A DNA stretch of 64,000 nt from an uncultured Clostridia bacterium (GTDB taxonomy: Bacteria > Bacillota > Clostridia > Monoglobales > Monoglobaceae). Shown here in pieces: positions 1-64,000 of the stretch. The position numbers and the translations under genes were made by a program. A model generated the notes under the pieces. It was not told the origin of the DNA, made no database searches, and saw nothing but the letters and a program-made list of their open reading frames with translations. The stretch covers positions 298,149 to 362,148 of the forward strand of contig CAKSFQ010000001.1 of the NCBI GenBank assembly GCA_934454115.1, in the 5' to 3' direction. Within the stretch, counting starts at the first letter, position 1. Each line of letters begins with the position of its first letter.

Positions 1-920
1 TCCGTCTCGCAATAGCCGTTTTTGGGATGGGTGTCGTGGTGGTTGACGCCGCGCAGCTTAATCGGAACGCCGTTTATCAAAAGCTCGTTCTTGTCGGAAA
101 ATCTGACGGTGCGCATCCCGACCTTTTGCGGAATGTATTCCGATCCGTGCTGCACCACCATGGTGTAGAGATACGGTTTTTCCGCATTCCACAAAATCGG
201 CGCGGTAAGGTCTGCTTCCTTTCCGTCTGCGTCATAGATCACTGCGGTTCCCTCACCGTTGTAAGTGATGGTCTTATCGTCCGCTTTGATCTCCAAATCC
301 CAGATGCGGTCGGTATCACGCGACAGCAGATAAACGTCCCGGAAGATGCCGTGAAAACGGAAGAAATCCTGATCCTCCAGATAACTTCCCAGGCACCACT
401 TGCGCACCAGAACGCGGATCTCGTTGCTGCCCGTCTTTAAAAACTTGGTCAGTTCAAATTCCGCCGGCAGGTGTGAGCCCATGCTCTCGCCCACAAACTG
501 ACCGTTGACATAAAGCGACAGGTGCGCCGAGACCCCCTCAAAGACAATGTAAGTGCGGCGTGCCGCCCAGGCGTCATCGATTTCCACCGTGCACCGATAC
601 ACGCCCATGGGATTATCGTCCGGCACATAGGGCGGATCCACCGGAAACGGATAGTTCACGTTGGTGTAATAGGGCTTTTCGTACCCGTGACACTCCCAGC
701 AGGACGGCACCGGAATCTGATCGGGATAGCGATCCTCGCCCCGGTAGTCATCGTCCCTCTCGTAAAAACAAAAATCCCAGGTACCGTTCAGCAGCCGATA
801 AAAGGGAGATTCCTCCCTTACGCCGCGCAGGGCGCTCTCAAAACTGTCATACGGAATGTAGTAGCTGCGTGCCGCCTCACGGTTTTGGTGCAGCCGGTTT
901 AAATCCTCATAACTTCGCAT
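1..920 (-). CDS. GH2 beta-galactosidase-like glycosidase, 3' end cut by window edge
   Basis: The 306 N-terminal residues of a glycoside hydrolase family 2 enzyme are visible; the catalytic barrel lies beyond the left edge. The N-terminal sugar-binding jelly-roll runs to about residue 190, with motifs such as PVPSCWECHGY and EGVSAHLSLYVNG. The Ig-like domain follows and leads to KLRGVNHHDTHP at about residue 290, the family GVNRHEHHP signature at the start of the barrel. The ATG is preceded by AAGGAG at a good distance. The family hydrolyses terminal beta-galactosides, but glucuronidase or another GH2 specificity cannot be excluded without the C-terminal part. It is divergent from the deacylase gene to its right. 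A second, degraded GH2 fragment lies near 60.0 kb. Confidence 0.88.
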   Translation of the reverse strand, partial: MRSYEDLNRLHQNREAARSYYIPYDSFESALRGVREESPFYRLLNGTWDFCFYERDDDYRGEDRYPDQIPVPSCWECHGYEKPYYTNVNYPFPVDPPYVPDDNPMGVYRCTVEIDDAWAARRTYIVFEGVSAHLSLYVNGQFVGESMGSHLPAEFELTKFLKTGSNEIRVLVRKWCLGSYLEDQDFFRFHGIFRDVYLLSRDTDRIWDLEIKADDKTITYNGEGTAVIYDADGKEADLTAPILWNAEKPYLYTMVVQHGSEYIPQKVGMRTVRFSDKNELLINGVPIKLRGVNHHDTHPKNGYCET

Positions 921-999
921 CGTATCGCTCCTTTATTTTATTTTATGGATTGTATGGTCCTTTCACTTTTCCTTATGCGGTGCACGATCTCGCCGCCCC

Positions 1000-1028
1000 T
1001 TGACAAATCGCCGTTTCGGTGCTAGACT
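1000..1028 (+). promoter_or_regulatory. SigA-type promoter of the YbaK-like gene
   Basis: A perfect -35 TTGACA is separated by 17 bp from the -10 hexamer TAGACT. The predicted transcript start is about 15 bp upstream of the ribosome binding site AAGGAGG at 1039-1045. Confidence 0.75.
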
Positions 1029-1050
1029 ACCGAAAGACAAGGAGGTTTTT

Positions 1051-1533
1051 ATGATGAAAAAAGCACCCAAGACAAACGCCATGCGCATTCTAGATACGCA
1101 CCACATCGACTACCGCGAGATCCTGTATGACAGTGACGGTTTTATGGACGGCGTCTCCATCGCCGAAAAGCTGGGTCAGCCGGTTGATAAAACCTTTAAA
1201 ACGCTGGTTACGGTGGGCAAGAGCAAAAACCACTACGTCTTTATGATTCCGGTCAACGCCGCGCTTGATTTGAAAAGCGCTGCCGCCGCAGTAGGCGAAA
1301 AATCGGTCGAGATGATTCCGGTTAAGGACATCACCGCCGTGACCGGCTATATCCGCGGCGGCTGCAGTCCCCTTGGGATGAAAAAGCAATTTCGCACCGT
1401 GGTCGACCAAAGCGCGCTTGATAAGGAAACCATCCTATTTAGCGGCGGCCGCCGCGGCGCCCAGATCGAGATGGATCCGCGCCGTCTGCCGGAGCTGATT
1501 GACGCGGCGTTTTGCGATATCATCATGGACTGA
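1051..1533 (+). CDS. ybaK: YbaK/EbsC-family aminoacyl-tRNA deacylase
   Basis: The product is a 160-residue single-domain protein of the YbaK/ProX editing family, which clears Cys from mischarged Cys-tRNA(Pro) in trans. Family marks are FKTLVT near residue 50, the GGCSPLGMKK loop near residue 110, and GGRRGAQIEMDP near the C-terminus. The start at 1051 is chosen because AAGGAGG lies just upstream; a second in-frame ATG follows immediately and could be used instead. Length is normal for the family. The gene is monocistronic, divergent from the GH2 gene and convergent with the glycosyltransferase. The Cys-tRNA(Pro) specificity is inferred from the family. Confidence 0.88.
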   Translation: MMKKAPKTNAMRILDTHHIDYREILYDSDGFMDGVSIAEKLGQPVDKTFKTLVTVGKSKNHYVFMIPVNAALDLKSAAAAVGEKSVEMIPVKDITAVTGYIRGGCSPLGMKKQFRTVVDQSALDKETILFSGGRRGAQIEMDPRRLPELIDAAFCDIIMD

Positions 1534-1577
1534 CATGGGGCTAACCTGATGTTAGCATAATTTATCAACATGACAAA

Positions 1578-1601
1578 GGGCAGTGGAGTGATCCACTGCC
1601 C
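1578..1601. terminator. Hairpin between convergent genes
   Basis: A perfect 10-bp stem (GGGCAGTGGA with TCCACTGCCC) encloses a 4-nt loop between two converging genes. Only a short TTT follows on the minus strand and no T-run on the plus strand, so it is a weak or bidirectional terminator at best. Confidence 0.45.
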
Positions 1602-1632
1602 TCAGTATAACACAGGTGATTGCGCCATACAA

Positions 1633-2751
1633 TCATGAATTATTATCCTTTTGTATTAAATTTTTAACATAGTTCATAAGATCCATGGTCGAGTTCGGTT
1701 TTCGCAGCAGGGCGATGCCCTCTTTCAGCGCCGCAAGATGATCCCGGTTGGTAAACATATGATAAATCGCGTCGTCAAGCGGAAACGTCTTGCTGATCTT
1801 CATGGCCGCGCCGGTGTTGAGCAAAAATTCCACATTGCGATCCTCCTGTCCCGGCACCGGGTTATTCATAATCATGGGCAGTCCCTTGGCAAGCGCCTCG
1901 CTGGTAGTCAGTCCGCCCGGCTTTGTCACGATACAGTCCGCCGCGTCCATAAACACGTCTACGTTATCAATATAGCCGTAGTTATAGATCGGCTTTTTCA
2001 TAGACAGGCGGCCGATCTGCTCTTTCAGCTTTTTGTTATTGCCGCAGACCGTGACAATCTGAAAATCAAAATCCAGTCTGTCCAGTTCCTTGATTTCGTC
2101 TAAGACATTGCCAAAGCCCATGCTGCCGCTCATCACCAGCACCGTTTTTCGGTTCGGAATCTGCAGGAGCGAAAACGCCTCTTCGCGGCTGCGGTGCTGC
2201 GCAAACTTGGGGTTAATCGGAATCCCCAGCGGCAAAAACTTTTCCTTTGGGATTCCCTTTTTGGTTCCCTGATAGGTCAAAAGCTCACTCGCCGTCACGT
2301 AATAATCAAGACAGGTGTCCTCCCAGTACGGATGAATGGTAAAATCCGTCACAATCCCGATGGTGCGGATATGCATGTCGATATGCTCGGTCAGATACGT
2401 GACCAAAAGTGCGGCAAACACGTGCGTGCAGATGATAAAATCCGGTTTTTCACTCCGTACCAGCTTTAAAAGCCGTCTGGCAAGCAGGGTGTTTGTCATC
2501 TTCGGCAGCGAATGACTGCCGGATGCCTCCCGTTTTTCACACATACGATAACCGCCGCCGTAAATCTTCGGCATCGTTTTGGTCGACATCAGATACAGCT
2601 TTGAGACCGACTCGGACAGCAGCGGATTGATGTATTCAAACACATCCATATAGCGGCAGGACACACCGGCGTTTTCAAAGCATTCCGCCATGACCTTTGC
2701 CGTCTGGTTATGTCCCTGTCCTGCCGTAATCGAAAAAATCAAGCCTTTCAT
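1633..2751 (-). CDS. MGDG-synthase/UgtP-like diacylglycerol glycosyltransferase
   Basis: This 372-residue protein resembles the bacterial UgtP/YpfP and plant MGDG synthase group, which transfer sugar from a UDP-sugar to diacylglycerol on the inner membrane face. The N-terminal MGDG-synthase domain opens with ITAGQGHNQTAK and holds CTHVFAALL near residue 110. The C-terminal GT28 domain has VMSGSMGFGN near residue 205 and the nucleotide-sugar site TKPGGLTTSEALAKGLPMI near residue 280. The ATG follows AAGGAG. The product would supply glycolipids or a lipoteichoic-acid anchor. It lies just downstream of addA on the same strand with a 48-bp gap. The exact sugar donor cannot be read from sequence. 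Confidence 0.85.
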   Translation of the reverse strand: MKGLIFSITAGQGHNQTAKVMAECFENAGVSCRYMDVFEYINPLLSESVSKLYLMSTKTMPKIYGGGYRMCEKREASGSHSLPKMTNTLLARRLLKLVRSEKPDFIICTHVFAALLVTYLTEHIDMHIRTIGIVTDFTIHPYWEDTCLDYYVTASELLTYQGTKKGIPKEKFLPLGIPINPKFAQHRSREEAFSLLQIPNRKTVLVMSGSMGFGNVLDEIKELDRLDFDFQIVTVCGNNKKLKEQIGRLSMKKPIYNYGYIDNVDVFMDAADCIVTKPGGLTTSEALAKGLPMIMNNPVPGQEDRNVEFLLNTGAAMKISKTFPLDDAIYHMFTNRDHLAALKEGIALLRKPNSTMDLMNYVKNLIQKDNNS

Positions 2752-2799
2752 TGTGCGTTTCTCCTTTCCCTTTACTCCCTTATTATCGCCGTTATCAGG

Positions 2800-5700
2800 T
2801 TAAATCGCGACTGCCTGCGCGCAGTTTAAAAAGTACAGATATCGTTCCTTGACCGGGCATTCCAGCACACTCTCTAACCCCTCCGCATAGTACGCGATCT
2901 GCGTCTTATAGTACGCGGCTCTCGCGCTTGCCTCGTCCTCTGTGATATAGTCCGTCTTATAGTCAATCAGCACCACGCCGTCATCCTCATAAAAAAAGCA
3001 GTCCGCGATTCCCTGAAGCAACACCATTTCTTTGCCGTCCTCGGCGCTCAGCCCCGTTTCCACCGTGCCGGCCGGAACCTGCATATAAAAATCAAACTCG
3101 CGCTCAACATGCGCTGACTGAATCAGCCGTTTACCAAGCCTGCTCTCAAAAAAGCGGAAGATCTGCACCGCCGAAACCGCGCGCACCTGATTTTCATAGA
3201 GCAGTCCGCGCGCCGTCATGGCCTGCAACTGATCCTCAATCTGTGCGACTGTCGCGGTTTTTTTAAAATCCAGGTGCTGCATCACATAATGCGTGATGGT
3301 GCCTCGCTCTGCCGCGCCGATTTCCATATGCTCCGCAAGGCGAGGCATGGTATAGCGCAGCAGATTCGGCACATATTCCTCCTCCGGCACCACGCGGCGT
3401 TTTAACTCACTGATGGATAGCTTAACCGGGGTCTTGCATAGCCCCTCGTGCGGATATTCATACGAAAACCGTGAAAGCGCCGCCGCATCGTACTCCTGTT
3501 TTTCCGCCTGTTCGACCGCCGCCGCTACAGTGCGCCGCGTTGGCATCTCCTCCTCATCCGGCCGGGAAAGCGATATCGAAAACGCCGCCTGCATCGATTT
3601 TGGCGGCCGCACCGCCGCGCAATCCGCGATCTCCCGTAAAATGTCGCCGGACGGGTGCGCAAGCAGCGCCGTCAGCGTCCAGTCGCGTGTGCTTTTTTGG
3701 CGACGCAAAATGCCGGGCGCCGGTTTTTGTCCGTTCGCCGGGATCGCCTTCTTCCACGCATCGTAAAAGGTACCGACCGGCGCGGAGAGGATCAGTTTTT
3801 CCTTGGCCCTGGTTAATGCGACATAAAACAGCCGCATTTCCTCCGCTCTGGAATCGCGGAGCATCTGCTCCTTGGTGATTTGCTTGGCAAGGCTCTTATA
3901 ACGAATCCTGAGCTTTACATCAATATAGTCCATCGCGATCCCTGAATTTTTATGCCAAAGCACCGCGGCGGCCGTGTCACGCTCATTAAACTGCCGATCC
4001 ATACCGCAGAGAATCACGACCGGGTATTCCAGCCCCTTGGATTTATGAATCGTCATGATTGAAACCGTGTTTTCCTCGTCCGCATAGGCCGCGGCGGCCT
4101 TCATATCCTGATTCTGGCTGCGCAGCTGGTCGATGTAGAGCATAAACTGAAACAGACCATGCATCGCGCCTTGTTCAAACACCGCGCCGTGCTCATAGAG
4201 CAAATTTAAATTCGCCTGCCGCACCCTGCCGTTCGGCATTGCGCCGGCCAGCGCCATGTAGTGCAGATCGTGGCAAATCTTCCAGATCAGCTCGTCCACG
4301 CCGCAGCGCACCGCCATGGCACGCAGCATGGATAGGCATTCCAAAAAGTAGGTGACACGCGGATCCCCCGCCTCTTTTGCAGCGCAGAGCGCGTCATAAA
4401 AGCAGCCGCGCCGTCCGTCCGCGAGCCGGATTTTTGCCAGCTCGTCCGGCGTAAAGGCAAATATCGGGGAACGCAGCACCGCCAGCAGCGGAATATCCTG
4501 TCTGGGGTTGTCAATAATCTCTAAAAAGCTCAGCGCCGTCAAAACCTCAACGGAGTCCAAATATTTTTGTCCCACCTCGCTGATCGATGGAATATCATAT
4601 TCCGCAAGGGTACGCGCAAACTCTGCCACATTGGTCTTGGTGCGCACTAAAATGGTGATATCGCCCAGCCGCACCGGCCGCAAGGCGTTAGTTTTCTTGT
4701 CAGTCACCATAAGCTCCTTGCCGTCTACCATCTTGCGGATTCGCCTTGCCACCGTGACGGCCTCCAGCCGCGGAATCTCCATGGCCGCATACGGGCTGTC
4801 CGGGTCGTAGTGGTTCTTGTCAGCGTCGGTGAGCAGAACCTCGGTCGTAAAGTCGCCGGCGTTTTCTTCATATACCGCGCCGGGAATCAAATATTCCTCT
4901 TCGGTATAGTCAAGACCGCCGGTCTGCTCTGTCATGATCGAGGCAAAGATACTGTTGACACTGTCAACCACCTCGCGGCGGCTGCGAAAGTTTTTAAAAA
5001 GCCGAATACACACGCCGCCGTCACCGCGGCTGTATCGCGCGTACTTTTCCGCAAAGATACCGGGGTCGGCGTTGCGGAAGCGATAGATGCTCTGCTTTAA
5101 ATCGCCCACCATAAAGATGTTGCGATTGTCTTTGGACAGCATGGTAAAAATAGTGTCCTGGATATCGTTGGTATCCTGGTACTCGTCCACCAAAATCTCA
5201 TCAAAACGATTTCTGAGCGACATGGCTGCCGCGGAGGGACGCCCCTTCGCGTCTGAGAGCAGGCGGAGCATCTCATGCTCCAAATCGCCAAAGTCCAGCC
5301 CGGAGCATTCCCGCTTCTTTTTTAAATACAGGCGTTCCGTCTGCCGCACCAGCTGCTTGAGCGCCATGATCCGATCTTTGCATAAAAAGACGCGCATCAG
5401 CCGCTCCGGCTCTGCGGCGTCCAGCAGTGCGCCAAGCTCCTTTTGTACCCCGGTCACCAGCTGCTCTTTGGTGGCATTGATTTTTTGCACCGTTTCCTCC
5501 ATCAGCCCGGTCTTTACCGGCGCTCTGGGAATCACAAACGTCTCTCTGCACCGTTTCAACGCCGAAAGCCCGGCCGCGCCGGACAAAACCGGCGCATAGA
5601 CCGTCTCGAAATCAGAGAGCAGATTTTTGTAATATGCAAAATATTTGTGATCGGACGGCACCTCGTTTTCGACAATCTCCGCGATTCTAACAAGGCCGTC

Positions 5701-6393
5701 ATGCATGTCCGTGACAAGCTCACGACCTAAGGACAGCAGTAATTCCTCCCAGATCGTGCCATCAATCGTACCCTGCCTTGCGGCGATTTGGTATTGCGCA
5801 GCCGCCCTGTGCAGCCATTTTGCCGGGTACGCCAGGCTCTGCACATAGCTATGCAGCCGCAAAACCACGCTGCGCAGTCCCTCGTCCGACTTGGTGCCGC
5901 CGTAGCCCAGCGCCAGTGTGCGGAAGGCTTCCTTCTTCCCGATCCGCTGATAATATTGTTCCAGCACCTCATCGAGCGCCTCTTTGCGCAGCATGGCGCT
6001 TTCCGCCTCGCTGAGCATGGTAAAGTCAATCGGAAGATTGGTTTTATGAATCATGTTTTGCAGAATCGTTTTACAAAATGCGTGTACAGTCGAAATATGA
6101 GCAGAATGCACCAGAATGCTCTGCTCGCGCAGACGGCGGTTTTCCGGGTCGTCCGCCAGCCGTTCTTCAATGGCGGCGGCGATCTTCCGTTTCATTTCGC
6201 TTGCGGCGGCCTCGGTAAAGGTCAGCACCAAAAGCCGATCCACCGGCACCGGGTTTTCAGCATCGCAGATCATGCGGATAATCCGCTCGACCAGAACGGC
6301 GGTTTTACCGCTGCCGGCCGCTGCCGCCACCAAAATGTTGCTGCCCCGGAGGGTAATCGCCTTTAACTGTTCTTTCGTCCAATTTACCGCCAT
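2800..6393 (-). CDS. addA: ATP-dependent helicase/nuclease subunit A
   Basis: This 1197-residue protein is the helicase-nuclease AddA, which with AddB resects double-strand breaks for RecA loading. Walker A AAAAGSGKT lies at residues 23-31, and the motif II box DEYQDTND near residue 400 marks a UvrD-type SF1A helicase. The late helicase motif LFYVALTRAKEKL lies near residue 850. The C-terminal RecB-type nuclease domain keeps GIADCFFYEDDG and VLIDYKTD near residue 1150. Length is normal for the family. Partner addB, usually directly upstream, is not here: the next gene upstream is a divergent SDR. An R2 repeat lies in the 5' untranslated region between its promoter and start. Confidence 0.95.
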   Translation of the reverse strand: MAVNWTKEQLKAITLRGSNILVAAAAGSGKTAVLVERIIRMICDAENPVPVDRLLVLTFTEAAASEMKRKIAAAIEERLADDPENRRLREQSILVHSAHISTVHAFCKTILQNMIHKTNLPIDFTMLSEAESAMLRKEALDEVLEQYYQRIGKKEAFRTLALGYGGTKSDEGLRSVVLRLHSYVQSLAYPAKWLHRAAAQYQIAARQGTIDGTIWEELLLSLGRELVTDMHDGLVRIAEIVENEVPSDHKYFAYYKNLLSDFETVYAPVLSGAAGLSALKRCRETFVIPRAPVKTGLMEETVQKINATKEQLVTGVQKELGALLDAAEPERLMRVFLCKDRIMALKQLVRQTERLYLKKKRECSGLDFGDLEHEMLRLLSDAKGRPSAAAMSLRNRFDEILVDEYQDTNDIQDTIFTMLSKDNRNIFMVGDLKQSIYRFRNADPGIFAEKYARYSRGDGGVCIRLFKNFRSRREVVDSVNSIFASIMTEQTGGLDYTEEEYLIPGAVYEENAGDFTTEVLLTDADKNHYDPDSPYAAMEIPRLEAVTVARRIRKMVDGKELMVTDKKTNALRPVRLGDITILVRTKTNVAEFARTLAEYDIPSISEVGQKYLDSVEVLTALSFLEIIDNPRQDIPLLAVLRSPIFAFTPDELAKIRLADGRRGCFYDALCAAKEAGDPRVTYFLECLSMLRAMAVRCGVDELIWKICHDLHYMALAGAMPNGRVRQANLNLLYEHGAVFEQGAMHGLFQFMLYIDQLRSQNQDMKAAAAYADEENTVSIMTIHKSKGLEYPVVILCGMDRQFNERDTAAAVLWHKNSGIAMDYIDVKLRIRYKSLAKQITKEQMLRDSRAEEMRLFYVALTRAKEKLILSAPVGTFYDAWKKAIPANGQKPAPGILRRQKSTRDWTLTALLAHPSGDILREIADCAAVRPPKSMQAAFSISLSRPDEEEMPTRRTVAAAVEQAEKQEYDAAALSRFSYEYPHEGLCKTPVKLSISELKRRVVPEEEYVPNLLRYTMPRLAEHMEIGAAERGTITHYVMQHLDFKKTATVAQIEDQLQAMTARGLLYENQVRAVSAVQIFRFFESRLGKRLIQSAHVEREFDFYMQVPAGTVETGLSAEDGKEMVLLQGIADCFFYEDDGVVLIDYKTDYITEDEASARAAYYKTQIAYYAEGLESVLECPVKERYLYFLNCAQAVAI

Positions 6394-6419
6394 GCTTCCA
6401 CCGCCTTTTTATCTTACTG

Positions 6420-6470
6420 AGCTCGCCTTAATCAGTGTAATTTCGGAACATTTTGATTTATCGTCTTTGC
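6420..6470. repeat. R2 dispersed repeat, copy in the addA 5' region
   Basis: This segment aligns with 63876-63930 over about 50 bp at roughly 75-80 percent identity, sharing TGTAATTTCGGAA followed by ATTTT and CTTTGC. It lies between the addA promoter and the addA start, so it would be transcribed as part of the addA leader. Confidence 0.5.
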
Positions 6471-6483
6471 TTTTCACCCTATC

Positions 6484-6512
6484 AGTGTATCACACCAACC
6501 GCATTTTTGCAA
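6484..6512 (-). promoter_or_regulatory. Candidate SigA promoter of addA
   Basis: Read on the minus strand, TTGCAA is followed after 17 bp by TACACT, with a TG one base before the -10 (extended -10). It lies about 90 bp upstream of the addA start. The rest of the 6394-6669 gap holds only the R2 copy and the SDR promoter. Confidence 0.55.
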
Positions 6513-6616
6513 TCATTTTTCCCTCACTGAAAGGGAATCACCCCATTTTCCATATAATAAAAAAACATCATTTTTCGCGTTGTCCCTGCAAGGCGCTATC
6601 ACTCATAGGCTCGGTC

Positions 6617-6645
6617 TTGTGTTTTTTGCCGATTTGTGATACACT
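6617..6645 (+). promoter_or_regulatory. Candidate SigA promoter of the SDR gene
   Basis: TTGTGT is followed after 17 bp by TACACT with an extended -10 TG (TGATACACT). The ribosome site GAGAGGA follows at 6653-6659. Confidence 0.55.
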
Positions 6646-6669
6646 GAACAAAGAGAGGATTTGATTTCT

Positions 6670-7371
6670 ATGAGAACTGTTTTGATTACCGGCGGCTCAC
6701 GCGGGATCGGCGCAGCCACCGCGCGGCTGTTTGCGGTGCAGGGTGACCGAGTGTTTATCAATTATCAGAAGGACGAGGTCAATGCCGTGACGCTGTGTGA
6801 AGAAATCGGCGCGACCGCCATCAAGGGCGACATCGCAAGCCCCAAGGACGTTGACCGTATGTTTCAAAGCATGCCCGGCGTCGATGTTTTGGTAAACAAC
6901 GCCGGGTTTTCGCAATTTCAGTTTTTTGACGCCCTCACGGACGAGGAATGGCAGCGCATGCTCGCGGTCACGTTATCCGGCGCGTTTTACTGCATTCGCC
7001 GTGCCCTGCCGCACATGATCCACCAAAAGTCGGGCGCTATCGTGAATGTTTCCTCCATCTGGGGATTGACCGGCGCAGCGTGCGAGGTCGCCTATTCCGC
7101 TGCCAAAGCCGGGCTGATCGGCATGACCAAGGCGCTGGCGAAAGAGGTCGGCCCCTCCGGCGTCCGTGTCAACTGTGTGGCGCCGGGCGTCATTGATACC
7201 GAGATGAACCAATCGCTCACCGCCGAAACGTTGGAGCAGCTGTGCAGCGACACGCCGCTCGGCCGGCTTGGCACGCCGGAGGACGTCGCGGAAACGATTT
7301 TGTTTTTATGCAAAGAGGACAGCTTTTTTACCGGCCAGGTGCTCAGCCCCAACGGCGGCCTTGTCATTTGA
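6670..7371 (+). CDS. FabG-like short-chain dehydrogenase/reductase
   Basis: This 233-residue classical SDR has the Rossmann motif TGGSRGIGAA at residues 7-16, NNAGF near residue 80, catalytic Ser in VSSIWGL near 130 and YSAAKAG near 142. The start at 6670 is preferred over an upstream in-frame TTG because AGAGG lies about 11 bases before it and almost touches the TTG. Family members reduce 3-oxoacyl-ACP. A subgroup of this size in Firmicutes (YmfI type) instead reduces the 5-aminopentanone modification of elongation factor P, and this cannot be ruled out. No fatty-acid genes are adjacent, which weakens a biosynthetic FabG role. Its terminator has been split by repeat R1. Confidence 0.85.
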   Translation: MRTVLITGGSRGIGAATARLFAVQGDRVFINYQKDEVNAVTLCEEIGATAIKGDIASPKDVDRMFQSMPGVDVLVNNAGFSQFQFFDALTDEEWQRMLAVTLSGAFYCIRRALPHMIHQKSGAIVNVSSIWGLTGAACEVAYSAAKAGLIGMTKALAKEVGPSGVRVNCVAPGVIDTEMNQSLTAETLEQLCSDTPLGRLGTPEDVAETILFLCKEDSFFTGQVLSPNGGLVI

Positions 7372-7383
7372 AAAAAATGAATT

Positions 7384-7820
7384 TATCTCAGGCAGTGCAA
7401 AAATATATACCGTCTGAGCATGTCGATAAACTCTATTCTGCGAAAAATTTCATTTTGATCTAATCGCCGTCCCCTGCTTAGCCATGCCGTCTCGGCTCTC
7501 GCCTCGGTCAGCGATGGACGACTGCCACCGGCAGTCATTGCCACGGCGGCGCGGCAATGAAATTTTTCGCCGATTTCACGCCGTTTTCGGCAAGATATTG
7601 CGACATTGCCGCTGCGGCTTGGAAAGCATATATAGGGTCTCCCAAAAATCTTACTTGATTTTTGGGAAAAAGGAGCAGCGCCAAAGCCTAGGCGATGGTT
7701 TGACGGTTTTTGTCAAACCGAGCCATTGCGCAGGCAGATGTGACGCTGGCTTTGTGGGCAATTTATTTAAGGCAATATCTTGCAGAAAACTGACTTTTGA
7801 TGCTATCTCAGGCAGTGCAA
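7384..7820. repeat. R1 element, copy A, flanked by 17-bp direct repeats
   Basis: The 467-bp gap between the SDR and AraC genes is filled by a folded repeat element. Direct repeats TATCTCAGGCAGTGCAA lie at 7384-7400 and 7804-7820, and the right one is half of a terminator hairpin. Inside is a perfect 15-bp inverted repeat GCGAAAAATTTCATT (7440-7454) and its complement (7556-7570), shared with copies at 12079 and 31414. Further strong hairpins lie at 7641-7666 and 7697-7719. A segment GGCAAGATATTGCGACATTGC follows the core and recurs in the other copies. No ORF in it looks coding. It reads as a non-autonomous mobile element or a structured intergenic repeat. Confidence 0.75.
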
Positions 7821-7840
7821 GTTCTTTTGCACTGCCTTTT
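7811..7840 (+). terminator. Intrinsic terminator of the SDR gene, displaced by R1
   Basis: A 10-bp stem GGCAGTGCAA/TTGCACTGCC with a 6-nt loop is followed by TTTT on the plus strand. On the minus strand no T-run follows; the A-rich tract that would have served the AraC gene now lies 430 bp away, beside the SDR stop codon. Confidence 0.7.
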
Positions 7841-8666
7841 AAAATGCGTTGATTCGCCGAAACTCCTCCGGCGTCATGCCTTCCGCCTTTTTAAAGACGG
7901 CGCAAAAATAGCTGGGATCCTTAAAGCCAACGGCAGCGGCAACCTCCCGTACCTTAGGACAGTCCGCCGAGCAAAGATAGTATTTTGCCATGTTCAGCCG
8001 AAGATGGGTCAAATACTTGATCGGCGTGGTGTCATAGACCTGCTGAAACAGGCGGCACAGGTGGTTGTTGGTGACCCCGATCACTTCGGCAAGGTCGCGC
8101 AGACTAAGATCCTCCTTGTATCGCATCTTCAGCGTTTCGATCACCGGCCGCAGCTTTTGGTACTTTTCGTTTTTTGACATGCCGCTCGGCTTTGCGGTGT
8201 CGTTGCGGCATTCTCCCATTTTAATCAAAAGCTTATACATCAGCATGGACGTCTTGATTTCCTTGTCCGGATCCTCGCACCAGTACATATCCGACATGGC
8301 GCTGACCTGGACGTCAAAACTGTTTAAATCGTGAATATGAAAGACCTCACTGTTGCCAAAGCCGAGATAGGTAATAATATCCTCTACCGCGCTGCCGTGA
8401 AAGACCACCCAGCGCACGCTCCACGGCTCGCTTTGGGCAAAATACTCATGCGGAATATCCGGGCGGAAGAAAAACGCATCGCCCTGGGCAATCACATATT
8501 CCTGTTGTTCGATCCGTAATATTCCGCTGCCGCCCGTGCAGTATAAGAGCTGATAACTCTGAAATCCGCAAGGTCTGGCGATCGAGTCCTGGCTTTCATG
8601 TCCGCCGATGCCCACGACATAGATCGGCAAAAGCTTTGTCCTGTTAAGAAGTATCGGCAAAATCAT
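7839..8666 (-). CDS. AraC-family transcriptional regulator
   Basis: This 275-residue regulator has an N-terminal cupin-like sensor (residues 1-150; IEQQEYVIAQGDAFFFRPDIPHEYF is the typical barrel strand) and a C-terminal AraC/XylS double helix-turn-helix (about 170-272). In the second half, DLAEVIGVTNNHLCRLF and VREVAAAVGFKDPSYFCAVFKK are the two recognition regions. The start follows GGAGG at a normal distance. Such regulators usually activate sugar-use genes in response to a carbohydrate, but no sugar gene is adjacent, so the target is unknown. Its downstream terminator was separated from its T-run by repeat R1. Confidence 0.9.
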   Translation of the reverse strand: MILPILLNRTKLLPIYVVGIGGHESQDSIARPCGFQSYQLLYCTGGSGILRIEQQEYVIAQGDAFFFRPDIPHEYFAQSEPWSVRWVVFHGSAVEDIITYLGFGNSEVFHIHDLNSFDVQVSAMSDMYWCEDPDKEIKTSMLMYKLLIKMGECRNDTAKPSGMSKNEKYQKLRPVIETLKMRYKEDLSLRDLAEVIGVTNNHLCRLFQQVYDTTPIKYLTHLRLNMAKYYLCSADCPKVREVAAAVGFKDPSYFCAVFKKAEGMTPEEFRRINAF

Positions 8667-8701
8667 TGTATCACACCTCCGTCACACCGCTTGATAGCAT
8701 T

Positions 8702-8730
8702 ATTATACGACAATTTCGGATATTTTTCAA
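8702..8730 (-). promoter_or_regulatory. Candidate SigA promoter of the AraC gene
   Basis: On the minus strand TTGAAA is followed after 17 bp by a perfect TATAAT, about 36 bp upstream of the start codon. The R3 repeat begins 4 bp upstream of the -35. Confidence 0.65.
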
Positions 8731-8733
8731 GTC

Positions 8734-8891
8734 TTAGGCACACGGAAGCCTGCCACAATATGGTTTAAGCAGGCAAATTTGTGAAAATACTGCGTTAAAA
8801 CGCTCGTCAATACGTCGGTATTCACTGCGCTTTTGCCTTGTATTTTACAAAAATTTGCTCTGTTTAAACTCTTCGACTCCCGTGCGCCTAA
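8734..8891. repeat. R3 element with imperfect terminal inverted repeats
   Basis: The segment is bounded by TTAGGCACACGGAAG at its left and the related inverted end CTTCGACTCCCGTGCGCCTA at its right. The ends pair over about a dozen bases. The same right end recurs at 24961-24980. Nothing coding is seen inside. With the two flanking promoters it accounts for the 372-bp gap between the AraC and flavoprotein genes. Confidence 0.5.
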
Positions 8892-8944
8892 CATCGCTTT
8901 GTACTATAATCGCGAAAAACGGGAACGAAACGGCGGTTTTGTTC

Positions 8945-8973
8945 TTGTTTTTTTGAAAATTGCATGGTATACT
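8945..8973 (+). promoter_or_regulatory. SigA-type promoter of the flavoprotein gene
   Basis: TTGTTT is followed after 17 bp by TATACT with an extended -10 (TGGTATACT). The ribosome site AAAAAGGAGG follows at 9021-9030. Confidence 0.65.
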
Positions 8974-9038
8974 GAAAAAATAAGGCATACACTTTAAAGA
9001 AGCGTACGTCAAATGACAGAAAAAAGGAGGACTTTTTG

Positions 9039-9668
9039 ATGAAAGTTTTACTGATTAACGGCAGCCCCAAAGAAAAGGGCTGCACCGATACGGCGCTGAC
9101 CGAGGTTGCGGCGGCGCTGAGCGACTGCGGCATCGAGACAGAAATCGTATCGGTGGGCGCAAAGCCGATCCAGGGCTGCATCGGCTGCGGCGGCTGCGCG
9201 GCGGCCGGAAACAGCCGCTGCGTCTTTACCAATGACAGCGTCAACACCGTGATCGAAAAGGCCGAAACCGCCGACGCCTTTGTAGTCGGCACGCCGGTGC
9301 ATTACGCGGCGGCGTCCGGGGCGATCACCTCTTTGATGGATCGCGTCTGTTATGCCGGCGGCAAGTATCTGCAATTCAAACCGGCCGCCTGTATCGCAAG
9401 CTGCCGTCGCGGCGGCGCAAGCGCAACCTACGATCAGATCAACAAATATTTTGGGATTTTAAACATGCCGATTGTCTCCTCCAACTACTGGAACATGGTG
9501 CACGGCAATACGCCGGACGAGGTACGCCGCGATGAAGAGGGCATGCAGACCATGCGCCAGCTTGGGCGAAACATGGCGTGGATCCTAAAGTGCATCGAAG
9601 CCGGAAAGGAAAACGGCGTTGCCATGCCCAAGACCGAGGCAAAAATCAAAACCAACTATATCCGCTAA
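9039..9668 (+). CDS. Flavodoxin-fold NAD(P)H oxidoreductase, iron-sulfur flavoprotein type
   Basis: This 209-residue protein has the FMN-binding fold of the NADPH-dependent FMN reductase and iron-sulfur flavoprotein group. The P-loop equivalent is INGSPKEKGCTD at residues 6-17, and GTPVHYAAASG near residue 85 is the second FMN contact. Between them lies a compact cysteine cluster C-x2-C-x2-C-x7-C (GCIGCGGCAAAGNSRC, about residues 46-61), the spacing of Isf proteins that bind a 4Fe-4S cluster. The start at 9039 is taken from GGAGG 8 bases upstream. The gene stands alone with its own promoter and terminator. Substrate is unknown; an electron-transfer or quinone/nitro reductase role is inferred. 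Confidence 0.82.
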   Translation: MKVLLINGSPKEKGCTDTALTEVAAALSDCGIETEIVSVGAKPIQGCIGCGGCAAAGNSRCVFTNDSVNTVIEKAETADAFVVGTPVHYAAASGAITSLMDRVCYAGGKYLQFKPAACIASCRRGGASATYDQINKYFGILNMPIVSSNYWNMVHGNTPDEVRRDEEGMQTMRQLGRNMAWILKCIEAGKENGVAMPKTEAKIKTNYIR

Positions 9669-9684
9669 CCGCATTTTGAGCACA

Positions 9685-9720
9685 AATAAGCGCCGACCGT
9701 TGGGTCAGCGCTTATTCTTT
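9685..9720 (+). terminator. Intrinsic terminator of the flavoprotein gene
   Basis: The stem AATAAGCGC...GCGCTTATT, extended inward by GACC/GGTC, is followed by CTTTTTCTT. It lies between convergent genes. Confidence 0.8.
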
Positions 9721-9728
9721 TTCTTAAA

Positions 9729-10520
9729 TTATTGCTGCATTTCCCGATTCCGACGGATACACGCGTCAATGCCGGACTGGATCGAGGTGCGAAACCCGGT
9801 ACGCTCTAATTCGCACACCGCCGCAATGGTGGTCCCGCCCGGCGAGCATACGTTGTCTTTAAGCTGCTCCGGGTGGATTCCGGTCTCCAGCACCATCTTT
9901 GCGCTGCCCTCCACCGCCTTTGCCGCAAGCTTTAACGCGTTTTCCTTGGTGAGTCCGTAGCGGACGCCGGCATCTGCCATGGCGTCAATCAGCATATAGA
10001 TATACGCCGGGCTGCTGCTGTGCAGCGCGATCGCAATATCCAACTCCTTTTCGGTCATGCAAAGCGTCATTCCCACGCTTTGCAGCAGGGACAAAACCGT
10101 TTCCTTTTCCGTCTCGTCAAGATTGTCATTCGGCACAACCACCGTCATACCGCAACCGACCTGCGCCGGCGTATTGGGCATGGTGCGCACGATCTTTTGA
10201 TCCGCGCCCAGATGCTTTTCCAAATACGAAAGCGTGATGCCGGCGGCAATCGAAACATAAATTTTATTCTTGTCTCCGGTAAGCTGATTTAGAACACGCT
10301 CCATCACATTGGGCTTTACCGCCAGAATCAGAATATCGGCCAGCCGCTCCGTCTCTTTGTTGTCAGTTGTGACCTTAACACCGATTTTCTGCCATGTTTT
10401 CAGCTTATCTTCATTCATGTCAGAGATAACCGCATCACCCGGCTGTATGATTTTTGCGTTCAGCATACCGCCAAGCAACGCAGACGCCATATTTCCGGCG
10501 CCGATCAATCCAATTCTCAT
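9729..10520 (-). CDS. proC: Pyrroline-5-carboxylate reductase
   Basis: This 263-residue enzyme catalyses the last step of proline synthesis, NAD(P)H-dependent reduction of pyrroline-5-carboxylate. The N-terminal Rossmann motif IGLIGAGNMASALLGG begins at residue 3. NTPAQVGCGMTVV near residue 120 and the signature SPAYIYMLIDAMADAGVRYGL near 170 belong to the C-terminal dimer domain, with SPGGTT near 225. An in-frame GTG lies three codons upstream, but AGGAG sits 8 bases before the ATG at 10520 and overlaps that GTG. It follows purB on the same strand with a 44-bp gap. Confidence 0.95.
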   Translation of the reverse strand: MRIGLIGAGNMASALLGGMLNAKIIQPGDAVISDMNEDKLKTWQKIGVKVTTDNKETERLADILILAVKPNVMERVLNQLTGDKNKIYVSIAAGITLSYLEKHLGADQKIVRTMPNTPAQVGCGMTVVVPNDNLDETEKETVLSLLQSVGMTLCMTEKELDIAIALHSSSPAYIYMLIDAMADAGVRYGLTKENALKLAAKAVEGSAKMVLETGIHPEQLKDNVCSPGGTTIAAVCELERTGFRTSIQSGIDACIRRNREMQQ

Positions 10521-10564
10521 ACCTATCACTCCTTTATCCGCACTTGATTTTAAACATGCTGAGC

Positions 10565-11995
10565 CTAAACGGTCAGTTCGACTTCCTCTGCCGCGTCCTC
10601 ACAATCACAAATCGCCGGATCCACATACTCCGCGATAAATTCCTCTACCTGCTGCACGCTGCGGCCGATAAAGTTCTCCGGCTTTAGGATTTTTTCTACC
10701 TCAGCCTTGGTAAGACCAAACGACAAGTCGGCAACAATGCGATCGATCAGGTCGTTGGGCTTTCCCTCTTCCTTTACGACTCTTGCCGCCGCCATCGAAT
10801 GCGTCCGAATCCGCTCATGCAGCTCCTGGCGGTCGCCGCCCTTTTTCACCGCGTCCATCAGGATATTTTCGGTCGCCATAAACGGCAGCTCCGACTGAAT
10901 GCGCTGCGCGATGACTTTGGGATAAACCACCAGACCGTTTGCCACATTCATATAGATGTTTAGGATGGCGTCCACGGTCAAAAACGCCTCTGCCACGCTG
11001 ATACGCTTATTGGCGGAATCATCCAGCGTACGCTCAAACCACTGGGTCGAGGTTGTCATTGCCGGGTTTAAGGCGTCCACCACGACATAACGCGCCAGCG
11101 AACAAATCCGCTCGCTCCGCATCGGATTGCGCTTATACGCCATTGCAGATGAACCGATCTGCGTCTTTTCAAACGGCTCTTCCATCTCTTTTAAATGCTG
11201 CAGCAGACGAATATCATTGGCAAATTTATAAGCGCTTTGCGCCACGCCGCTCAGCACGGACAGCATCTGATAATCCAACTTCCGAGAATACGTCTGTCCC
11301 GAAACCGGATAATATTTTTGATAGCCCATCTTTTCGCAGATTTTCTTTTCCAGTTCTTTCACCTTTTGCGTGTCACCGTCAAAAAGCTCCATAAAGCTTG
11401 CCTGGGTACCCGTGGTTCCCTTCGAACCCAAAAGCGCGGCACGGCTCAGCTGAAAATCGATGTTCTCTAAATCCATCATCAGTTCCCAGAGCCAGAGCGA
11501 CGCACGCTTGCCGACGGTCGTCAGCTGCGCCGCCTGAAAATGCGTAAACCCAAGGGTCGGCATTGCCTTATACTCCAGCGCAAAATCACGAAGATACGAA
11601 ATCACACGGATCAGCTTGCTGCGGATCAGCCGCAGCCCCTCATACATGATGATGATATCCGTATTGTCGCCCACATAACAGGAGGTCGCGCCAAGGTGAA
11701 TGATCCCCTTTGCGGACGGGCACTGGGTTCCGTACGCGTACACATGTGCCATTACGTCATGCCGAACGATCTTTTCCCGCTCCTTAGCAACGGCATAGTT
11801 AATGTCGTCCACATGGTCTTTCAGTTCCTGCACCTGTTCCGGCGTGATTTTAAGCCCCAGCTCCATCTCCGATTCTGCCAGGGCAACCCAAAGCTTTCGC
11901 CAGGTCTTAAACTTCTTATCCGGCGAGAAGATATACTTCATCTCCTTGCTGGCATAACGGGAATTTAACGGGCTTTCGTAAACATCCTTTTGCAT
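10565..11995 (-). CDS. purB: Adenylosuccinate lyase
   Basis: This 476-residue member of the fumarase/aspartase superfamily cleaves adenylosuccinate and SAICAR in purine synthesis, releasing fumarate. The family signature IGSSAMAYKRNPMRSERI near residue 285 holds the flexible catalytic Ser loop. HLGATSCYVGDN near residue 98 and GFTHFQAAQLTTVGKRA near 155 (catalytic His) are the other two conserved regions. The start is preceded by AAGGAGA. Length matches the longer form of the family. Upstream lie an R2-like segment and R1 copy B, then the aminotransferase gene on the same strand. Confidence 0.96.
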   Translation of the reverse strand: MQKDVYESPLNSRYASKEMKYIFSPDKKFKTWRKLWVALAESEMELGLKITPEQVQELKDHVDDINYAVAKEREKIVRHDVMAHVYAYGTQCPSAKGIIHLGATSCYVGDNTDIIIMYEGLRLIRSKLIRVISYLRDFALEYKAMPTLGFTHFQAAQLTTVGKRASLWLWELMMDLENIDFQLSRAALLGSKGTTGTQASFMELFDGDTQKVKELEKKICEKMGYQKYYPVSGQTYSRKLDYQMLSVLSGVAQSAYKFANDIRLLQHLKEMEEPFEKTQIGSSAMAYKRNPMRSERICSLARYVVVDALNPAMTTSTQWFERTLDDSANKRISVAEAFLTVDAILNIYMNVANGLVVYPKVIAQRIQSELPFMATENILMDAVKKGGDRQELHERIRTHSMAAARVVKEEGKPNDLIDRIVADLSFGLTKAEVEKILKPENFIGRSVQQVEEFIAEYVDPAICDCEDAAEEVELTV

Positions 11996-12078
11996 CTTGT
12001 CTCTCCTTACGTTTTCCTATTTTCGCTTCCCTGCAATCTTTAAATTCGATTCCTCCCAAAACGGCGGAATCCTAATTT

Positions 12079-12249
12079 GCGAAAAATTTCATTTTGATTT
12101 GATCGCCGTCCCCTGCTTAGCCATTGCCGTCTCGGCTCTCGCCTCGGTCAGCGATGGACGACTGCCGGTGGCAGTCGTCGCCACGGCGGCGCGGCAATGA
12201 AATTTTTCGCCAATCTCATGTTGTTTTCGGCAAAATATTGCGACATTCT
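12079..12249. repeat. R1 element, copy B
   Basis: The perfect inverted repeat GCGAAAAATTTCATT (12079-12093) with its complement (12196-12210) encloses a core that differs from copy A at only about ten of 131 positions. It continues with the family tail TTTTCGGCAAAATATTGCGACATT. Unlike copy A, no flanking direct repeat or duplicated terminator is visible. A short R2-like segment (about 12045-12077) abuts the left side. The copy lies between co-directional aspartate aminotransferase and purB genes. Confidence 0.75.
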
Positions 12250-12253
12250 CTAG

Positions 12254-13483
12254 CTAGTCCAGCGTGTTATCGGAATAAACAACCTCTTTGCTCTCTCCCT
12301 TTAAATACTCCTCCAGACGGTCAAGCCCGGTGCGAATTACCTCCATCGAGGTTGCGTAGGAAAGACGCACATAGCCTTCGATACCAAAGCCCTCACTCGG
12401 CACCATGGCAACCAGGGCGCGATCTAACACGTCCTCGCACAGTGCCTTAGCGGTATGAATCATCTTTCCGTAATGCTCCTTGCCAAGCACACCCTTCACA
12501 TTCATAAACACATAAAAAGCGCCGTGCGGACACTGACAGCTCAGCCCATCAATCTCATTAATGCGTGCAACCATATAATCCCGGCGGCGTACATATTCCT
12601 CCTTCATCAGATCAATTACCGATTGGTCGCCGTTCAGCGCGGCAACCGATGCTGCCTGTGCAATTGAGTTCGGGTTAGAGGTCGCGTGACTCTGGATATT
12701 GCTCATCGCCTTAATCACGGGAACCTCCGCAACGGCGTATCCGATTCTCCACCCGGTCATGGCATAGGTCTTTGCCATACCGTTTACAATGATGGTATGC
12801 TTTTTGATCTCGTCTCCCAGGGTTGCGATGTTGACATGCTCTCCCTCATAGACCAGCTTTTCGTAAATCTCGTCAAAAACGATGTAGATGGAATGCTCCA
12901 CCGCAAACGCACCGATTTTTTCCATTTCCTCTTTGGTATAAATCATGCCGGTCGGATTGCTGGGGGTATTGAGCACCAACGCTCTCGTCTTATCGGTGCA
13001 GGCCGCCTCTAACTGATCCATGGTAAATTTAAACTGATTTTCCTCGGCAGTTTCGATATAGACGGGCACGCCGTCCGCCATCTTTACCATCTCCGGATAG
13101 CTCACCCAGTACGGCGCCGGAATCAGCACCTCATCCCCCGGATTTAAGATTGCCATAAAGATATTGGTCAGGGCATGCTTACCGCCGTTACACACGATCA
13201 CATTTGCCGTAGTATAAGTCAGTCCGGTGTCTCTCAGCACCTTATCGCAGATCGCCTGTTTGAGCTCCAGTGTACCGGACGCCGGCGTGTAACGGGTAAA
13301 GTTATTTTCAATTGCACGAATTCCTGCCGCCTTTACATGATCCGGCGTATTAAAGTCAGGCTCGCCGGCGCCGAATCCGACAACAGGGATTCCCTGCTTT
13401 TTCATCTGCTTAAATTTAGAGTCGATTGCCAGAGTCGGAGACGGACTGATTGCCCTCGCCTTATTAGAAATTTGCAAATTCAT
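12254..13483 (-). CDS. Pyridoxal-phosphate aspartate aminotransferase, class I
   Basis: The 409-residue protein belongs to the class I aminotransferase subgroup I-gamma, which includes aspartate and broad aromatic/prephenate aminotransferases. NTPSNPTGMIYTKEE near residue 170 and DEIYEKLVYEG near 202 frame the cofactor pocket; the Schiff-base lysine lies in MAKTYAMTGWRIGY near 235. YVRLSYATS near 370 contains the carboxylate-binding arginine. The start at 13483 follows GGAGG, and an upstream extension of the frame lies over the promoter. In this genome it could transaminate oxaloacetate or the phenylpyruvate and prephenate made by the aro operon; specificity is not readable. Confidence 0.9.
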   Translation of the reverse strand: MNLQISNKARAISPSPTLAIDSKFKQMKKQGIPVVGFGAGEPDFNTPDHVKAAGIRAIENNFTRYTPASGTLELKQAICDKVLRDTGLTYTTANVIVCNGGKHALTNIFMAILNPGDEVLIPAPYWVSYPEMVKMADGVPVYIETAEENQFKFTMDQLEAACTDKTRALVLNTPSNPTGMIYTKEEMEKIGAFAVEHSIYIVFDEIYEKLVYEGEHVNIATLGDEIKKHTIIVNGMAKTYAMTGWRIGYAVAEVPVIKAMSNIQSHATSNPNSIAQAASVAALNGDQSVIDLMKEEYVRRRDYMVARINEIDGLSCQCPHGAFYVFMNVKGVLGKEHYGKMIHTAKALCEDVLDRALVAMVPSEGFGIEGYVRLSYATSMEVIRTGLDRLEEYLKGESKEVVYSDNTLD

Positions 13484-13518
13484 ATGTTTAAACCTCCAAG
13501 GAATCATAATACTACAAT

Positions 13519-13547
13519 ATTTTAATACATCTGACCGCAAAATGCAA
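13519..13547 (-). promoter_or_regulatory. Candidate SigA promoter of the aminotransferase gene
   Basis: On the minus strand TTGCAT is followed after 17 bp by TAAAAT, about 36 bp upstream of the start codon. Confidence 0.55.
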
Positions 13548-13566
13548 CAGCATTTTGTAAAAAAAG

Positions 13567-14517
13567 TCACTTTCTTCGCGCCAGCGTCTGTGCAAAAATT
13601 CTGTAAAAATTACCAAAGCAAATGCGCTCAATCAGATCCTTCGGCCACCGCCGTTTTCGCATCGCATCGACAAGATCCCGCATGTTCTCTACGCCGCGGA
13701 TACCGTTCGGCAATGCGTCAACCCCGTCAAAATCGGAGCCGAGCCCAAGTATTCGGCCGCCGCCGCGGTCTAGGATATATTCCATATGTGAAAGGATTGT
13801 GTCAATGCCGCAGTTTCCGCTGTCCGACAAAAACTGCGGATAAAAGTTCATTCCAATACCGCCGCCGCGGTCAATCAGCAGCTTGATCTGTTCATCATCC
13901 AGGTTACGCGGATGATGGCAGAGCGCGTAAACGCAGGAATGCGACGCTACAAACGGATGCTTTGTCACAGCGGCAACATCCCAGAACCCTTTTCTCGACA
14001 GGTGCGACACATCCACCAAAATTCCCATGTCTTCCATCATGGCTACGGCCTGCCGTCCGAAATCGGTCAAACCGCCGCCGCGGCTTTCGGTGATACCGTC
14101 CGCCAGCTCATTGGCATAGTTCCAAGTCAGTGTAATCAGCCGTACACCCAGGCGTTCGTACATCCAAAGATTGGAAAGCGACCCCTCCAGCGCCTCGGCG
14201 CCCTCGATCGATAAAATCGCGCCGCAGCCGTTTTGCGCGGCCACTGCCTTTAAATCTCTTTCCGATTGAATGAGCCAGAGCTGACCCTTATTTTTTTCAA
14301 TTTCCTCATGAATTTTATGCAGCATCGCAACGCACGCCGTCATCGGCGAAGAAGAAATCCCCTTTTGGTCGATAAAGGCCGCAAAAACCTGAATATAGTT
14401 TTTGTGCGCCGCCATGCGTTCAAGGTCTAAATGCAGCGTATTTTTCTGAAGCCCCTGATTCCTCTCCATCATCTCTAAAATGGTATCGCAGTGCATGTCA
14501 AATATTTTCTGTTTCAT
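13567..14517 (-). CDS. Membrane dipeptidase family (M19) peptidase
   Basis: The 316-residue zinc dipeptidase carries the M19 metal-binding set: DMHCDT near residue 7 (HxD), the bridging Glu in SIEGAEALEG near 124, VDVSHLSRKG near 190, ASHSCVYAL near 212 and GLGSDFDGVD near 255. No signal peptide is seen, so it is probably cytoplasmic, as for other bacterial members that cleave L-D and D-D dipeptides. It is the last gene of the rplS-lepB-ylqF-rnhB-yraN run, starting 4 bp after yraN, with GAGGGGG as ribosome site. The physiological substrate is unknown. Confidence 0.92.
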   Translation of the reverse strand: MKQKIFDMHCDTILEMMERNQGLQKNTLHLDLERMAAHKNYIQVFAAFIDQKGISSSPMTACVAMLHKIHEEIEKNKGQLWLIQSERDLKAVAAQNGCGAILSIEGAEALEGSLSNLWMYERLGVRLITLTWNYANELADGITESRGGGLTDFGRQAVAMMEDMGILVDVSHLSRKGFWDVAAVTKHPFVASHSCVYALCHHPRNLDDEQIKLLIDRGGGIGMNFYPQFLSDSGNCGIDTILSHMEYILDRGGGRILGLGSDFDGVDALPNGIRGVENMRDLVDAMRKRRWPKDLIERICFGNFYRIFAQTLARRK

Positions 14518-14521
14518 CCGC

Positions 14522-14902
14522 TTATGCCCCCTCTATCACAAGATTCGGCGTATGAATCACTTCTTTCAGCTGCATTATGCCGACCGATTCCACAGCAAAA
14601 ACCTCCACCGCGTCAAACCGGATTTCCAGCTGCGTCGGGTGCTCAGAAAGATAAGCCGCCGCCGCGCGCCGCATATGCTGTATTTTTCTGCGGTCGATTG
14701 CCTCAATCGGCCTGCCGTAGTGCAGATTGCTCCTGGTCTTGACCTCTACAAAAACAAGGTGCGTTTTTGTCCGCGCGATTAGATCCAACTCTCCGCCGGC
14801 CGCCCGATAGTTTTTTTCAAGGATTTGATACTGCTTCTTTTGCAGATAAGCTGCGGCGGCCGCCTCGCCGAAATCACCAAGATCCTTGCGATAGCGGCTC
14901 AT
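14522..14902 (-). CDS. yraN: YraN/UPF0102 endonuclease-like protein
   Basis: This 126-residue protein is of the UPF0102 family, which has a restriction-endonuclease-like fold. The conserved core GGELDLIARTKTHLVFVEVKTRS (about residues 36-58) holds the E-x-D and E-V-K residues expected of the nuclease active site, preceded by the family start GDFGEAAAAAYL. Function in the cell is not established for the family. The start overlaps the end of rnhB by 4 bp, the arrangement commonly seen in bacteria. Confidence 0.93.
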   Translation of the reverse strand: MSRYRKDLGDFGEAAAAAYLQKKQYQILEKNYRAAGGELDLIARTKTHLVFVEVKTRSNLHYGRPIEAIDRRKIQHMRRAAAAYLSEHPTQLEIRFDAVEVFAVESVGIMQLKEVIHTPNLVIEGA

Positions 14903-15507
14903 ACCTTACCAAGCACCTTATCCGTCATAAACGAGACGCGGTGCAGCGGTGTCAGACCATAGGCCCTGATTGCCTCCATATGCACCTTTGTTCCGTAGCC
15001 CTTATGCTTTTCAAAGGCATATTCCGGGTATTCCTTTGCCATTTCTTTCATATAGCGGTCTCTTGTCACCTTTGCCATGATTGATGCGGCGGCGATGGAC
15101 TGAGACTTTGCATCACCCTTGATCAGATAGGCATGTGGCACGGGAAACGGGATTTTATCGTTGCCGTCGATCAATAAAAAGTCAGCCGGCAGGGATAACT
15201 TTTTCACAGCGTTTTCCATCGCAAGGTGGGTCGCCTGCCGGATGTTAATCTGATCAATTGTGGGCGCGTCTACAAACGCATAGCTCCAGCTAAGCGCGTT
15301 TTGCGCGATGACATCATACAGCGCCTCACGCTTTTTCTCACTCAGCTTTTTTGAATCGTTTACGCCGTCTAAGATCAGTCCGGACGGCAATATCACCGCG
15401 GCGGCGCAAACCGGCCCGGCCAAGGGGCCGCGTCCCGCCTCGTCGATGCCTGCAACGTATTGAAAGCCCTGCGCATAGTAAGCGGCGTCCGTCTCGAAAA
15501 GGTTCAT
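14899..15507 (-). CDS. rnhB: Ribonuclease HII
   Basis: The 202-residue enzyme removes ribonucleotides from DNA and RNA-DNA hybrids. The signature GIDEAGRGPLAGPVCAAAVIL (from residue 20) holds the first two catalytic acids. DGNDKIPF near residue 115 supplies the third and AAASIMAKVTRDR near 138 the last region. The start follows AGGAGG. A terminator-like hairpin lies just upstream, between ylqF and rnhB, so expression of this half of the operon may be lower or separately started. Confidence 0.96.
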   Translation of the reverse strand: MNLFETDAAYYAQGFQYVAGIDEAGRGPLAGPVCAAAVILPSGLILDGVNDSKKLSEKKREALYDVIAQNALSWSYAFVDAPTIDQINIRQATHLAMENAVKKLSLPADFLLIDGNDKIPFPVPHAYLIKGDAKSQSIAAASIMAKVTRDRYMKEMAKEYPEYAFEKHKGYGTKVHMEAIRAYGLTPLHRVSFMTDKVLGKV

Positions 15508-15543
15508 GGTTTTTCCTCCTAACCATTCTTTATTTCACACACA

Positions 15544-15569
15544 CAAAGGCGGTGCACAAATACACCGCC
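15544..15569 (-). terminator. Hairpin in the ylqF-rnhB gap
   Basis: A 9-bp stem AAGGCGGTG/CACCGCCTT with an 8-nt loop abuts the ylqF stop codon. On the minus strand it is followed by TTTGTGTG, a weak U-tract, so partial termination or mRNA-end protection is more likely than a full stop. Confidence 0.5.
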
Positions 15570-16433
15570 TTATTCTGCCTTGGTATCCGGAAGTTCCAGG
15601 GTAATCGCGCCGAGCTTGCTGCTGCGAAAATCGTCCAAAAGCAGTGCGGCGGCACGAAAGGTGTCCACCCTTCCGCCTGATACGATACAGCCGCGCTTTC
15701 GGCCGATTTCCTCCAAGAGGTCATACGGCTCCGTTTGGGCGGGATCGATCGTCAGCTTATACCGCGCACAAAGCGCCGCCGCGTACCGCTCGGATAAATA
15801 GGCAAGCAGCTGACAGGCCAGCTCCTCAGTATCGATGATTTCGTCACGGATTCCGCCGGTAAAGGCAATCCGCTTTGCTGCCTCCGGACTTTCAAACTTT
15901 GGCCATAAAATTCCCGGCGTATCGAGCAGCTCGTACTTTCCGGCAATGCGAATCCATTGCTTGGTGGTCGTGATTCCGGGACGATCCCCGGTCTTTGCCG
16001 CACTGCGCCCGGACAGACGGTTGATGAACGAGGATTTCCCGACGTTGGGAATCCCCACCACCATCAGCTTTACACTGTGCCGCTGAATGCCGCGGCTGCG
16101 GTCACGTTCGATCTTCTCCTTCATGACGCGGTCAATCGCCGGTGCAAAGGCAGAAAAGCCTTTTCCGCTCTGACTGTCAAGCGGAACGGCAGCCAAGCCC
16201 TGACGGGCAAAATAAGCCTGCCACGCTGATGTTGCAGCGCTGTCGGCAAGGTCTGCCTTATTAAGTACCAAAATTCGCAGCTTATCCCCGGCAATTTTAT
16301 CAATCTCCGGATTGCGGGATGAAAGCGGAAGCCGGGCATCCAAAATTTCAACCAGGACATCAACCAGCTTTAAATGCTCTGAGATCATGCGTCTGGTTTT
16401 GGACATGTGTCCGGGAAACCACTGTAAGTTCAT
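15570..16433 (-). CDS. ylqF: Ribosome biogenesis GTPase YlqF/RbgA
   Basis: The 287-residue circularly permuted GTPase acts late in 50S subunit assembly. The order of motifs shows the permutation: NLQWFPGHMSKT at the start, G4 LNKADL near residue 57, then G1 GIPNVGKSSFINRL near 125 and G3 DTPGI near 170. The C-terminal helical domain follows. Start 16433 is chosen because the GGGG ribosome site is 10 bases away; an in-frame ATG three codons upstream would almost touch it. Its place next to lepB and rnhB is conserved in Firmicutes. Confidence 0.94.
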   Translation of the reverse strand: MNLQWFPGHMSKTRRMISEHLKLVDVLVEILDARLPLSSRNPEIDKIAGDKLRILVLNKADLADSAATSAWQAYFARQGLAAVPLDSQSGKGFSAFAPAIDRVMKEKIERDRSRGIQRHSVKLMVVGIPNVGKSSFINRLSGRSAAKTGDRPGITTTKQWIRIAGKYELLDTPGILWPKFESPEAAKRIAFTGGIRDEIIDTEELACQLLAYLSERYAAALCARYKLTIDPAQTEPYDLLEEIGRKRGCIVSGGRVDTFRAAALLLDDFRSSKLGAITLELPDTKAE

Positions 16434-16458
16434 CGTTTTCATCCCCTTTTACTTTCTT

Positions 16459-17442
16459 TTAGTCCTCGATATCCCAATTTGAGGAGCCGAGGCCATAGAC
16501 GTCGTTATCCTCCGCATAGGAAGTAGAAACCGCGTCACGGTGTACCGAGCCCAAATGATCCAGCGGCCAGAACCGGAACACTGCGCCGCCCAGCACTTCA
16601 TCAAGCGGAATCTGCCCCAGCTCACGGCTGTCTTTGCTGTTGTTGCGGTTATCGCCCATCACAAAGATGTGTCCCTCCCGGATCACAATCGGAGCATCGG
16701 GCCCGTAATTGCCCTGTTGCATCAAGCTCATAATATAGCTGCCGTTATTGCGCGTTTTTTCTTTGACGTATGGCTCGTCAATCAGCTGCCCGTTGACAAA
16801 CACATTGCCCGTTTTAAAATCGATGTACACAGAATCCCCGGCAGTCGCAATTACGCGCTTTACATAGGGGCGATTCGGGTCGCTCTCCGGAACAAAGATA
16901 ATCACGTCGCCCTTTTTTGGGGTGTAGAAAAAGCGGTTTACATACAGGCGATCCGCATTATGCAGCGTCGGTTCCATCGACTGCCCCTGCACCTTTACCA
17001 GGGTGAAAACATAATTTCGGATTACCAGCGCCAATATTACCGCGATGCCAATCGCAACAATCCAGTCCCGCAATTCCTTCCCCCAGTTCGTCTCGCTCTT
17101 TTCATCCTCTTCCATTTCTTTCATCGCTTCTTCGCCCGGTTTAATTGCTTCTTTTTTTGTCTGCTCCGGTTTCGATGCCGGCGCCTTTGCAGCGGCCTTT
17201 TTCTTTGGCTTCGCCGACTCCTTCACAGTCGGTTTTTTCTGTGGCTTTGCCTCCTCCGGCGCACTCTCTTTTGCCGCTGCGGTGTCGGGCTCCGCTTTCT
17301 GCTTTTCCATTTCGTTCGTTGCGGCAAAAATCGAGGTGTCATTCAGAATCGCAGTGTCAAAATCAATCTTTTCTGCCGATTCCGCATCATTTGCGCTATT
17401 TGGCGCAGTCTGCGTATCGCGCTGCTTTTTTTCCTCACTCAT
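16459..17442 (-). CDS. lepB: Signal peptidase I with long low-complexity N-terminal extension
   Basis: The C-terminal 200 residues are a normal type I signal peptidase that cleaves signal peptides outside the membrane. One transmembrane helix (WIVAIGIAVILALVI, near residue 125-145) precedes the catalytic Ser in GQSMEPTL, and the general-base Lys lies in YVKRVIATAGDSV, with GHIFVMGDNRNNSKDSR near the end. Unusually, about 115 residues rich in Lys, Ala, Glu and Pro come first and should stay in the cytoplasm. No clear ribosome site separates the ATG used here from a GTG three codons upstream. It lies between rplS and ylqF, the usual Clostridia order. Confidence 0.93.
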   Translation of the reverse strand: MSEEKKQRDTQTAPNSANDAESAEKIDFDTAILNDTSIFAATNEMEKQKAEPDTAAAKESAPEEAKPQKKPTVKESAKPKKKAAAKAPASKPEQTKKEAIKPGEEAMKEMEEDEKSETNWGKELRDWIVAIGIAVILALVIRNYVFTLVKVQGQSMEPTLHNADRLYVNRFFYTPKKGDVIIFVPESDPNRPYVKRVIATAGDSVYIDFKTGNVFVNGQLIDEPYVKEKTRNNGSYIMSLMQQGNYGPDAPIVIREGHIFVMGDNRNNSKDSRELGQIPLDEVLGGAVFRFWPLDHLGSVHRDAVSTSYAEDNDVYGLGSSNWDIED

Positions 17443-17566
17443 GTGGATCACGCATCATAAAAAGCGGCTTAAAAAACCGGTTTTATGATTTCTCCCTTCT
17501 TTCAAATATACTCCAAATGGCAAACAGTGACGATTATATCACATAACCGCCACTGCCATTTCTCAC

Positions 17567-17911
17567 TTATTTCAGTTTTTCTTTTACCTTTGCTGCCTTA
17601 CCAACTCTGTCACGCAGATAATAAAGCTTTGCACGGCGTACCTTACCATGTCTTACCACTTCAATCCGATCAATCTTCGGAGAATTTACCGGGAAGGTTC
17701 TCTCCACGCCAACGCCGTAAGAAACGCGGCGAACGGTGAACGTTTCCTGAATGCCGCCGTGATTCTTCTTAATCACAGTGCCTTCAAACATCTGTACTCT
17801 CTCGCGGTTACCCTCTTTGACCTTTACATATACCTTAACGGTATCACCGATTTCCATAACCGGAAGGTCAGTTCTGATTTGTTCCTGTGTGATTTGCTTT
17901 AAGATATCCAT
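17567..17911 (-). CDS. rplS: 50S ribosomal protein L19
   Basis: This 114-residue protein of the large subunit lies at the 30S-50S interface. The whole family pattern is present: [41 protein letters not shown] and [35 protein letters not shown]. The start at 17911 is set by AGAAAGG upstream and by family length; nine further codons upstream in frame lie in the leader. It heads the operon rplS-lepB-ylqF-rnhB-yraN-dipeptidase; the usual upstream partners rimM and trmD are absent from this window. Confidence 0.98.
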
Positions 17912-17983
17912 TTTATAAATCCTTTCTTCTCTAAGCATTCATAATGCAGCTGCACCAGAGGACTGCCCATAATCAACCATAAC

Positions 17984-18012
17984 ACTATACCATAATTTTT
18001 TTATTTTGGCAA
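17984..18012 (-). promoter_or_regulatory. SigA promoter and structured leader of rplS
   Basis: On the minus strand TTGCCA is followed after 17 bp by TATAGT with an extended -10 (TGGTATAGT). The predicted transcript has a leader of about 65 nt (17912-17977) with the palindrome GCAGCTGC and a small GCATT/AATGC hairpin before the ribosome site. Autoregulatory leaders are known upstream of rplS in Firmicutes; whether this one matches that family needs a covariance search. Confidence 0.65.
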
Positions 18013-18050
18013 GCCTTTTTTTTAATTTTTTTATTTGAGACAAAAATATT

Positions 18051-19559
18051 CTATTTTTCCACATCGTACAATCCAAAATGCGCCATAGCGGCATCAAACT
18101 GATCGTCCTTTTCTTCCTTTGCCATGCTCAGATAATTCCTAAGCTGCAGCTGGGTGGTGAGATCCAGCACGCCATAGGGAAATACCTTTGCCTGCTGCTG
18201 AAACGCATAAACGGCGTAGTATAAATCCTGGTCAAACACGTCGTTCACCGCACCGCGAAAAATCCCAAACAGATTTAAAACCTCCTTGGCGCGCTTAACC
18301 TCTGCGCCGGTATCGCCCAGCGTATAAACCTTGTCATAGGTAAAGGCACCGTAGCGTTCCGGGTCAATCGGCACAAGCTCGTTTTCCACCGTAGCGTCCG
18401 GGGTCAGTCCAACGCCGTTGATGTTGTTCCCGTTTGGCGTAAGATAGAACCCGGTGGTATACTTAATCATGCCGCCGGTCTGCAAATCGTTGATGGTCTG
18501 AATCGTTCCCTTGCCGTAGGTCCGGGTGCCGACCAAAACCGCACAGTCGTTCTCGCGAAGAGCCGCCGCTAAAACCTCGGACGCACTGGCGGAATTTTTA
18601 TTGATTAAAACAACTGTGTCAAACTGTCCTTTCTCTCCGGCGGAGGCAACGTAGGTTTTGTTGAAGATTTCGTTCTTGTGATCTTCTGTGGTAATCACCT
18701 TTTCCTCCGGCACGAGACAGTTTGCCATCTGAATCGCCTGTTCAAAAATACCGCCGCCGTTATTGCGAAGGTCAATAATCAGCTTGTCTGTCTTTTCTTT
18801 CTTCGCTTTCTCGATTGCCTCGCTGAATTTTTCCGCCGTGTTGCTGACAAATCCGTGAACCCGGATATACATTACCTTTTCGCCATCTTTTTCGTACAGC
18901 TTATCGGAAACCGAGGTTCCGATAATGGTCTCGCGAACCATATCAAACCCAAGCTCCGCACCGGCACGGCTGACGTCTATGTGGACATTGGTTCCCTCTT
19001 CGCCGCGGATCAGGCTGAGAATCGTCTCGGACTTCAGCTCGGTCAGGTCCGTCCCGTCCGCACGCAGTAAGACATCGCCTACCTTGATTCCGGCACGCTC
19101 CGCCGGAGTGTCGGGAATCACGGAATCAACCACCGCAGCCGCGCCGTTTCGAAAATCAATGCTGATGCCGATCCCCACAATTTTTCCGCTGATGGTCTCA
19201 GTCAGCGCAACCGCCTCTTCCGGCGTATAATATTCCGAATAACTGTCCACGGATTCCAGCATTCCCTTTAATACACTGTTATAAAGGTCAGGATTTTCGG
19301 AAATCAGACGTTCCATGCCTGCCTTATACATGTTCCGCTCATTCAAATTTTCGTAGCGTCCAAAGGCGCTGACATGGCTGGCAACAGCCTGAATCAAGGC
19401 CATTGCCTGGTTTGCGTTCAACGGCTGCCGATCGCCGTTTTCGATATTCTGTGACTCTTCTGCTGCCGTCTCTTCCGCCAAAGCCGGCGCCGCGGGCAGC
19501 GCCGCCAGCGCACCGATACACAAAAAAGCCGCAAGCTTTTTCTTCCAAGCCTTCATCAT
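18051..19559 (-). CDS. Carboxy-terminal processing protease (S41) with PDZ and peptidoglycan-binding domain
   Basis: The 502-residue exported serine protease has a signal peptide ending near APALAEE. A helical N-terminal region is followed by a PDZ domain (about 135-220, with GIGISIDFRNGAAAV and PAERAGIKVGDVLL) and the S41 core. The catalytic Ser lies in NKNSASASEVLAAAL (near 325), and the partner Lys in GTRTYGKGTIQT. A C-terminal PG_binding_1 domain (about 405-475; LGDTGAEVKRAKEVLNLFGI) suggests attachment to the wall. The start at 19559 is set by GGAG 6 bases upstream. Related Clostridia proteases act at the envelope or during sporulation; substrates are unknown here. Confidence 0.93.
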   Translation of the reverse strand: MMKAWKKKLAAFLCIGALAALPAAPALAEETAAEESQNIENGDRQPLNANQAMALIQAVASHVSAFGRYENLNERNMYKAGMERLISENPDLYNSVLKGMLESVDSYSEYYTPEEAVALTETISGKIVGIGISIDFRNGAAAVVDSVIPDTPAERAGIKVGDVLLRADGTDLTELKSETILSLIRGEEGTNVHIDVSRAGAELGFDMVRETIIGTSVSDKLYEKDGEKVMYIRVHGFVSNTAEKFSEAIEKAKKEKTDKLIIDLRNNGGGIFEQAIQMANCLVPEEKVITTEDHKNEIFNKTYVASAGEKGQFDTVVLINKNSASASEVLAAALRENDCAVLVGTRTYGKGTIQTINDLQTGGMIKYTTGFYLTPNGNNINGVGLTPDATVENELVPIDPERYGAFTYDKVYTLGDTGAEVKRAKEVLNLFGIFRGAVNDVFDQDLYYAVYAFQQQAKVFPYGVLDLTTQLQLRNYLSMAKEEKDDQFDAAMAHFGLYDVEK

Positions 19560-19614
19560 CACACACTCCATTCTGCCGCACCGCCTGCGGCTGTATCATC
19601 ATAACCTGTCCGTC

Positions 19615-19983
19615 TTACATAAACTTTAAGGTTACAACCTGCAATCCCTTTGCCTCACTGCGGACAATCAGCGCCCTGACATTGCTGTCTGCGAAGCGAT
19701 TGCAGATTTCGGCATCAACCGTGCTGCCGTCCTCTACCTGCACCTCACCGAGCAGATCAAGCTCCTGAAACTCTGCCTCCGCGGCGGTCTTTCCGCTTTT
19801 TTCGTTCATTGTTCCCATGGGTTTGACGTTTTTCAGCACCACCTTGTTCCGTGTCGCATCACAGTAGTACAGGGTGCCCGTATAAAAATTCGCCTCTGAC
19901 ACGATTTCGGACGGTTCTATGGCATAACCGCCCGTACCGAGCAGCAGACAGGCGGTCAAAGCCGCCGCAATCCGTTTTTTCAT
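19615..19983 (-). CDS. Small secreted protein of unknown function
   Basis: The 122-residue product has a clear signal peptide (KKRIAAALTACLLLGTGGYA, cleavage near residue 21). The mature part of about 100 residues is predicted mostly beta, with TGTLYYCDATRNKVVLKNVKP and ALIVRSEAKGLQVVTLKFM as strands; no cysteine pair or known motif is recognised. It lies between argS and the ctp protease on the same strand, 20-55 bp from each, so it is probably co-transcribed and may work with the exported protease. Confidence 0.8.
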   Translation of the reverse strand: MKKRIAAALTACLLLGTGGYAIEPSEIVSEANFYTGTLYYCDATRNKVVLKNVKPMGTMNEKSGKTAAEAEFQELDLLGEVQVEDGSTVDAEICNRFADSNVRALIVRSEAKGLQVVTLKFM

Positions 19984-20004
19984 GGTATTCTCCTTATGTG
20001 ATCA

Positions 20005-21705
20005 TTACATCTTTTCCGGCGCTGTAATCTTCAGCATCGAAAGCACGCCCTTTAAGACAATTCTGGTACTGTCAATCAATTTCAGCCGCGCGTTCATCAG
20101 ATCGCAATCCTCGGTACGAACCCGACACGCAGTATAGAATGTATGGAATGCCGCCGCAAGATCCATCACATACCGGGTCAGCCGCGCCGGCTCCAGTGCC
20201 TTTGCCGCGGACGTGATCTCATCGGGCAGATCAGCCAGCTTTTTGAGGAGCGCAAGCTCCGATTCGTCGGTCAAAAGTGTTGTCTTGACTTCGTCAAACG
20301 GCAAAACCTTCACGCCCTCTTCCTCCAGCAGACGTAAAATGCTGCAAATTCTGGCGTGCGCATACTGAACATAAAAGACCGGGTTTTCGTTGCTCTGCTC
20401 CGCGGCAAGCGTTAAGTCAAAGTCCAGGTGACTCCCGGCGCTGCGCATGTTAAAGAAGAACCGCGCCGCATCCACGCTGATGTCCTCCAGCAGATCCGAC
20501 AGGGTAATCGCCTTGCCGGTTCGCTTTGACATCCGCACAACCTCGCCGTCACGCATCAGCCGAACCAGCTGCATCAGCACAACGTCCAGACGGTTTCCGT
20601 TCACACCGGCCGCGTCCAGCGCCTTTTTCATTCTGGCAACATGGCCGTGGTGGTCGGCGCCCCAGATATTGATTGCCCAGTCAAAGCCGCGGGTCGTCAG
20701 CTTATTGATGTGATAGGCAATATCGGCAGCAAAGTAGGTCGGAATCCCGTTTTGACGAACCAAAACCTCATTCTTTTCAAGCCCCATCTTCTCACAGTTG
20801 AGCCAGAGTGCGCCGTCCTCTTCGTAGGTATAGCCCTTTTTTGTCAAAAGCGCAATCGCGTCCTGTACCGCGCCGGATTCGTGCAGGGTACTCTCTCTGA
20901 ACCACACATCATAATGAATCCGATATTTTCCAAGATCCTCCTGCAGTGCGGTAATATTCTTCTCTAAGGCATAATCCACCAGTGCGGCCTTACGCTCTTT
21001 TTCACTCGCCTGTAAATACCGGTCGCCGTGAATGGCGATAAAGGCCTTGGCGTGTTCACGGATATCGTCGCCGTGATAGCCATCCTCCGGGAACGCGATG
21101 GCGTCCTCGCCTTGAAGCTCCTGGATGTAGCGCGCGTTTAAAGAGTTTCCGAATTTTTCGATCTGATTACCGGCATCGTTAATGTAGAATTCACGGCTTA
21201 CATCGTAGCCTGCATATTCCAGCACCGACGCCAGACAGTCGCCCAGGGCGCCGCCGCGCGCGTTGCCCATATGCATCGGGCCGGTCGGATTGGCCGAGAC
21301 AAACTCCACCATCACCTTTTTTCCGTGGCCGATATCGACCTTTCCGTAGTTTTCCTGTTCGGCTTCGATCTGGCGCATCGTCTCATAGAGCCACGCGGAG
21401 GATAAATAAAAGTTGATAAAGCCGGCGCCGGCTACCTCCACCCTCTCGATATCCCGGTTTCTTTGAATCCGGTCGCAAAGCGTCTGCGCAATGGCGCGCG
21501 GCGCCATATGCAGAGACTTTGCCAGAATCATGGCGATGTTGCAGGCAAAATCGCCGTGCTGCTTGTCCTTCGGCACCTCCAGACGGATCAGATCGCGAAA
21601 ATCTGCGGCCGCGTCCTTTGGGAATGTTCCGTCCGCAGCTGCCTCTTGGTATGCCGCAAGCAGCGCCGCCGCAATATTTTCTTTCATGGTTTCCTGTATA
21701 CTCAT
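20005..21705 (-). CDS. argS: Arginine-tRNA ligase
   Basis: This 566-residue class I aminoacyl-tRNA synthetase charges tRNA-Arg. The N-terminal additional domain (residues 1-105) recognises the tRNA elbow. EFVSANPTGPMHMGNARGG near residue 135 contains the HIGH-type motif (HMGN), and VVRMSKRTGKAITL near 365 the KMSKS-type loop. The C-terminal DALR anticodon-binding domain ends the protein. Upstream is the DUF1934 gene, the same order as ywiB-argS in Bacillus. Confidence 0.97.
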   Translation of the reverse strand: MSIQETMKENIAAALLAAYQEAAADGTFPKDAAADFRDLIRLEVPKDKQHGDFACNIAMILAKSLHMAPRAIAQTLCDRIQRNRDIERVEVAGAGFINFYLSSAWLYETMRQIEAEQENYGKVDIGHGKKVMVEFVSANPTGPMHMGNARGGALGDCLASVLEYAGYDVSREFYINDAGNQIEKFGNSLNARYIQELQGEDAIAFPEDGYHGDDIREHAKAFIAIHGDRYLQASEKERKAALVDYALEKNITALQEDLGKYRIHYDVWFRESTLHESGAVQDAIALLTKKGYTYEEDGALWLNCEKMGLEKNEVLVRQNGIPTYFAADIAYHINKLTTRGFDWAINIWGADHHGHVARMKKALDAAGVNGNRLDVVLMQLVRLMRDGEVVRMSKRTGKAITLSDLLEDISVDAARFFFNMRSAGSHLDFDLTLAAEQSNENPVFYVQYAHARICSILRLLEEEGVKVLPFDEVKTTLLTDESELALLKKLADLPDEITSAAKALEPARLTRYVMDLAAAFHTFYTACRVRTEDCDLMNARLKLIDSTRIVLKGVLSMLKITAPEKM

Positions 21706-21726
21706 TGTTTTTCTCCTTTTTGGTTT

Positions 21727-22149
21727 TTAAATGGGGCGAATCTCGACGCGCAGCGAATTTTGAATAAAATTCTCATTATCCGCGTCAAGGGTATAATCCA
21801 CGCGTAGTCTGCCGCATTCCTTTTGAAAGTCAAAATTGACCTCCGAGGTATAAATCTGTGCACCGATCTCTCCGTATGGGGTCGGATACAGGCAAAGGTT
21901 GCGGCAGCCGGCCTCATAATGCAGCGTCATGTTATAGCGGCCCTTTCGGATCACCTTTAAATTGCCGGGCCAGATTTTTAGCGTGGTCGCCGTGTCCGGG
22001 AACCCGGTCATCGCACTCTCTTCATACTTGATATAGTATTTATGATTGATTTCGCCGAACTTTCCCGGCGTCTCCAGCTCGATGGCGTCATAGCTTTCAC
22101 CATCCGCCTCCTGGAGCGTTTTAATCCTTATCATTACGTTATTTTCCAT
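21727..22149 (-). CDS. DUF1934 (YwiB-like) beta-barrel protein
   Basis: This 140-residue protein has the DUF1934 pattern: YYIKYEESAMTG near residue 45, a run of paired beta strands, and YPTPYGEIGAQIYT near 95, giving a calycin-like barrel. Function is unknown for the family. Start 22149 follows GGAG at a normal distance; codons further upstream in frame are not preceded by a ribosome site. Conserved position directly before argS supports the assignment. Confidence 0.88.
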   Translation of the reverse strand: MENNVMIRIKTLQEADGESYDAIELETPGKFGEINHKYYIKYEESAMTGFPDTATTLKIWPGNLKVIRKGRYNMTLHYEAGCRNLCLYPTPYGEIGAQIYTSEVNFDFQKECGRLRVDYTLDADNENFIQNSLRVEIRPI

Positions 22150-22229
22150 CTTGGTCTCCGTTTCGCCGGGGGACAAATTGGGGATTGCATTCTGCCTTTT
22201 CGGAAAAATCCCGCCCCTGTCCTCGTTTT

Positions 22230-23036
22230 CTAATAGCTTTCGATATTGACGGTGTGCACGCTGCCCTCCAGCTTTTGATTTAAAAACATCCCTGCAAGCT
22301 CAGTAAATCCCTCGACCGTGTCACTGACAAAATACTGTGCCGATCCGTGGCCGCGGCCACAGAGCAAATCCCGCTCATAAAGCTGCTGCTTGACAAACAC
22401 CGCCGTCTCTGCACCGGCATCAATCAAAGTAACCGCATCACCCATGATCGTTTGTATCACCGGCCGCAGCAGGGGGTAGTGGGTACAGCCCAAGATCAAG
22501 GTATCAATGCCCGATTTTTTAAGCGGCAGCAAATACTCCTTGGCAATAATCTCGGTCGCCGGGCCGTTTAAGTACCCGTTTTCCACCAATGGGACAAACA
22601 TCGGGCAGGCCTTGGTGTAAATCTCCAGACCGGAGTTTAGCCTTTTCAGCGTTTGCAGGTACTTGCCGCTGCGAATCGTGCCGGGCGTTCCCAGTACGCC
22701 GATCCTCCCGTTTTTTGTCGCGGCCGCGGCACGCAGACAGGTCGGTTCCAAAACGCCGGCGATGTCAGTATCAAACTCATCCTGAATCAGCGGCAGCGCC
22801 GCACTGCTGGCCGTGCCGCAGGCAATGATGATATACTTGATATCAAACGTCTGCAAAAACCGGATATCCTGGCGTACGTACTTTAAGATAATTTCCGCGC
22901 TCTTGCTGCCGTAAGGGACGCGGCCGGTATCGCCAAAATAGATAATATCTTCGCCCGGCATGATCTCCATCACTTTTTTTACACAGGTAAGTCCGCCCAA
23001 TCCGGAATCGAAGATTCCTATCGGTCTGTTATCCAT
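22230..23036 (-). CDS. murI: Glutamate racemase
   Basis: This 268-residue cofactor-independent racemase makes D-glutamate for peptidoglycan. IGIFDSGLGGLT (from residue 6) binds substrate. The two catalytic cysteines lie in IACGTASSAALP near residue 74 and LGCTHYPLLRP near residue 185. GDTGRVPYGSKS is the conserved loop after the first strand. It follows ddl with a 12-bp gap, so two steps that supply D-amino acids for the wall are made together. Confidence 0.96.
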   Translation of the reverse strand: MDNRPIGIFDSGLGGLTCVKKVMEIMPGEDIIYFGDTGRVPYGSKSAEIILKYVRQDIRFLQTFDIKYIIIACGTASSAALPLIQDEFDTDIAGVLEPTCLRAAAATKNGRIGVLGTPGTIRSGKYLQTLKRLNSGLEIYTKACPMFVPLVENGYLNGPATEIIAKEYLLPLKKSGIDTLILGCTHYPLLRPVIQTIMGDAVTLIDAGAETAVFVKQQLYERDLLCGRGHGSAQYFVSDTVEGFTELAGMFLNQKLEGSVHTVNIESY

Positions 23037-23048
23037 TTTGTTTCCTCC

Positions 23049-24107
23049 TTACCCTTCCTCCGGACAGAGGGCATTTTGGATCAGACGATCCACCAGCTCT
23101 CCGTAGGGAAGTCCGCTGGCTTCCCATAGCTTTGCATACATACTGATCGAGGTAAAGCCCGGCAGGGTGTTAATCTCATTGAGACGCACATCATCCGTCT
23201 CCTTGTTGACAAAAAAGTCCACACGCGAGAGGCCGCGGCATTCACAGGCAAGGTAAGCCGCCTTGGCATAGCTGCGCACTTTATCCGCAAGCGCGCCGTC
23301 TATCTTTGCCGGAATCGTCAGGACGGAATTTTCGTCATTGTATTTGGCGTCATAGTCATAAAACTCCGCTGCCGGAGCGATCTCGCCCAGCGCCTTTGCA
23401 CATTCCGGCCGTAAATTACCGATCACGCTGCATTCCACCTCGGCGCCGTACATCATCTCTTCCACCAAAACCTTATCGTCGTTTTCAAAGGCAAGCGCAA
23501 TGCCGCGCTCCAGCTCCTCCCGGTCGTGCGCCTTGGTCACACCGACCGAGGAACCGGCGTTTGCCGGCTTGACAAAGCAGGGATAGCCAAGCTTTTCCTC
23601 TACCTCGCTGATTTTGCGTTCGCCGTGTTTCATCTCCACCCAGGCCGCCTGCGGAATCCCGGCTCTTTCAAACATGGCCTTTGCCATGCATTTATCCATA
23701 CAAACCGCACTGCCGATCACGCCGGATCCGACATAGGGAATCCCGGCAAGCTCAAACAGTCCCTGAATGGTGCCGTCCTCACCGTTCTTGCCGTGCAGCA
23801 CCGGGAACACCACGTCAATCGGATATTTGACAACGCCCTCGTCGGTAAAGCGCAAAATCGCCTTTTCGTCCCGATCCGGCGAAATGACAGCACGGTCAAA
23901 AGTCCATGCCTTAGGGTCGTTCAGCTGACTCATCCCCTCCGCATTGCCGGTATAATAGTACCAGCCGCCGCTTTTGGAAATCCCGATTTTATGCACCGTA
24001 TATCTGGTCAGATCCAGATTACGGAGAATGGAAGCCGCCGACAAAAGCGAAACATCATGCTCGCTCGACGCACCTCCAAAAATCACACATAAATTGATCT
24101 TACTCAT
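23049..24107 (-). CDS. ddl: D-alanine-D-alanine ligase
   Basis: The 352-residue ATP-grasp ligase makes the D-Ala-D-Ala end of the peptidoglycan stem. FGGASSEHDVSLLSA (from residue 7) binds the first substrate. VFPVLHGKNGEDGTIQGL near 95, FVKPANAGSSVGVTKA near 175 and the C-terminal NEINTLPGFTSISMYAKLWEASG complete the family set. Start 24107 follows GGAG; codons further upstream run into the promoter. It is the first gene of the ddl-murI-DUF1934-argS run and is divergent from spoIIR. Confidence 0.96.
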   Translation of the reverse strand: MSKINLCVIFGGASSEHDVSLLSAASILRNLDLTRYTVHKIGISKSGGWYYYTGNAEGMSQLNDPKAWTFDRAVISPDRDEKAILRFTDEGVVKYPIDVVFPVLHGKNGEDGTIQGLFELAGIPYVGSGVIGSAVCMDKCMAKAMFERAGIPQAAWVEMKHGERKISEVEEKLGYPCFVKPANAGSSVGVTKAHDREELERGIALAFENDDKVLVEEMMYGAEVECSVIGNLRPECAKALGEIAPAAEFYDYDAKYNDENSVLTIPAKIDGALADKVRSYAKAAYLACECRGLSRVDFFVNKETDDVRLNEINTLPGFTSISMYAKLWEASGLPYGELVDRLIQNALCPEEG

Positions 24108-24154
24108 AGAAATTCTCCATTCTGCTAATAGACAGCACATATATTCGATTTATT

Positions 24155-24183
24155 ATTGTACCGCAAGTCAAAAAAAAAATCAA
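24155..24183 (-). promoter_or_regulatory. Candidate SigA promoter of ddl-murI-argS
   Basis: On the minus strand TTGATT is followed after 17 bp by TACAAT, about 48 bp upstream of ddl. It lies back to back with the candidate forespore promoter of spoIIR. Confidence 0.55.
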
Positions 24184-24186
24184 GAT

Positions 24187-24214
24187 GTATAAAGCACAAA
24201 AAAAGGGTAAAACT
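24187..24214 (+). promoter_or_regulatory. Candidate sigma-F-type promoter of spoIIR
   Basis: GTATA followed after 14 bp by GGTAAAACT fits the GYWTA ... GGNNANANT pattern used by forespore sigma factors, although the spacing is at the short end. spoIIR is a known sigma-F gene in Bacillus, which is the main reason for the call. Confidence 0.4.
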
Positions 24215-24246
24215 CTAAAACATAGTCAATTTAAGGAGGTCCTTCC

Positions 24247-24915
24247 ATGTCTTACATAGACAACATCGCTTTTGACGCGAAAAAGAATGCGAAAAAAATC
24301 CGAAAACTGCCCTTGTTTTTTACAATTCTTTTGCTGCTTTTTGCCGCTGCCATTCCCGTTTTTCATCTGGCGATAGCACAAAGGGACGTCGCCGGCCATG
24401 TTCTTCGGCTGCATATTCTTGCAAACAGTGACGCAGATGCGGATCAGCTTTTAAAACAAAAGGTGCGCGACCGTATTTTAAAGGAGTACGCCCCTGTCTT
24501 TGACGCCTGCGGCGGTGCGGCGGACGCCGCGGACACCGCTGCCGCGCTCTCTTTTTGGATTGCGCGCACCGCACAGCAGGAGCTGCGCCGAAACGGCGCC
24601 CTGTATCCCGTCTCGGTCAAGGTCGAGGCGGCGGACTTTCCCACCAAGCGCTATGGCGCGGTACGCCTCCCGGCCGGGCGGTACACGGCGCTTAACGTCC
24701 GCATCGGCAGTGCGAGGGGGCATAATTGGTGGTGTGTGCTGTATCCGCCGCTCTGTCTGACGAACGGCACGGCGGAGGCCGATGAAGAGACGCTTCGCAC
24801 ACTCAAAAAAGAGCTTTCCGCAGAGGAATACGCACTTTTGACCGAGACAGACGATATCCGCGTCACCATGAAGTTTCGTATCTTAGAAATCCTTGGACGG
24901 TATATTCATTCATGA
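24247..24915 (+). CDS. spoIIR: Stage II sporulation protein R
   Basis: The 222-residue protein is the secreted forespore signal that triggers pro-sigma-E processing by SpoIIGA in the mother cell. One N-terminal membrane or signal helix (LPLFFTILLLLFAAAIPVF, about residues 20-40) is followed by the family core GHVLRLHILANSDADADQLLKQKVRDRIL and the C-terminal GHNWWCVLYPPLCL. The start follows AAGGAGG. Its presence is the strongest evidence that the organism forms spores. It stands alone, divergent from ddl. Confidence 0.94.
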   Translation: MSYIDNIAFDAKKNAKKIRKLPLFFTILLLLFAAAIPVFHLAIAQRDVAGHVLRLHILANSDADADQLLKQKVRDRILKEYAPVFDACGGAADAADTAAALSFWIARTAQQELRRNGALYPVSVKVEAADFPTKRYGAVRLPAGRYTALNVRIGSARGHNWWCVLYPPLCLTNGTAEADEETLRTLKKELSAEEYALLTETDDIRVTMKFRILEILGRYIHS

Positions 24916-24960
24916 CGAAATGAACACCATTTGGGCAAAAATCCACCTCTTAAAATCAAG

Positions 24961-24980
24961 TTCGACTCCCGTGTGTCTAA
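24961..24980. repeat. Solo R3 end
   Basis: TTCGACTCCCGTGTGTCTAA matches the right end of the R3 element at 8872-8891 with two differences. No partner end is seen nearby. It lies in the leader of the PTS-uxu operon. Confidence 0.4.
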
Positions 24981-25068
24981 ATTCTGTAAAATCGGCCATA
25001 CTGTAAATAACGCAAAAACTTGCTCACGGCAAAGTCAGCAAATTATGTGAGCGGAAAGGATCAAACCC

Positions 25069-27219
25069 ATGAAAGATAAAATTTTTGGAGTTCTGCAACG
25101 GGTCGGACGGTCGTTTATGCTGCCGATTGCAATCTTGCCGGTGGCCGGCCTTTTTTTAGGTATCGGCGGCGCCTTTACCAACGAGACCATGCTCAAAACC
25201 TACCATTTGACCGGCATTTTAGGCCCCGGCAAAGCGGCGCACTATGTGCTTCAGGTGCTCAATGACTGCGGCAATATCGTATTTGCCAATCTGCCGCTCA
25301 TTTTTGCCATCGGTATCGCCATCGGTATGGCAAAGCGTGAAAAAGAGGTTGCCGCCCTGGCCGGCGCCATCGCCTTTTTTGTCATGAACGCGGCCATCGG
25401 CGCCATGGCTGTAAGTATCTACGGCGCAGACGGCGTCACCGCACGCATCGCGGACGGCGCAATGACCTCTGTGCTTGGCATCTCATCGCTGCAAACCGGA
25501 GTGTTCGGCGGTATCATTGTCGGTCTCGGAACCGCCGCGCTGCACAACCGCTATTATAAGATTCAGCTGCCGCAGGTGCTCTCTTTCTTTGGCGGAACCC
25601 GTTTCGTCCCCATCGTCTCGGCCGCGGTCTATCTTTTGGTCGGCATTCTGATGTTTTTTGTCTGGCCGCCGATTCAGACCGGTATCACCTACATCGGAAA
25701 ATTCGTTCAAAACTCCGGGTACTTCGGCACCTGGGTCTACGGGCTGACCGAACGCGCCCTAATTCCCTTCGGACTGCACCACGTCTTTTATCTTCCGTTT
25801 TGGCAGACCAATGTCGGCGGCACCATGGAGGTCATGGGAAAATACTGGGAGGGTGCGCAGAATATCTTTTTTGCCCAACTCTCCGACCCTTCCGTCAATC
25901 ATTTTGCGGTATCGGCAACCCGTTTTATGTCCGGAAAATTCCCGCTCATGATCTTTGGGCTGCCCGGCGCCGCACTCGCCATGTACCGATGCGCAACACC
26001 GGCAAAGAAGAAGGCCGTCGGCGGCCTTTTGCTCTCGGCCGCGCTGACCTCAATGCTGACCGGCATCACCGAGCCGCTGGAATTTACCTTTTTGTTTGTC
26101 GCGCCGCTGCTCTACGCCGTTCACTGCGTTTTTGCCGGACTTTCCTATATGCTGATGCACCTGTTTCACGTTGGGGTCGGCATGACATTTTCGGGCGGTC
26201 TGATCGATCTATTCTTATTCGGGATTCTGCAAGGAAATGCCAAAACCGACTGGCTGAATATTATTTATGTCGGCATCGCCTACTTTATTGTATACTACTT
26301 CCTCTTCCGCTACCTGATTATAAGGTTCAACTTTAAGACGCCCGGACGGGAGAACGACAGTGAGCAAACCAAGCTATACACCCGTGCCGATGTGGAGGCA
26401 CGAAAGGCGCAGGAAAAAGAGGCGCCGACCGCCGCAAAGGACGGTGATATCCGCTCGGTACAGATCACCGATGGTCTTGGCGGCAAGCACAACATCAGCG
26501 ATTTAGACTGCTGCGCCACCCGTCTGCGCGTCACCGTCTTTGACGAAACCAAGGTGCAGGAGGAGCTGCTGCGCGCCAGCGGCGCCGCCGGAATCATCCG
26601 CAAGGGAAAGGGCGTCCAGATCATCTACGGCCCCGTTGTTACCGTGGTAAAATCAAACCTGGAGGACTATCTCCGCGCCGCAACGGAGACGGCCGCCGCG
26701 GCGCAGGCAAAAGCCGCCGCAATGACAGCGCCGAAACAAAAAAAGCAGACAAAGGCAAAAGCTCTCTCCCTCTGTGCGCCGCTATCGGGCAGTATCGTTC
26801 CGCTCAGCGCGGTCAATGACGAAGCCTTTTCAAAAAAACTTCTTGGTGACGGCGTCGCTATTTTGCCAAACAACGGCAAGCTGTATGCCCCCTGTGACGG
26901 CGTTATCGACAACATTGCCGACAGTAAGCACGCCATCGGAATTTCCTGCGGTGATTCCTTTGATCTTTTAATCCACGTGGGTCTGGATACCGTAAGGCTT
27001 GGCGGTGCGCCGTACACCCTGCACGTAAAGGCCGGTGACCGCGTCAAGACCGGCGACCTGCTTGCGGAATTTGACATGGACGCCATCTTAAAACACGGCT
27101 TTGACCTCACGACGCCAATCATTCTATGCGGCGGCGCGGAGGAATTTGACATTACCTTATCCTATGAGAAAGAAACGATGCAGCACGGCGACCCGCTGAT
27201 GATCGTCCGCCGAAAATAG
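25069..27219 (+). CDS. PTS transporter EIICBA, glucose/maltose/N-acetylglucosamine family
   Basis: A complete three-domain permease of the PTS glucose superfamily, 716 residues. The EIIC membrane domain (1-425) opens with SFMLPIAILPVAGLFLGIG and has ITEPLEFTFLFVAPLLY near 345. EIIB (about 460-540) carries the phospho-cysteine in DLDCCATRLRV, here a Cys-Cys pair. EIIA (about 570-716) has the phospho-histidine region HAIGISCGDSFDLLIHVGLDTV. It phosphorylates its sugar during uptake, taking phosphate from HPr. It is followed 21 bp later by uxuA, an unusual partner. The sugar cannot be assigned from sequence alone. Confidence 0.92.
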   Translation: MKDKIFGVLQRVGRSFMLPIAILPVAGLFLGIGGAFTNETMLKTYHLTGILGPGKAAHYVLQVLNDCGNIVFANLPLIFAIGIAIGMAKREKEVAALAGAIAFFVMNAAIGAMAVSIYGADGVTARIADGAMTSVLGISSLQTGVFGGIIVGLGTAALHNRYYKIQLPQVLSFFGGTRFVPIVSAAVYLLVGILMFFVWPPIQTGITYIGKFVQNSGYFGTWVYGLTERALIPFGLHHVFYLPFWQTNVGGTMEVMGKYWEGAQNIFFAQLSDPSVNHFAVSATRFMSGKFPLMIFGLPGAALAMYRCATPAKKKAVGGLLLSAALTSMLTGITEPLEFTFLFVAPLLYAVHCVFAGLSYMLMHLFHVGVGMTFSGGLIDLFLFGILQGNAKTDWLNIIYVGIAYFIVYYFLFRYLIIRFNFKTPGRENDSEQTKLYTRADVEARKAQEKEAPTAAKDGDIRSVQITDGLGGKHNISDLDCCATRLRVTVFDETKVQEELLRASGAAGIIRKGKGVQIIYGPVVTVVKSNLEDYLRAATETAAAAQAKAAAMTAPKQKKQTKAKALSLCAPLSGSIVPLSAVNDEAFSKKLLGDGVAILPNNGKLYAPCDGVIDNIADSKHAIGISCGDSFDLLIHVGLDTVRLGGAPYTLHVKAGDRVKTGDLLAEFDMDAILKHGFDLTTPIILCGGAEEFDITLSYEKETMQHGDPLMIVRRK

Positions 27220-27240
27220 TCAAAAAAAGGGGGATAATCC

Positions 27241-28317
27241 ATGAAAATGACATTTCGCTGGTACGGTGACGACGACCCCGTCACCTTAGATGCAATCCGA
27301 CAGATTCCCGGTATGACCGGCGTTGTGACCGCCGTCTATTCGGTACCGCCCGGCGCGGTCTGGCCGCAGGAGGAAATCGATCGGCTGAAAGCGGAGATCG
27401 TGCAAAAAGGTCTTTCAATGGAGGTCATCGAGAGCGTACCGGTGCACGAGGACATCAAGCTGCGCCGCGGAAACTACCAAACCTATATCGACAACTATAA
27501 ACAGACCGTAAAAAACCTGGCAGAGGCCGGGGTAAAGTGTATTTGCTATAATTTTATGCCGGTATTTGACTGGACGCGGTCGCGCCTTGACCAGCCGCTG
27601 CCGGACGGTTCGACCGCCCTGGTCTATAACGCAGAGGATGTCAAAAAACTGGATCCGACAAAGCTGACCCTGCCGGGCTGGGACGCCTCGTATTCGCCAA
27701 GTGAGGTATCAGAACTGATCGACGCCTACCGCGCCCTTGGCGAGGAGGGGCTGTGGGAAAACCTCCGTTATTTTTTACAGGAGATCATCCCGGTTGCCAT
27801 CGACTGTGATATCAATATGGCGATCCACCCGGACGATCCGCCGTGGCCGATCTTTGGCATACCGCGCATCGTCACCTGTGAAAAAAATCTCGACCGCCTG
27901 CTTGATCTGTACCCGGATTCCCACCACGGACTGACGCTTTGCAGCGGCAGTCTCGGCTGCAGCGGCGAAAACGACATTGTGCACATGATCTACCGCTACG
28001 GGAAGATGGGACGGATTCATTTTGCCCATGTGCGCAACGTCAAACGGCACAAAGGCGGATCATTTGAAGAGAGTGCGCATTACAGTCCGTGCGGCTCTCT
28101 CGACATTGTCGCCATTTTAAAGGCCTATCATGAGATCGGGTTTCAGGGATATCTGCGGCCCGATCACGGGCGCATGATCTGGGGCGAGACGGGAAAACCC
28201 GGTTACGGGCTCTACGACCGCGCCCTTGGCGCCATGTACATGACCGGCATCCTAGAAGCTCTGCAAAAAACATCGCCGCGCGCTATGCACCCCTTAAAAG
28301 GAGATGAAATTTCATGA
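27241..28317 (+). CDS. uxuA: Mannonate dehydratase
   Basis: This 358-residue TIM-barrel enzyme dehydrates D-mannonate to 2-keto-3-deoxygluconate in hexuronate breakdown. The family start MTFRWYGDDDPVTLDAIRQI and GVVTAVYSVPPGAVW are followed by YNFMPVFDWTRS near residue 105. Metal and substrate ligands lie in MAIHPDDPPWPIFGIPRI near 195, LCSGSLGCSGEND near 240 and HFAHVRNVKR near 260. The ribosome site is GGGGG just upstream, and the last codons overlap the next gene by 4 bp (ATGA), so the two are translationally coupled. Confidence 0.95.
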   Translation: MKMTFRWYGDDDPVTLDAIRQIPGMTGVVTAVYSVPPGAVWPQEEIDRLKAEIVQKGLSMEVIESVPVHEDIKLRRGNYQTYIDNYKQTVKNLAEAGVKCICYNFMPVFDWTRSRLDQPLPDGSTALVYNAEDVKKLDPTKLTLPGWDASYSPSEVSELIDAYRALGEEGLWENLRYFLQEIIPVAIDCDINMAIHPDDPPWPIFGIPRIVTCEKNLDRLLDLYPDSHHGLTLCSGSLGCSGENDIVHMIYRYGKMGRIHFAHVRNVKRHKGGSFEESAHYSPCGSLDIVAILKAYHEIGFQGYLRPDHGRMIWGETGKPGYGLYDRALGAMYMTGILEALQKTSPRAMHPLKGDEIS

Positions 28318-29162
28318 TAAAACTACCGTTTTCACTTGATCTGACCGACAAGGTTGTCGTCATCACCGGCGCCGGCGGCGTGCTATGCTCTGTGTTTGCA
28401 AAGGCTCTGGCAAAAACCAACGCCAAAATCGCCCTGCTGGATTTAAACGGGGCGGCAGCAGAGCAATGCGCAAAAGAAATCCAAAACGAAGGCGGCTGCG
28501 CCAAGGCATATTCCTGCAGCGTATTGGATCAGGCGCAGCTCCGCGCGGTGCATGAAAAGATTTTGGCCGACCTCGGCAGCTGCGACTTTTTAATCAACGG
28601 CGCCGGCGGCAACCATCCCAAGGCAACCACGGAGGACGAATATTTTTCTACAAAGGATAAAGACAGCGAAAAGACCTTTTTTGACCTGGATAAGGATGGC
28701 ATCGAATTTGTCTTTTCGCTGAACTTTTTGGGAACCCTCCTTCCCACCCAGGTCTTTGCCGCGGACATGCTCCAAAAAGAGGACGCCGCCATCATCAATA
28801 TTTCCAGCATGAACGCCGACCGGCCGCTGACAAAAATCCCGGCCTACAGCGGCGCAAAGGCTGCGATCTCGAACCTCACCCAATGGCTCGCAGTTTACTT
28901 TTCCAGGACGAATATCCGCTGCAATGCGATTGCGCCCGGCTTTTTTCTTACCAAACAAAATGAAAGTCTGCTAAAAGACGCGTCGGGAGCTCCCACGCCG
29001 CGCAGCGAAAAAATCCTCTCCGGCACGCCCATGGGACGGTTCGGCAACGCCGAAGAGCTTTTGGGCTCGCTGTTCTTTTTACTCTCCAAAAGGGCGTCCG
29101 GGTTTGTGACCGGGACGGTGATCCCGGTAGACGGCGGATTTTCCGCCTATTCCGGCGTGTGA
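28314..29162 (+). CDS. SDR-type D-mannonate oxidoreductase (fructuronate reductase)
   Basis: The 282-residue short-chain dehydrogenase resembles the SDR form of UxuB found beside uxuA in Firmicutes (YjmF type) rather than the long-chain enterobacterial form. VVVITGAGGVLCSVFA is the cofactor motif, NGAGGNHPKATTEDEYF near residue 97 is typical of this group, and the catalytic set is ISSMN near 162 and YSGAKAAI near 178. It interconverts D-fructuronate and D-mannonate, feeding UxuA. It overlaps uxuA by 4 bp. No kdgK or kdgA is present in the window. Confidence 0.88.
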   Translation: MIKLPFSLDLTDKVVVITGAGGVLCSVFAKALAKTNAKIALLDLNGAAAEQCAKEIQNEGGCAKAYSCSVLDQAQLRAVHEKILADLGSCDFLINGAGGNHPKATTEDEYFSTKDKDSEKTFFDLDKDGIEFVFSLNFLGTLLPTQVFAADMLQKEDAAIINISSMNADRPLTKIPAYSGAKAAISNLTQWLAVYFSRTNIRCNAIAPGFFLTKQNESLLKDASGAPTPRSEKILSGTPMGRFGNAEELLGSLFFLLSKRASGFVTGTVIPVDGGFSAYSGV

Positions 29163-29210
29163 ATTTACCGCGGCTTCCTAATTTTGCACCTTTTTCCGAC
29201 CGTTTTTATC

Positions 29211-29239
29211 TTGCCTTTTGATAGAAACTATGCTAAAAT
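29211..29239 (+). promoter_or_regulatory. SigA-type promoter of the TrhA gene
   Basis: TTGCCT is followed after 17 bp by TAAAAT with an extended -10 (TGCTAAAAT). No terminator is seen between the preceding SDR gene and this promoter. Confidence 0.6.
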
Positions 29240-29277
29240 ATTATTTGGGGAGTTGTGCAGGAACGAGGGTATCATCC

Positions 29278-29949
29278 ATGGGAAATAAGCTATCAAAAAT
29301 CGAAATTCCCTTTTACACCAAGGGCGAGGAAATCTTTAATATGGTTTCTCACATTGTGGGCGGCGCACTCGGCGTTTGCGCCACCGCGCTTTGTGTGATT
29401 TTTGCCGCGCTCCGCGGCAATGTCTATGGCGTCATCAGCGGCGCAATCTTTGGCGCAATGATGATCGTGCTGTACTGTATGTCCAGCATTTACCACGGTT
29501 TAAAGCCGGACTTTAAGGCGAAAAAGGTCTTTCGTATCTTAGACCACTGTGCCATTTATCTTTTGATTGCCGGTACCTACACGCCGTTTGCGCTCTGCGC
29601 CCTTCGGGCAGAGAATACCGCGCTCGGCTGGGTTTACTTTGGCATCGTATGGGGGCTTGCCGCCATCGGCATTACCTTAAACGCTATCAGTTTAAAAAAG
29701 TTTAAACGCCTTTCCATGTTTTTATATCTCGGCATGGGCTGGTGTCTGATCTTCGCGCTGCCAACCATCTATCGCGCCGTCGGCGCAGGCGGTATGTGGC
29801 TGCTCTTTGGCGGCGGCGTTGCCTATACGGTCGGCGCCGTGCTCTATGCCCTCGGCAGACGGCACGCCTATATCCATTCCGTATTCCACCTGTTTATCGT
29901 GCTGGGCAGTCTGCTCCATTTTCTCTGCATTCTGTTTTACGTGATGTAG
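29278..29949 (+). CDS. TrhA/hemolysin III family seven-helix membrane protein
   Basis: This 223-residue integral membrane protein of the PAQR superfamily has seven predicted helices. Family marks are NMVSHIVGGALGV near residue 23, SSIYHGLKP near 70, FRILDHCAIYLLIAGTYTPF near 85 and HSVFHLFIVLGSLLHF near the end; the His residues of these stretches form the conserved metal site. TrhA proteins are linked to membrane fluidity or energetics, and the name hemolysin III is historical. The start at 29278 follows GAGG at 9 bases; 20 upstream codons in frame overlap the promoter. Confidence 0.9.
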   Translation: MGNKLSKIEIPFYTKGEEIFNMVSHIVGGALGVCATALCVIFAALRGNVYGVISGAIFGAMMIVLYCMSSIYHGLKPDFKAKKVFRILDHCAIYLLIAGTYTPFALCALRAENTALGWVYFGIVWGLAAIGITLNAISLKKFKRLSMFLYLGMGWCLIFALPTIYRAVGAGGMWLLFGGGVAYTVGAVLYALGRRHAYIHSVFHLFIVLGSLLHFLCILFYVM

Positions 29950-29953
29950 GATT

Positions 29954-30009
29954 CGCCGAAAGGAAGATGCCGTTTTATCACGGTACATCTTCCTCCGGCG
30001 GCTTTTTTA
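29954..30009 (+). terminator. Intrinsic terminator of the TrhA gene
   Basis: A long stem built from GCCG, AGGAAGATG and CCG with their complements ends in GGCGGC followed by TTTTTTATTTTT. Confidence 0.85.
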
Positions 30010-30027
30010 TTTTTATGAAAAAAACTC

Positions 30028-30056
30028 TTGACAAACGCCAATTTTTTTGATACAAT
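30028..30056 (+). promoter_or_regulatory. Strong SigA promoter of the DUF3793-flavodoxin leader
   Basis: Perfect TTGACA, 17-bp spacer, TACAAT with extended -10 (TGATACAAT). The predicted start of transcription, about 30063, falls inside the first GTTAG dyad, so a bound repressor would block initiation. Confidence 0.8.
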
Positions 30057-30060
30057 TTCA

Positions 30061-30086
30061 CAGGAGTTAGATAACACTAACTCCTG
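30061..30086. promoter_or_regulatory. Palindromic operator 1 over the transcription start
   Basis: A perfect 10-bp inverted repeat, CAGGAGTTAG with CTAACTCCTG around ATAACA. The inner 16 bp (GTTAG-N6-CTAAC) match the second dyad at 30202-30217 at 13 of 16 positions. Position directly after the -10 fits a repressor operator. Flavodoxin context suggests an iron-responsive DtxR/IdeR- or Fur-type regulator, which is inference. Confidence 0.6.
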
Positions 30087-30190
30087 AAGGCTTGCCGATA
30101 CGCTCCTGTCCCGCCAAAGGCCGCAGTTTCATCTTTTTCGGTGAATATTCACCCTTCGCAAAAGCTAGACGCCTCTTTGGCGGCTTTTTT
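30063..30190 (+). ncRNA. Terminated leader or small RNA upstream of DUF3793
   Basis: From the predicted start at about 30063 a transcript would meet an intrinsic terminator near 30190. The stem is CCGCCAAAG (30111-30119) with CTTTGGCGG (30175-30183), then CTTTTTT. The 55-nt loop contains a perfect palindrome GGTGAATATTCACC (30140-30153). CTCCTG occurs twice (30081 and 30102), so the first CAGGAG could pair with either, allowing alternative folds. It is either an attenuator leader or an independent RNA of about 125 nt. I do not recognise a known riboswitch class. Confidence 0.5.
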
Positions 30191-30201
30191 ATCACGCATC
30201 G

Positions 30202-30217
30202 GTTAGTCAATACTAAC
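30202..30217. promoter_or_regulatory. Palindromic operator 2 before the DUF3793 start
   Basis: GTTAGTCAATACTAAC, a perfect 6-bp inverted repeat around CAAT, repeats the core of operator 1. It lies between the leader terminator and the ribosome site GGGAGG. No clear -35/-10 pair is seen beside it. Confidence 0.55.
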
Positions 30218-30235
30218 TTTTAGGGAGGCTGTCCC

Positions 30236-30787
30236 ATGTTAGAACTGCTACTGGCAAAGTATTGCGCACCGGCTCTTGTCGGTATGAAGGCGGCAAACTT
30301 AGTAACCTGCTTTTTTGCGCAAATCCCGGATTTAAAAAACAAAATCCGCGCACTCAATCAGTCCTTTCATGCCAGAGATATTTATCTGGTACCAATTTGC
30401 GAATGCGAGCGGCGCGTCCTTCTTCTTGTTTTTCGCAAGGAGGTTCTGTGCCGCTACTTAAAACGGGAAGAGATTCACGCTCTGCTCGTTAAGGCCGGCT
30501 ACCCGAATGAGTTTTGTCTTGACACCTACCTTGCCATTTTAAAGGAACGGTTAAGGGATTCTGCCTTTCCGCATGAGATCGGCGCCTTTTTGGGATACCC
30601 GGCCGAGGACATCACCGGCTTTATCCAGCATAAGGGCAAAAACTGTCTCCTTTGCGGCGAATGGAAGGTCTATCATAATACGGCGCGCGCCAAGGCGCAG
30701 TTTGCGCGTTACGCGCGGTGCAAGTCCGCGCTCACGCGGCGTGTATCGCAGGGCGACAGCCTTTGTAAAATCTTTTGTGCATCGTAA
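30236..30787 (+). CDS. DUF3793 family protein
   Basis: This 183-residue cytoplasmic protein fits the DUF3793 family, often found beside flavodoxin in anaerobic Firmicutes. Family stretches are CAPALVGMKAANLV near residue 10, RDIYLVPICECERRVLLLVFR near 48, PHEIGAFLGYPAEDITGFIQHKGKNCLLCGEWKVYHN near 115-150, and a basic C-terminus. Function is unestablished; two cysteines in NCLLCGEW could bind metal or haem, but that is speculation. The ribosome site GGGAGG is 9 bases upstream. The flavodoxin gene follows after 36 bp. Twin dyads upstream suggest joint iron- or metal-dependent control. Confidence 0.82.
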   Translation: MLELLLAKYCAPALVGMKAANLVTCFFAQIPDLKNKIRALNQSFHARDIYLVPICECERRVLLLVFRKEVLCRYLKREEIHALLVKAGYPNEFCLDTYLAILKERLRDSAFPHEIGAFLGYPAEDITGFIQHKGKNCLLCGEWKVYHNTARAKAQFARYARCKSALTRRVSQGDSLCKIFCAS

Positions 30788-30823
30788 AAAATAATGATTT
30801 CATTTTATATAGGAGGTTACATG

Positions 30824-31252
30824 ATGGCAAAAATAGCAGTAATTTATTGGAGCGGGACCGGCAACACACAGGAAATGGCCAATGCGGTTTTCGAGGGTGC
30901 AAAGGCGGCAGACGCAGACAGCGCAATCTTTTCGGTCTCCGAAACGGACGCGGCAGCGGCTGCAGCCTATGATATTTTGCTCTTAGGCTGCCCGGCCATG
31001 GGCGCCGAAGTCTTGGAGGAGGACGAATTTGAACCGTTCTTTACGGAGCTTGAGCCCAAGCTCACCGGGAAAAAGGTTGGCCTGTTCGGCTCCTACGGCT
31101 GGGGTGACGGCGAATGGATGCGCAACTGGGAAGATCGTGTCAGGGCTGCCGGCGCGGAGCTTGTCGGCGGCGAAGGACTCATCATCAACGAAAGCCCCGA
31201 TGACGCGGCGCTTGAAGATTGCCGTGCGCTCGGCAAAACCGCAGCAGCCTAA
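30824..31252 (+). CDS. Flavodoxin
   Basis: This 142-residue short-chain flavodoxin is an FMN electron carrier that replaces ferredoxin when iron is scarce. The phosphate-binding loop is WSGTGNTQEMANAV at about residues 8-21. LLGCPAMGAEVLEED near 53 and LFGSYGWGDGEWMRNW near 86 supply the two loops that hold the flavin ring. AGGAGG precedes two adjacent ATGs; the second gives the better spacing of 7. It is the second gene of the DUF3793 operon, ending beside a terminator hairpin that was duplicated by repeat R1. Confidence 0.93.
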   Translation: MAKIAVIYWSGTGNTQEMANAVFEGAKAADADSAIFSVSETDAAAAAAYDILLLGCPAMGAEVLEEDEFEPFFTELEPKLTGKKVGLFGSYGWGDGEWMRNWEDRVRAAGAELVGGEGLIINESPDDAALEDCRALGKTAAA

Positions 31253-31257
31253 AAAAG

Positions 31258-31553
31258 AAACGAGCACACCGTTTTGGTGTGCTCGTTTCAGACTGTCGAA
31301 AAAGTCGATTTTCAGCAAGATATTGCTTTGAATTGATAGCCCTTCGCCCATAAATCCGTCGCCGCGCCCGTACGGCAATGTCGCAATATCTTGCCGAAAA
31401 CGACGTAAAATCGGTGAAAAATTTCATTTCTGCGCCGCCGTGGTGGGCAATGTCGGAACAGGAGGGGACGGCGATTAGATCAAAATGAAATTTTTCGCAA
31501 AATAGGGTTTATCGACACGCTCAAACGAGCACACCAAAACGGTGTGCTCGTTT
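31258..31553. repeat. R1 element, copy C (inverted), between duplicated terminator hairpins
   Basis: The R1 core is present in reverse with an internal deletion: inverted repeats at 31414-31428 (one mismatch) and 31484-31498 enclose 85 bp. Outside the core lie the family segments CGCAATATCTTGCCG, AGCAAGATATTGC and ATCGACACGCTCA. The element is bracketed by two 31-bp hairpins, 31258-31288 and 31523-31553, each with AAACGAGCACACC stems. The right hairpin is the exact reverse complement of the left, differing only in loop orientation. The hairpins abut the stop codons of flavodoxin and pyridoxal kinase, so the original was a bidirectional terminator now present twice. Confidence 0.75.
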
Positions 31554-32393
31554 TTATTTTTCTGTTTGAAGTGATTCGATATAATATGGTAGCGCGGCCT
31601 CAAAATTGACACCGTAAAATCGATGACCGGGATCCTCCTCGGTGCAGCGAACACAATGCAGCACAAAATCCACGGCGAGCTTTAACGCGTCCTCCATGCA
31701 AAACCCGCGCATATACGCGCCGGTGACCGCCGAAGCAAAGATATCCCCGGTTCCGTGATATACGGCCGGGTGTTTTTCGTTCATATAGCTAAAAAACCGG
31801 TTCTCCGCAGCATCGTAGAAATAAAAGCCGATTTTATCTTCCTCAAGGCTCACGCCGGTCAGGGCAATCCGCCGGATTCCGCGACCAGCCAGACGGAGCA
31901 GCACATCCCGGATATAAGGCTCGTCATATGTCTCGCGGTAGGGAATCCGAAGCATATAGGACGCCTCGGTAAGGTTTGGTAAAATCAGATCTGCTTTTTT
32001 ACAAAGCCTTGCCATGCGATCGGCAAAATTCTGGTCAAAGCCCTGATACAGGTTTCCGAAGTCACCGATGACCGGGTCGATGATGACTGCCGTCCCTTCT
32101 TTGCGGAATCGGTCGATAAACGTCTCCACCTCTTCCACCTGATGCACGGATCCCAAATACCCCGTATAAATCGCATCAAAATCAAGCTGAAGCGTAGTAA
32201 AAACATCGGAAATCGGCCTGATCTCGTCCGTTAAATCATGATAGGTATAGTGCGAAAAGGCGGTGTGGGTTGATAAAACCGCCGTGGGCAAAGCACAGGC
32301 CTCAACGCCGGCCGCCGAGATAATCGGCAGCGCCACCGTGAGTGAGCATTTGCCAACGCAGGACAAATCCTGGATCGTGATGATTCTCTTCAT
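31554..32393 (-). CDS. Pyridoxal/pyridoxamine kinase
   Basis: The 279-residue ribokinase-family enzyme phosphorylates B6 vitamers to restore pyridoxal phosphate. The start MKRIITIQDLSCVGKCSLTVALP is typical of PdxK/PdxY in Firmicutes. LPTAVLSTHTAFS near residue 34, VIIDPVIGDFGNLY near 115 and the ATP/anion-hole motif HGTGDIFASAVTGAYMRG near 220 (catalytic Asp in GTGD) complete the set. Start 32393 follows GGAGG; a longer frame upstream lacks a ribosome site. It lies 34 bp after aroE on the same strand and is probably the last gene of the aro operon. PLP serves the aromatic aminotransferases. Confidence 0.9.
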   Translation of the reverse strand: MKRIITIQDLSCVGKCSLTVALPIISAAGVEACALPTAVLSTHTAFSHYTYHDLTDEIRPISDVFTTLQLDFDAIYTGYLGSVHQVEEVETFIDRFRKEGTAVIIDPVIGDFGNLYQGFDQNFADRMARLCKKADLILPNLTEASYMLRIPYRETYDEPYIRDVLLRLAGRGIRRIALTGVSLEEDKIGFYFYDAAENRFFSYMNEKHPAVYHGTGDIFASAVTGAYMRGFCMEDALKLAVDFVLHCVRCTEEDPGHRFYGVNFEAALPYYIESLQTEK

Positions 32394-32427
32394 AAACTTC
32401 CTCCAAGGCTCCTTTTGTGTTGATGGG

Positions 32428-33273
32428 TTATCGGCGCACGGCATCGCAAACAGTAGGGTAAAGCGCCGCTTTATCAAGCGTTCTCTCCAAGTATATTTCA
32501 TCGGCGAGCATTGCCTGATAAATCAGCATGCCAAGCCCGTTCATCGTGGCAAGCCGCCGCTCCTCTGCCGCGTGTAAAAAAGCGGTTTTGTCCGGGCGGT
32601 AAATCAGGTCGGACACAAGCGCATCAGGCGGCAGCGCGTCCAAAAAGGAAACATCCGTATAATCCTCCTTCACGCCCTGCATACCAAGCGGCGTTGCCTG
32701 AATCAAAATATCACAGGTTCGGCAGACGCGCTCTAAATTGTCATATGTCATGGAAAGCGGCGCTGCCGCCTTGCCCGTCTCCCTTTCGGCATCACCGCAA
32801 AGCTGCTCTGCCTGCGACAGAGTACGGTTGAGCACCGTCACCGATGCGGCGCCCTCATAGGATGCCTTTTTTAAAAGCGTCCCGGCAACACCGCCGGCGC
32901 CTAAAATCACCACATTCTTATCGGAAAATGTCCGCCCGATTGCTGCCAGCGCCGCCGTATATCCGGCCGCATCCGTGTTGTAGCCCAAAAGCCGTCCGCT
33001 CTTTTGATGAACGGTGTTCACCGCCTGAAAACGCCGCGCCTCCGTTTCAGTCTCATCAAGATACGGAAGGATATCCTTTTTATGCGGCATTGTCAGGTTA
33101 AACCCTGTCAGCGCCTCTTTTTTTGCGTATTCCAAAAACTGCGGAAGCGCTCCGCGTTTTACTTCGATCTTTTGGTATTCGTACGGCACATGGATTTGGT
33201 CTAAAATCGCGCCGTGCACTATCGGCGACAGGCTGTGTTCGATCGGGTCACCGATCACTGCAAGCTTGATCAT
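32428..33273 (-). CDS. aroE: Shikimate dehydrogenase
   Basis: The 281-residue NADPH enzyme reduces 3-dehydroshikimate to shikimate. GDPIEHSLSPIVHGA (residues 8-22) binds shikimate. NLTMPHKKDIL near 59 has the catalytic Lys, NTDAAGYTAAL near 99 the partner Asp, and the NADP loop ILGAGGVAGTLLKKA follows near 123. The closing NGLGMLIYQA is conserved. Its start overlaps the end of aroQ by 26 bp, tying its translation to that gene. Confidence 0.96.
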   Translation of the reverse strand: MIKLAVIGDPIEHSLSPIVHGAILDQIHVPYEYQKIEVKRGALPQFLEYAKKEALTGFNLTMPHKKDILPYLDETETEARRFQAVNTVHQKSGRLLGYNTDAAGYTAALAAIGRTFSDKNVVILGAGGVAGTLLKKASYEGAASVTVLNRTLSQAEQLCGDAERETGKAAAPLSMTYDNLERVCRTCDILIQATPLGMQGVKEDYTDVSFLDALPPDALVSDLIYRPDKTAFLHAAEERRLATMNGLGMLIYQAMLADEIYLERTLDKAALYPTVCDAVRR

Positions 33274-33706
33274 TGCGCAGCACCTCTTCTAACAAATAGT
33301 CCATGGCAAGCGTATATCCCCGAAATCCCAGGCCGCAGATCTGTCCGATGCAGGCCGGCGCCGTCACCGACTGATGCCGAAACGCGTCCCGTTTATGGAT
33401 ATTGCTCAGATGCACCTCAATACACGGCAGCTTGATCGCCGCCAAGGCGTCATAGATTGCGTAACTGTAATGGGTATACGCGCCAGGATTGATGACAATC
33501 GCGTCACAGCTGCCCAGTGCATGGTGGATAAAATCAATGATTTCACCCTCGCCATTGCTTTGCAGCACAATCACCTCAACCTGATGCGCCGCGCCGTACT
33601 GCTCCAGCTCCTGTTCCAGTGCGCTATAATCCTTTTTTCCATAAACGTCCGGCTCACGAACACCCAGCATATTAAGGTTCGGACCGTTAATCACCATAAT
33701 TTTCAT
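33248..33706 (-). CDS. aroQ: 3-dehydroquinate dehydratase, type II
   Basis: The 152-residue dodecameric type II dehydroquinase does the third shikimate step. The start MVINGPNLNMLGVREPDVYG holds the catalytic Tyr loop. LQSNGEGEIIDFIHHA near residue 50, NPGAYTHYSYAIYDAL near 77 and IEVHLSNIHKRDAFRHQSV near 100 (catalytic His) match the family throughout. It overlaps aroK by 20 bp and aroE by 26 bp, an unusually tight stack. Confidence 0.97.
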   Translation of the reverse strand: MKIMVINGPNLNMLGVREPDVYGKKDYSALEQELEQYGAAHQVEVIVLQSNGEGEIIDFIHHALGSCDAIVINPGAYTHYSYAIYDALAAIKLPCIEVHLSNIHKRDAFRHQSVTAPACIGQICGLGFRGYTLAMDYLLEEVLRNDQACSDR

Positions 33707-34193
33707 GCTCTGCTACCTCCTGCAAGATTTTTTCAACCGTTTCTTCCGGACGCATCACGCCGTCAATCCGAATCGCTGCCCATGCGCAATATAACGGATA
33801 CCGCGCCTGATATAATTGATATAGTCTTTCCTTTCCATCTGCCAAAAGCGGGCGAGAGCTTGTGTCAACGTCCTTAAAAATTTCTTCTAACGGACGGTTT
33901 AAAAAGACCACCTGTCCTCTCTTTGCGATTGGCTCGTTTTCTTTTCGGGTTACAATGCCGCCGCCGGTCGCAATCACACGGCCGCCGCGCACGCAATCTT
34001 CAAACACACGGGTCTCAATTTTCCGAAATCCCTCTTCTTTCTCGTCGGAAAAAATATCCGCGATACTTTTTTTGGCGCACCGTACAATCTCGGCGTCCAC
34101 ATCGACAAACGGACAGCCGAGCCTCTTTGCCAAAATCCTTGCAACTGTGGTCTTTCCCGATCCCGGCATACCGATTAAAATAATATCCTTCAT
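33687..34193 (-). CDS. aroK: Shikimate kinase
   Basis: The 168-residue P-loop kinase phosphorylates shikimate at the 3-hydroxyl. Walker A LIGMPGSGKTTVARIL is at residues 6-21. The shikimate-binding DVDAEI follows near 36, the Arg-containing FRKIETRVFE near 56, and the Walker-B-like VIATGGGIV near 75. RPLLAD near 119 belongs to the lid. It overlaps pheA by 4 bp. Confidence 0.96.
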   Translation of the reverse strand: MKDIILIGMPGSGKTTVARILAKRLGCPFVDVDAEIVRCAKKSIADIFSDEKEEGFRKIETRVFEDCVRGGRVIATGGGIVTRKENEPIAKRGQVVFLNRPLEEIFKDVDTSSRPLLADGKERLYQLYQARYPLYCAWAAIRIDGVMRPEETVEKILQEVAEHENYGD

Positions 34194-35356
34194 AACTGCT
34201 CCGGCTCCTTTACCGATCCTGCCGGATAGTTTCCAAGCAGCTTAAACCGCTGCGTTTCCGCAATCACGGCCTCAGTCACCGATCTGACATGCGGATCAGA
34301 CAGATTTCCGCTGTAGTCCACAAAAAACATGTACGAAAACGGCTGATTGGGGATCGGCCTGGATTCCAGCTTTAAAAGATTCAGTCCGCCCCGCACAAAG
34401 CAGGAAAGCACCCGATAAAGCTCGCCGCATTCGTGCGCTAAGGTAAACGCGATACTGATTTTATTGCATGCCGCACTGTTCTCCGGCCGTTTGGCAACCA
34501 CGGCAAAGCGCGTTGTGTTTCGTGCGCTGGTATTGACATTCTCTTTAAGAACTGTCAACCCGTAGAGTGCCGCGTTCTGCCGTCCGGCAATCGCGGCAAC
34601 GGTCGGATCATCGCTCTCAGCAACCATTCTTGCGCTCATCGCCGTACTGCAGCAGACCTCCTGTCTGACATCGCCCAGGGATTTCAGATAGTCCTTGGAC
34701 TGCAGCAGCCCCTGCTCGTGAGAATACACGGTTTTAATGTCGCCGACTGTGGTTCCCGCCTTGGCAAGCAGACAGTGGCAAATCGGCAGATGCACCTCGC
34801 CGACTATATAGCATCCGCAGCGTTCTAAAAGATCCATCACCTCCGCAATAGCGCCGGTGGACGAATTTTCAATCGGGACAACAGCATAGTCAGCGCGCCG
34901 CTTCTCCAGCGCCGCAAACGCCCCTTCAAAGCTGTCGGCGCAAAACCGCGTCTCACCCTCGCCAAAATATTGGATCGCCGCCGCCTCGCTGTACGAACCC
35001 TTGGTGCCGAAATAGCAAACGGAAGGATGTGCCGCCCGATCCTGAAGCTGCGTAAAATACGCGTAAAACTCTTCTTCCTTTTTTACATCCTTGATTTTCT
35101 TTGCCTGTAAACCGCGGCTGATCGCCATGACCGAGCTGAAAAATTCGTACACTGCCTCGTCATAGCCGGGTTTTGTCAAAAGCGCCTGTTTTTCTTTGAG
35201 CACCTGCTTTTCCCGTGCGGCGTCCAAAACAGGCAGCCCGTTCTCCATTTTATAGTCCGCGACCGCACCGCAAAGCTCCATCCGCTCGATAAAAAGGGGA
35301 AGCAGCTGCCGATCGATGCGATCAATTTCGTCTCTGAGTTCTCTTAAATCTCTCAC
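34190..35356 (-). CDS. pheA: Bifunctional chorismate mutase/prephenate dehydratase
   Basis: The 388-residue P-protein converts chorismate to prephenate and on to phenylpyruvate. The AroQ-class mutase helix bundle (1-90) starts LRELRDEIDRIDRQLLPLFIERMEL. The dehydratase domain (about 110-290) opens YFGTKGSYSEAAA and carries the catalytic NTTRFAVVAKR. The C-terminal ACT domain (about 300-380) contains ESRPIPNQPFSYMFFVD, the ESRP motif that binds Phe for feedback inhibition. The start is GTG, overlapping the aroC TAG by one base with AGGAG upstream. It ends 4 bp inside aroK. Confidence 0.95.
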   Translation of the reverse strand: MRDLRELRDEIDRIDRQLLPLFIERMELCGAVADYKMENGLPVLDAAREKQVLKEKQALLTKPGYDEAVYEFFSSVMAISRGLQAKKIKDVKKEEEFYAYFTQLQDRAAHPSVCYFGTKGSYSEAAAIQYFGEGETRFCADSFEGAFAALEKRRADYAVVPIENSSTGAIAEVMDLLERCGCYIVGEVHLPICHCLLAKAGTTVGDIKTVYSHEQGLLQSKDYLKSLGDVRQEVCCSTAMSARMVAESDDPTVAAIAGRQNAALYGLTVLKENVNTSARNTTRFAVVAKRPENSAACNKISIAFTLAHECGELYRVLSCFVRGGLNLLKLESRPIPNQPFSYMFFVDYSGNLSDPHVRSVTEAVIAETQRFKLLGNYPAGSVKEPEQL

Positions 35357-36438
35357 TAAAATCTCTCCTGCCTGCTACTTAGCATATCCAAAACCGCGAT
35401 TGCAGCGCCGGCCTCCACCACCGGTACCGCGCGGTGCACAATACAGGGATCGTGCCGTCCGTGAATCGAAAGTTCTGTGTTTTCCATGGTTTTGATGTTC
35501 ACCGTCTGCTGCGGCTTTGCAATGGACGGCGTCGGCTTTACCGCAACCGTAAAGACAATCGGCATTGCATTGGTGATACCGCCGTTAATCCCGGCGTTAT
35601 GGTTGGTTTTTGTCCTGACGATGCCATCCTCAGTATAAAAGGCATCGTTAGCCTCGCTGCCGGTCATTGCGGCAAAGTGAAAGCCCTCGCCGAACGCAAC
35701 CCCCTTCACTGCCGGAATGGAAAACATCATCGAGGAAATCCGGCTCTCTGCCGATCCGAAAAACGGATCGCCCAGCCCTGCCGGGATCCCGATTATGCCG
35801 CATTCAATCACGCCGCCGACGGAATCGAGTTCTTGTTTCTTTTCTAAAATATAGGCCTGCATTGCCGCGGCGCTTTCTTCACTTTGCGTCGGAAATGCAC
35901 AGTCTTTCAGTTTTTGCAGGGTTTCTTTTGACAGATGCACCGCGTCAAACGGCGTATCCTCGATCATGCCAAGCGTTTTGATATGCGCCCCGATCACGAT
36001 GCCGTGCTCGAATAAAACCTGCTTTGCCACCGCGCCGGCAAACACCAGCGGCGCTGTGATTCTACCGGAAAAATGACCGCCGCCGCGCCAGTCATGCGCG
36101 CTGCCGTACTTGACAAACCCGGTATAGTCCGCATGTCCCGGCCGCAACAGCTCCGGCGTGTAGTCCTTGGATCGCATATTGGTGTTAAAAATCACACCGG
36201 CAAGCGGTGTGCCGGTCGTTCTGCCCTGGAAAAAGCCGGACAGAATCCGCACCCGATCCGCCTCGCTGCGCGCTGTCGACATGGCATTTCTGCCCGGCGC
36301 ACGCCGCTGCATCTCCCGCTCAATTTCTTCCATATCCAGTTCTGTCCCGGCCGGAATCCCGTCTATGACAACGCCGATTCCCTCGCCGTGCGATTCTCCG
36401 AAAATACTGATTTTGATTCGCTCGCCCCAGGTGTTCAT
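35356..36438 (-). CDS. aroC: Chorismate synthase
   Basis: The 360-residue FMN-dependent enzyme makes chorismate from EPSP. All three family signatures are present: GESHGEGIGVVIDGIPAG near residue 14, the GHADYTGFVKYGSAHDWRGGGHFSGRIT region near 105-135, and RTKTNHNAGINGGITNAMPIVFTVAVKPTPSI near 270. HDPCIVHRAVPVVEA closes the active site. The start lies 24 bp after aroA. Confidence 0.97.
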   Translation of the reverse strand: MNTWGERIKISIFGESHGEGIGVVIDGIPAGTELDMEEIEREMQRRAPGRNAMSTARSEADRVRILSGFFQGRTTGTPLAGVIFNTNMRSKDYTPELLRPGHADYTGFVKYGSAHDWRGGGHFSGRITAPLVFAGAVAKQVLFEHGIVIGAHIKTLGMIEDTPFDAVHLSKETLQKLKDCAFPTQSEESAAAMQAYILEKKQELDSVGGVIECGIIGIPAGLGDPFFGSAESRISSMMFSIPAVKGVAFGEGFHFAAMTGSEANDAFYTEDGIVRTKTNHNAGINGGITNAMPIVFTVAVKPTPSIAKPQQTVNIKTMENTELSIHGRHDPCIVHRAVPVVEAGAAIAVLDMLSSRQERF

Positions 36439-36462
36439 CTTATCGCCGCCCTTCTTCGGTTT

Positions 36463-37740
36463 CTACTTCGTTTTGCTCTGCTGCAAAGCCCGGTATACTG
36501 CAAAAAAATCGGGATAGGATTTCTTTACCGCCTCTTTGGCGCCGGTCAGCGTAACCGCGCCCTCACAGCGGCAGGCCGCGATCGAGAGCGCCATCGCGAT
36601 GCGGTGATCGTTCCATGCAGACACTGTCTCGCCGTGCAGCGTCTGGCTTCCCTCAATGGTTAAAGAATCCGTTCCCTCTTTGACACGCGCGCCCAATCGG
36701 CTAAGCTCCGACGCGATTGCCGCCAGGCGGTCGCTCTCTTTCATGCGTAGTCTCCCTGCGTTGATGATACGGCTCTCGCCTCTTAAAAAGGCGCAAAGCA
36801 CCGCCAGGATCGGAACCAAATCCGGGATCTCTCCGGCGTCAATTTCAATTCCGCGCATCGTGGCGGTCGGTTCCGCTCTCACACTGCCGTCTGAAAATCT
36901 TGTTAATTTTGCGCCGGTCTTTTCAATCAAAGAAAGAATCTTTCGATCGCCCTGCAGGCTGTCCGACCGCAAGCCCTTGCACCGAACGTCACATCCCAGT
37001 GCGCCGGCAACCAAAAAGAATGCCGCCTGGGAATAATCCGCCTCTACGGTATAAGGGCACGCGCGGTATGCTTGTCCGCCGGGGATCTGAAACCGCCGAT
37101 AATTTTCATGGGTCACCGAAATCCCAAAGTCTTTTAGCACCGAAAGCGTCAAATCCAGATAGGCCTTTGACTCCATCTCGGTCGTGATCTCAATCATGCT
37201 ATCGCCCAAAAGCATTGGCAGCGCAAACAAAAGCCCCGACACAAACTGCGAGCTGACGTTGCCCGGCAGCGCATAGTGCCCGGCAGAGAGCGTGCCGCTG
37301 ACGCGCAAGCGGTCACCCTCCATGTGATAGGAGATTCCCTTCTTGTCAAAAATGGAAAAATACGGCGTTTGCGGCCGCTGCATCAAGCGTCCCTTTCCCA
37401 CAAAGGTAACGGTCTTTGCGCAGAGCAGCGCCAACGGAATCAAAAACCGCAGGGTCGATCCGCTCTCTTCGCAGCAAAGCACCGCCTCTTTTTTTATTCT
37501 GCGCTGCGCCGTCCTTTCAAATACGACCGTATGCTCTTTTTCGTCCACAGAGAACGCGGTGCCGAGCGCCTTCATGCATCTAAGCGTTGCCAAGATGTCC
37601 TTTGATGGCGCGATATTCCGGATTCGGCATGTCTCACGTGAGAGCGCCGCCGCAATGATGGCGCGGTGCGCAACGCTCTTTGATGGCGGAACCTGTACGG
37701 TACCGCGCAGCATATTAGGGTCAATGGTTAAAACGTCCAT
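36463..37740 (-). CDS. aroA: 3-phosphoshikimate 1-carboxyvinyltransferase (EPSP synthase)
   Basis: This 425-residue two-domain enzyme joins phosphoenolpyruvate to shikimate-3-phosphate. The start VPPSKSVAHRAIIAAAL holds the conserved Lys and Ser. EESGSTLRFLIPLALL near 90 is the NAGTxxR-type signature in the variant form (SGSTLR) common in Firmicutes. RMKESDRLAAIASEL near 340 and WNDHRIAMAL near 380 complete the site. The variant at the PEP loop may affect glyphosate sensitivity, but class cannot be assigned by eye. It lies between aroB and aroC. Confidence 0.95.
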   Translation of the reverse strand: MDVLTIDPNMLRGTVQVPPSKSVAHRAIIAAALSRETCRIRNIAPSKDILATLRCMKALGTAFSVDEKEHTVVFERTAQRRIKKEAVLCCEESGSTLRFLIPLALLCAKTVTFVGKGRLMQRPQTPYFSIFDKKGISYHMEGDRLRVSGTLSAGHYALPGNVSSQFVSGLLFALPMLLGDSMIEITTEMESKAYLDLTLSVLKDFGISVTHENYRRFQIPGGQAYRACPYTVEADYSQAAFFLVAGALGCDVRCKGLRSDSLQGDRKILSLIEKTGAKLTRFSDGSVRAEPTATMRGIEIDAGEIPDLVPILAVLCAFLRGESRIINAGRLRMKESDRLAAIASELSRLGARVKEGTDSLTIEGSQTLHGETVSAWNDHRIAMALSIAACRCEGAVTLTGAKEAVKKSYPDFFAVYRALQQSKTK

Positions 37741-37755
37741 GGTTTCCTCCCAATC

Positions 37756-38811
37756 TTACGACAAAGCAAATTCGTCCTTATCCACCTTTTTCACCAGAAC
37801 CGATCCGATTTCTTTCAATAAAATCAGATTGATTTTGCCGCCCTCTCCCTTTTTATCGACAGAGACGGCCTCTTGCAGCGTCTTGGCGGTCAATTCGGTA
37901 CGGATCGGCAGCCCAAACTGGGTGAGCAGCTTTTCCATCCGCTCCCGCGTGCCGGGCGCGGTGATATGGCATTTTTCGCCCCACGCACAAGCCATCACCA
38001 TGCCGATTGCCACCGCCTCGCCGTGCGTATAGGTTTGGTAAGCATACTGCTTCTCTATGGCGTGGCCGAAGGTATGTCCAAAGTTTAAAATCATCCTGCT
38101 GCCGGTGTCATGCTCATCCTCTTCGACCACCCGGCGTTTGATATCACAACTAGTATACACGATTTCTGGAATTTTTGCAAACAATTCTTCCCGGCATTTG
38201 ATCTGCTCCAGCATTGCAAAAAATTCCGCGTTCCGGATCGCCCCGTACTTGATCACCTCCGCCATGCCGTCCGCCAGGTTGCGAACCGGCAGAGTCTCTA
38301 AGCACGAGGGGTCCATCAGCACCATTTTGGGCTGATAAAACGCGCCGACCAGGTTTTTCCCTTTGGGAAGATCAATGGCAACCTTGCCGCCCACGCTGGA
38401 ATCAACCTGCGCCAAAATGGTGGTGGGAATCTGCACAAACGGGATACCGCGCAGCAGTGTCGCCGCCGCGAATCCGGCAAGATCGCCCACAACGCCGCCG
38501 CCCAAGGCAATCACAAGATCCGTCCTCGTCATGCCAAAATCCAGCATCTCGTCATAGAGCATAAAAAGCTGTTTTTGATCCTTGCTCTCCTCTCCTGCCG
38601 GAATCTGACAGGTATGCACCAAATACCCTGCCTCCTCCAGCGAGGCACGCAAAACGCCGGCATAGAGAGGGCCGACATTGCTGTCCGTGATAATGGTAAT
38701 TTTTTCTCCCTGATATACGGTACGGATTTCTTCTCCGGCGCGGCGGAGCAAGCCGTGTTCGATACGGATGTCATAGGACCGTCCGGGAAGATTGACACGC
38801 AGGTTTTTCAT
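37756..38811 (-). CDS. aroB: 3-dehydroquinate synthase
   Basis: The 351-residue NAD- and metal-dependent enzyme makes 3-dehydroquinate from DAHP. The NAD-binding ALGGGVVGDLAGFAAATLLRGIPFVQIPTTILAQVDSSVGGK region (from about residue 100) is fully conserved. The metal ligands lie in ADGMAEVIKYG near 185 and LNFGHTFGHAIE near 240. Start 38811 follows AGGTG at 6 bases; a GTG three codons upstream overlaps that site. It lies 5 bp after tyrA. Confidence 0.96.
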   Translation of the reverse strand: MKNLRVNLPGRSYDIRIEHGLLRRAGEEIRTVYQGEKITIITDSNVGPLYAGVLRASLEEAGYLVHTCQIPAGEESKDQKQLFMLYDEMLDFGMTRTDLVIALGGGVVGDLAGFAAATLLRGIPFVQIPTTILAQVDSSVGGKVAIDLPKGKNLVGAFYQPKMVLMDPSCLETLPVRNLADGMAEVIKYGAIRNAEFFAMLEQIKCREELFAKIPEIVYTSCDIKRRVVEEDEHDTGSRMILNFGHTFGHAIEKQYAYQTYTHGEAVAIGMVMACAWGEKCHITAPGTRERMEKLLTQFGLPIRTELTAKTLQEAVSVDKKGEGGKINLILLKEIGSVLVKKVDKDEFALS

Positions 38812-38816
38812 TTTGT

Positions 38817-39707
38817 TCACCTATCTTTTCTGTTTTCCTGATACAATATTTCGGGTTCTGCCTGCTGCATGACCTCTTTATTTTCTGCTGCCGTCTTTAA
38901 AAGCGCCGAAAGCGCCGCTGCATCGCCCGTCTCGATCGCCGTCCGAAGTCGGTTTAAACTGTTTTGGTAGCGGTCAAGTTCTAAAATCACATTCTCCCGA
39001 TTGGACAGAAACAGTTCTGTCCACAGTTTGGGATTAATTTTCGCAATTCTGGTACAGTCCCGAAATGCGCCGGCCGTATAGGCACGGTTCATCGCGTGCG
39101 GAAAGTCCAGGCAGAGTCCTGCCGCCGCAAGGTGCATCAGATCACTGGTATAGGCGATGATACGGTCGTGTTCCTTGCAGTCGGCCGCGGTAATCCGTGT
39201 CGCGCCGATATAATGCGCCATCTCGGCCACCAGAGCAACGCTCTCCTCCTTTGCGTGCTCCATCGGCGTAATGATAAAGCCCGTCATCCAGAAAAGCTCC
39301 GCACTGGCATAGGAAAAACCGCTGTTCTCCGTCCCGGCCATGGGATGGCCGCCCACGTAATCCACGCCGCTTGGGAGCAGCTTTGCCATACCGGCCGCCA
39401 CCTCACACTTGATGCCGCAAACGTCCGTTACCACAGTCCCCGGCCGAAAGGCGTTCCGGTTTTCCTGCACAATCTTTAAAATAGCTTCCGGATAAACGCA
39501 TAAAACAACAAGGTTTGCATCCTTGATTGCCTCTGCCGGATCTCCCACCACGCGGGAGAACACTTTACTCTTCTCCGCTGCCGCTCTGGTCTTTGGATCA
39601 ATGTCACAGCCAATGATTTCGGCATCGTGAAATCCGCGCAGCGCCATTGCAAGGGAGCCGCCGATCATCCCAAGGCCGATCACGGCAACACGAAAATGTT
39701 CTTCCAT
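38817..39707 (-). CDS. tyrA: Prephenate dehydrogenase
   Basis: The 296-residue NAD-dependent enzyme decarboxylates prephenate to 4-hydroxyphenylpyruvate for tyrosine. VIGLGMIGGSLAMALRG (from residue 9) binds NAD. VTDVCGIKCEV near 100 and GGHPMAGTENSGFSYA near 125 (catalytic His) are family marks, followed by the helical dimer domain. No ACT domain is present, so the feedback site is not obvious. Start 39707 follows AAGGAG at 8 bases. The 97-bp gap to aroF contains an R2-like segment at 39739-39770. Confidence 0.93.
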   Translation of the reverse strand: MEEHFRVAVIGLGMIGGSLAMALRGFHDAEIIGCDIDPKTRAAAEKSKVFSRVVGDPAEAIKDANLVVLCVYPEAILKIVQENRNAFRPGTVVTDVCGIKCEVAAGMAKLLPSGVDYVGGHPMAGTENSGFSYASAELFWMTGFIITPMEHAKEESVALVAEMAHYIGATRITAADCKEHDRIIAYTSDLMHLAAAGLCLDFPHAMNRAYTAGAFRDCTRIAKINPKLWTELFLSNRENVILELDRYQNSLNRLRTAIETGDAAALSALLKTAAENKEVMQQAEPEILYQENRKDR

Positions 39708-39804
39708 CTGATATTCTCCTTTCGTCGAAAGAGAGTCATCCGAACCCCGATTTTGGGAGGCGGATTTCCGCTTTCGCTGCGTTAAAATACCCGTCACCCT
39801 TCGG

Positions 39805-40821
39805 CTAAACTGCGATGCCAAGGCTCTCCCCGGTCTTTCCCAGCTTGTTCATCAAATCGTCAAACTGATTAAGATTCAGCGACTGTGCTCCGTCGCACAA
39901 GGCTTTCTCCGGGCAGTTGTGCACTTCGACAATCAGTCCGTCCGCGCCGACCGCCATCGCAGCCAGAGACAGCGGTTCTACCATCCAGCTCATTCCGGCC
40001 GAGTGCGACGGATCAACAATCACAGGAAGATGGCTCAGCCGCTTTACCGCCGGAATCGCACTGAGATCCAGCGTGTTTCTGGTATAGGTCTCAAAGGTGC
40101 GGATGCCGCGCTCGCACAAAATCACATTGGGATTGCCGCCGGCCAGGATATATTCCGCCGACATCAGCCATTCCTCAATGGTTGCGGACAAACCGCGCTT
40201 TAACAAAATCGGCTTGCTGCATTTGCCAAGCTCCTTAAGCAGATCAAAGTTTTGCATGTTTCTTGCGCCGACCTGAATCAGATCAACGTCACGTTCAAAG
40301 ATCTCTGCCAGCGCCGGAGACATGATCTCCGTCACGATCGGAAGCCCGGTTTCCGCTTTTGCCTTCTTTAAAAGCTCCAGCCCGGCAAGCTCTAAGCCCT
40401 GAAAAGAATACGGCGAGGTTCTGGGCTTAAATGCGCCGCCGCGCAGCAGCATGGCTCCTCTTTCCTTCACGCCGTTTGCTACGGTTAAAATCTGCTTTTC
40501 ATTCTCCACCGAACAAGGCCCCGCAATCACCGTAAAGGTGTTTTCCGCACCAATCTTCGCGTCACCTACCGAGACCACGGTGCGATCCGGATGGAACTTT
40601 TTGCTTGCCTTTTTAAACGGCTCGGCAATCCGCATCACCCGATCTACATGCCGGTTCAGCATCAGCGTATCCGGGTCGATCCGGCTGGTATCGCCCAAAA
40701 GCCCCAGCACGGTACAGTCAACGCCCTCGTTCACCATGACGTCCAGTCCCATATCCTTGATATAGGATATCATCTTTTCCACATCGTCCTGCGATGTGCG
40801 CGGTTTCATAATTACAACCAT
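39805..40821 (-). CDS. aroF: DAHP synthase with N-terminal ferredoxin-like regulatory domain
   Basis: This 338-residue enzyme catalyses the first shikimate step, joining PEP and erythrose-4-phosphate. The N-terminal 70 residues (MVVIMKPRTSQDDVEKMISYI) form the ferredoxin-like domain that gives Tyr/Phe inhibition in Thermotoga-type enzymes. The barrel follows, with AGPCSVENEKQIL near 95, RGGAFKPRTSPYSFQG near 125, QVGARNMQNFDLLKELG near 185 and VDPSHSAGMSW near 270. Start 40821 follows GGAGG at 8 bases. It is the first enzyme gene of the operon, directly after the leader-peptide attenuator. Confidence 0.95.
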   Translation of the reverse strand: MVVIMKPRTSQDDVEKMISYIKDMGLDVMVNEGVDCTVLGLLGDTSRIDPDTLMLNRHVDRVMRIAEPFKKASKKFHPDRTVVSVGDAKIGAENTFTVIAGPCSVENEKQILTVANGVKERGAMLLRGGAFKPRTSPYSFQGLELAGLELLKKAKAETGLPIVTEIMSPALAEIFERDVDLIQVGARNMQNFDLLKELGKCSKPILLKRGLSATIEEWLMSAEYILAGGNPNVILCERGIRTFETYTRNTLDLSAIPAVKRLSHLPVIVDPSHSAGMSWMVEPLSLAAMAVGADGLIVEVHNCPEKALCDGAQSLNLNQFDDLMNKLGKTGESLGIAV

Positions 40822-40908
40822 TTTAAATGCCTCCTCCGGGTCTTTGGCACACAGAAATGAACCCAATCGATATGGACTTCGTGTGTCTGCGCCCTGTTTT
40901 CTTCATAG

Positions 40909-40938
40909 AAAAAAGGCAGGTTCCTTTGAACCCGCCCT
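40909..40938 (-). terminator. Attenuator terminator upstream of aroF
   Basis: On the minus strand GGCGGGTTC pairs with GAACCTGCC (9 bp, one G-U) around an AAAG loop, followed by six T. It lies about 30 nt after the leader-peptide stop and 87 bp before aroF, so it must be read through to express the operon from the upstream promoter. Confidence 0.85.
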
Positions 40939-40994
40939 TTTTATTTTACATTCATAAAATATCGACTTACGCAGCAAGTCCAGGCTCAAAGGAA
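40915..40994 (-). promoter_or_regulatory. Mutually exclusive antiterminator/terminator region of the aro operon
   Basis: A segment inside the leader-peptide coding region (minus strand TTCCTTTGAGCC, 40983-40994) can pair over 12 continuous positions, with one G-U, with the terminator's 5' arm and loop (TTCAAAGGAA region, 40921-40932). The two helices cannot form together. A ribosome reaching the leader stop would cover the first segment and allow termination. A ribosome stalled at the Phe/Tyr run would leave it free to form the antiterminator. This is the classic arrangement of amino-acid-operon attenuation. Confidence 0.75.
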
Positions 40995-41095
40995 GTTTTC
41001 AAATCATTCATAGCAAAATAGCCGTAGCCAAAAAAGCTAAAGCTAAAGACAAAATAATATGCTGCGGACGCTATGATGTGTTTTAACCCGTTCAT
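40967..41095 (-). CDS. Aromatic-rich leader peptide of the aro operon
   Basis: A 42-codon ORF lies between a strong promoter and an intrinsic terminator. Residues 13-27 (YYFVFSFSFFGYGYF) contain four Tyr and six Phe. The start ATG is preceded by AGAGGA at 8-9 bases. Start codons further upstream in frame precede or overlap the promoter and would not be on the transcript. Its codons for T-S-F-E-P form the antiterminator strand. The peptide is hydrophobic enough to be read as a small membrane protein, but the pairing pattern and the aro genes downstream favour a leader peptide sensing Phe and Tyr tRNA charging. Confidence 0.8.
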   Translation of the reverse strand: MNGLKHIIASAAYYFVFSFSFFGYGYFAMNDLKTSFEPGLAA

Positions 41096-41144
41096 GCCTG
41101 TAATTCCTCTCTGCGTTTTTTGATCTTGCAAAATCATTACAGGC

Positions 41145-41173
41145 ATTGTAGCACAGTTATCATAAAAAAGCAA
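41145..41173 (-). promoter_or_regulatory. Strong SigA promoter of the aro operon leader
   Basis: On the minus strand TTGCTT is followed after 17 bp by TACAAT with an extended -10 (TGCTACAAT). The -35 begins inside the last bases of the upstream terminator stem and its T-run, so the two signals overlap. Confidence 0.8.
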
Positions 41174-41210
41174 CCCCTTTTAAAAATTTTTTCAAAAAAA
41201 GGGGTTGCTC
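41163..41210 (-). terminator. Terminator of the AGCS symporter gene
   Basis: GCAACCCCTTTT pairs with AAAAGGGGTTGC and is followed by TTTTTT on the minus strand. On the plus strand the stem is followed by TCTTTCTTT, so it may also work in that direction. It lies 18 bp after the symporter stop codon. Confidence 0.85.
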
Positions 41211-41227
41211 TTTCTTTATTTCGGCTT

Positions 41228-42784
41228 TTATTTCAGCTTTTGATTCTCCAATTTTCCAAAGTATGCCTTGGTCTCTTTCGCGACAACACCGCTCAGCGCG
41301 AACAGCGCCACAAGATTTGGCAGCGCCATCAGACCGTTAAAGATATCTGCCAGCGTCCAAACAAAGGAAATCGTCAGATACGGACCGACCAGCACGGCCA
41401 GAATGTACAAAATCTTATACCCCATCAATGCACCCTTGCGGTCACCGACCAGGTATTGCAGACAACGCTCGGAATAATAATCCCAGCCCAAAATCGTGGT
41501 GAACGCAAAGAATATCAGCGAAATCATCAGCAAAAACGCGCAGACGTGGTTAGAAAAGGGCAAACCGCGCGTAAACGCCTCGGTCGTCACTGCCGCACCG
41601 GCTAAGGCGCCGTTCATTGCCTCTTGATAGGTATCCGTCAAAATAATGGACAGACCGGTCATGGTACAAATTACAATGGTATCAAAGAAGGTACCGGTCA
41701 TGCAGACCAGGCCTTGACGCACCGGCTCTTTGGTCCTGGCCGCCGCTGCCGCAATCGGCGCGGAACCGAGTCCTGCCTCATTCGAGAAAATGCCGCGTGC
41801 AATACCCTTTTGCATGGCCATCTTTATCGTGATACCGGCCGCACCGCCAAAGACTGCCTTGGGACAGAATGCCGATTTTATAACCAGCACAACGGCGCTC
41901 GGCAGCACCTTGATATTGGTAATCAGCAAAACAGCGCAGCAGACAAAGTACAAAATTGCCATGAATGGAACAATAATTTCAGAAACCTTAGAAATTCGCT
42001 GAATGCCGCCGATCACAACCAACGCTACAAAAAAGGTTACTAGCACACCGGCAATGACGATCGACCAGGAATAATCCGTACCGCCGATGGAGAATGCCAC
42101 ATATGCGTTTTGCGGATCAAAAAAGTTTTTTGCCGCCGAAGTGATTCCGTTAATCTGGGTGATGGTACCGATACCCAAAAGACCGGCCAGTACACCAAAG
42201 ATGGCAAACAGCTTGCCCAGCCATTTCCAGTTTTTGCCCATCCCCTTTTCAATGTAATAGAACGGACCGCCAAGCACCTTACCGTTTTCATCGATATTGC
42301 GGTACTTTACAGCAAGCAGTCCCTCGGCGTATTTGGTTGCCATGCCCAAAAATGCCGCAAACTCCATCCAGAAAAGTGCGCCCGGTCCGCCACCGGCAAT
42401 GGCGGTTGCAACACCGACGATGTTTCCGGTGCCGATGGTCGCAGAAAGCGCCGTACATAAAGCGCCAAAGCTGGAAACCTCGCCCTCGCCGTCCTCTTCG
42501 TTGGCAAACATATACTTGAGCGCCAGCGGAAGCTTATGTACCTGGAGAACGCCGACACGCACTGTCAGCAAAACTCCGGCAGACAGGATCAGAACGATCA
42601 GCGGTATTCCCCAAATAAAATCATCGATCTTTCCTAAAATATCTGTGAATGTGAGCGGCGCATTGTCTGTATTTTCAATTTTTTGACACCCGGTCAGCAT
42701 CAAGGTTGTCAAAAGTGTGATCAACAAGGTCATACTAAGGAGCAGCACACCCCTGCGCGTCGATTTTTTCCTGAAAAATCGCAT
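41228..42784 (-). CDS. Sodium:alanine/glycine symporter (AGCS family)
   Basis: This 518-residue integral membrane protein with about 10-11 helices couples Na+ entry to uptake of glycine or alanine. Family marks are GALCTALSATIGTGNIVGVATAI near residue 105, GPGALFWMEFAAFLGMATKYAEGLLAVKYR following it, and GIARGIFSNEAGLGSAPIAAAAA near 335. The N-terminal 45 residues include a hydrophobic stretch ending LMLTGCQ, which looks like a lipobox and is an odd addition for this family. A glycine riboswitch upstream makes glycine the likely substrate. Confidence 0.92.
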   Translation of the reverse strand: MRFFRKKSTRRGVLLLSMTLLITLLTTLMLTGCQKIENTDNAPLTFTDILGKIDDFIWGIPLIVLILSAGVLLTVRVGVLQVHKLPLALKYMFANEEDGEGEVSSFGALCTALSATIGTGNIVGVATAIAGGGPGALFWMEFAAFLGMATKYAEGLLAVKYRNIDENGKVLGGPFYYIEKGMGKNWKWLGKLFAIFGVLAGLLGIGTITQINGITSAAKNFFDPQNAYVAFSIGGTDYSWSIVIAGVLVTFFVALVVIGGIQRISKVSEIIVPFMAILYFVCCAVLLITNIKVLPSAVVLVIKSAFCPKAVFGGAAGITIKMAMQKGIARGIFSNEAGLGSAPIAAAAARTKEPVRQGLVCMTGTFFDTIVICTMTGLSIILTDTYQEAMNGALAGAAVTTEAFTRGLPFSNHVCAFLLMISLIFFAFTTILGWDYYSERCLQYLVGDRKGALMGYKILYILAVLVGPYLTISFVWTLADIFNGLMALPNLVALFALSGVVAKETKAYFGKLENQKLK

Positions 42785-42792
42785 AAAAAAAA

Positions 42793-42925
42793 CCCCTCCT
42801 TTTCAATTTCCCGGAGAGGGTAGAGTCCTATGCATCTCTGTCCTTTTGCCTGAGAGATTAACGGATTTGGCATCCGCCGTACACCTTCGGCGCTCTGCCG
42901 AAGCGCAGAGCCTCTCCAGAGTTAG
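42793..42925 (-). ncRNA. Glycine riboswitch, single aptamer
   Basis: Read on the minus strand, the leader shows the glycine aptamer core in order: GGAGAGGCUCUGCG, CGCCGAAGG, then CUCUCAGGCAAAAGGACAGAG. Only one full aptamer is present. The region after it contains CCCUC (42816-42820), which can pair with GAGGG inside the ribosome site AGGAGGGG (42793-42800), followed by eight U and the AUG. This suggests control of translation start, possibly with weak termination. Aptamer elements are at 42830-42920. Confidence 0.9.
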
Positions 42926-42960
42926 CCCTCCGCAATGCAGCGAACTAAAACAACTTTGCC

Positions 42961-42989
42961 AGTATACCATAATTTTTCGTCATTTGCAA
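42961..42989 (-). promoter_or_regulatory. SigA promoter of the glycine riboswitch transcript
   Basis: On the minus strand TTGCAA is followed after 17 bp by TATACT with an extended -10 (TGGTATACT). Between this promoter and the mecA terminator (42990-43111) nothing else is seen. Confidence 0.7.
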
Positions 42990-43111
42990 TAGCGAAAATA
43001 AAATACAGCATTATACACAAAATCATGCAGCTGTTTTTGACATATATTTACAAACACACTGCTTCTCTCCCGGTCAATTACCGTTCCCATCCTATAATCT
43101 GAGAACACCAT

Positions 43112-43138
43112 CAAAAAAAGGCGCCGGCAGCGCCCTTT
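43112..43138 (-). terminator. Terminator of mecA
   Basis: GGCGC/GCGCC stem, flanked by further A-T pairing, followed by seven T on the minus strand, 10 bp after the mecA stop. Confidence 0.75.
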
Positions 43139-43147
43139 TCGTTTCAT

Positions 43148-43777
43148 TTAGCGTACGCAAAAATATTCTTCCATCACGCCGACCGCGTTGCGCGGAATCA
43201 TCACCTTGCCGTATTCGTTCAGCCGTCCGTGCATGTACTGCCCGTTTTGCACCACATGGCCGAACTCACCCAAAACCGCCTCCATATCCTTCACAGAGTC
43301 CCGGCATGATAGCTCCAGCAGCAGATAAAACGACCCCTGATATTTATATAGCCGACTTTCGCCGTGGTAGCGCCCTGCCATTTCACTGACGGCTCTGCAA
43401 GCGTTTTCAAACTCAATAAAGCGATAAATCACCCTTTGGCATCGATTTCGCTTAGTGATTTCCATACGGGTTTTACGCAGCCTTCCCTGATAGGAGCAGC
43501 TCCTCACCGCGCGCTTTAACTCGCCCTCATTACAGACTCTGGTAATGAGCATCCCAAAATCATACGGCGCCTCGGAATGAATGGCCTCTACAAATAATTT
43601 GGCGCCATCGACCGAAAAGTCAATATTCTCTTCTGCAAGCGCAACCGCTGTCTGAAATACGCGGCGCATCTGCGGCGTGTTTTCGCAAAGACTTTGAAAA
43701 GATATGTTCCACTGCCTTGCCTCGTTGTCCTCAATCAATACCTTTATTTTGTTTTCGTCCACTTTTTCGATTCTCAT
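43148..43777 (-). CDS. mecA: Adaptor protein MecA
   Basis: This 209-residue adaptor hands substrates to the ClpC-ClpP protease. The N-terminal substrate-binding part starts MRIEKVDENKIKVLIEDNEARQW, the usual MecA opening, followed by AEENIDFSVDGAKLFVEAIHSEAPYDFGMLITRV. The C-terminal ClpC-binding domain follows after a basic linker (about residue 115), with FIEFENACRAVSEMAGRY. Start 43777 follows GGAGG; an upstream frame extension lies over the leader. In Firmicutes MecA controls competence and stress proteins; the target here is unknown. Confidence 0.88.
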   Translation of the reverse strand: MRIEKVDENKIKVLIEDNEARQWNISFQSLCENTPQMRRVFQTAVALAEENIDFSVDGAKLFVEAIHSEAPYDFGMLITRVCNEGELKRAVRSCSYQGRLRKTRMEITKRNRCQRVIYRFIEFENACRAVSEMAGRYHGESRLYKYQGSFYLLLELSCRDSVKDMEAVLGEFGHVVQNGQYMHGRLNEYGKVMIPRNAVGVMEEYFCVR

Positions 43778-43869
43778 ACGGCTCTTCCTCCGCTGCCACA
43801 ATTCCGATTCCTCTTGGATTTTACGATACATCTATGCAAATTTATGCAAAAAACCTTTGCCCAAGTACC

Positions 43870-43897
43870 ATTATACTTTATTTTTTTTAGATTGCAA
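43870..43897 (-). promoter_or_regulatory. SigA promoter of mecA
   Basis: On the minus strand TTGCAA is followed after 16 bp by a perfect TATAAT. It implies a leader of about 85 nt. Confidence 0.65.
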
Positions 43898-43998
43898 TGC
43901 AAAACCGCAGGTTAAAAGAAATTGTAAATTCTTTGTAACCGCTCTGCAATAAAAGCATGCCGCACTAAAAAAAATTATAAAAAACTTTGCCGAAACAC

Positions 43999-44026
43999 TT
44001 GTATTTCTCTGAAATCATGCTATAAT
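43999..44026 (+). promoter_or_regulatory. Strong promoter of the 6S-like RNA
   Basis: TTGTAT, 16-bp spacer, perfect TATAAT with extended -10 (TGCTATAAT). No protein-coding frame follows within the next 300 bp. Confidence 0.75.
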
Positions 44027-44032
44027 AGAGAT

Positions 44033-44238
44033 TGAGAGAAGTCGTTCCCTGCTCTGTTCGTAATCGAGGTTACAATGTAAAACCAACACTTTTACAAAGG
44101 GGTTTTGTCTCCGGGAATTGCGCACACGCCTCATGCTTTACGCATCCAGTGGACTTGTAATGTTTCCGGGCGTTTTCCCACCTGGTTTCCAGGTTTTTAC
44201 AAAACCTTGTATTACGGCATGGCGGGGGCTTTTCTTTT
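44033..44238 (+). ncRNA. Structured non-coding RNA, probably 6S RNA
   Basis: A transcript of about 205 nt from the strong promoter would end in a U-rich tract (CTTTTCTTTT, 44229-44238). Its ends pair: CCCTGC (44048-44053) with GCGGGG, CGTAAT with ATTACG, and AGGTT with AACCT, forming an interrupted closing stem. Inner pairing, CCGGGAA with TTTCCGG, makes a second rod. A long rod with a large internal bubble and a terminator at the closing stem is the plan of 6S RNA, which binds the SigA RNA polymerase. The identity is inferred from size, folding and isolation between mecA and rsmD, not from a covariance model. Confidence 0.6.
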
Positions 44239-44263
44239 ATGCAAAACAGACATAAAAAAGCAC

Positions 44264-44292
44264 TTGACAAATCGGCCGATAAATATTATGAT
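44264..44292 (+). promoter_or_regulatory. SigA promoter of rsmD-coaD
   Basis: Perfect TTGACA, 17-bp spacer, TATGAT. Confidence 0.75.
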
Positions 44293-44331
44293 ATACAGGG
44301 TATATCTATGGATGTATGAGGGGGTTTTCTC

Positions 44332-44868
44332 TTGCGGATTATTTCCGGCCTTCGCAGAGGGTTTCAGCTTAAAACACCGGAGGGGCTGCACACGCGCCCT
44401 ACCACCGACCGCGTCAAGGAATCCCTGTTTAACATCATCCAGTTTCACCTGCCCTGCGATGCGGTGCTGGATCTTTTTTCCGGCAGCGGCGCATTAGGGA
44501 TCGAATGTTTAAGCAGACGCTGCACACACTGTACTTTTGTGGATAACGACCCGACTTCTTATTCCGTCATACAGGAAAATCTGCAAAATGCAAGGCTGCT
44601 TGCATCCGCCGCTTTATATCGGCAAAACGTGCAGGATTTTTTGTCTCGGTGCGATCAGCGCTTTGATTTAATCCTCATGGATCCGCCCTATAACCGGGGG
44701 CATATTCTTCCGGTGCTCACGCTGATTCATCAGCGCGATCTTTTAAAAAAAGGCGGACTCATTGTGGCAGAAAGTGAAAAAAACGGCGAAACGGTCGATG
44801 ATACATATTACACGGTGAGACGTACGGCCGCCTACGGAAATACCGTCCTCACCATATTACAGGGGTGA
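44332..44868 (+). CDS. rsmD: 16S rRNA (guanine(966)-N(2))-methyltransferase
   Basis: The 178-residue methyltransferase modifies G966 of 16S rRNA in the assembled 30S. The start [35 protein letters not shown] is the full family opening. [18 protein letters not shown] near residue 45 binds S-adenosylmethionine, and the catalytic motif IV is [11 protein letters not shown] near 116. The start codon is TTG, supported by GAGGGGG upstream and by alignment to the family start. It lies 4 bp before coaD, a conserved pair. Confidence 0.95.
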
Positions 44869-44872
44869 AATG

Positions 44873-45355
44873 ATGAAAACAGTTGTATATCCCGGTAGCT
44901 TTGACCCCTGTACCAACGGTCATCTGGATGTAATCGCACGAGCATCAAATTTATTTGACCGGGTTGTGGTTGCCGTTTTGATTAACCATGCAAAAGAGCC
45001 GCTCTTTCATGTGGACGAACGGGTGGCAATGCTAGAACAGGCGGTAGCCGCCTATCCCAATGTTGAGGTACGTTCCTTCTCCGGCTTGTTGGTCGATTTT
45101 ATGCGGAAGGAAAACGCCACAGTCATTATCAAGGGAATCCGCGCGATGTCGGATTTTGAATATGAGTTTCAGATGGCGCTGACAAACCATGCATTATCCC
45201 ATGAGATTGAGACCCTGTTTATTCCCACCAGTAAGGATTACATGTTTTTAAGCTCCAGCATCGTGAAGGAGATTGCCCGCTATGGCGGATCGCTGGACGG
45301 TCTTGTGCCGGAATGCTTGATTTCAGTTATAAATGAGCGGTGTCAGACTTGCTGA
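44873..45355 (+). CDS. coaD: Phosphopantetheine adenylyltransferase
   Basis: The 160-residue nucleotidyltransferase makes dephospho-CoA, the fourth step of CoA synthesis. [19 protein letters not shown] holds the nucleotide motif (T-x-G-H in TNGH). [36 protein letters not shown] near 70-100 and the final [14 protein letters not shown] complete the family. Of two adjacent ATGs, the second gives 7-base spacing from AGGGG. The next enzyme, coaE, is also in this window (58.9-59.5 kb) but in a separate operon. Confidence 0.96.
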
Positions 45356-45400
45356 CCGCATTTTCATATCTCAATTTATATTATAGGAGGTACTATCAAA

Positions 45401-45919
45401 ATGGACGCTTTAGAATTGTTGGCAGAATTAGAAGATATTATTGAAAAAGGAGCATCGGTTCCCTTTTCCGGACGCTGTATTTTAGAACGGGACGAGCTTT
45501 TGGACGTCCTGCAGGAATTAAAGCTGAAGCTGCCGGAAGATTTAAAGCAGGCAAAATGGATTAAGGAAGAACGCCAGAGAATCCTGCACGAGGCACAGAC
45601 CGAGGCCGATGAGATCATCAAGACCGTAGAGAAGAAAGCCGTTTCTATGGTAGATGAAAACGAGATCACCAAGCAGGCCGTTGTCCGCGGCAAGCAGATT
45701 ATGGAGCAATCCACAAAAGAGGCAATCGAGATTTCCGATTCTGCCTATACCTACTCCGACAACCTGCTGGAAACAGTAGAAAAGGTTGTCCTTGGCGCAA
45801 TGAAGGAGATGGAGCAGTGCGTTGCCATTGTCCGCAACAACCGCAGCAGTCTCCGCGACGGCCATGAGCAGCAGGTTCCTGCGCCGCAGTCCGATACCGA
45901 TACATCGGCACAGCAGTAA
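45401..45919 (+). CDS. Coiled-coil protein resembling ATPase stalk subunits, function unknown
   Basis: This 172-residue, highly charged protein is almost entirely alpha-helical. A long coiled-coil segment (about residues 45-145; KQAKWIKEERQRILHEAQTEADEIIKTVEKKA) resembles the peripheral-stalk subunits of ATP synthases, and relatives in Clostridia are often labelled as ATPase subunit H. No membrane helix and no ATPase genes are nearby, so such a role is doubtful. The position after coaD is common in Clostridia. The C-terminal 20 residues are Ser/Gln-rich and probably disordered. The start follows AGGAGG. Confidence 0.75.
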   Translation: MDALELLAELEDIIEKGASVPFSGRCILERDELLDVLQELKLKLPEDLKQAKWIKEERQRILHEAQTEADEIIKTVEKKAVSMVDENEITKQAVVRGKQIMEQSTKEAIEISDSAYTYSDNLLETVEKVVLGAMKEMEQCVAIVRNNRSSLRDGHEQQVPAPQSDTDTSAQQ

Positions 45920-45930
45920 TCACAAACACA

Positions 45931-45970
45931 AAACGGGAATGCAGCAATTACATTCCCGTTTTTTCTTTTT
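45931..45970 (+). terminator. Terminator of the coaD-downstream gene, inside the end of the PRC-barrel gene
   Basis: AAACGGGAATG pairs with CATTCCCGTTT (11 bp), followed by a T-run on the plus strand. The right arm contains the last codons of the convergent minus-strand PRC-barrel gene, so the two genes share this sequence. Confidence 0.85.
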
Positions 45971-46268
45971 CTGTTTTTTCGTCCCGGTCTGTCTGTACAA
46001 ACAAAGGTGTCTCTTGCTTTTCCCGATACCGGTGAAGGTTCTCGATCATCACAAAATCATCCCCGATCTTTTTGATGCACTCCCAGGGGATCATTCGCTC
46101 CGGCTCACGGCCGAACAGTCCAAACGCACGGTATGCACCCGGCACACGCAAGGATAGCACCCTTCCGGTCACGCTGTCAATTTCGATGTCCGACACAAAT
46201 CCCAGTCTTTCTCCGTCTCCGATGTGAATTACTTCTTTGTTTCTAAGATCGCTAAATGTATAAGTCAT
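45948..46268 (-). CDS. YlmC/YmxH-family PRC-barrel protein
   Basis: This 106-residue PRC-barrel domain protein has the YlmC/YmxH signature: LRNKEVIHIGDGERLGFVSDIEIDSVTGRVLSLRVPG, then FGLFGREPERMIPWECIKKIGDDFVMIEN. Members are widespread in spore-forming Firmicutes and are named for sporulation-linked expression; biochemical function is unknown. The last 20 residues are charged and lie in the shared terminator. The ribosome site is GAGGGG. Confidence 0.88.
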   Translation of the reverse strand: MTYTFSDLRNKEVIHIGDGERLGFVSDIEIDSVTGRVLSLRVPGAYRAFGLFGREPERMIPWECIKKIGDDFVMIENLHRYREKQETPLFVQTDRDEKTEKEKTGM

Positions 46269-46365
46269 TACCGCTTTGACCCCTCTTCCTTCATTTCTCT
46301 GATATTTTACTATTATGAGAAAATCGGAAAAACTATGCCGGGTTTTCTGTTTGCATTACTCCGTG

Positions 46366-46971
46366 TTAAAATTGTTCCGCACTATACGGGGCGATCTCCA
46401 TCGGAATCATATATCCCTTGTCATGACTGCACACCGGGCATTTTTCGGGCACACGGCTTCCCTCGTAAATATAGCCGCAGTTTAGGCACATCCACCGCTC
46501 CTCCGTCATTCTTTGATGGAGCGTGTTGTCCTCGATCATCTCCGCGAACAATCCAAACCGTTCACCGTGCACCTTTTCAATCTCCGCGATTTTGTAAAAG
46601 CTCTCCGCCACTTGCGGAAATCCTTCCGATTTTGCGATGTCTCCAAAGGTTGGATAAACGTCCTCGTATTCCTGGTATTCGTTATGCTGCGCAAGCTGAA
46701 GCAGTTTTAATGTGTTTTCGTAGACATCAACCGGATAGCTTCCGTCCACCAAAATGCTGCTGCCGGCAAGCTCTCTTAAATGCTCATAAAAGACCTGGGC
46801 GTGCGCCCGTTCCTGATCCGCTGTGAACAAAAAAATCTTCTCCACTGCCTGAAGCTTTTCTTTTTTGGCCTGCTCCGCCGCGAAGGTGTAACGGTTTCGC
46901 GCCTGGCTCTCTCCTGCAAACGCACGCATCAGGTTTTCCTTGGTTTGACTCTCGGCAAATGGTACTCCCAT
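46366..46971 (-). CDS. rbr: Rubrerythrin
   Basis: The 201-residue non-haem iron peroxidase protects anaerobes from hydrogen peroxide. The four-helix diiron domain (1-145) carries the EExxH-type ligands in AGESQARNRYTFAAEQA, DQERAHAQVFYEHL and IAEIEKVHGERF. The C-terminal rubredoxin-like domain has CLNCGYIYEG and CPVCSHDKGYM (two CxxC pairs 12 residues apart) for one iron. The ATG at 46971 follows GGAGG. A terminator-like hairpin 50 bp upstream on the same strand is unexplained. Confidence 0.96.
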   Translation of the reverse strand: MGVPFAESQTKENLMRAFAGESQARNRYTFAAEQAKKEKLQAVEKIFLFTADQERAHAQVFYEHLRELAGSSILVDGSYPVDVYENTLKLLQLAQHNEYQEYEDVYPTFGDIAKSEGFPQVAESFYKIAEIEKVHGERFGLFAEMIEDNTLHQRMTEERWMCLNCGYIYEGSRVPEKCPVCSHDKGYMIPMEIAPYSAEQF

Positions 46972-47019
46972 CAAAATTCCTCCTTATGATTTCTGATACC
47001 GGTAGTATGCCCCGGCATC

Positions 47020-47059
47020 AAAAAAACATACCGGGATTTGCGCTTTGTTTCCCCGGTAT
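47020..47059 (-). terminator. Hairpin with T-run upstream of rubrerythrin
   Basis: ATACCGGG pairs with CCCGGTAT around a 16-nt loop and is followed on the minus strand by seven T. It would stop minus-strand transcripts before they reach rbr, either as an attenuator or to block antisense reading from the pfk side. Confidence 0.5.
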
Positions 47060-47158
47060 TTACAAAAAATTTACCTGTTTTTTACACAAATGGGGTAGAT
47101 AAAACCAAAAAAAAGGTGTAAAATATAGTTAAATAACGATAAGAAGGGAGCTTCTTTT

Positions 47159-48235
47159 ATGAAAAAAATCGGATTTTTGACCAGCGGCGGCGATTGTCAG
47201 GGGCTGAATGCAGCCATGCGCGGCGTTGCAAAGTCGCTTTATAAAGAGTTTCAGGATGACGTTACCATCTACGGCATCCGCGATGGCTATACCGGATTCA
47301 TCGAGGGCAACTATGAAATCATGGAGAAAGAGGATTTTTCCGGCATTTTGACACTTGGCGGAACCATCCTCGGTACCTCGCGGCAGCCGTTTAAAAAAAT
47401 ACGCGTGATCGGCAACGGTTCGGTTGACAAGGTCGCCTGTATGAAAGAGAGCTACCGCAAAATGGGACTTGACTGTCTGGTCGTGATGGGCGGAAACGGC
47501 ACCCACAAAACCGCAAACCTGCTCTCTCAGGAGGGGCTGAACGTTGTCAGCCTGCCAAAGACCATCGATAACGATATCTGGGGTACCGATATGACCTTTG
47601 GATTTCACAGTGCGGTGGAGGTGGCAACCGATGTCATCGACCGCATTCACACCACCGCGACCTCTCACGGCAGAGTCTTTATTGTCGAGATCATGGGGCA
47701 TAAGGTCGGCTGGCTGACGCTTTACGCCGGGATTGCCGGCGGCGCCGACGTGATCCTGATTCCGGAGATTCCCTATCGGATTGACAGCGTTGTCGCTGAG
47801 ATTAAACGACGCAGCGATGCCGGAAAGCGCTTTTCCATCATCGCCGTTGCGGAGGGCGCAATATCCTGTGAAGAGGCAAAGCTTGCCAAAAAAGAACGCA
47901 AACAGGCACGTACCGTCATGCCATATCCATCGGTTTCCTACCGCATTGCAGACGAAATTACGGCAAAAATCGGCGCCGAGGTTCGGGTGACCGTACCCGG
48001 TCATGTGCAGCGCGGCGGTGCGCCCTGTGCCTACGACCGCATTCTCTCCTCCCGATTCGGCGCGGCGGCGGCTAAGCTGATACGCGAAGAGCAGTATGGC
48101 AATATGGTTGCGCTAAAAAACGGTAAAATTGTTGCCGTACCGCTGGAAAAGGTTGCCGGCAAACTAAAGTCGGTTCCCAAAAATTGCAGCGAGATTCAGG
48201 CCGCAAAGGAAATCGGCATTTGCCTTGGCGAATAA
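47159..48235 (+). CDS. 6-phosphofructokinase, G104/K124 mixed type
   Basis: This 358-residue phosphofructokinase phosphorylates fructose-6-phosphate in glycolysis. The start IGFLTSGGDCQGLNAAMRG is canonical. Two diagnostic sites differ from the classic ATP enzyme: the donor loop is MGGNGTHKTA (Asn where GGDGS is usual) and the catalytic loop is PKTIDNDIWGTD (Lys in place of the Gly of ATP-PfkA). Lys at that site with a following Gly in the donor loop is typical of the group III enzymes, so ATP or PPi use is uncertain. IMGHKVGWLTLYAGIAGGAD follows. The start follows GGGAG at 8 bases. ppk1 lies 24 bp downstream. Confidence 0.92.
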   Translation: MKKIGFLTSGGDCQGLNAAMRGVAKSLYKEFQDDVTIYGIRDGYTGFIEGNYEIMEKEDFSGILTLGGTILGTSRQPFKKIRVIGNGSVDKVACMKESYRKMGLDCLVVMGGNGTHKTANLLSQEGLNVVSLPKTIDNDIWGTDMTFGFHSAVEVATDVIDRIHTTATSHGRVFIVEIMGHKVGWLTLYAGIAGGADVILIPEIPYRIDSVVAEIKRRSDAGKRFSIIAVAEGAISCEEAKLAKKERKQARTVMPYPSVSYRIADEITAKIGAEVRVTVPGHVQRGGAPCAYDRILSSRFGAAAAKLIREEQYGNMVALKNGKIVAVPLEKVAGKLKSVPKNCSEIQAAKEIGICLGE

Positions 48236-48259
48236 TCCCATCGGAAAGGAGCTCCTGTC

Positions 48260-50308
48260 ATGAAATACCATTGCTACCGCAACCGGGAATTATCCTGGCT
48301 TTCTTTTAACCAACGCGTTTTAGAGGAGGCCGACGACAAAAACAACCCGCTCTGCGAGAGAATGTCGTTTGCCTCTATCTTTCAGAGTAATCTGGACGAA
48401 TTTTTTATGGTTCGGGTCGGAATGCTGCACGACCGCGTATTATTTTCGGGCAACCCGATTGAAAACAAAACCAACATGACTGCCAAAGAGCAGATTGCGG
48501 CAATCTTAAAGACCAGCGGTGATCTGACTTTAGCACGCGACCGCGTCTATCGCAAGCTGATGAACGAGGCCAAAAAATATAACATCCATCTGGTGAACTT
48601 TAACCATCTGAATGCAAAGCAGTCCGCCGCGATGGAGGAATATTTTCTCCACGAAATCATGCCTCTGCTCTCTCCGCAGGTGGTCGGAAAGCGTCAGCCC
48701 TTTCCCTTTTTGCACAATCAGGCGCTCTATGTTTTAGTCTCTTTTGAGACCAAGAACAATAACGAAAAAATCGGTATTATCCCCTGTAACACCGGCGTGT
48801 TTCACCGACTGATCCCGGCGCTTGGCGCAAACGGTACCTATATGCTCGCCGAGGAACTGATTTTACATTATGTCTCTAAGGTATTTATCAATTATAAAAT
48901 CAAAGAAAAGACGGTGCTGCGGGTGATTCGAAATGCCGACATCGATACCGATGCCGTCTATGACGATGAGGCCGACTATCGGGATTTGATGGAGCGCATC
49001 ATCAAAAAAAGGCGAAAGCTTTGTCCGATCAAGCTGGAGCTTTCGAGGCCCTTAGATCACGAGACACTCCGGTACCTGTGCAAAAAGTTGGATCTTGAGG
49101 AGGACAGTGTCTTTCTTTCCTCCTCGCCGCTTGATTTATCGTTCCTGTTTGAAATTGAAGACAAGCTAAAAGAGCATAAAGAGCTTTTTTATCCGCAGCG
49201 CATACCGCAACCATCTCCGATGGTGCGCGCCGATGACAGTATGATCCATCAGATTCGGCACAGGGATATTCTGCTCTCCTACCCGTATGAGAGCATGAAT
49301 CCCTTTTTAAGGCTGCTTGGCGAGGCCGCCCACGACCCCTCGGTCGTCTCCATTAAGATGACGCTGTACCGCGTGGCAAAATATTCAAAAATCATAGAAC
49401 GTCTGATCGATGCGGCCGAAAACGGGAAAGAGATTGTCGTGCTGGTTGAACTGCGTGCAAGGTTTGATGAGGAAAACAATATTGAATGGTCCAAGCGTTT
49501 GGAGGACGCCGGCTGTCGCATCATTTACGGACTGGATCATTTAAAGGTGCATTCCAAGCTATGCCTGATTACCCGAAAGAAAAACCATTCTGTCGAGTAC
49601 ATCACCCAGATCGGAACCGGCAACTATAACGAGAAAACAGCACGGCAGTATACCGATTACTGCCTGATGACTGCCTCGCCCGATATCGGGATCGAAGCTG
49701 CCGAGGTATTAAACCGTCTGGCGATGGGGCAGGTGGTCGAGAGTGCCCGTCATTTGCTGGTTGCCCCCAAATGCCTGCAAAACAAGTTGCTTTCCAAGAT
49801 GGATTTGGAGATCGAAAAGGCAAAGAGAAACGAACCGGCCTTTATCGGCGCAAAAATCAATTCTCTGACCGACAAAAAAATCATCAACCGTCTGATCGAG
49901 GCATCGCAGGCCGGCGTGAAGGTTTCGCTGATTGTGCGCGGCATCTGCTGCCTGATTCCGGGCATTCCCGGTGAGACGGAAAACATTACCGTCATCAGCA
50001 TTGTGGGTCGCTTTCTGGAGCATTCGCGCGTTTATATTTTCGGCGCCGGCGAGGATCCTGAGGTCTATATCAGTTCTGCCGATTTTATGACGCGGAACAC
50101 GCTGCATCGCGTTGAGGTTGCCGCCCCGGTTTATGATAAGGCGATCCGCAGCCGCATCTTAGCCATGTTCTCTGTCATGATGCAGGACAATGTCAAGGCA
50201 CGACGCATGAAAAACGATGCAACCTATGAGCGGATCAATGCCAGGGGCAAAAAGCGAATCAATGCGCAGGAATACTTTTATGACGAGGCCTACCGAGCCA
50301 ACGAATAA
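48260..50308 (+). CDS. ppk1: Polyphosphate kinase 1
   Basis: The 682-residue enzyme reversibly makes polyphosphate from ATP. The N-terminal domain starts YRNRELSWLSFNQRVLEEA. The head domain follows, and the two phospholipase-D-like catalytic domains hold the autophosphorylated His in LDHLKVHSKLCLIT near residue 425, with GTGNYNEKTARQYTDY near 455 and the C-terminal SADFMTRNTLHRVEVAAP. Placement after pfk, a kinase that may use PPi or ATP, is suggestive but not proof of a shared phosphate economy. A bidirectional terminator follows. Confidence 0.96.
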   Translation: MKYHCYRNRELSWLSFNQRVLEEADDKNNPLCERMSFASIFQSNLDEFFMVRVGMLHDRVLFSGNPIENKTNMTAKEQIAAILKTSGDLTLARDRVYRKLMNEAKKYNIHLVNFNHLNAKQSAAMEEYFLHEIMPLLSPQVVGKRQPFPFLHNQALYVLVSFETKNNNEKIGIIPCNTGVFHRLIPALGANGTYMLAEELILHYVSKVFINYKIKEKTVLRVIRNADIDTDAVYDDEADYRDLMERIIKKRRKLCPIKLELSRPLDHETLRYLCKKLDLEEDSVFLSSSPLDLSFLFEIEDKLKEHKELFYPQRIPQPSPMVRADDSMIHQIRHRDILLSYPYESMNPFLRLLGEAAHDPSVVSIKMTLYRVAKYSKIIERLIDAAENGKEIVVLVELRARFDEENNIEWSKRLEDAGCRIIYGLDHLKVHSKLCLITRKKNHSVEYITQIGTGNYNEKTARQYTDYCLMTASPDIGIEAAEVLNRLAMGQVVESARHLLVAPKCLQNKLLSKMDLEIEKAKRNEPAFIGAKINSLTDKKIINRLIEASQAGVKVSLIVRGICCLIPGIPGETENITVISIVGRFLEHSRVYIFGAGEDPEVYISSADFMTRNTLHRVEVAAPVYDKAIRSRILAMFSVMMQDNVKARRMKNDATYERINARGKKRINAQEYFYDEAYRANE

Positions 50309-50341
50309 AAAAAAGGACGGCGCGGATTTGCGCCGTCCTTT
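50305..50341. terminator. Bidirectional terminator between ppk1 and ldh
   Basis: AAAGGACGGCGC pairs with GCGCCGTCCTTT around a 6-nt loop. On the minus strand eight T follow, giving a strong terminator for ldh; on the plus strand only TTT follows. Confidence 0.85.
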
Positions 50342-51287
50342 AAAATCCGATTTCTCTTGCCAGATGTTTTAGTTTATCGGCTGACTCCTTCAACCGTCTC
50401 CGTTCATCATCCGAAAAGCTGATTTCCAAAATCTGCTTTGCGCCCTCACTGCCGACAATGGTCGGTGCACTCAGGCAGATATCCGATATCCCGTATTCAC
50501 CTTCAAACAGGCTGGATACCGTCAAAATCGAGTGCTCGTTACCGATAATGCTCTCCACAATTCTGCGTACCGCAAGCGCAATCGCGTAGTAGGTCGCGCC
50601 CTTTTTTTGTATAATCTCATAGGCTGCGTTTCGGGTCTTATCATAAAAATTATCCCGGCACACCTCCAGTGAATCACAGCTTCCGGAGCTTTGACAATAT
50701 CCGTCCACGCTCATTCCGGCCACATTAGTGACGCTCCACGCCGCAACCTCCGAATCTCCGTGTTCACCAATGATATAGGTGTGCACATTCCGCACATCCA
50801 CATTGGTGTGCGCACCAAGTAGATATTTCAGTCTTGCCGTGTCCAGCACGGTACCGGAGCCGATAACATTCTTTTTTGGAAAGCCGGACAGCTTATAGGT
50901 CACGTAGGTCAGGATATCGACCGGGTTGGTTACCACCATCAAAATCGTGTTCTCGTCACAATATTTTTGAATCTCTTCCACAATATTGCGAAAAATTACC
51001 GTGTTGCGCTTTAAAAGATCCGTGCGTTTTTCCCCTTCCTTTTGGTTTGCGCCTGCCGTAATAATCACCATGTCGCTGCCCTGAATCTCGCTGTAGTCCC
51101 CGGCCGTAACCTTGACCGGATCAACAAAGCAGATGCCGTGGTTCATATCCATCGCGTCCCCCTCTGCCTTGTCCCGGTTGATATCAACCAAAACCAGCTC
51201 AGAGGCCAGTCCGCTCAGCATCAGTGTGTAGACAATGGTCGCGCCGACATTTCCTGCGCCAATGACTGCTATTTTTCCTTTCTGCAT
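50340..51287 (-). CDS. ldh: L-lactate dehydrogenase
   Basis: The 315-residue NAD-dependent enzyme reduces pyruvate to L-lactate in fermentation. The NAD motif [16 protein letters not shown] starts at residue 8. Substrate specificity residue Gln in [15 protein letters not shown] (near 83) marks lactate rather than malate dehydrogenase. The catalytic His lies in [14 protein letters not shown] near 180. Start 51287 follows GAGGTGAG; the frame is open further upstream without a ribosome site. It lies 66 bp after the large SLH gene on the same strand. Confidence 0.96.
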
Positions 51288-51353
51288 TTTTCTCACCTCG
51301 CATCTAGGATTTCCCAAACCGCAATCAATCATGCAAAAACACTTTCAAAAAGT

Positions 51354-54300
51354 CTAATCCTCTATGACAACAATTTCACGCACCGCGGTATAGTTCATAC
51401 GCACAAAGACGCGGCGGTCCGGCACAAGATCCGCCGCATCACCCATCAGCAGCTTTTGATCGCTATCCTTCAAGCGATAAATCTGGGCGCCGCTGAGCGG
51501 AATCGTACGCACATAGCCGTTTGCGCCGTTTGTGACAAGCAGCTTATCAGAGAACCTGTCCGCTACTGTGCCAAACACCGTATAAACCTCGCTGAAGTAG
51601 CTCTTTGCACTCAGTGCACCGTAGTCGCCCATGTTCTTTTCATATTCGGTTCCGTTTTGGATCATATCCTTGGTCAAGAGCATTCTAAAATATTTGCAGT
51701 GGCTCTTTGCGTCCATATAATACTGCATTACCTCACCGGGAGAGAACGGGTTGCTTCCGTTTGCCGTGATTTGGCTTTGATACCTTGGCAGCCAGCCGCC
51801 GGTTACATCCTCCGCACCGTTTGCGTCAAAATAGATTTCGGTATTTGCACCGCCGACCTTTGCCGATACCTTCAAGCACGGGTTTTGATCCTTATCAAAG
51901 ATATGGGCAACCTCCGTGATAATTGCAACCGGGTCATAGTTTTCCAGGCTGCGTTTTTCGCTGTTTGCCAAATTTACAACCGCCGCGCCGCAATGATAGT
52001 TACTGTCCACATCATAAAGTGAAACGGCATAGTTCTTGTCCGTCATCAGCGCCGACGGTGTAGTGACCCCATAATCCGCAACGGCGTCATGATCTTTTGG
52101 GATCATGAATATCCTGGTGGCATCGCTCACCTGATAGATCGAATCAAAAACCTTTAGGTTATCTCCGTAGTATTTTGCACGGTCGGAACGATAATTTCGG
52201 ACAAACCCGCTCTGTCCAACGCCGCCTGCGTCCTCTGCCGTCTCTATCTTAGAGAGCACGCCATTTTCTCTGACTCGATACAAAACCAGCTGCGGCGAAA
52301 GGGCAGCAAAGGCGGCGGCGCCAACCTTATTGCCATCAAGACGGGTGGATGAATCCGCGATATATTCCTCCGCCGTGCCGCTCTGCGAAACAATCCGCAT
52401 TCTGGTCTTTGCCGAAACGCCGATTTCCAAGGACACGGCCTGTAAATATCCATAGCCGCCCTTTTCGCTCTGTTCCTCGATACAAACGATTGCACCCTCT
52501 ATGTCTAAGTACGCGCAAACTTCCTTGCCGAGCAGGACAGACAGTGTGCCCCACAGCGGCTTTCCGACAAATAGCGTCTCGCCCGCCAGCGTGCACTGAT
52601 ATTTACTCTGATCCAGGGCTTGCAAAACGCCCTCACGCTTTTCGTGCAGAACCTGAATATCCAGCGCCAGGCCGTCCCGGCTCTTTGCGGCAAACACCAT
52701 ATCGTCCGTATTCACCAAAACGCCGGAGGGGTCTTTTTCTTCCTCTCCGTAGCGGAAAACCGAAACCGACTGCGCGTCATCGATGCCGAGTCTGACCGCG
52801 CCCAGGTTTTTATCAACCAACGTCTCCGCAAGGCGCCCCGGCGCACGCATCTGATACACCGCGTATTCCTCCACAAAGATAATGTCAACACGTTTTTCGT
52901 TCTCTAAAGAAACCAGGCGCATTCTGCCGCAATTGAGCGTAAGTTCCGTCAGCAGTCCCATACGGGTCTCGTAACGGCCGTTATAGATCACACGGGTGTT
53001 GTTGTGATAGGAATACGTTACCTCTGCACCGTCTTTCCAAAAGACAAGCTTCTGTTCGGCAATACCGCGAAACTCTGCGGCCGTGTATTCCTTACTGACA
53101 GAATCCTTTTGCGGCTCGGCGTATAAAATGGTACCGTTTCCTCGATTGGGATCGGTTTTGACATAAGCGATGATGTTTTGTCCCATCAGCGCGCCCAGTG
53201 CGGAAAACGTCTGCGCAAACGTCTCATTTCCGATAATGGCCTGATCCTCGTCTAGGACAAGCGCGTCACCGATCGATCTGGCGCCAAGGTTGGTCAGCTG
53301 CCCCCTTACCTCACGGATATGGTGATAGTATGACAGCGGCGTTGTACCGTTTTTTTCGTAGCGGCTATTCTCACCGCCAAAACGGATCGGAACCAGCATC
53401 TCGCCGCGCAGCATGTTCGAGAGCATAATTGCCGCATCGCCGCGACACAGCGTTTCGTCCTGCGCCCGATCCACGCCGTTGAGCAAACCGATTTGGCGCG
53501 CCATATACCAAAAGCCGGTCGGATAACCGCCGCGCTGCTTCGCCATCGCTGTATAACCCATGGCAGCGCAAAGGATTTTTGCCGCCTCGATACAGGTGAC
53601 CGGGTCATCGGGATGAAAATATCCGGTTTCGTCTCCGCATATCACGCCCATGCCGTAAAGCCCGGCGATTGCAGAAGCCGCCCAATGTTCACGTCCCACG
53701 TCCCAAAAAACACGGTCGCCGCCGCTTGCGGATATTGCCTTTGCCGTCAGCTGCGCAAGCTCGGCACGGCTAATCTCCTCGGCCGGGCGGTATTTTTGTG
53801 CACTGTACCCGGACACAAAGCCAAGACTTTTTAAAAAAGAGGTATCCTTTTCATAAGGCGTACCTGCGCAGTCCGCAAATCCATACGGATTTTGTACGAT
53901 GTAGTTAGAATAAACACCGGCAAGGCTGGGTGACCACGCACTGCCCGCCAGATTGCCAAAGGTAATTTTCACATATTTAGCGGACGCGTCCAGATGCTTT
54001 AACCGGTAAATCACCGGCGCCCACTTCCAGCTGTCCACGCTCAAAACCTCGACATCGGCTGCCGCGTCCTGCCAGGTCTCGCCGTCCTCAGACCACGAAA
54101 AGGAAAAATGCGAAATCTCTTCGCCCTGGCGGAAATAAGTGTGAAAGATCAAATACTGCCCGTCCGGAATCTCGTATTCCAGCCACTGCGCCGTTGCCGT
54201 TTTGCGCATGATCATGGTATAATCATCAAAGGCATAACGGTTTTCCTCCGCGGTGACCTCACAGTAAAGCTCCTCACTGTGCGCCCTTGCGACCGAAAAA

Positions 54301-54440
54301 TCCACGCAGTCATCGATCAACTCACCCAAATTTCCTGCCGCGGTTTGTGCCGTCTGTGCAGCGTCTTCCTCCTGTCCGAATACCGGAAGCATGCCGAGCA
54401 TCATGAAAAGCACAAGGCAAAGACAAGCCGTTCGTTTCAA
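51354..54440 (-). CDS. Large secreted S-layer-homology (SLH) protein
   Basis: This 1028-residue exported protein has a signal peptide ending near PVFGQEE. Residues about 35-175 form a discoidin/carbohydrate-binding-like beta-sandwich (FSFSWSEDGETWQDAAA ... AKYVKITFGNLAGSAWSPSL). Three SLH repeats follow (about 180-350), with CRGDAAIMLSNML ending the third; SLH repeats anchor proteins to secondary wall polymers. The remaining 670 residues are beta-rich and match no family I know; they contain many short strand-turn repeats and no catalytic motif. Its start overlaps the dockerin gene by 4 bp (ATGA). Confidence 0.85.
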   Translation of the reverse strand: MKRTACLCLVLFMMLGMLPVFGQEEDAAQTAQTAAGNLGELIDDCVDFSVARAHSEELYCEVTAEENRYAFDDYTMIMRKTATAQWLEYEIPDGQYLIFHTYFRQGEEISHFSFSWSEDGETWQDAAADVEVLSVDSWKWAPVIYRLKHLDASAKYVKITFGNLAGSAWSPSLAGVYSNYIVQNPYGFADCAGTPYEKDTSFLKSLGFVSGYSAQKYRPAEEISRAELAQLTAKAISASGGDRVFWDVGREHWAASAIAGLYGMGVICGDETGYFHPDDPVTCIEAAKILCAAMGYTAMAKQRGGYPTGFWYMARQIGLLNGVDRAQDETLCRGDAAIMLSNMLRGEMLVPIRFGGENSRYEKNGTTPLSYYHHIREVRGQLTNLGARSIGDALVLDEDQAIIGNETFAQTFSALGALMGQNIIAYVKTDPNRGNGTILYAEPQKDSVSKEYTAAEFRGIAEQKLVFWKDGAEVTYSYHNNTRVIYNGRYETRMGLLTELTLNCGRMRLVSLENEKRVDIIFVEEYAVYQMRAPGRLAETLVDKNLGAVRLGIDDAQSVSVFRYGEEEKDPSGVLVNTDDMVFAAKSRDGLALDIQVLHEKREGVLQALDQSKYQCTLAGETLFVGKPLWGTLSVLLGKEVCAYLDIEGAIVCIEEQSEKGGYGYLQAVSLEIGVSAKTRMRIVSQSGTAEEYIADSSTRLDGNKVGAAAFAALSPQLVLYRVRENGVLSKIETAEDAGGVGQSGFVRNYRSDRAKYYGDNLKVFDSIYQVSDATRIFMIPKDHDAVADYGVTTPSALMTDKNYAVSLYDVDSNYHCGAAVVNLANSEKRSLENYDPVAIITEVAHIFDKDQNPCLKVSAKVGGANTEIYFDANGAEDVTGGWLPRYQSQITANGSNPFSPGEVMQYYMDAKSHCKYFRMLLTKDMIQNGTEYEKNMGDYGALSAKSYFSEVYTVFGTVADRFSDKLLVTNGANGYVRTIPLSGAQIYRLKDSDQKLLMGDAADLVPDRRVFVRMNYTAVREIVVIED

Positions 54441-55549
54441 TTTTCATTCCCCTTTTCCGTACTTTCTTCTTCCTCTGCGTAATAGGCAAGATACGCGATA
54501 TCCGCAATATCGATCTTCCCGTCCTCGTCCACGTCAGCCAGACGCAGCGATTGCCAGTCCCCGTCCGTTTCGGTCTTGCCGTAGTGGAGATATGCAAACT
54601 CGAAATCTTTTTCATCAATCACATTATCATAGTTCACATCGCCGATTTTTGCCGCCTCCAGCATAACCGTAACATCGGCGGTCAGGGTTTTATTTCCGTC
54701 ACTGCACGATACCGTAAGCGTAATGCTTTGCGCCGTGCAATCGTGAGAAACCTCAAGTGTGCCGTCTTCTTTGAGCGTCACACCCTCCGGCAGCGCAGCC
54801 TCTTTCGACTGCCATGTAATCTCTGCCGCAACAGGATTTTCAATCTGGTCGACCGCACTCGCCTTGAGCGGATATTCCGCCCGGTCATACCGCGGAATCA
54901 CCAGTTTATCCGGAACCTCGCACCTGATTTGTTCCATTTGGGGCGTGCCAAGCCTTGCGCGGATACTGCCAAGATACGGATTCCACCAGTCGTTTCCGGA
55001 CAGTTCATCCGGCCATTCAATCTTTAAATAGGACACGCCCCGCAGACCGCTCGCCTTGTGGTAAAGCTTGGTCCAGCGGCCCTGTCCCTCAGTATCCGGC
55101 TCTTCGCTTACCGTCATTGCCTTATCTTCCCACGTTTTGCCGTCCTTCGAAAATAACATCCGAAACGACACCACGTGCTCCGGCCAGCTGTATGAGAGCA
55201 ACTCTGCCTCCTCAAGATAGGGCAGATAAAACACCACATACGCATCGGTTGTATTGGCCGCGCGGCGCAAAACATACGGATCTTCATACATCGTGCTAAG
55301 CTCATAGTCCTCGACTGCCCAGACGTCCACGTTTTCCGCCTCGGCCGCACCGGCGAGCGTATCGCCCTCATTGACCCAGGCTGTATCGGTTGTTTCCGGT
55401 TCCGACGATTCTGTCGGTTCTGCCCCCGACGGTTCCGATTCTGCCGACGCCGTGCCCTCCTGCAAGGTGATCTCTTCAGCCGTGGCGAAGAGCGGCAGCA
55501 GAAGCATCAGCCCGGCGCAGAAAAGCGCCGCAAGTTTTCTAATCTTCAT
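54437..55549 (-). CDS. Secreted dockerin-domain protein with beta-sandwich and Ig-like domains
   Basis: The 370-residue exported protein begins with a signal peptide (KIRKLAALFCAGLMLLLPLFATAEE), then an acidic Ser/Glu/Pro linker. A beta-sandwich domain (about 75-205) is homologous to that of the next SLH protein (FSKDGKTWEDKA ... VSYLKIEWPDELSG). An Ig-like domain (about 210-300) follows. The C-terminus is a dockerin with two calcium loops, DVNYDNVIDEKD and DVDEDGKIDIAD, each followed by a helix. Dockerins bind cohesins, and a cohesin-like protein is encoded directly upstream. Start 55549 follows GGAGG and lies 11 bp inside that gene. Confidence 0.85.
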   Translation of the reverse strand: MKIRKLAALFCAGLMLLLPLFATAEEITLQEGTASAESEPSGAEPTESSEPETTDTAWVNEGDTLAGAAEAENVDVWAVEDYELSTMYEDPYVLRRAANTTDAYVVFYLPYLEEAELLSYSWPEHVVSFRMLFSKDGKTWEDKAMTVSEEPDTEGQGRWTKLYHKASGLRGVSYLKIEWPDELSGNDWWNPYLGSIRARLGTPQMEQIRCEVPDKLVIPRYDRAEYPLKASAVDQIENPVAAEITWQSKEAALPEGVTLKEDGTLEVSHDCTAQSITLTVSCSDGNKTLTADVTVMLEAAKIGDVNYDNVIDEKDFEFAYLHYGKTETDGDWQSLRLADVDEDGKIDIADIAYLAYYAEEEESTEKGNEN

Positions 55550-56777
55550 GGTTCTCACCTCCGCTTTCTGTCAGACTTCGTATGCGATATACCGATACGG
55601 CAGCCTCCGCCCGATTCAGCGGCGACTGCGGATAAAAAAATCCAGCGTCTCCCTCAAAAACACCGGCGGTATACAAAAAATCAATGGCGCCGACCGCAAA
55701 GTCGGAGATCTCTCCCTCATCGGCAAAATTGATGTTTAGCCGCACCGGCGGGATGGTAATCTGTTTTGCCTGAAGCGTTCGCATCAGCATGGCGGCAAAC
55801 GCTTCCCGTTTGATAATCTCTTCCGGGTAAAAGTTCCCGGTTTCGTCTCCCAAAATAACACCGTTTTGCGCGGCGCACCGTATGTACTCTGCATACCACG
55901 CCGCAGCGTCAACGTCTAAAAACGCTTTGGTTTCCTTCTCGCCTTCCGTGAGCGAAAATGCCTCACACAAAAGCTTTGCCGCCTCGGCACGGGTCAGCGC
56001 GTCCAGCGGCGCGAATACGCCCTCGCTCTTTCCCTTTACGATGCCGGCCTCTGCCATTTTGGTGATGGCTTCCTCCGCCCAGGGGACTTGTCCCAAATCC
56101 GAAAAGGCAGCCGGCGCCAAGGCGGTGTTCGGCTCCTCCGGAATTTCCGTCGGGGCAGGCGGCTGTGCTGCCGCCGCATTGCCGCCCGAAACGGTAATTC
56201 CGCCGCGGATCGATCCGCCGCCACCGCCACCGCCGCCGCGCGGCGGTTCGGTCGGCTGCACAGCGCGCTCTGTAACGGTTATCGTGACCGCTTGTCCCGT
56301 CAGATCAAAAATCTGATAGGACATATCCTCCTGCACGATTTTAAGCCGTTTTGGCGATACAGCGGCCGATCCGCTCTTTTTTGCGGTAAATGTCACCGTC
56401 ACCGCGTTTTGATGCAAAGGCGCCGGCGATTGCTTTCCAAGGTGCGTACACGCGTATAACAGTTCCCCCTCTGTAATTTGCTGCACAATTTCCCTTACCG
56501 TCTCCGATTCTGTCCGCGTAAGAGCCGCTTTCGGCTCTGCCAGGATATCGGTATCGTAAGAGAACAGCAATTCTGCGCCATACACCGAAACGGGCTGTGA
56601 AAGGGAAACCGTCACATAGACGGTATCACCCGGATGCAACTCGCTCACGGGCGCAGAGACCGAGGCGGTATACACCGCCTCGGTCTCATTGGGAACGTTA
56701 TGTTCAGCACACACCGGCAGCACAGTAAGCAAAAGGGCTGCCACCAGGAAAAATAACACTTTTTTCGTCCGTTTCAT
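55539..56777 (-). CDS. Cell-surface cohesin-like protein with SLH anchor
   Basis: This 412-residue exported protein has, after the signal peptide (LFFLVAALLLTVLPVCAE), a cohesin-like domain (about 30-165). PGDTVYVTVSLSQPVSVYGAELLFSYD is the classic first strand pair, and AVTVTFTAKKSGSAAV a later one. A Pro/Gly-rich linker with eight consecutive Gly (near residue 185) leads to three SLH repeats (about 230-405; FSDLGQVPWAEEAITKMAEAGIVKG, FLDVDAAAWYAEYIRCAAQNGVILG, FADEGEISDFAVGAIDFLYTAGVF). This is the architecture of a one-cohesin anchoring scaffoldin. It overlaps the dockerin gene by 11 bp and follows the M18 peptidase gene after 25 bp. Confidence 0.85.
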   Translation of the reverse strand: MKRTKKVLFFLVAALLLTVLPVCAEHNVPNETEAVYTASVSAPVSELHPGDTVYVTVSLSQPVSVYGAELLFSYDTDILAEPKAALTRTESETVREIVQQITEGELLYACTHLGKQSPAPLHQNAVTVTFTAKKSGSAAVSPKRLKIVQEDMSYQIFDLTGQAVTITVTERAVQPTEPPRGGGGGGGGSIRGGITVSGGNAAAAQPPAPTEIPEEPNTALAPAAFSDLGQVPWAEEAITKMAEAGIVKGKSEGVFAPLDALTRAEAAKLLCEAFSLTEGEKETKAFLDVDAAAWYAEYIRCAAQNGVILGDETGNFYPEEIIKREAFAAMLMRTLQAKQITIPPVRLNINFADEGEISDFAVGAIDFLYTAGVFEGDAGFFYPQSPLNRAEAAVSVYRIRSLTESGGENHED

Positions 56778-56802
56778 AACACTTCCTCTTTTCATCAGAG
56801 AT

Positions 56803-58212
56803 TTAATTATGCTGATAAAACGCGCGATAGCCCTTATATGCCATAAAGATATCCAGCTTTCCGGCTACCTCAAACGGAGAATGCATGGAAAGCAGCGGAA
56901 CACCGGCATCAATGACATCCATATCAAGATTTGCGACAAACTGCGCGATGGTGCCGCCGCCGCCAAAGTCAACCTTACCGAGCTCGCCGATCTGCCATTC
57001 TACCCCGTTTTCGTTAAAGATCCGGCGAATTTTGGCAACCAGTTCCGCATTGGCATCACTCGCACCGCCCTTCCCGCGGGAGCCTGTGTACTTTGTCAGC
57101 AAAATACCGCCGTTTAAGATGGCTGTATTCCGTTTCTCGGTCACATCGGCATAATTCGGGTCTAAGGCCACGCCGACATCTGCAGAAAGGCAAGTCGAAT
57201 TCTGCAGCGACTCACGCAGGATCAAATCCGAATAACTTTTCACCGTTTTTGCACAAACCTTTGCCAGAACATTTTCAAAGTGCCGCGATTGCATTCCGGT
57301 TGCGCCCATGCTGCCGATTTCTTCTTTATCTACCAAAAGACAAACCGCCGTCTTTTTCGGCTTTTTCATGTCTAAAATGGCACGCAGTGCGGTGTAAGCA
57401 CATACGCGGTCATCCTGACCGTAGCCGGCAATCATGCTCCGATCCAGACCCAGATCCCGTGCGTCAAACGCCGGTACCACCTCGATCTCACTGCTGAGCA
57501 AATCCTCTTCGCAGATATCGTACTTTTCGTTTAAAATTTTAAGAATGTTCTGCTTGACGCCTTCCTTGACCTCCGGATCATCGCTCCCGATATTTCCTAA
57601 AATAATATTCAGACTCTCTCCCGGAATAGCCTCTACCATCTTTTTTGTCATCTGATTCTGCGCCAGGTGCGGCAGAATATCGCTGACGCAAAATACCGGG
57701 TCAGACGGATCCTCACCAATGCTGATTTTGATCTGGGTTCCGTCCTGCAAGGCCGCAACGCCGTGAATGGAAAGCGGAATGGCTGTCCACTGATACTTTT
57801 TGATGCCGCCGTAGTAGTGCGTTTTAAAATACGCCACGCCCTGATCCTCATAGAGCGGATTGGGCTTTAAATCAAGGCGCGGCGAGTCAATGTGCGCGCC
57901 AACTAAGCTGACACCGTTTTCGATCGGTTCGCTGCCGATTACGGCGGCAAAAACGCCCTTGCCGCGGTTGACCGTGTACACCTTGTCCCCGGCCTTTAAT
58001 TTGGGCTTTTCCTCCAGCATGGTAAAGCCGTTTGCCTCCAGCGCTCTGACGCTCTCTTCGCAAAATTCACGCTCGGTTTTCGCGCGTGTGATAAACTTAC
58101 GATAGTCCTCACAAAAGTCAAAGACTTCGCTCTTTTCCTTTTCGTCAAGGCTTGGGAAGATGCTTTTATTTTCGTAGTGCAGGTCCTTTTGATCCTTTTG
58201 GTTTTTTGCCAT
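56803..58212 (-). CDS. M18 family aminopeptidase
   Basis: The 469-residue zinc aminopeptidase forms a large cytoplasmic particle and removes N-terminal residues, often acidic ones. Metal ligands lie in VGAHIDSPRLDLKPNPLYE near residue 88, LLVDKEEIGSMGATGMQSR near 295 and the C-terminal LLSMHSPFEVAGKLD. ENGVEWQIGELGKVDFGGGGTIA near 400 is the family segment before the last ligand. The ATG at 58212 follows AAGGAG at 8 bases. It has no signal peptide, so despite its place next to the surface cluster it should act inside the cell. Confidence 0.93.
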   Translation of the reverse strand: MAKNQKDQKDLHYENKSIFPSLDEKEKSEVFDFCEDYRKFITRAKTEREFCEESVRALEANGFTMLEEKPKLKAGDKVYTVNRGKGVFAAVIGSEPIENGVSLVGAHIDSPRLDLKPNPLYEDQGVAYFKTHYYGGIKKYQWTAIPLSIHGVAALQDGTQIKISIGEDPSDPVFCVSDILPHLAQNQMTKKMVEAIPGESLNIILGNIGSDDPEVKEGVKQNILKILNEKYDICEEDLLSSEIEVVPAFDARDLGLDRSMIAGYGQDDRVCAYTALRAILDMKKPKKTAVCLLVDKEEIGSMGATGMQSRHFENVLAKVCAKTVKSYSDLILRESLQNSTCLSADVGVALDPNYADVTEKRNTAILNGGILLTKYTGSRGKGGASDANAELVAKIRRIFNENGVEWQIGELGKVDFGGGGTIAQFVANLDMDVIDAGVPLLSMHSPFEVAGKLDIFMAYKGYRAFYQHN

Positions 58213-58229
58213 AAAAAACACTCCTTCAT

Positions 58230-58892
58230 TTAATAGTATAGCATATGATAGTTGCGGTACGCTGCCATGACGCTCTCTACATAGCGCGCCGTTTCGGGGA
58301 AAGGAATCCTCGCCAGCTTACCGGCTTCTTTACTGTAATTTTGGTCTTTCAGCCATTTATCCACGTTACCGGGGCCGCCGTTGTAGGCGGCAATCGCGGT
58401 CTCTAAATTTTGATCATAGGCCGCAATCAGTTTTTTAAGATAATAGCAGCCGAGACGGATATTCAGCGCCGGGTCAAACAACTGATCGGCGGAATAGTCC
58501 CTGATCTTTAAGGCACGGGCGCAGTCTGCCGCCGTATCGTCCTGCAGCTGCATCAGCCCCTTGGCCTTAGCGTTTGATACCGCATAAGGGTCAAAGCGGC
58601 TTTCCGTGCGGATTACTCCGTAAACCAGCGCCGGGTCGACGCCAAACTCCGCAGCGTAGGTCTCAACATATTCCTGATACTTGATCGGGTAGCGGCTCTG
58701 CATGATGCGTGTATGAACGCCGAGACCTTGGCACGCCCGATAGCCGAGAAAGCCGACCAGGCCAAAGATGATACACAAAAAAATCAATCTGCCAAAGCAG
58801 CCGCCCTTTCGCCGTCTCCGCCTTCCGGATCGTCTCCCGGATTGCCGTCCGTCATAGGATCTTCGGCTACCCTTGGTTTGTACTTCACGCAT
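58230..58892 (-). CDS. Membrane-anchored lytic transglycosylase (SLT domain)
   Basis: This 220-residue protein has a strongly basic N-terminus (RRSGRRRRRKGG), one membrane helix (LIFLCIIFGLVGFLGYRA, about 37-54) and an SLT domain outside the membrane. The catalytic Glu lies in YGVIRTESRFDPYAVSNAKAKGLMQL near residue 92. The GxxY-type motif NIRLGCYYLKKL and AIAAYNGGPGNVDKWL near 165 complete the goose-lysozyme-like fold. It cleaves peptidoglycan glycan strands. It starts 2 bp after coaE, so it is co-transcribed. Confidence 0.93.
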   Translation of the reverse strand: MREVQTKGSRRSYDGRQSGRRSGRRRRRKGGCFGRLIFLCIIFGLVGFLGYRACQGLGVHTRIMQSRYPIKYQEYVETYAAEFGVDPALVYGVIRTESRFDPYAVSNAKAKGLMQLQDDTAADCARALKIRDYSADQLFDPALNIRLGCYYLKKLIAAYDQNLETAIAAYNGGPGNVDKWLKDQNYSKEAGKLARIPFPETARYVESVMAAYRNYHMLYY

Positions 58893-58894
58893 AG

Positions 58895-59479
58895 CTACAC
58901 CGTCAACCTTCGATAAATTTTTTCAACCTCATAGGAAAGCGCCGCAAGATCGCGGTCATTTTCAATCACGTAATCTGCCATTTTCCGCAGTTGCGAATCC
59001 GTGATCTGCTGATCGATCCTCTCAATCACCTGCTCTCTCGTCAATCCGGAGCGCTGCATCACACGGGCAATGCGCACCTCCCTCGGGGCAATGACAGCCA
59101 GTGACGCATCATAGGAGATCGGAAACGGTGACGAGAACAAAAGCGGCACGTCAAGACATATTAAATCAGCCTTCGCATCGCGGATTTTCTGCTGCATAAC
59201 CGCAAACACGTGCGGATGCGTCAGGGAATTTAAGCGCTCCAGCGCCGCCGCATCGTGAAACACCAGCGCCGCCAGGCCTTTGCGGTCGATTTCGCCCTTT
59301 TCGTTTTGAATCCCTTTTCCAAACGCCGCAATCACATCCGAAAAAGCCGCACCCTGCGGTTCTAAAATCTCATGCGCAATTTTGTCCGCGTCAATCACAT
59401 CGGCTCCAAAATTTTGAAAAAGCCGTGAGACCGTACTCTTGCCGGCGCCGATGCCGCCGGTGATTCCCAAAACCTTCAT
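58895..59479 (-). CDS. coaE: Dephospho-CoA kinase
   Basis: The 194-residue P-loop kinase does the final step of CoA synthesis. Walker A ITGGIGAGKSTVSRLF begins at residue 5. DADKIAHEILEPQG near 30 binds the substrate, and LVFHDAAALERLNSLTHPHVFAVM near 75 and DVPLLFSSPF near 110 are family marks. It leads a tightly packed run coaE, transglycosylase, M18 peptidase, cohesin-SLH, dockerin and SLH genes. Confidence 0.95.
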   Translation of the reverse strand: MKVLGITGGIGAGKSTVSRLFQNFGADVIDADKIAHEILEPQGAAFSDVIAAFGKGIQNEKGEIDRKGLAALVFHDAAALERLNSLTHPHVFAVMQQKIRDAKADLICLDVPLLFSSPFPISYDASLAVIAPREVRIARVMQRSGLTREQVIERIDQQITDSQLRKMADYVIENDRDLAALSYEVEKIYRRLTV

Positions 59480-59510
59480 TTTGATTCCTCCGAGTCATAT
59501 CTCCCAGTTT

Positions 59511-59539
59511 ATTATACCAGTTTTGCAGTTTTTTTACAA
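59511..59539 (-). promoter_or_regulatory. SigA promoter of the coaE run
   Basis: On the minus strand TTGTAA is followed after 17 bp by a perfect TATAAT with extended -10 (TGGTATAAT), about 31 bp upstream of coaE. The remaining DNA to 59655 shows nothing recognisable. Confidence 0.75.
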
Positions 59540-59655
59540 TAGAAAAGCAATATTTTTTTCAAATTTCTATTTGGTTGCCGTCGCCCTTTGGCGATATGCG
59601 GCAGCAGGAGACGATCCGAAAACAGGAAAACGGCAATCAGTAACCGATATGACGA

Positions 59656-59695
59656 AAAAGCCCGTGCAAAACGAAATTGTTTTGCACGGGCTTTT
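59656..59695. terminator. Strong bidirectional terminator
   Basis: A perfect 17-bp stem, AAAAGCCCGTGCAAAAC with its complement, around a 6-nt loop. On the minus strand CTTTTTCG follows. It closes the degraded gene region to its right. Confidence 0.85.
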
Positions 59696-59700
59696 GATCT

Positions 59701-60046
59701 TATTTTTCGATGGCCGCCGTCTGTTTCATTGCTGCGGCAAGCTTTTCTGTTTCTTCCTCTGTAAACTTTGCGGAACGGTCATAACAGTGAGACCGTTGAC
59801 CTTCTAGCAGGGTATGGCATAGCGCAAGAATATGTAGTCACACCCCACACACTCCATCCACTCCGGCAAAAATATTGCAGGAACCCCTGCCCCGCTCATT
59901 CCCATAGCAATCGAGAGATCGATATCGTGCGCCAACGCCGCATCATCCGGCGCCGTATAGATATCATCCGGATAAAATCCCTGATTTGGAACCGGACGCT
60001 GAAACAGATGAGGAAAACACGCACGGACAAAACGGCGCTTTTTCAT
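59701..60046 (-). pseudogene. Remnants of a GH2 glycosidase and of another gene's 3' end
   Basis: The frame 59804-60046 encodes about 80 residues with PNQGFYPDDIYTAPDDAALAHDIDLSIAMGMSGA, which matches the segment of GH2 glycosidases in front of the catalytic acid (usual form QGYYPDGIYTAPSDEA ... MGFNGARLHQK). The match fades right after it, and both the N- and C-terminal thirds are missing. Between 59701 and about 59803 another frame ends in FTEEETEKLAAAMKQTAAIEK and a stop just before the terminator; it looks like the tail of an unrelated gene. Together this reads as a deletion scar. The family call for the tail is not possible. Confidence 0.65.
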
Positions 60047-61467
60047 CAGTTACCCCAGATCGGAATGGGCAGTACCGCCGAAGTGATTCTGCCGAGCGCA
60101 CCGACCTTGGCATAAATCGGATTGGCGGTGTGTACCGTCTCACCCACGGCAATCCGTACCTCCGCATACGCTGTCGGCGAGGCGTTGTTGGGCTGCGGCA
60201 AATACATGCTGATGTCCGTTTTGTCGGCAATCCACCCCTCCGGGAGAGAAATCGCAATATTTAAATATTTGGGATCCGGCATCCTATTTTTAAATACAAA
60301 GGTCAGCGTTAGGGTATCGCCCGGCGCAACAATGCAGCGGTCAAACTCCACCCTGCCCTTTGCATAGATCAAATCGGGAAAATCGATAGAAAGCCCGGTG
60401 CGCGGAATCTCAAAATCACAAATTTCCAAAGCGCCGATTTCCTCACGCTCTGTCTCGCCGTCCGTAAACTCGGCATATACCCGATATGCCTTCAGCACCG
60501 ACGGCAGCAGCTCCGCAACTCTTCTTGTCAGTTCCGTACAGCTCCGCGGCCGCCTCGTATAGGACATATCAATCGCCACCGATGTGATACTGTCCCCGAT
60601 ATATTCTGCCCAGTCATCAGGCACAAAACGGCTGCCGTGCATGATTCCCATGATAGAGCCGATGGTTGCGCCGGTACAATCGGTGTCATCACCGCAGTTA
60701 ATGGCATGGATCATCGACTTTTTATAATCTCCCTCACCGTAGAGAAGTCCCAGTATCACAAATGCGACGTTGGCCGGCGCCTGGAACCAGCCAAGATCCT
60801 CCGTCTCCTTAACGACCGCATTTCTTGCCGTCTTAAAATCTGTCTTATCCAGGTAAAGGCGCACCGCAAGCCTGACGCTTTTTGCCACTCTCGAATCCTC
60901 CGGGATATAGGAAAGTCCGACATCGATCAGCTTTTTGACATCGGTTTCAAAAAAAGCGGCGCTTTCCATCGCGGCAACAAACATTGCCGCATAGGTTCCC
61001 TCTCCCATGCCGTGATCGACGCACGCGTCCCGATAGGCGTATTCCGCGGCATACTTCGGAAATCCCGGGAAAAGGCATGCCCACACCTCGGTTCTAATCC
61101 ACGCACCGTTAGAGTTTTTCCATTTTTCATTGTGGTACTCGCCGGAATAAGGCGGCGCAATGCCAAGCTTCATATTAGCCTTGGCAATTCCGTATTCGTT
61201 CCAGTGCGGCACAATATAATTGATCCAGTATTCTCCCAAAAGCTGCGGCGTTATGTTTCGGATGCCCCGCTCCTCCACCGCACAAAGCCAGATCAGCTGC
61301 AAGTCCAGATCATCGTTTGCAAGCGGCTCTCCTTTTGGAGAAGAAAATCCGCTAATATCCAGCATTTCGCGCTTTCCCTCATAGGGGGTTCCCATAGTTC
61401 CGCCGATATTCTTTCCCGTCCAGCACGCGTGTACCCTGTCATAATACATTTCTCTATTGATTTTCAT
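60046..61467 (-). CDS. ADP-ribosylglycohydrolase (DraG-like) family protein
   Basis: This 473-residue protein has the all-helical ADP-ribosyl-hydrolase domain (1-350). The metal and substrate residues are in ANDDLDLQLIWL near residue 50 and NCGDDTDCTGATIGSIMGIMHG near 255, both matching the magnesium-binding DDTD pattern. A C-terminal beta-sandwich of about 100 residues follows (FDRCIVAPGDTLTLTFVFKN), as in many gut-bacterial members. These are often linked to carbohydrate gene clusters and may hydrolyse other glycosidic bonds; the substrate is unknown. AraC regulators follow upstream, and a GH2 remnant lies directly downstream. Confidence 0.88.
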   Translation of the reverse strand: MKINREMYYDRVHACWTGKNIGGTMGTPYEGKREMLDISGFSSPKGEPLANDDLDLQLIWLCAVEERGIRNITPQLLGEYWINYIVPHWNEYGIAKANMKLGIAPPYSGEYHNEKWKNSNGAWIRTEVWACLFPGFPKYAAEYAYRDACVDHGMGEGTYAAMFVAAMESAAFFETDVKKLIDVGLSYIPEDSRVAKSVRLAVRLYLDKTDFKTARNAVVKETEDLGWFQAPANVAFVILGLLYGEGDYKKSMIHAINCGDDTDCTGATIGSIMGIMHGSRFVPDDWAEYIGDSITSVAIDMSYTRRPRSCTELTRRVAELLPSVLKAYRVYAEFTDGETEREEIGALEICDFEIPRTGLSIDFPDLIYAKGRVEFDRCIVAPGDTLTLTFVFKNRMPDPKYLNIAISLPEGWIADKTDISMYLPQPNNASPTAYAEVRIAVGETVHTANPIYAKVGALGRITSAVLPIPIWGN

Positions 61468-61493
61468 GGTTTAACCTCCGCATCTCAGCCTCA

Positions 61494-61535
61494 TCCGAAT
61501 CCGCCCGAAAAGGCGGAATTTCAGCATCCTTTTGC
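61494..61535. repeat. R2-like repeat upstream of the ADP-ribosylglycohydrolase gene
   Basis: TCCGAATCCGCCC...GGCGGAATTTC forms a small CCGCC/GGCGG hairpin and shares its opening with the R2 copy at 63876 and its AATTTC with that at 6420. A weaker copy lies at 39739-39770. Confidence 0.4.
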
Positions 61536-61636
61536 CGATTTTTCGGTTATTGTACCAGATACCGCCTTGAAAAACAATGGCAAATCTCCTTAAAATCTGA
61601 TTCTATTCCACTTGTTGGCTTAAAATTACGGCATAC

Positions 61637-61662
61637 AAAAAAGGCGGCGATTTGCCGCCTTT
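61637..61662 (-). terminator. Terminator of the AraC gene at 61.7 kb
   Basis: GGCGGC/GCCGCC, extended by AAA/TTT pairs, around a short loop and followed by TTTTTT on the minus strand. It abuts the stop codon. Confidence 0.8.
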
Positions 61663-62425
61663 ACCGGCTGCTTTGTCTGCAATACTTTCCCGGTGTGATA
61701 CCAAACTGCTTTTTAAACGACTTGGAAAAATGCGGCACGTCAAAATACCCGGACAGCAGTGCGGCATCCGTCAGACTTTTACCCTGTTTTAAATATTCAC
61801 CGGCCCGCCGCAGCCGCGTCTGAATCAAAAAATCCTGAATCGTCATATGAAACGCGGCCTTAAACCGCCGTGTCAGATAACGACGGTCAATCCCGATCAT
61901 CTCTGCGATTTCTTCAATCGTGATGGGGCGCATGTAGTTGCTGCGGATATAGTCTGCGGCCTGTTGTTCATAGCTGGGCTGCGGCATATCCTGCTGCAAA
62001 AGGTACGCAAGCATGAGATAAATCTGCCCGGCCACAAATTCCTCTCTGGTGCCGGAAAACTGCACCGCCTCCTTCATCTTAAAAAATGTGTCCGGCAGAT
62101 AACGCTGTACCGGGCTCGGCAAAAGCTCCAGCTGCTTTGCAAGCCGGCCGTCAAATCCCACCCAGATATAATTCCACGGGTCGGAACCGTCCGCTATGTA
62201 AACCGTCTCCTGCCCCGGACGAATCACAAAAACCTCACCGCCGTGCACAAAAAACTCCCCTTGTTCGCTGCGCAGCATCCCTCTTCCGCTGCAAACATAA
62301 TGCACCAGATAATAGCTGCGGATGTGGGGGCCAAAGCTGTGTCCGCCCATGCAGTCCTCCCATCCGAGGTTTAAGGGATTGATTTCTGAAAATCCGCGGT
62401 TAATCAGCGGAACATTGTATTCCAT
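61661..62425 (-). CDS. AraC-family transcriptional regulator
   Basis: This 254-residue regulator has a cupin-type sensor (1-140; EQGEFFVHGGEVFVIRPGQETVYIADGSDPWNYIWVGFDG is the typical arm and barrel) and the AraC DNA-binding domain (about 155-252), with IEEIAEMIGIDRRYLTRRFKAAF and LTDAALLSGYFDVPHFSKSFKKQFGITPGKY. The tandem of sugar-type AraC regulators around a glycosidase-like gene suggests control of a carbohydrate locus. The ADP-ribosylglycohydrolase gene downstream is the likeliest target. The gene has its own terminator. Confidence 0.92.
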   Translation of the reverse strand: MEYNVPLINRGFSEINPLNLGWEDCMGGHSFGPHIRSYYLVHYVCSGRGMLRSEQGEFFVHGGEVFVIRPGQETVYIADGSDPWNYIWVGFDGRLAKQLELLPSPVQRYLPDTFFKMKEAVQFSGTREEFVAGQIYLMLAYLLQQDMPQPSYEQQAADYIRSNYMRPITIEEIAEMIGIDRRYLTRRFKAAFHMTIQDFLIQTRLRRAGEYLKQGKSLTDAALLSGYFDVPHFSKSFKKQFGITPGKYCRQSSR

Positions 62426-62551
62426 CGGCAGTCACCCCTACAAAAATTTTTGTCTGTTTGGTTTCATGATAACATAAAATAGAGCATAACGCCCCTGCCA
62501 TTCAGACGATGCGTGAGAGATTTTTTTCTCTGTTTTTGTTTTTTAATGCTT

Positions 62552-63457
62552 TCACTCTTTTTTCGCGGCGCGGTATTCGCCCGGCGTGACACGAAACCGC
62601 TTTTTAAAGGCAATAAAGAAGCCGGTGGATGATTCATACCCCACCAATTCCGAAATACGTCTTATGTTCAGGTTCGTCCTTGTCAGCAGCTTCATCGCCT
62701 GATTCAGCCTGGTCTCCATTAAAAATTGATGAAACGACATGCCATAGAGCTTTACCACCACGCGGTTTGCCTGTCGCTCGCTCAGGTTCATGCTCTCGGC
62801 AAAATCCTTGATGTCAAATTTGGAATTGGAATAGTTGAGCGACAGGATATAGCTGATCGCATCCTTTCGCTTACTGATACTGTCCGCATTCTCCATATTT
62901 CGCTTTTCCTTAATCCCCTTAGAGCGCATTTGCGTCAGCTCTACCACAAGCTCTGTGATAAACAGGTTAAAATACGCCTTTGCCATCGCCCTGTCGCTGA
63001 TATCATCACGCACCATAAATCTGCTGATTTTCTTGATAGTCTCGGTCGAATGCTCCAGATTCAGGATCATGATCGTGTTTTCGTTTTGCTTTAAGTAGTC
63101 GTGCAAAATGTGATAAAACGCGTCGTTATCCGCGTTCTTCTCTTTAACCTGTTCAAAATCCAGTCTTAAACTGAACTTTTCCGTCTCCTCATCATTCCCC
63201 CTCACCGTGTTATGGTAATACCGCGGCGGAATCAACGCTGCCATGCCGGTCTCCAGCGTGATGGTATCGGTGCCGTCCAGGTTCTCCAGCACGTACTTTC
63301 CGGCCGAAACAAAGTGCAGTTCATAATGAAGATGCATATGCGGTTCATAGACAAGCTCATTAGTGACAAAAAATCCTGCGTCCAAGATGCCGCAAACCGA
63401 CAAATCCCCGACCGTACAAAAAAGCTTTTTGTGAATAAAATTTGATAAATCCTTCAT
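62552..63457 (-). CDS. AraC-family transcriptional regulator
   Basis: This 301-residue regulator has a longer N-terminal half (1-190) with a cupin-like EPHMHLHYELHFVSAGKYVLENLDG and ETGMAALIPPRYYHNT, then a helical dimer region. The C-terminal AraC domain (about 200-300) has FDIKDFAESMNLSERQANRVVVKLYG and LNIRRISELVGYESSTGFFIAFKKRFRVTPGEY. Start 63457 follows GGAG at 6 bases; an ATG four codons upstream lies too close to it. It is not closely related to the neighbouring AraC protein, so the pair is not a recent duplication. Confidence 0.9.
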   Translation of the reverse strand: MKDLSNFIHKKLFCTVGDLSVCGILDAGFFVTNELVYEPHMHLHYELHFVSAGKYVLENLDGTDTITLETGMAALIPPRYYHNTVRGNDEETEKFSLRLDFEQVKEKNADNDAFYHILHDYLKQNENTIMILNLEHSTETIKKISRFMVRDDISDRAMAKAYFNLFITELVVELTQMRSKGIKEKRNMENADSISKRKDAISYILSLNYSNSKFDIKDFAESMNLSERQANRVVVKLYGMSFHQFLMETRLNQAMKLLTRTNLNIRRISELVGYESSTGFFIAFKKRFRVTPGEYRAAKKE

Positions 63458-63508
63458 CGCATTCTCCATTCCGCCGCAGTGGCAATCCGGTCAAACAGTG
63501 CTGTATCG

Positions 63509-63862
63509 CTATACCCGGCCGCCCCTCTCCTTGAGCTGCTCTTTCCAATAGGCGTTGTCAATCTCCCACAGCTTATCACTCAGGTGCAGCTTTTGGAACA
63601 TGCCAAGAAGGTATTTTACCTTAAATGACGGTTTTACCCGTCTGGCGCAGCGATTCACCTTTGCAGCCGTTTTGTCCAGCTTTATCAAAAAGCTCTTTTT
63701 AAACTTTTTTGGCATATCGTTCCAAAAATATCCCCACACCGATTGAGTGACAACATGCGTTCTTGCAATGCCCCAATAATCCATACTGTCCTTAGAAAGC
63801 CTTGACAGAAAATATTTTGCCGCGTTGTATGTGCTGCTGTTTTCTCGTTTTGTTGCCTTAAC
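63509..63862 (-). pseudogene. 5'-truncated gene of unknown family
   Basis: An open frame runs from a stop codon at 63863 to 63509, coding 117 residues that begin without a start codon (KATKRENSSTYNAAKYFLSR...). The first ATG, at 63784, falls in the middle of a continuous domain-like sequence. The protein end is basic and helical (FKVKYLLGMFQKLHLSDKLWEIDNAYWKEQL) and reminds me of the C-terminal ends of some surface-polysaccharide enzymes, but I cannot name the family. An R2 repeat begins 13 bp upstream of the break, which suggests the 5' part was lost there. Confidence 0.5.
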
Positions 63863-63875
63863 CTAATGTTAGTAA

Positions 63876-63930
63876 TCCGAACCCGCCTAAATCGGCGTAA
63901 TTTCGGAATATTTTAGCTTGTCATCTTTGC
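63876..63930. repeat. R2 dispersed repeat, best copy
   Basis: TCCGAACCCGCC...GGCGTAATTTCGGAA followed by ATTTTAGCTTGTCATCTTTGC. It aligns with 6420-6470. It lies at the point where the gene to its left loses its 5' end. The last 70 bp of the window show no gene; at 63990 GGCACACGAG resembles an R3 end. Confidence 0.5.
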
Positions 63931-64000
63931 CGGGCGAAAGCCCTCCTGCATCCTCCGCACCAAAATCTTCTCAAAATTCCATCCGTATAGGCACACGAGA

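Follow-up and report, generated by a model that had tools for sequence, protein, structure and literature searches.

Structure of the aro locus

The window analysed here, a stretch of 64,000 nucleotides from an uncultured Clostridia bacterium (GenBank assembly GCA_934454115.1, contig CAKSFQ010000001.1, positions 298,149 to 362,148), contains on its minus strand a row of nine genes, aroF-tyrA-aroB-aroA-aroC-pheA-aroK-aroQ-aroE, encoding enzymes of the shikimate pathway and of its branches to phenylalanine and tyrosine:

39805..40821, minus strand: aroF, DAHP synthase, first gene of the operon (start 40821)
38817..39821, minus strand: tyrA, prephenate dehydrogenase
37756..38820, minus strand: aroB, 3-dehydroquinate synthase
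36463..37740, minus strand: aroA, EPSP synthase
35356..36438, minus strand: aroC, chorismate synthase
34190..35356, minus strand: pheA, chorismate mutase / prephenate dehydratase
33687..34193, minus strand: aroK, shikimate kinase
33248..33706, minus strand: aroQ, type II 3-dehydroquinate dehydratase
32428..33273, minus strand: aroE, shikimate dehydrogenase

The genes overlap or nearly do, and the row, which continues beyond aroC with pheA, aroK, aroQ, and aroE, is probably transcribed as a single unit. A pyridoxamine-kinase-like gene comes next after aroE, and no trp gene was present among the genes identified in the row. The closest AroF among the matches listed is 85% identical and comes from a Clostridia MAG, followed by proteins with 83% identity from records titled Monoglobus or Clostridia, so the window probably belongs to that family.

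The minus-strand leader region considered below separates agcS (41228-42784) from the packed aro gene row. A probable terminator of agcS (41165-41213, minus strand) overlaps the -35 element of the leader promoter with its 3' arm and T-run. A glycine riboswitch (42828-42929, minus strand) was found upstream of agcS, which encodes an amino acid carrier, and a 6S RNA (66.8 bits) at 44043-44232 on the plus strand.

Leader ORF and promoter

The following features were assigned to the 5' part of the leader:

41145..41173, minus strand: leader promoter (-35 TTGCTT, 17-nt spacer, extended -10 TGC-TACAAT)
41105..41112, minus strand: Shine-Dalgarno-like sequence of the leader ORF, AGAGAGGA
40967..41095, minus strand: leader ORF of 42 codons, MNGLKHIIASAAYYFVFSFSFFGYGYFAMNDLKTSFEPGLAA, conserved in the family (ATG at 41095, stop TAA at 40969-40967)
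41015..41059, minus strand: control-codon run Y13-F27, 10 Phe/Tyr per 15 codons
41019..41045, minus strand: P1 hairpin, UAGCU-U-UAGCU / GGCUA-C-GGCUA (-10.6 kcal/mol, z -4.2)

A preliminary description of this DNA had reported a strong extended promoter. The extended -10 element is present (TG at 41153-41152, TACAAT at 41150-41145) and would place the transcription start near 41138; however, the -35 element (41173-41168) agrees with the consensus at 3/6 positions, and a consensus promoter scan did not list the leader promoter, so the promoter is strong only in part. In 11 of the 22 family loci listed, window included, the pattern TGnTAnn[AT]T is found no more than 100 nt from the leader start chosen. 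A Shine-Dalgarno match of 3-5 nt occurs at the chosen start in these 22 loci, the start having been picked partly on that match; in the window, the ribosome site described earlier could be recognized in AGAGAGGA. A perfect 11-nt inverted repeat, ATGCCTGTAAT / ATTACAGGCAT (41136-41146 and 41094-41104, minus strand), extends over the -10/start site and the start codon of the leader; its 8-nt core had no occurrences in 193 other upstream regions.

The ORF of 42 residues with 10 Phe/Tyr in 15, also noted earlier, was confirmed; it contains both Phe and Tyr codons and no Trp codon. Its aromatic density is far above chance. First, 60 dinucleotide shuffles of the whole window yielded no ORF of 15-80 aa with at least nine aromatics in 15. 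Second, the second-best ORF of the real window has seven. Finally, when the local intergenic stretch was shuffled 5000 times, 10 in 15 was never attained. The operon is preceded, in other words, by a short ORF enriched in codons for the products of the pathway, the translation of which is predicted. The P1 hairpin, missing from the preliminary description, extends from codon S18 to codon Y26 and lies wholly inside the run. A small 7-pair hairpin (40964-40980, minus strand) is located over the leader stop codon and is followed by a T-rich stretch.

Terminator and antiterminator

The 3' part of the leader contains two helices that share a strand:

40981..40994, minus strand: antiterminator 5' strand, TTCCTTTGAGCCTG, within the last third of the leader ORF
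40921..40934, minus strand: antiterminator 3' strand, overlapping the terminator from its 5' arm across the loop into the initial 3 nt of its 3' arm
40909..40939, minus strand: intrinsic terminator (stem 40937-40928 / 40923-40914, six-T run 40914-40909)

The terminator (-17.1 kcal/mol, z -5.1) is situated between the leader and the first gene, and its hairpin begins 27 nt past the leader stop, in agreement with the approximately 30 nt given previously. The antiterminator had been described as a helix of 12 pairs with the terminator 5' arm and loop. The helix exists, but it comprises 14 pairs (40994-40981 with 40934-40921) and therefore takes in, besides the 5' arm and the loop, the first 3 nt of the 3' arm. 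None of 200 codon-permuted leader ends paired as well with the terminator arm (z -4.7). The whole leader with the terminator folds at z -4.6, but taken alone, the coding part (40978-41096) has no unusual stability (z -0.8). The terminator and the antiterminator are mutually exclusive structures, masking by a ribosome being partial in the window and the folding outcome varying with transcript length.

Conservation in the family

A match to AroF was found in 31 of 38 family genomes. The family set used for comparison consists of 31 loci with at least 200 nt of upstream DNA, among them the window itself and a locus obtained by searching the order; two further loci (L102 and L111) were left out because their upstream DNA was too short. 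A leader with at least eight aromatics in 15 is kept in 28/31 loci of the set, window included. The three loci without an aromatic leader (L109, L110, and L112) have AroF proteins with 59-64% identity, and aroF genes of this type possibly encode a second, differently regulated DAHP synthase. One genome (G021) has two aroF matches, the lower one at 61%.

All 28 leader-bearing loci of the set have a terminator after the leader stop, and a segment complementary to the terminator 5' arm sits near the end of the leader ORF. The sequence of this segment varies by subclade (types TTCCTTTGAGCC, GTAAAGCCCG, GTATAATGAGCT, and TTCGAGAGAGCT), the pairing being kept. In 24 of the 28 loci, no more than 10 of 200 codon permutations equalled the pairing of the real sequence; the exceptions are L085, L098, L097, and L105, with 39, 35, 18, and 12 such permutations of 200, respectively. 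Comparison of relatives, which the preliminary description had named as the check on the aromatic run and both pairings, favors the proposal to the extent that sequences can: the run and the terminator are kept, and the antiterminator co-varies with the terminator.

A search with the P1 pattern of one family type gave a single hit per genome in 16 of the 38 genomes and no hit in the reversed control. In 14 of the 16 it lies just before aroF. The other two loci (L245 and L246) have no AroF match, and the leader there directly precedes a tyrA-like gene; the genes after the leader, named by eye, resemble tyrA, aroB, aroA, aroC, and pheA of the window, and a leader ORF, a pairing segment, and a terminator are present as well. 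These cases support the view that the leader stays with the operon even where AroF is not found, and they speak for the earlier suggestion that the leader would control the whole aro operon.

Distribution in the class Clostridia

Of 167 Clostridia genomes searched, 119 contained AroF at E <= 1e-60; seven of these were already in the family set, upstream DNA was taken for 100 of the other 112, and 81 loci could be anchored, while 19 unanchored loci (short gene piece, no tblastn hit) were dropped. A leader with at least eight aromatics in 15 was found at 40/81 loci, compared with one on the antisense strand and 0.4 in shuffles. Similar numbers were obtained for the best 80 of 580 confirmed named loci (leader at 37, antisense 1, shuffles 0.43), the loci with a leader including records titled Clostridium, Clostridioides, Sporomusa, Synergistaceae, Treponema, and Spirochaetaceae. 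All 40 class leaders have a terminator between the leader stop and aroF, with 2.4 expected from single-base shuffles; among leaderless class loci a terminator within 160 nt was found in 9/32. One locus (L067) has a leader and, by the rule used, lacks the terminator.

The claim that such an arrangement is unusual in Clostridia does not hold, because a leader precedes aroF in 40 of the 81 sampled loci, and leader-peptide attenuators of Firmicutes are already in print, as are Phe/Tyr uORF candidates for shikimate genes. Judged from this sample, the predicted leader is common in the group rather than peculiar to a single genome. Roughly one half of the Clostridia aroF loci sampled have no leader, and a T-box before aroF was detected in only one of 40 loci scanned (32 leaderless and eight of the 19 unanchored). 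This sole case is a T-box upstream of an aroF-like gene at 299-570 on the minus strand of L148.

To compare each leader end with terminators of other loci, as well as for the P1 tests described below, we used 92 nonredundant leaders of 119 with a terminator, near-duplicates having been removed. In this swap test, the own terminator was placed at a median rank of 10-11% among all (KS p 8e-25 and 8e-23); the test is conservative where many leaders share AATGAG/CTCATT, and liberal since relatives are not independent, so that these statistics overstate significance. Some class loci clearly failed the test (L125, L079).

The P1 hairpin in the control codons

Codon choice in the run is biased towards P1. 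When 92 leaders were compared with synonymous codings of an unchanged peptide, the real runs proved more stable, with a mean z of -1.5 under pooled codon usage (70 leaders below -1, none above 1) and of -1.7 with uniform usage (62 below -1, one above 1). Serines at three columns of the P1 stem are encoded by AGY codons in 36/37, 29/30, and 38/39 cases (103/106 in total).

Pair counts were made for 87 of the 92 leaders, with the register fixed by peptide alignment. The real leaders form 595 of 870 possible P1 pairs. Exchanging 3' strands among the leaders gave 510 +/- 10 (maximum 545), and sliding them gave 350/783, 380/870, and 230/783. P1 also shows compensatory changes: at one position two-sided changes yield 26 T-A, 19 G-C, and 10 G-T combinations, and another position has 30 A-T and 9 T-A, but also 18 G-G mismatches. 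The hairpin is not universal, as at least eight of ten pairs are formed in 40/87 leaders and at most five in 25/87, and the run has no hairpin of -4 kcal/mol or better in 16/92 leaders.

The peptide motif S-x-[SG]-(F/Y)3-[SG]-x-G-Y-F recurs among the leaders. A constraint at the peptide level was considered as the reason for the conserved Ser and Gly and rejected, the AGC and GGC codons being those of the P1 stem. Nothing indicated that the run pairs with the antiterminator segment (mean z 0.01, 86 loci), and this pairing was rejected. A trp-type protector helix received little support, with a mean z of -0.7 over 89 loci, 34 of them below -1 and eight above 1; the window had 0.0. The minimum-energy fold of the window pairs the leader start region with the antiterminator strand.

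Proposed mechanism of regulation

In the enteric trp and his attenuators, the position of the ribosome selects the antiterminator or the terminator, and a hairpin near the control codons pauses the polymerase; this 1:2 hairpin also protects against the antiterminator. Unlike it, P1 looks like a separate element. Taken together, the features of the leader make it highly probable (roughly 0.87) that the element is a ribosome-mediated transcription attenuator, which would sense charged tRNA-Phe and tRNA-Tyr and control the whole shikimate/Phe/Tyr operon. The ribosome-position switch, suggested already in the preliminary description, is supported by the comparison of relatives, in which the predicted leader ORF, terminator, and antiterminator are conserved, P1 being conserved too, although not in every clade.

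The classical scheme would apply as follows. When phenylalanine and tyrosine are sufficient, the ribosome would reach the stop codon and cover part of 40994-40981, allowing the terminator to form. When either amino acid is short, the ribosome would stall in the run, leaving 40994-40981 free to pair with the emerging terminator 5' arm, and the operon would be transcribed. Two less certain steps may precede this choice: RNA polymerase would make P1 and pause about 11 nt later at the T-rich stretch, and a ribosome translating the run would then melt P1 and free the polymerase, so that both proceed in step.

Folding of partial transcripts was examined under ribosome masking with an assumed ribosome footprint. 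In the transcript to 40922, 13 antiterminator pairs are formed with the ribosome on codon 15, 22, or 27 or with no ribosome, and one pair with the ribosome at the stop. In the transcript to 40919, the antiterminator (14 pairs) forms only with the ribosome at codon 27, and not with the ribosome at codons 15 or 22 or without one. In the full-length transcript at equilibrium, the terminator is folded at all 12 masked ribosome positions and without a ribosome, hence the switch must be kinetic. As to geometry, 55 of the 92 leaders have confident antiterminators (rank <=0.15). Of these, 51 lie beyond a ribosome on the last codon of the run; a ribosome at the stop would cover half or more of 34 and less than half of the other 21. 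Half of the antiterminator core is under such a ribosome in the window. The terminators of 91/92 leaders start beyond the footprint of the ribosome at the stop codon. On the basis of the antiterminator folding and the footprint geometry, we hold to ribosome-mediated attenuation.

A further proposal concerns P1 itself. The Phe/Tyr control codons may fold into a dedicated RNA-polymerase pause hairpin that is meltable only by the ribosome reading them. In bacteria whose NusG promotes pausing, the leader would then be a coupling device that sets its own timing, and it would represent a single old family of leaders that has stayed with the aro operon across Clostridia and is found before aroF also in records titled Treponema, Spirochaetaceae, Synergistaceae, and Sporomusa. 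We consider this proposal possible but doubtful; if true, the device would matter where polymerase might otherwise outrun the ribosome. A somewhat better case can be made for the view that attenuation is right and P1 is not a pause signal, the hairpin serving to slow the ribosome or to keep the run from other pairings; this, too, we regard as possible rather than probable.

The location of P1 in the translated run is in line with the second view, since hairpins can slow ribosomes. In many clades P1 ends right before a T-rich stretch, which speaks for a pause: a hairpin and a T-rich stretch at such a set spacing are the layout of NusG-dependent pauses described in PMC12288461. A T-rich stretch is, however, expected from Phe codons anyway. 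Moreover, the motif TTNTTT is found near the hairpin in only 35 of 76 leaders having one and is absent by the same test in the window, so the pause stays a proposal. NusG of relatives bears on both views. Residue N81 is present in 8/8 relatives, in favor of pausing, but position 82 is T in three and Cys in five (L215, L216, L218, L219, and L220); the numbering fits PDB chain 8ehq_G, which we take to be B. subtilis NusG and which has T82. The Cys at position 82 in these five counts for the second view.

As a proxy for coupling, we compared the distance from stop codon to terminator for 379 ORFs of the window and its relatives (74 terminators) with that for 81 ORFs in 100 kb of E. coli (19 terminators); no difference was observed (p 0.85), and this comparison, based on crude ORF calls and a small control, neither supports nor contradicts coupling. 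A smaller run had provided 10 terminators from 116 ORFs.

Relation to known systems

Leader-peptide attenuation is an already known kind of regulation. Closest in gene context are the Phe/Tyr uORF candidates for shikimate genes that Stav et al. (2019, PMC6429828) predicted in a study of five genomes, Clostridium novyi and Thermovirga lienii among them; these possibly belong to the same family as the leader of the window. Compared by text and not by models, the accessible part of that paper gives no terminator/antiterminator test, Clostridia distribution, or pause hairpin, all of which are treated here. The uORFC-13-1 motif (Brewer et al., 2021, PMC8632094) resembles the window in having a uORF with Phe codons, an apparent terminator, a position ahead of aroF, and an extra base-paired substructure; it differs in that its 24 representatives are described only from Acholeplasma and environmental sequences, and in that it has one or more Phe codons, compared with ten Phe/Tyr codons in the run of the window. 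Classical leader-peptide attenuation is also reported for His leaders of Firmicutes (PMC9413887, PMC2965389) and for the ilv leader of S. aureus (PMC5794164), which concern other amino acids and genes. In mainly non-subscription literature, with PMC6429828 represented by its text only, we did not find a published account of a wide distribution in Clostridia or of a pause hairpin in control codons.

The E. coli pheL leader (RF01859) shares with the window a Phe-rich leader peptide, an aromatic gene downstream, and an intrinsic terminator. In the RF01859 alignment, however, the Phe-codon strand pairs beyond the stop codon, whereas P1 of the window lies entirely inside the run; besides, pheL lacks Tyr codons, having those for Phe only, and the gene that it precedes is pheA, while tyrA lies on the opposite strand. 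The RF01859 Phe_leader model had no match up to E 10 at the window leader, the control E. coli pheL scoring 132 bits.

Transcription in B. subtilis is reported to outrun translation (PMC7858274), and with a polymerase outrunning the ribosome it is difficult to see how terminators under ribosome control could work in Firmicutes. Should the proposed mechanism apply, the presence of such an attenuator before aroF at about half of the Clostridia loci sampled would mean that at least this leader is transcribed in step with translation there; the hairpin in the control codons suggests how such coupling could arise and offers a small test construct. The leader very probably lets the ribosome sense a shortage of phenylalanine or tyrosine and switch the operon on, and a mode of regulation can thus be tentatively assigned to the nine-gene shikimate/Phe/Tyr operon of a gut lineage.

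Alternative explanations

Other explanations of the leader region were weighed. First, the region could be a T-box, a TRAP target, or a metabolite riboswitch, the aromatic ORF being incidental. Firmicutes use T-boxes and TRAP for aromatic genes, and the family genomes use T-boxes elsewhere (a match in 37/38, 35 over the cut-off). Against this, no Rfam family was found at the window leader at the gathering score, and with E up to 10 the leader had no T-box (RF00230), only sub-threshold matches; T-boxes before aroF are rare in the loci scanned, as noted above, and the aromatic run is conserved far above chance. We consider this explanation very unlikely. Rfam searches at 20 class leader loci likewise produced no match at the gathering score and four weaker ones. 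The only T-box match at these 20 loci is one of the four, a truncated hit below threshold that lies on the opposite strand of L146. A T-box or another known RNA family as the identity of the leader was rejected on these searches.

Second, the leader might regulate translation of aroF and not termination of transcription, as some attenuators act on the ribosome-binding site (PMC9413887). The hairpin with its T-run, however, ends 88 nt upstream of the aroF start, thus leaving the aroF Shine-Dalgarno sequence (40837-40830) uncovered, and every sampled class leader has a U-tract terminator, so translational control is equally improbable.

Finally, it is hardly credible that the ORF encodes a small functional membrane-like peptide with the downstream hairpin merely as its own terminator: the leader peptide is hydrophobic, a terminator follows close behind, and the motif recurs, yet the stem-column serines are nearly all AGY and their letters form the P1 stem, which indicates a constraint on RNA, clades differ in the frame in which the C-terminal part is read across a shared AATGAG segment (SNE or LMS), and the terminator 5' arm usually matches its own leader end (median rank 10%).

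A common element was seen in several leaders (L135, L131, L119, L067, etc.), with a TAATGAGT-like sequence near the leader end and a ACTCATTA-like sequence in the terminator 5' arm.
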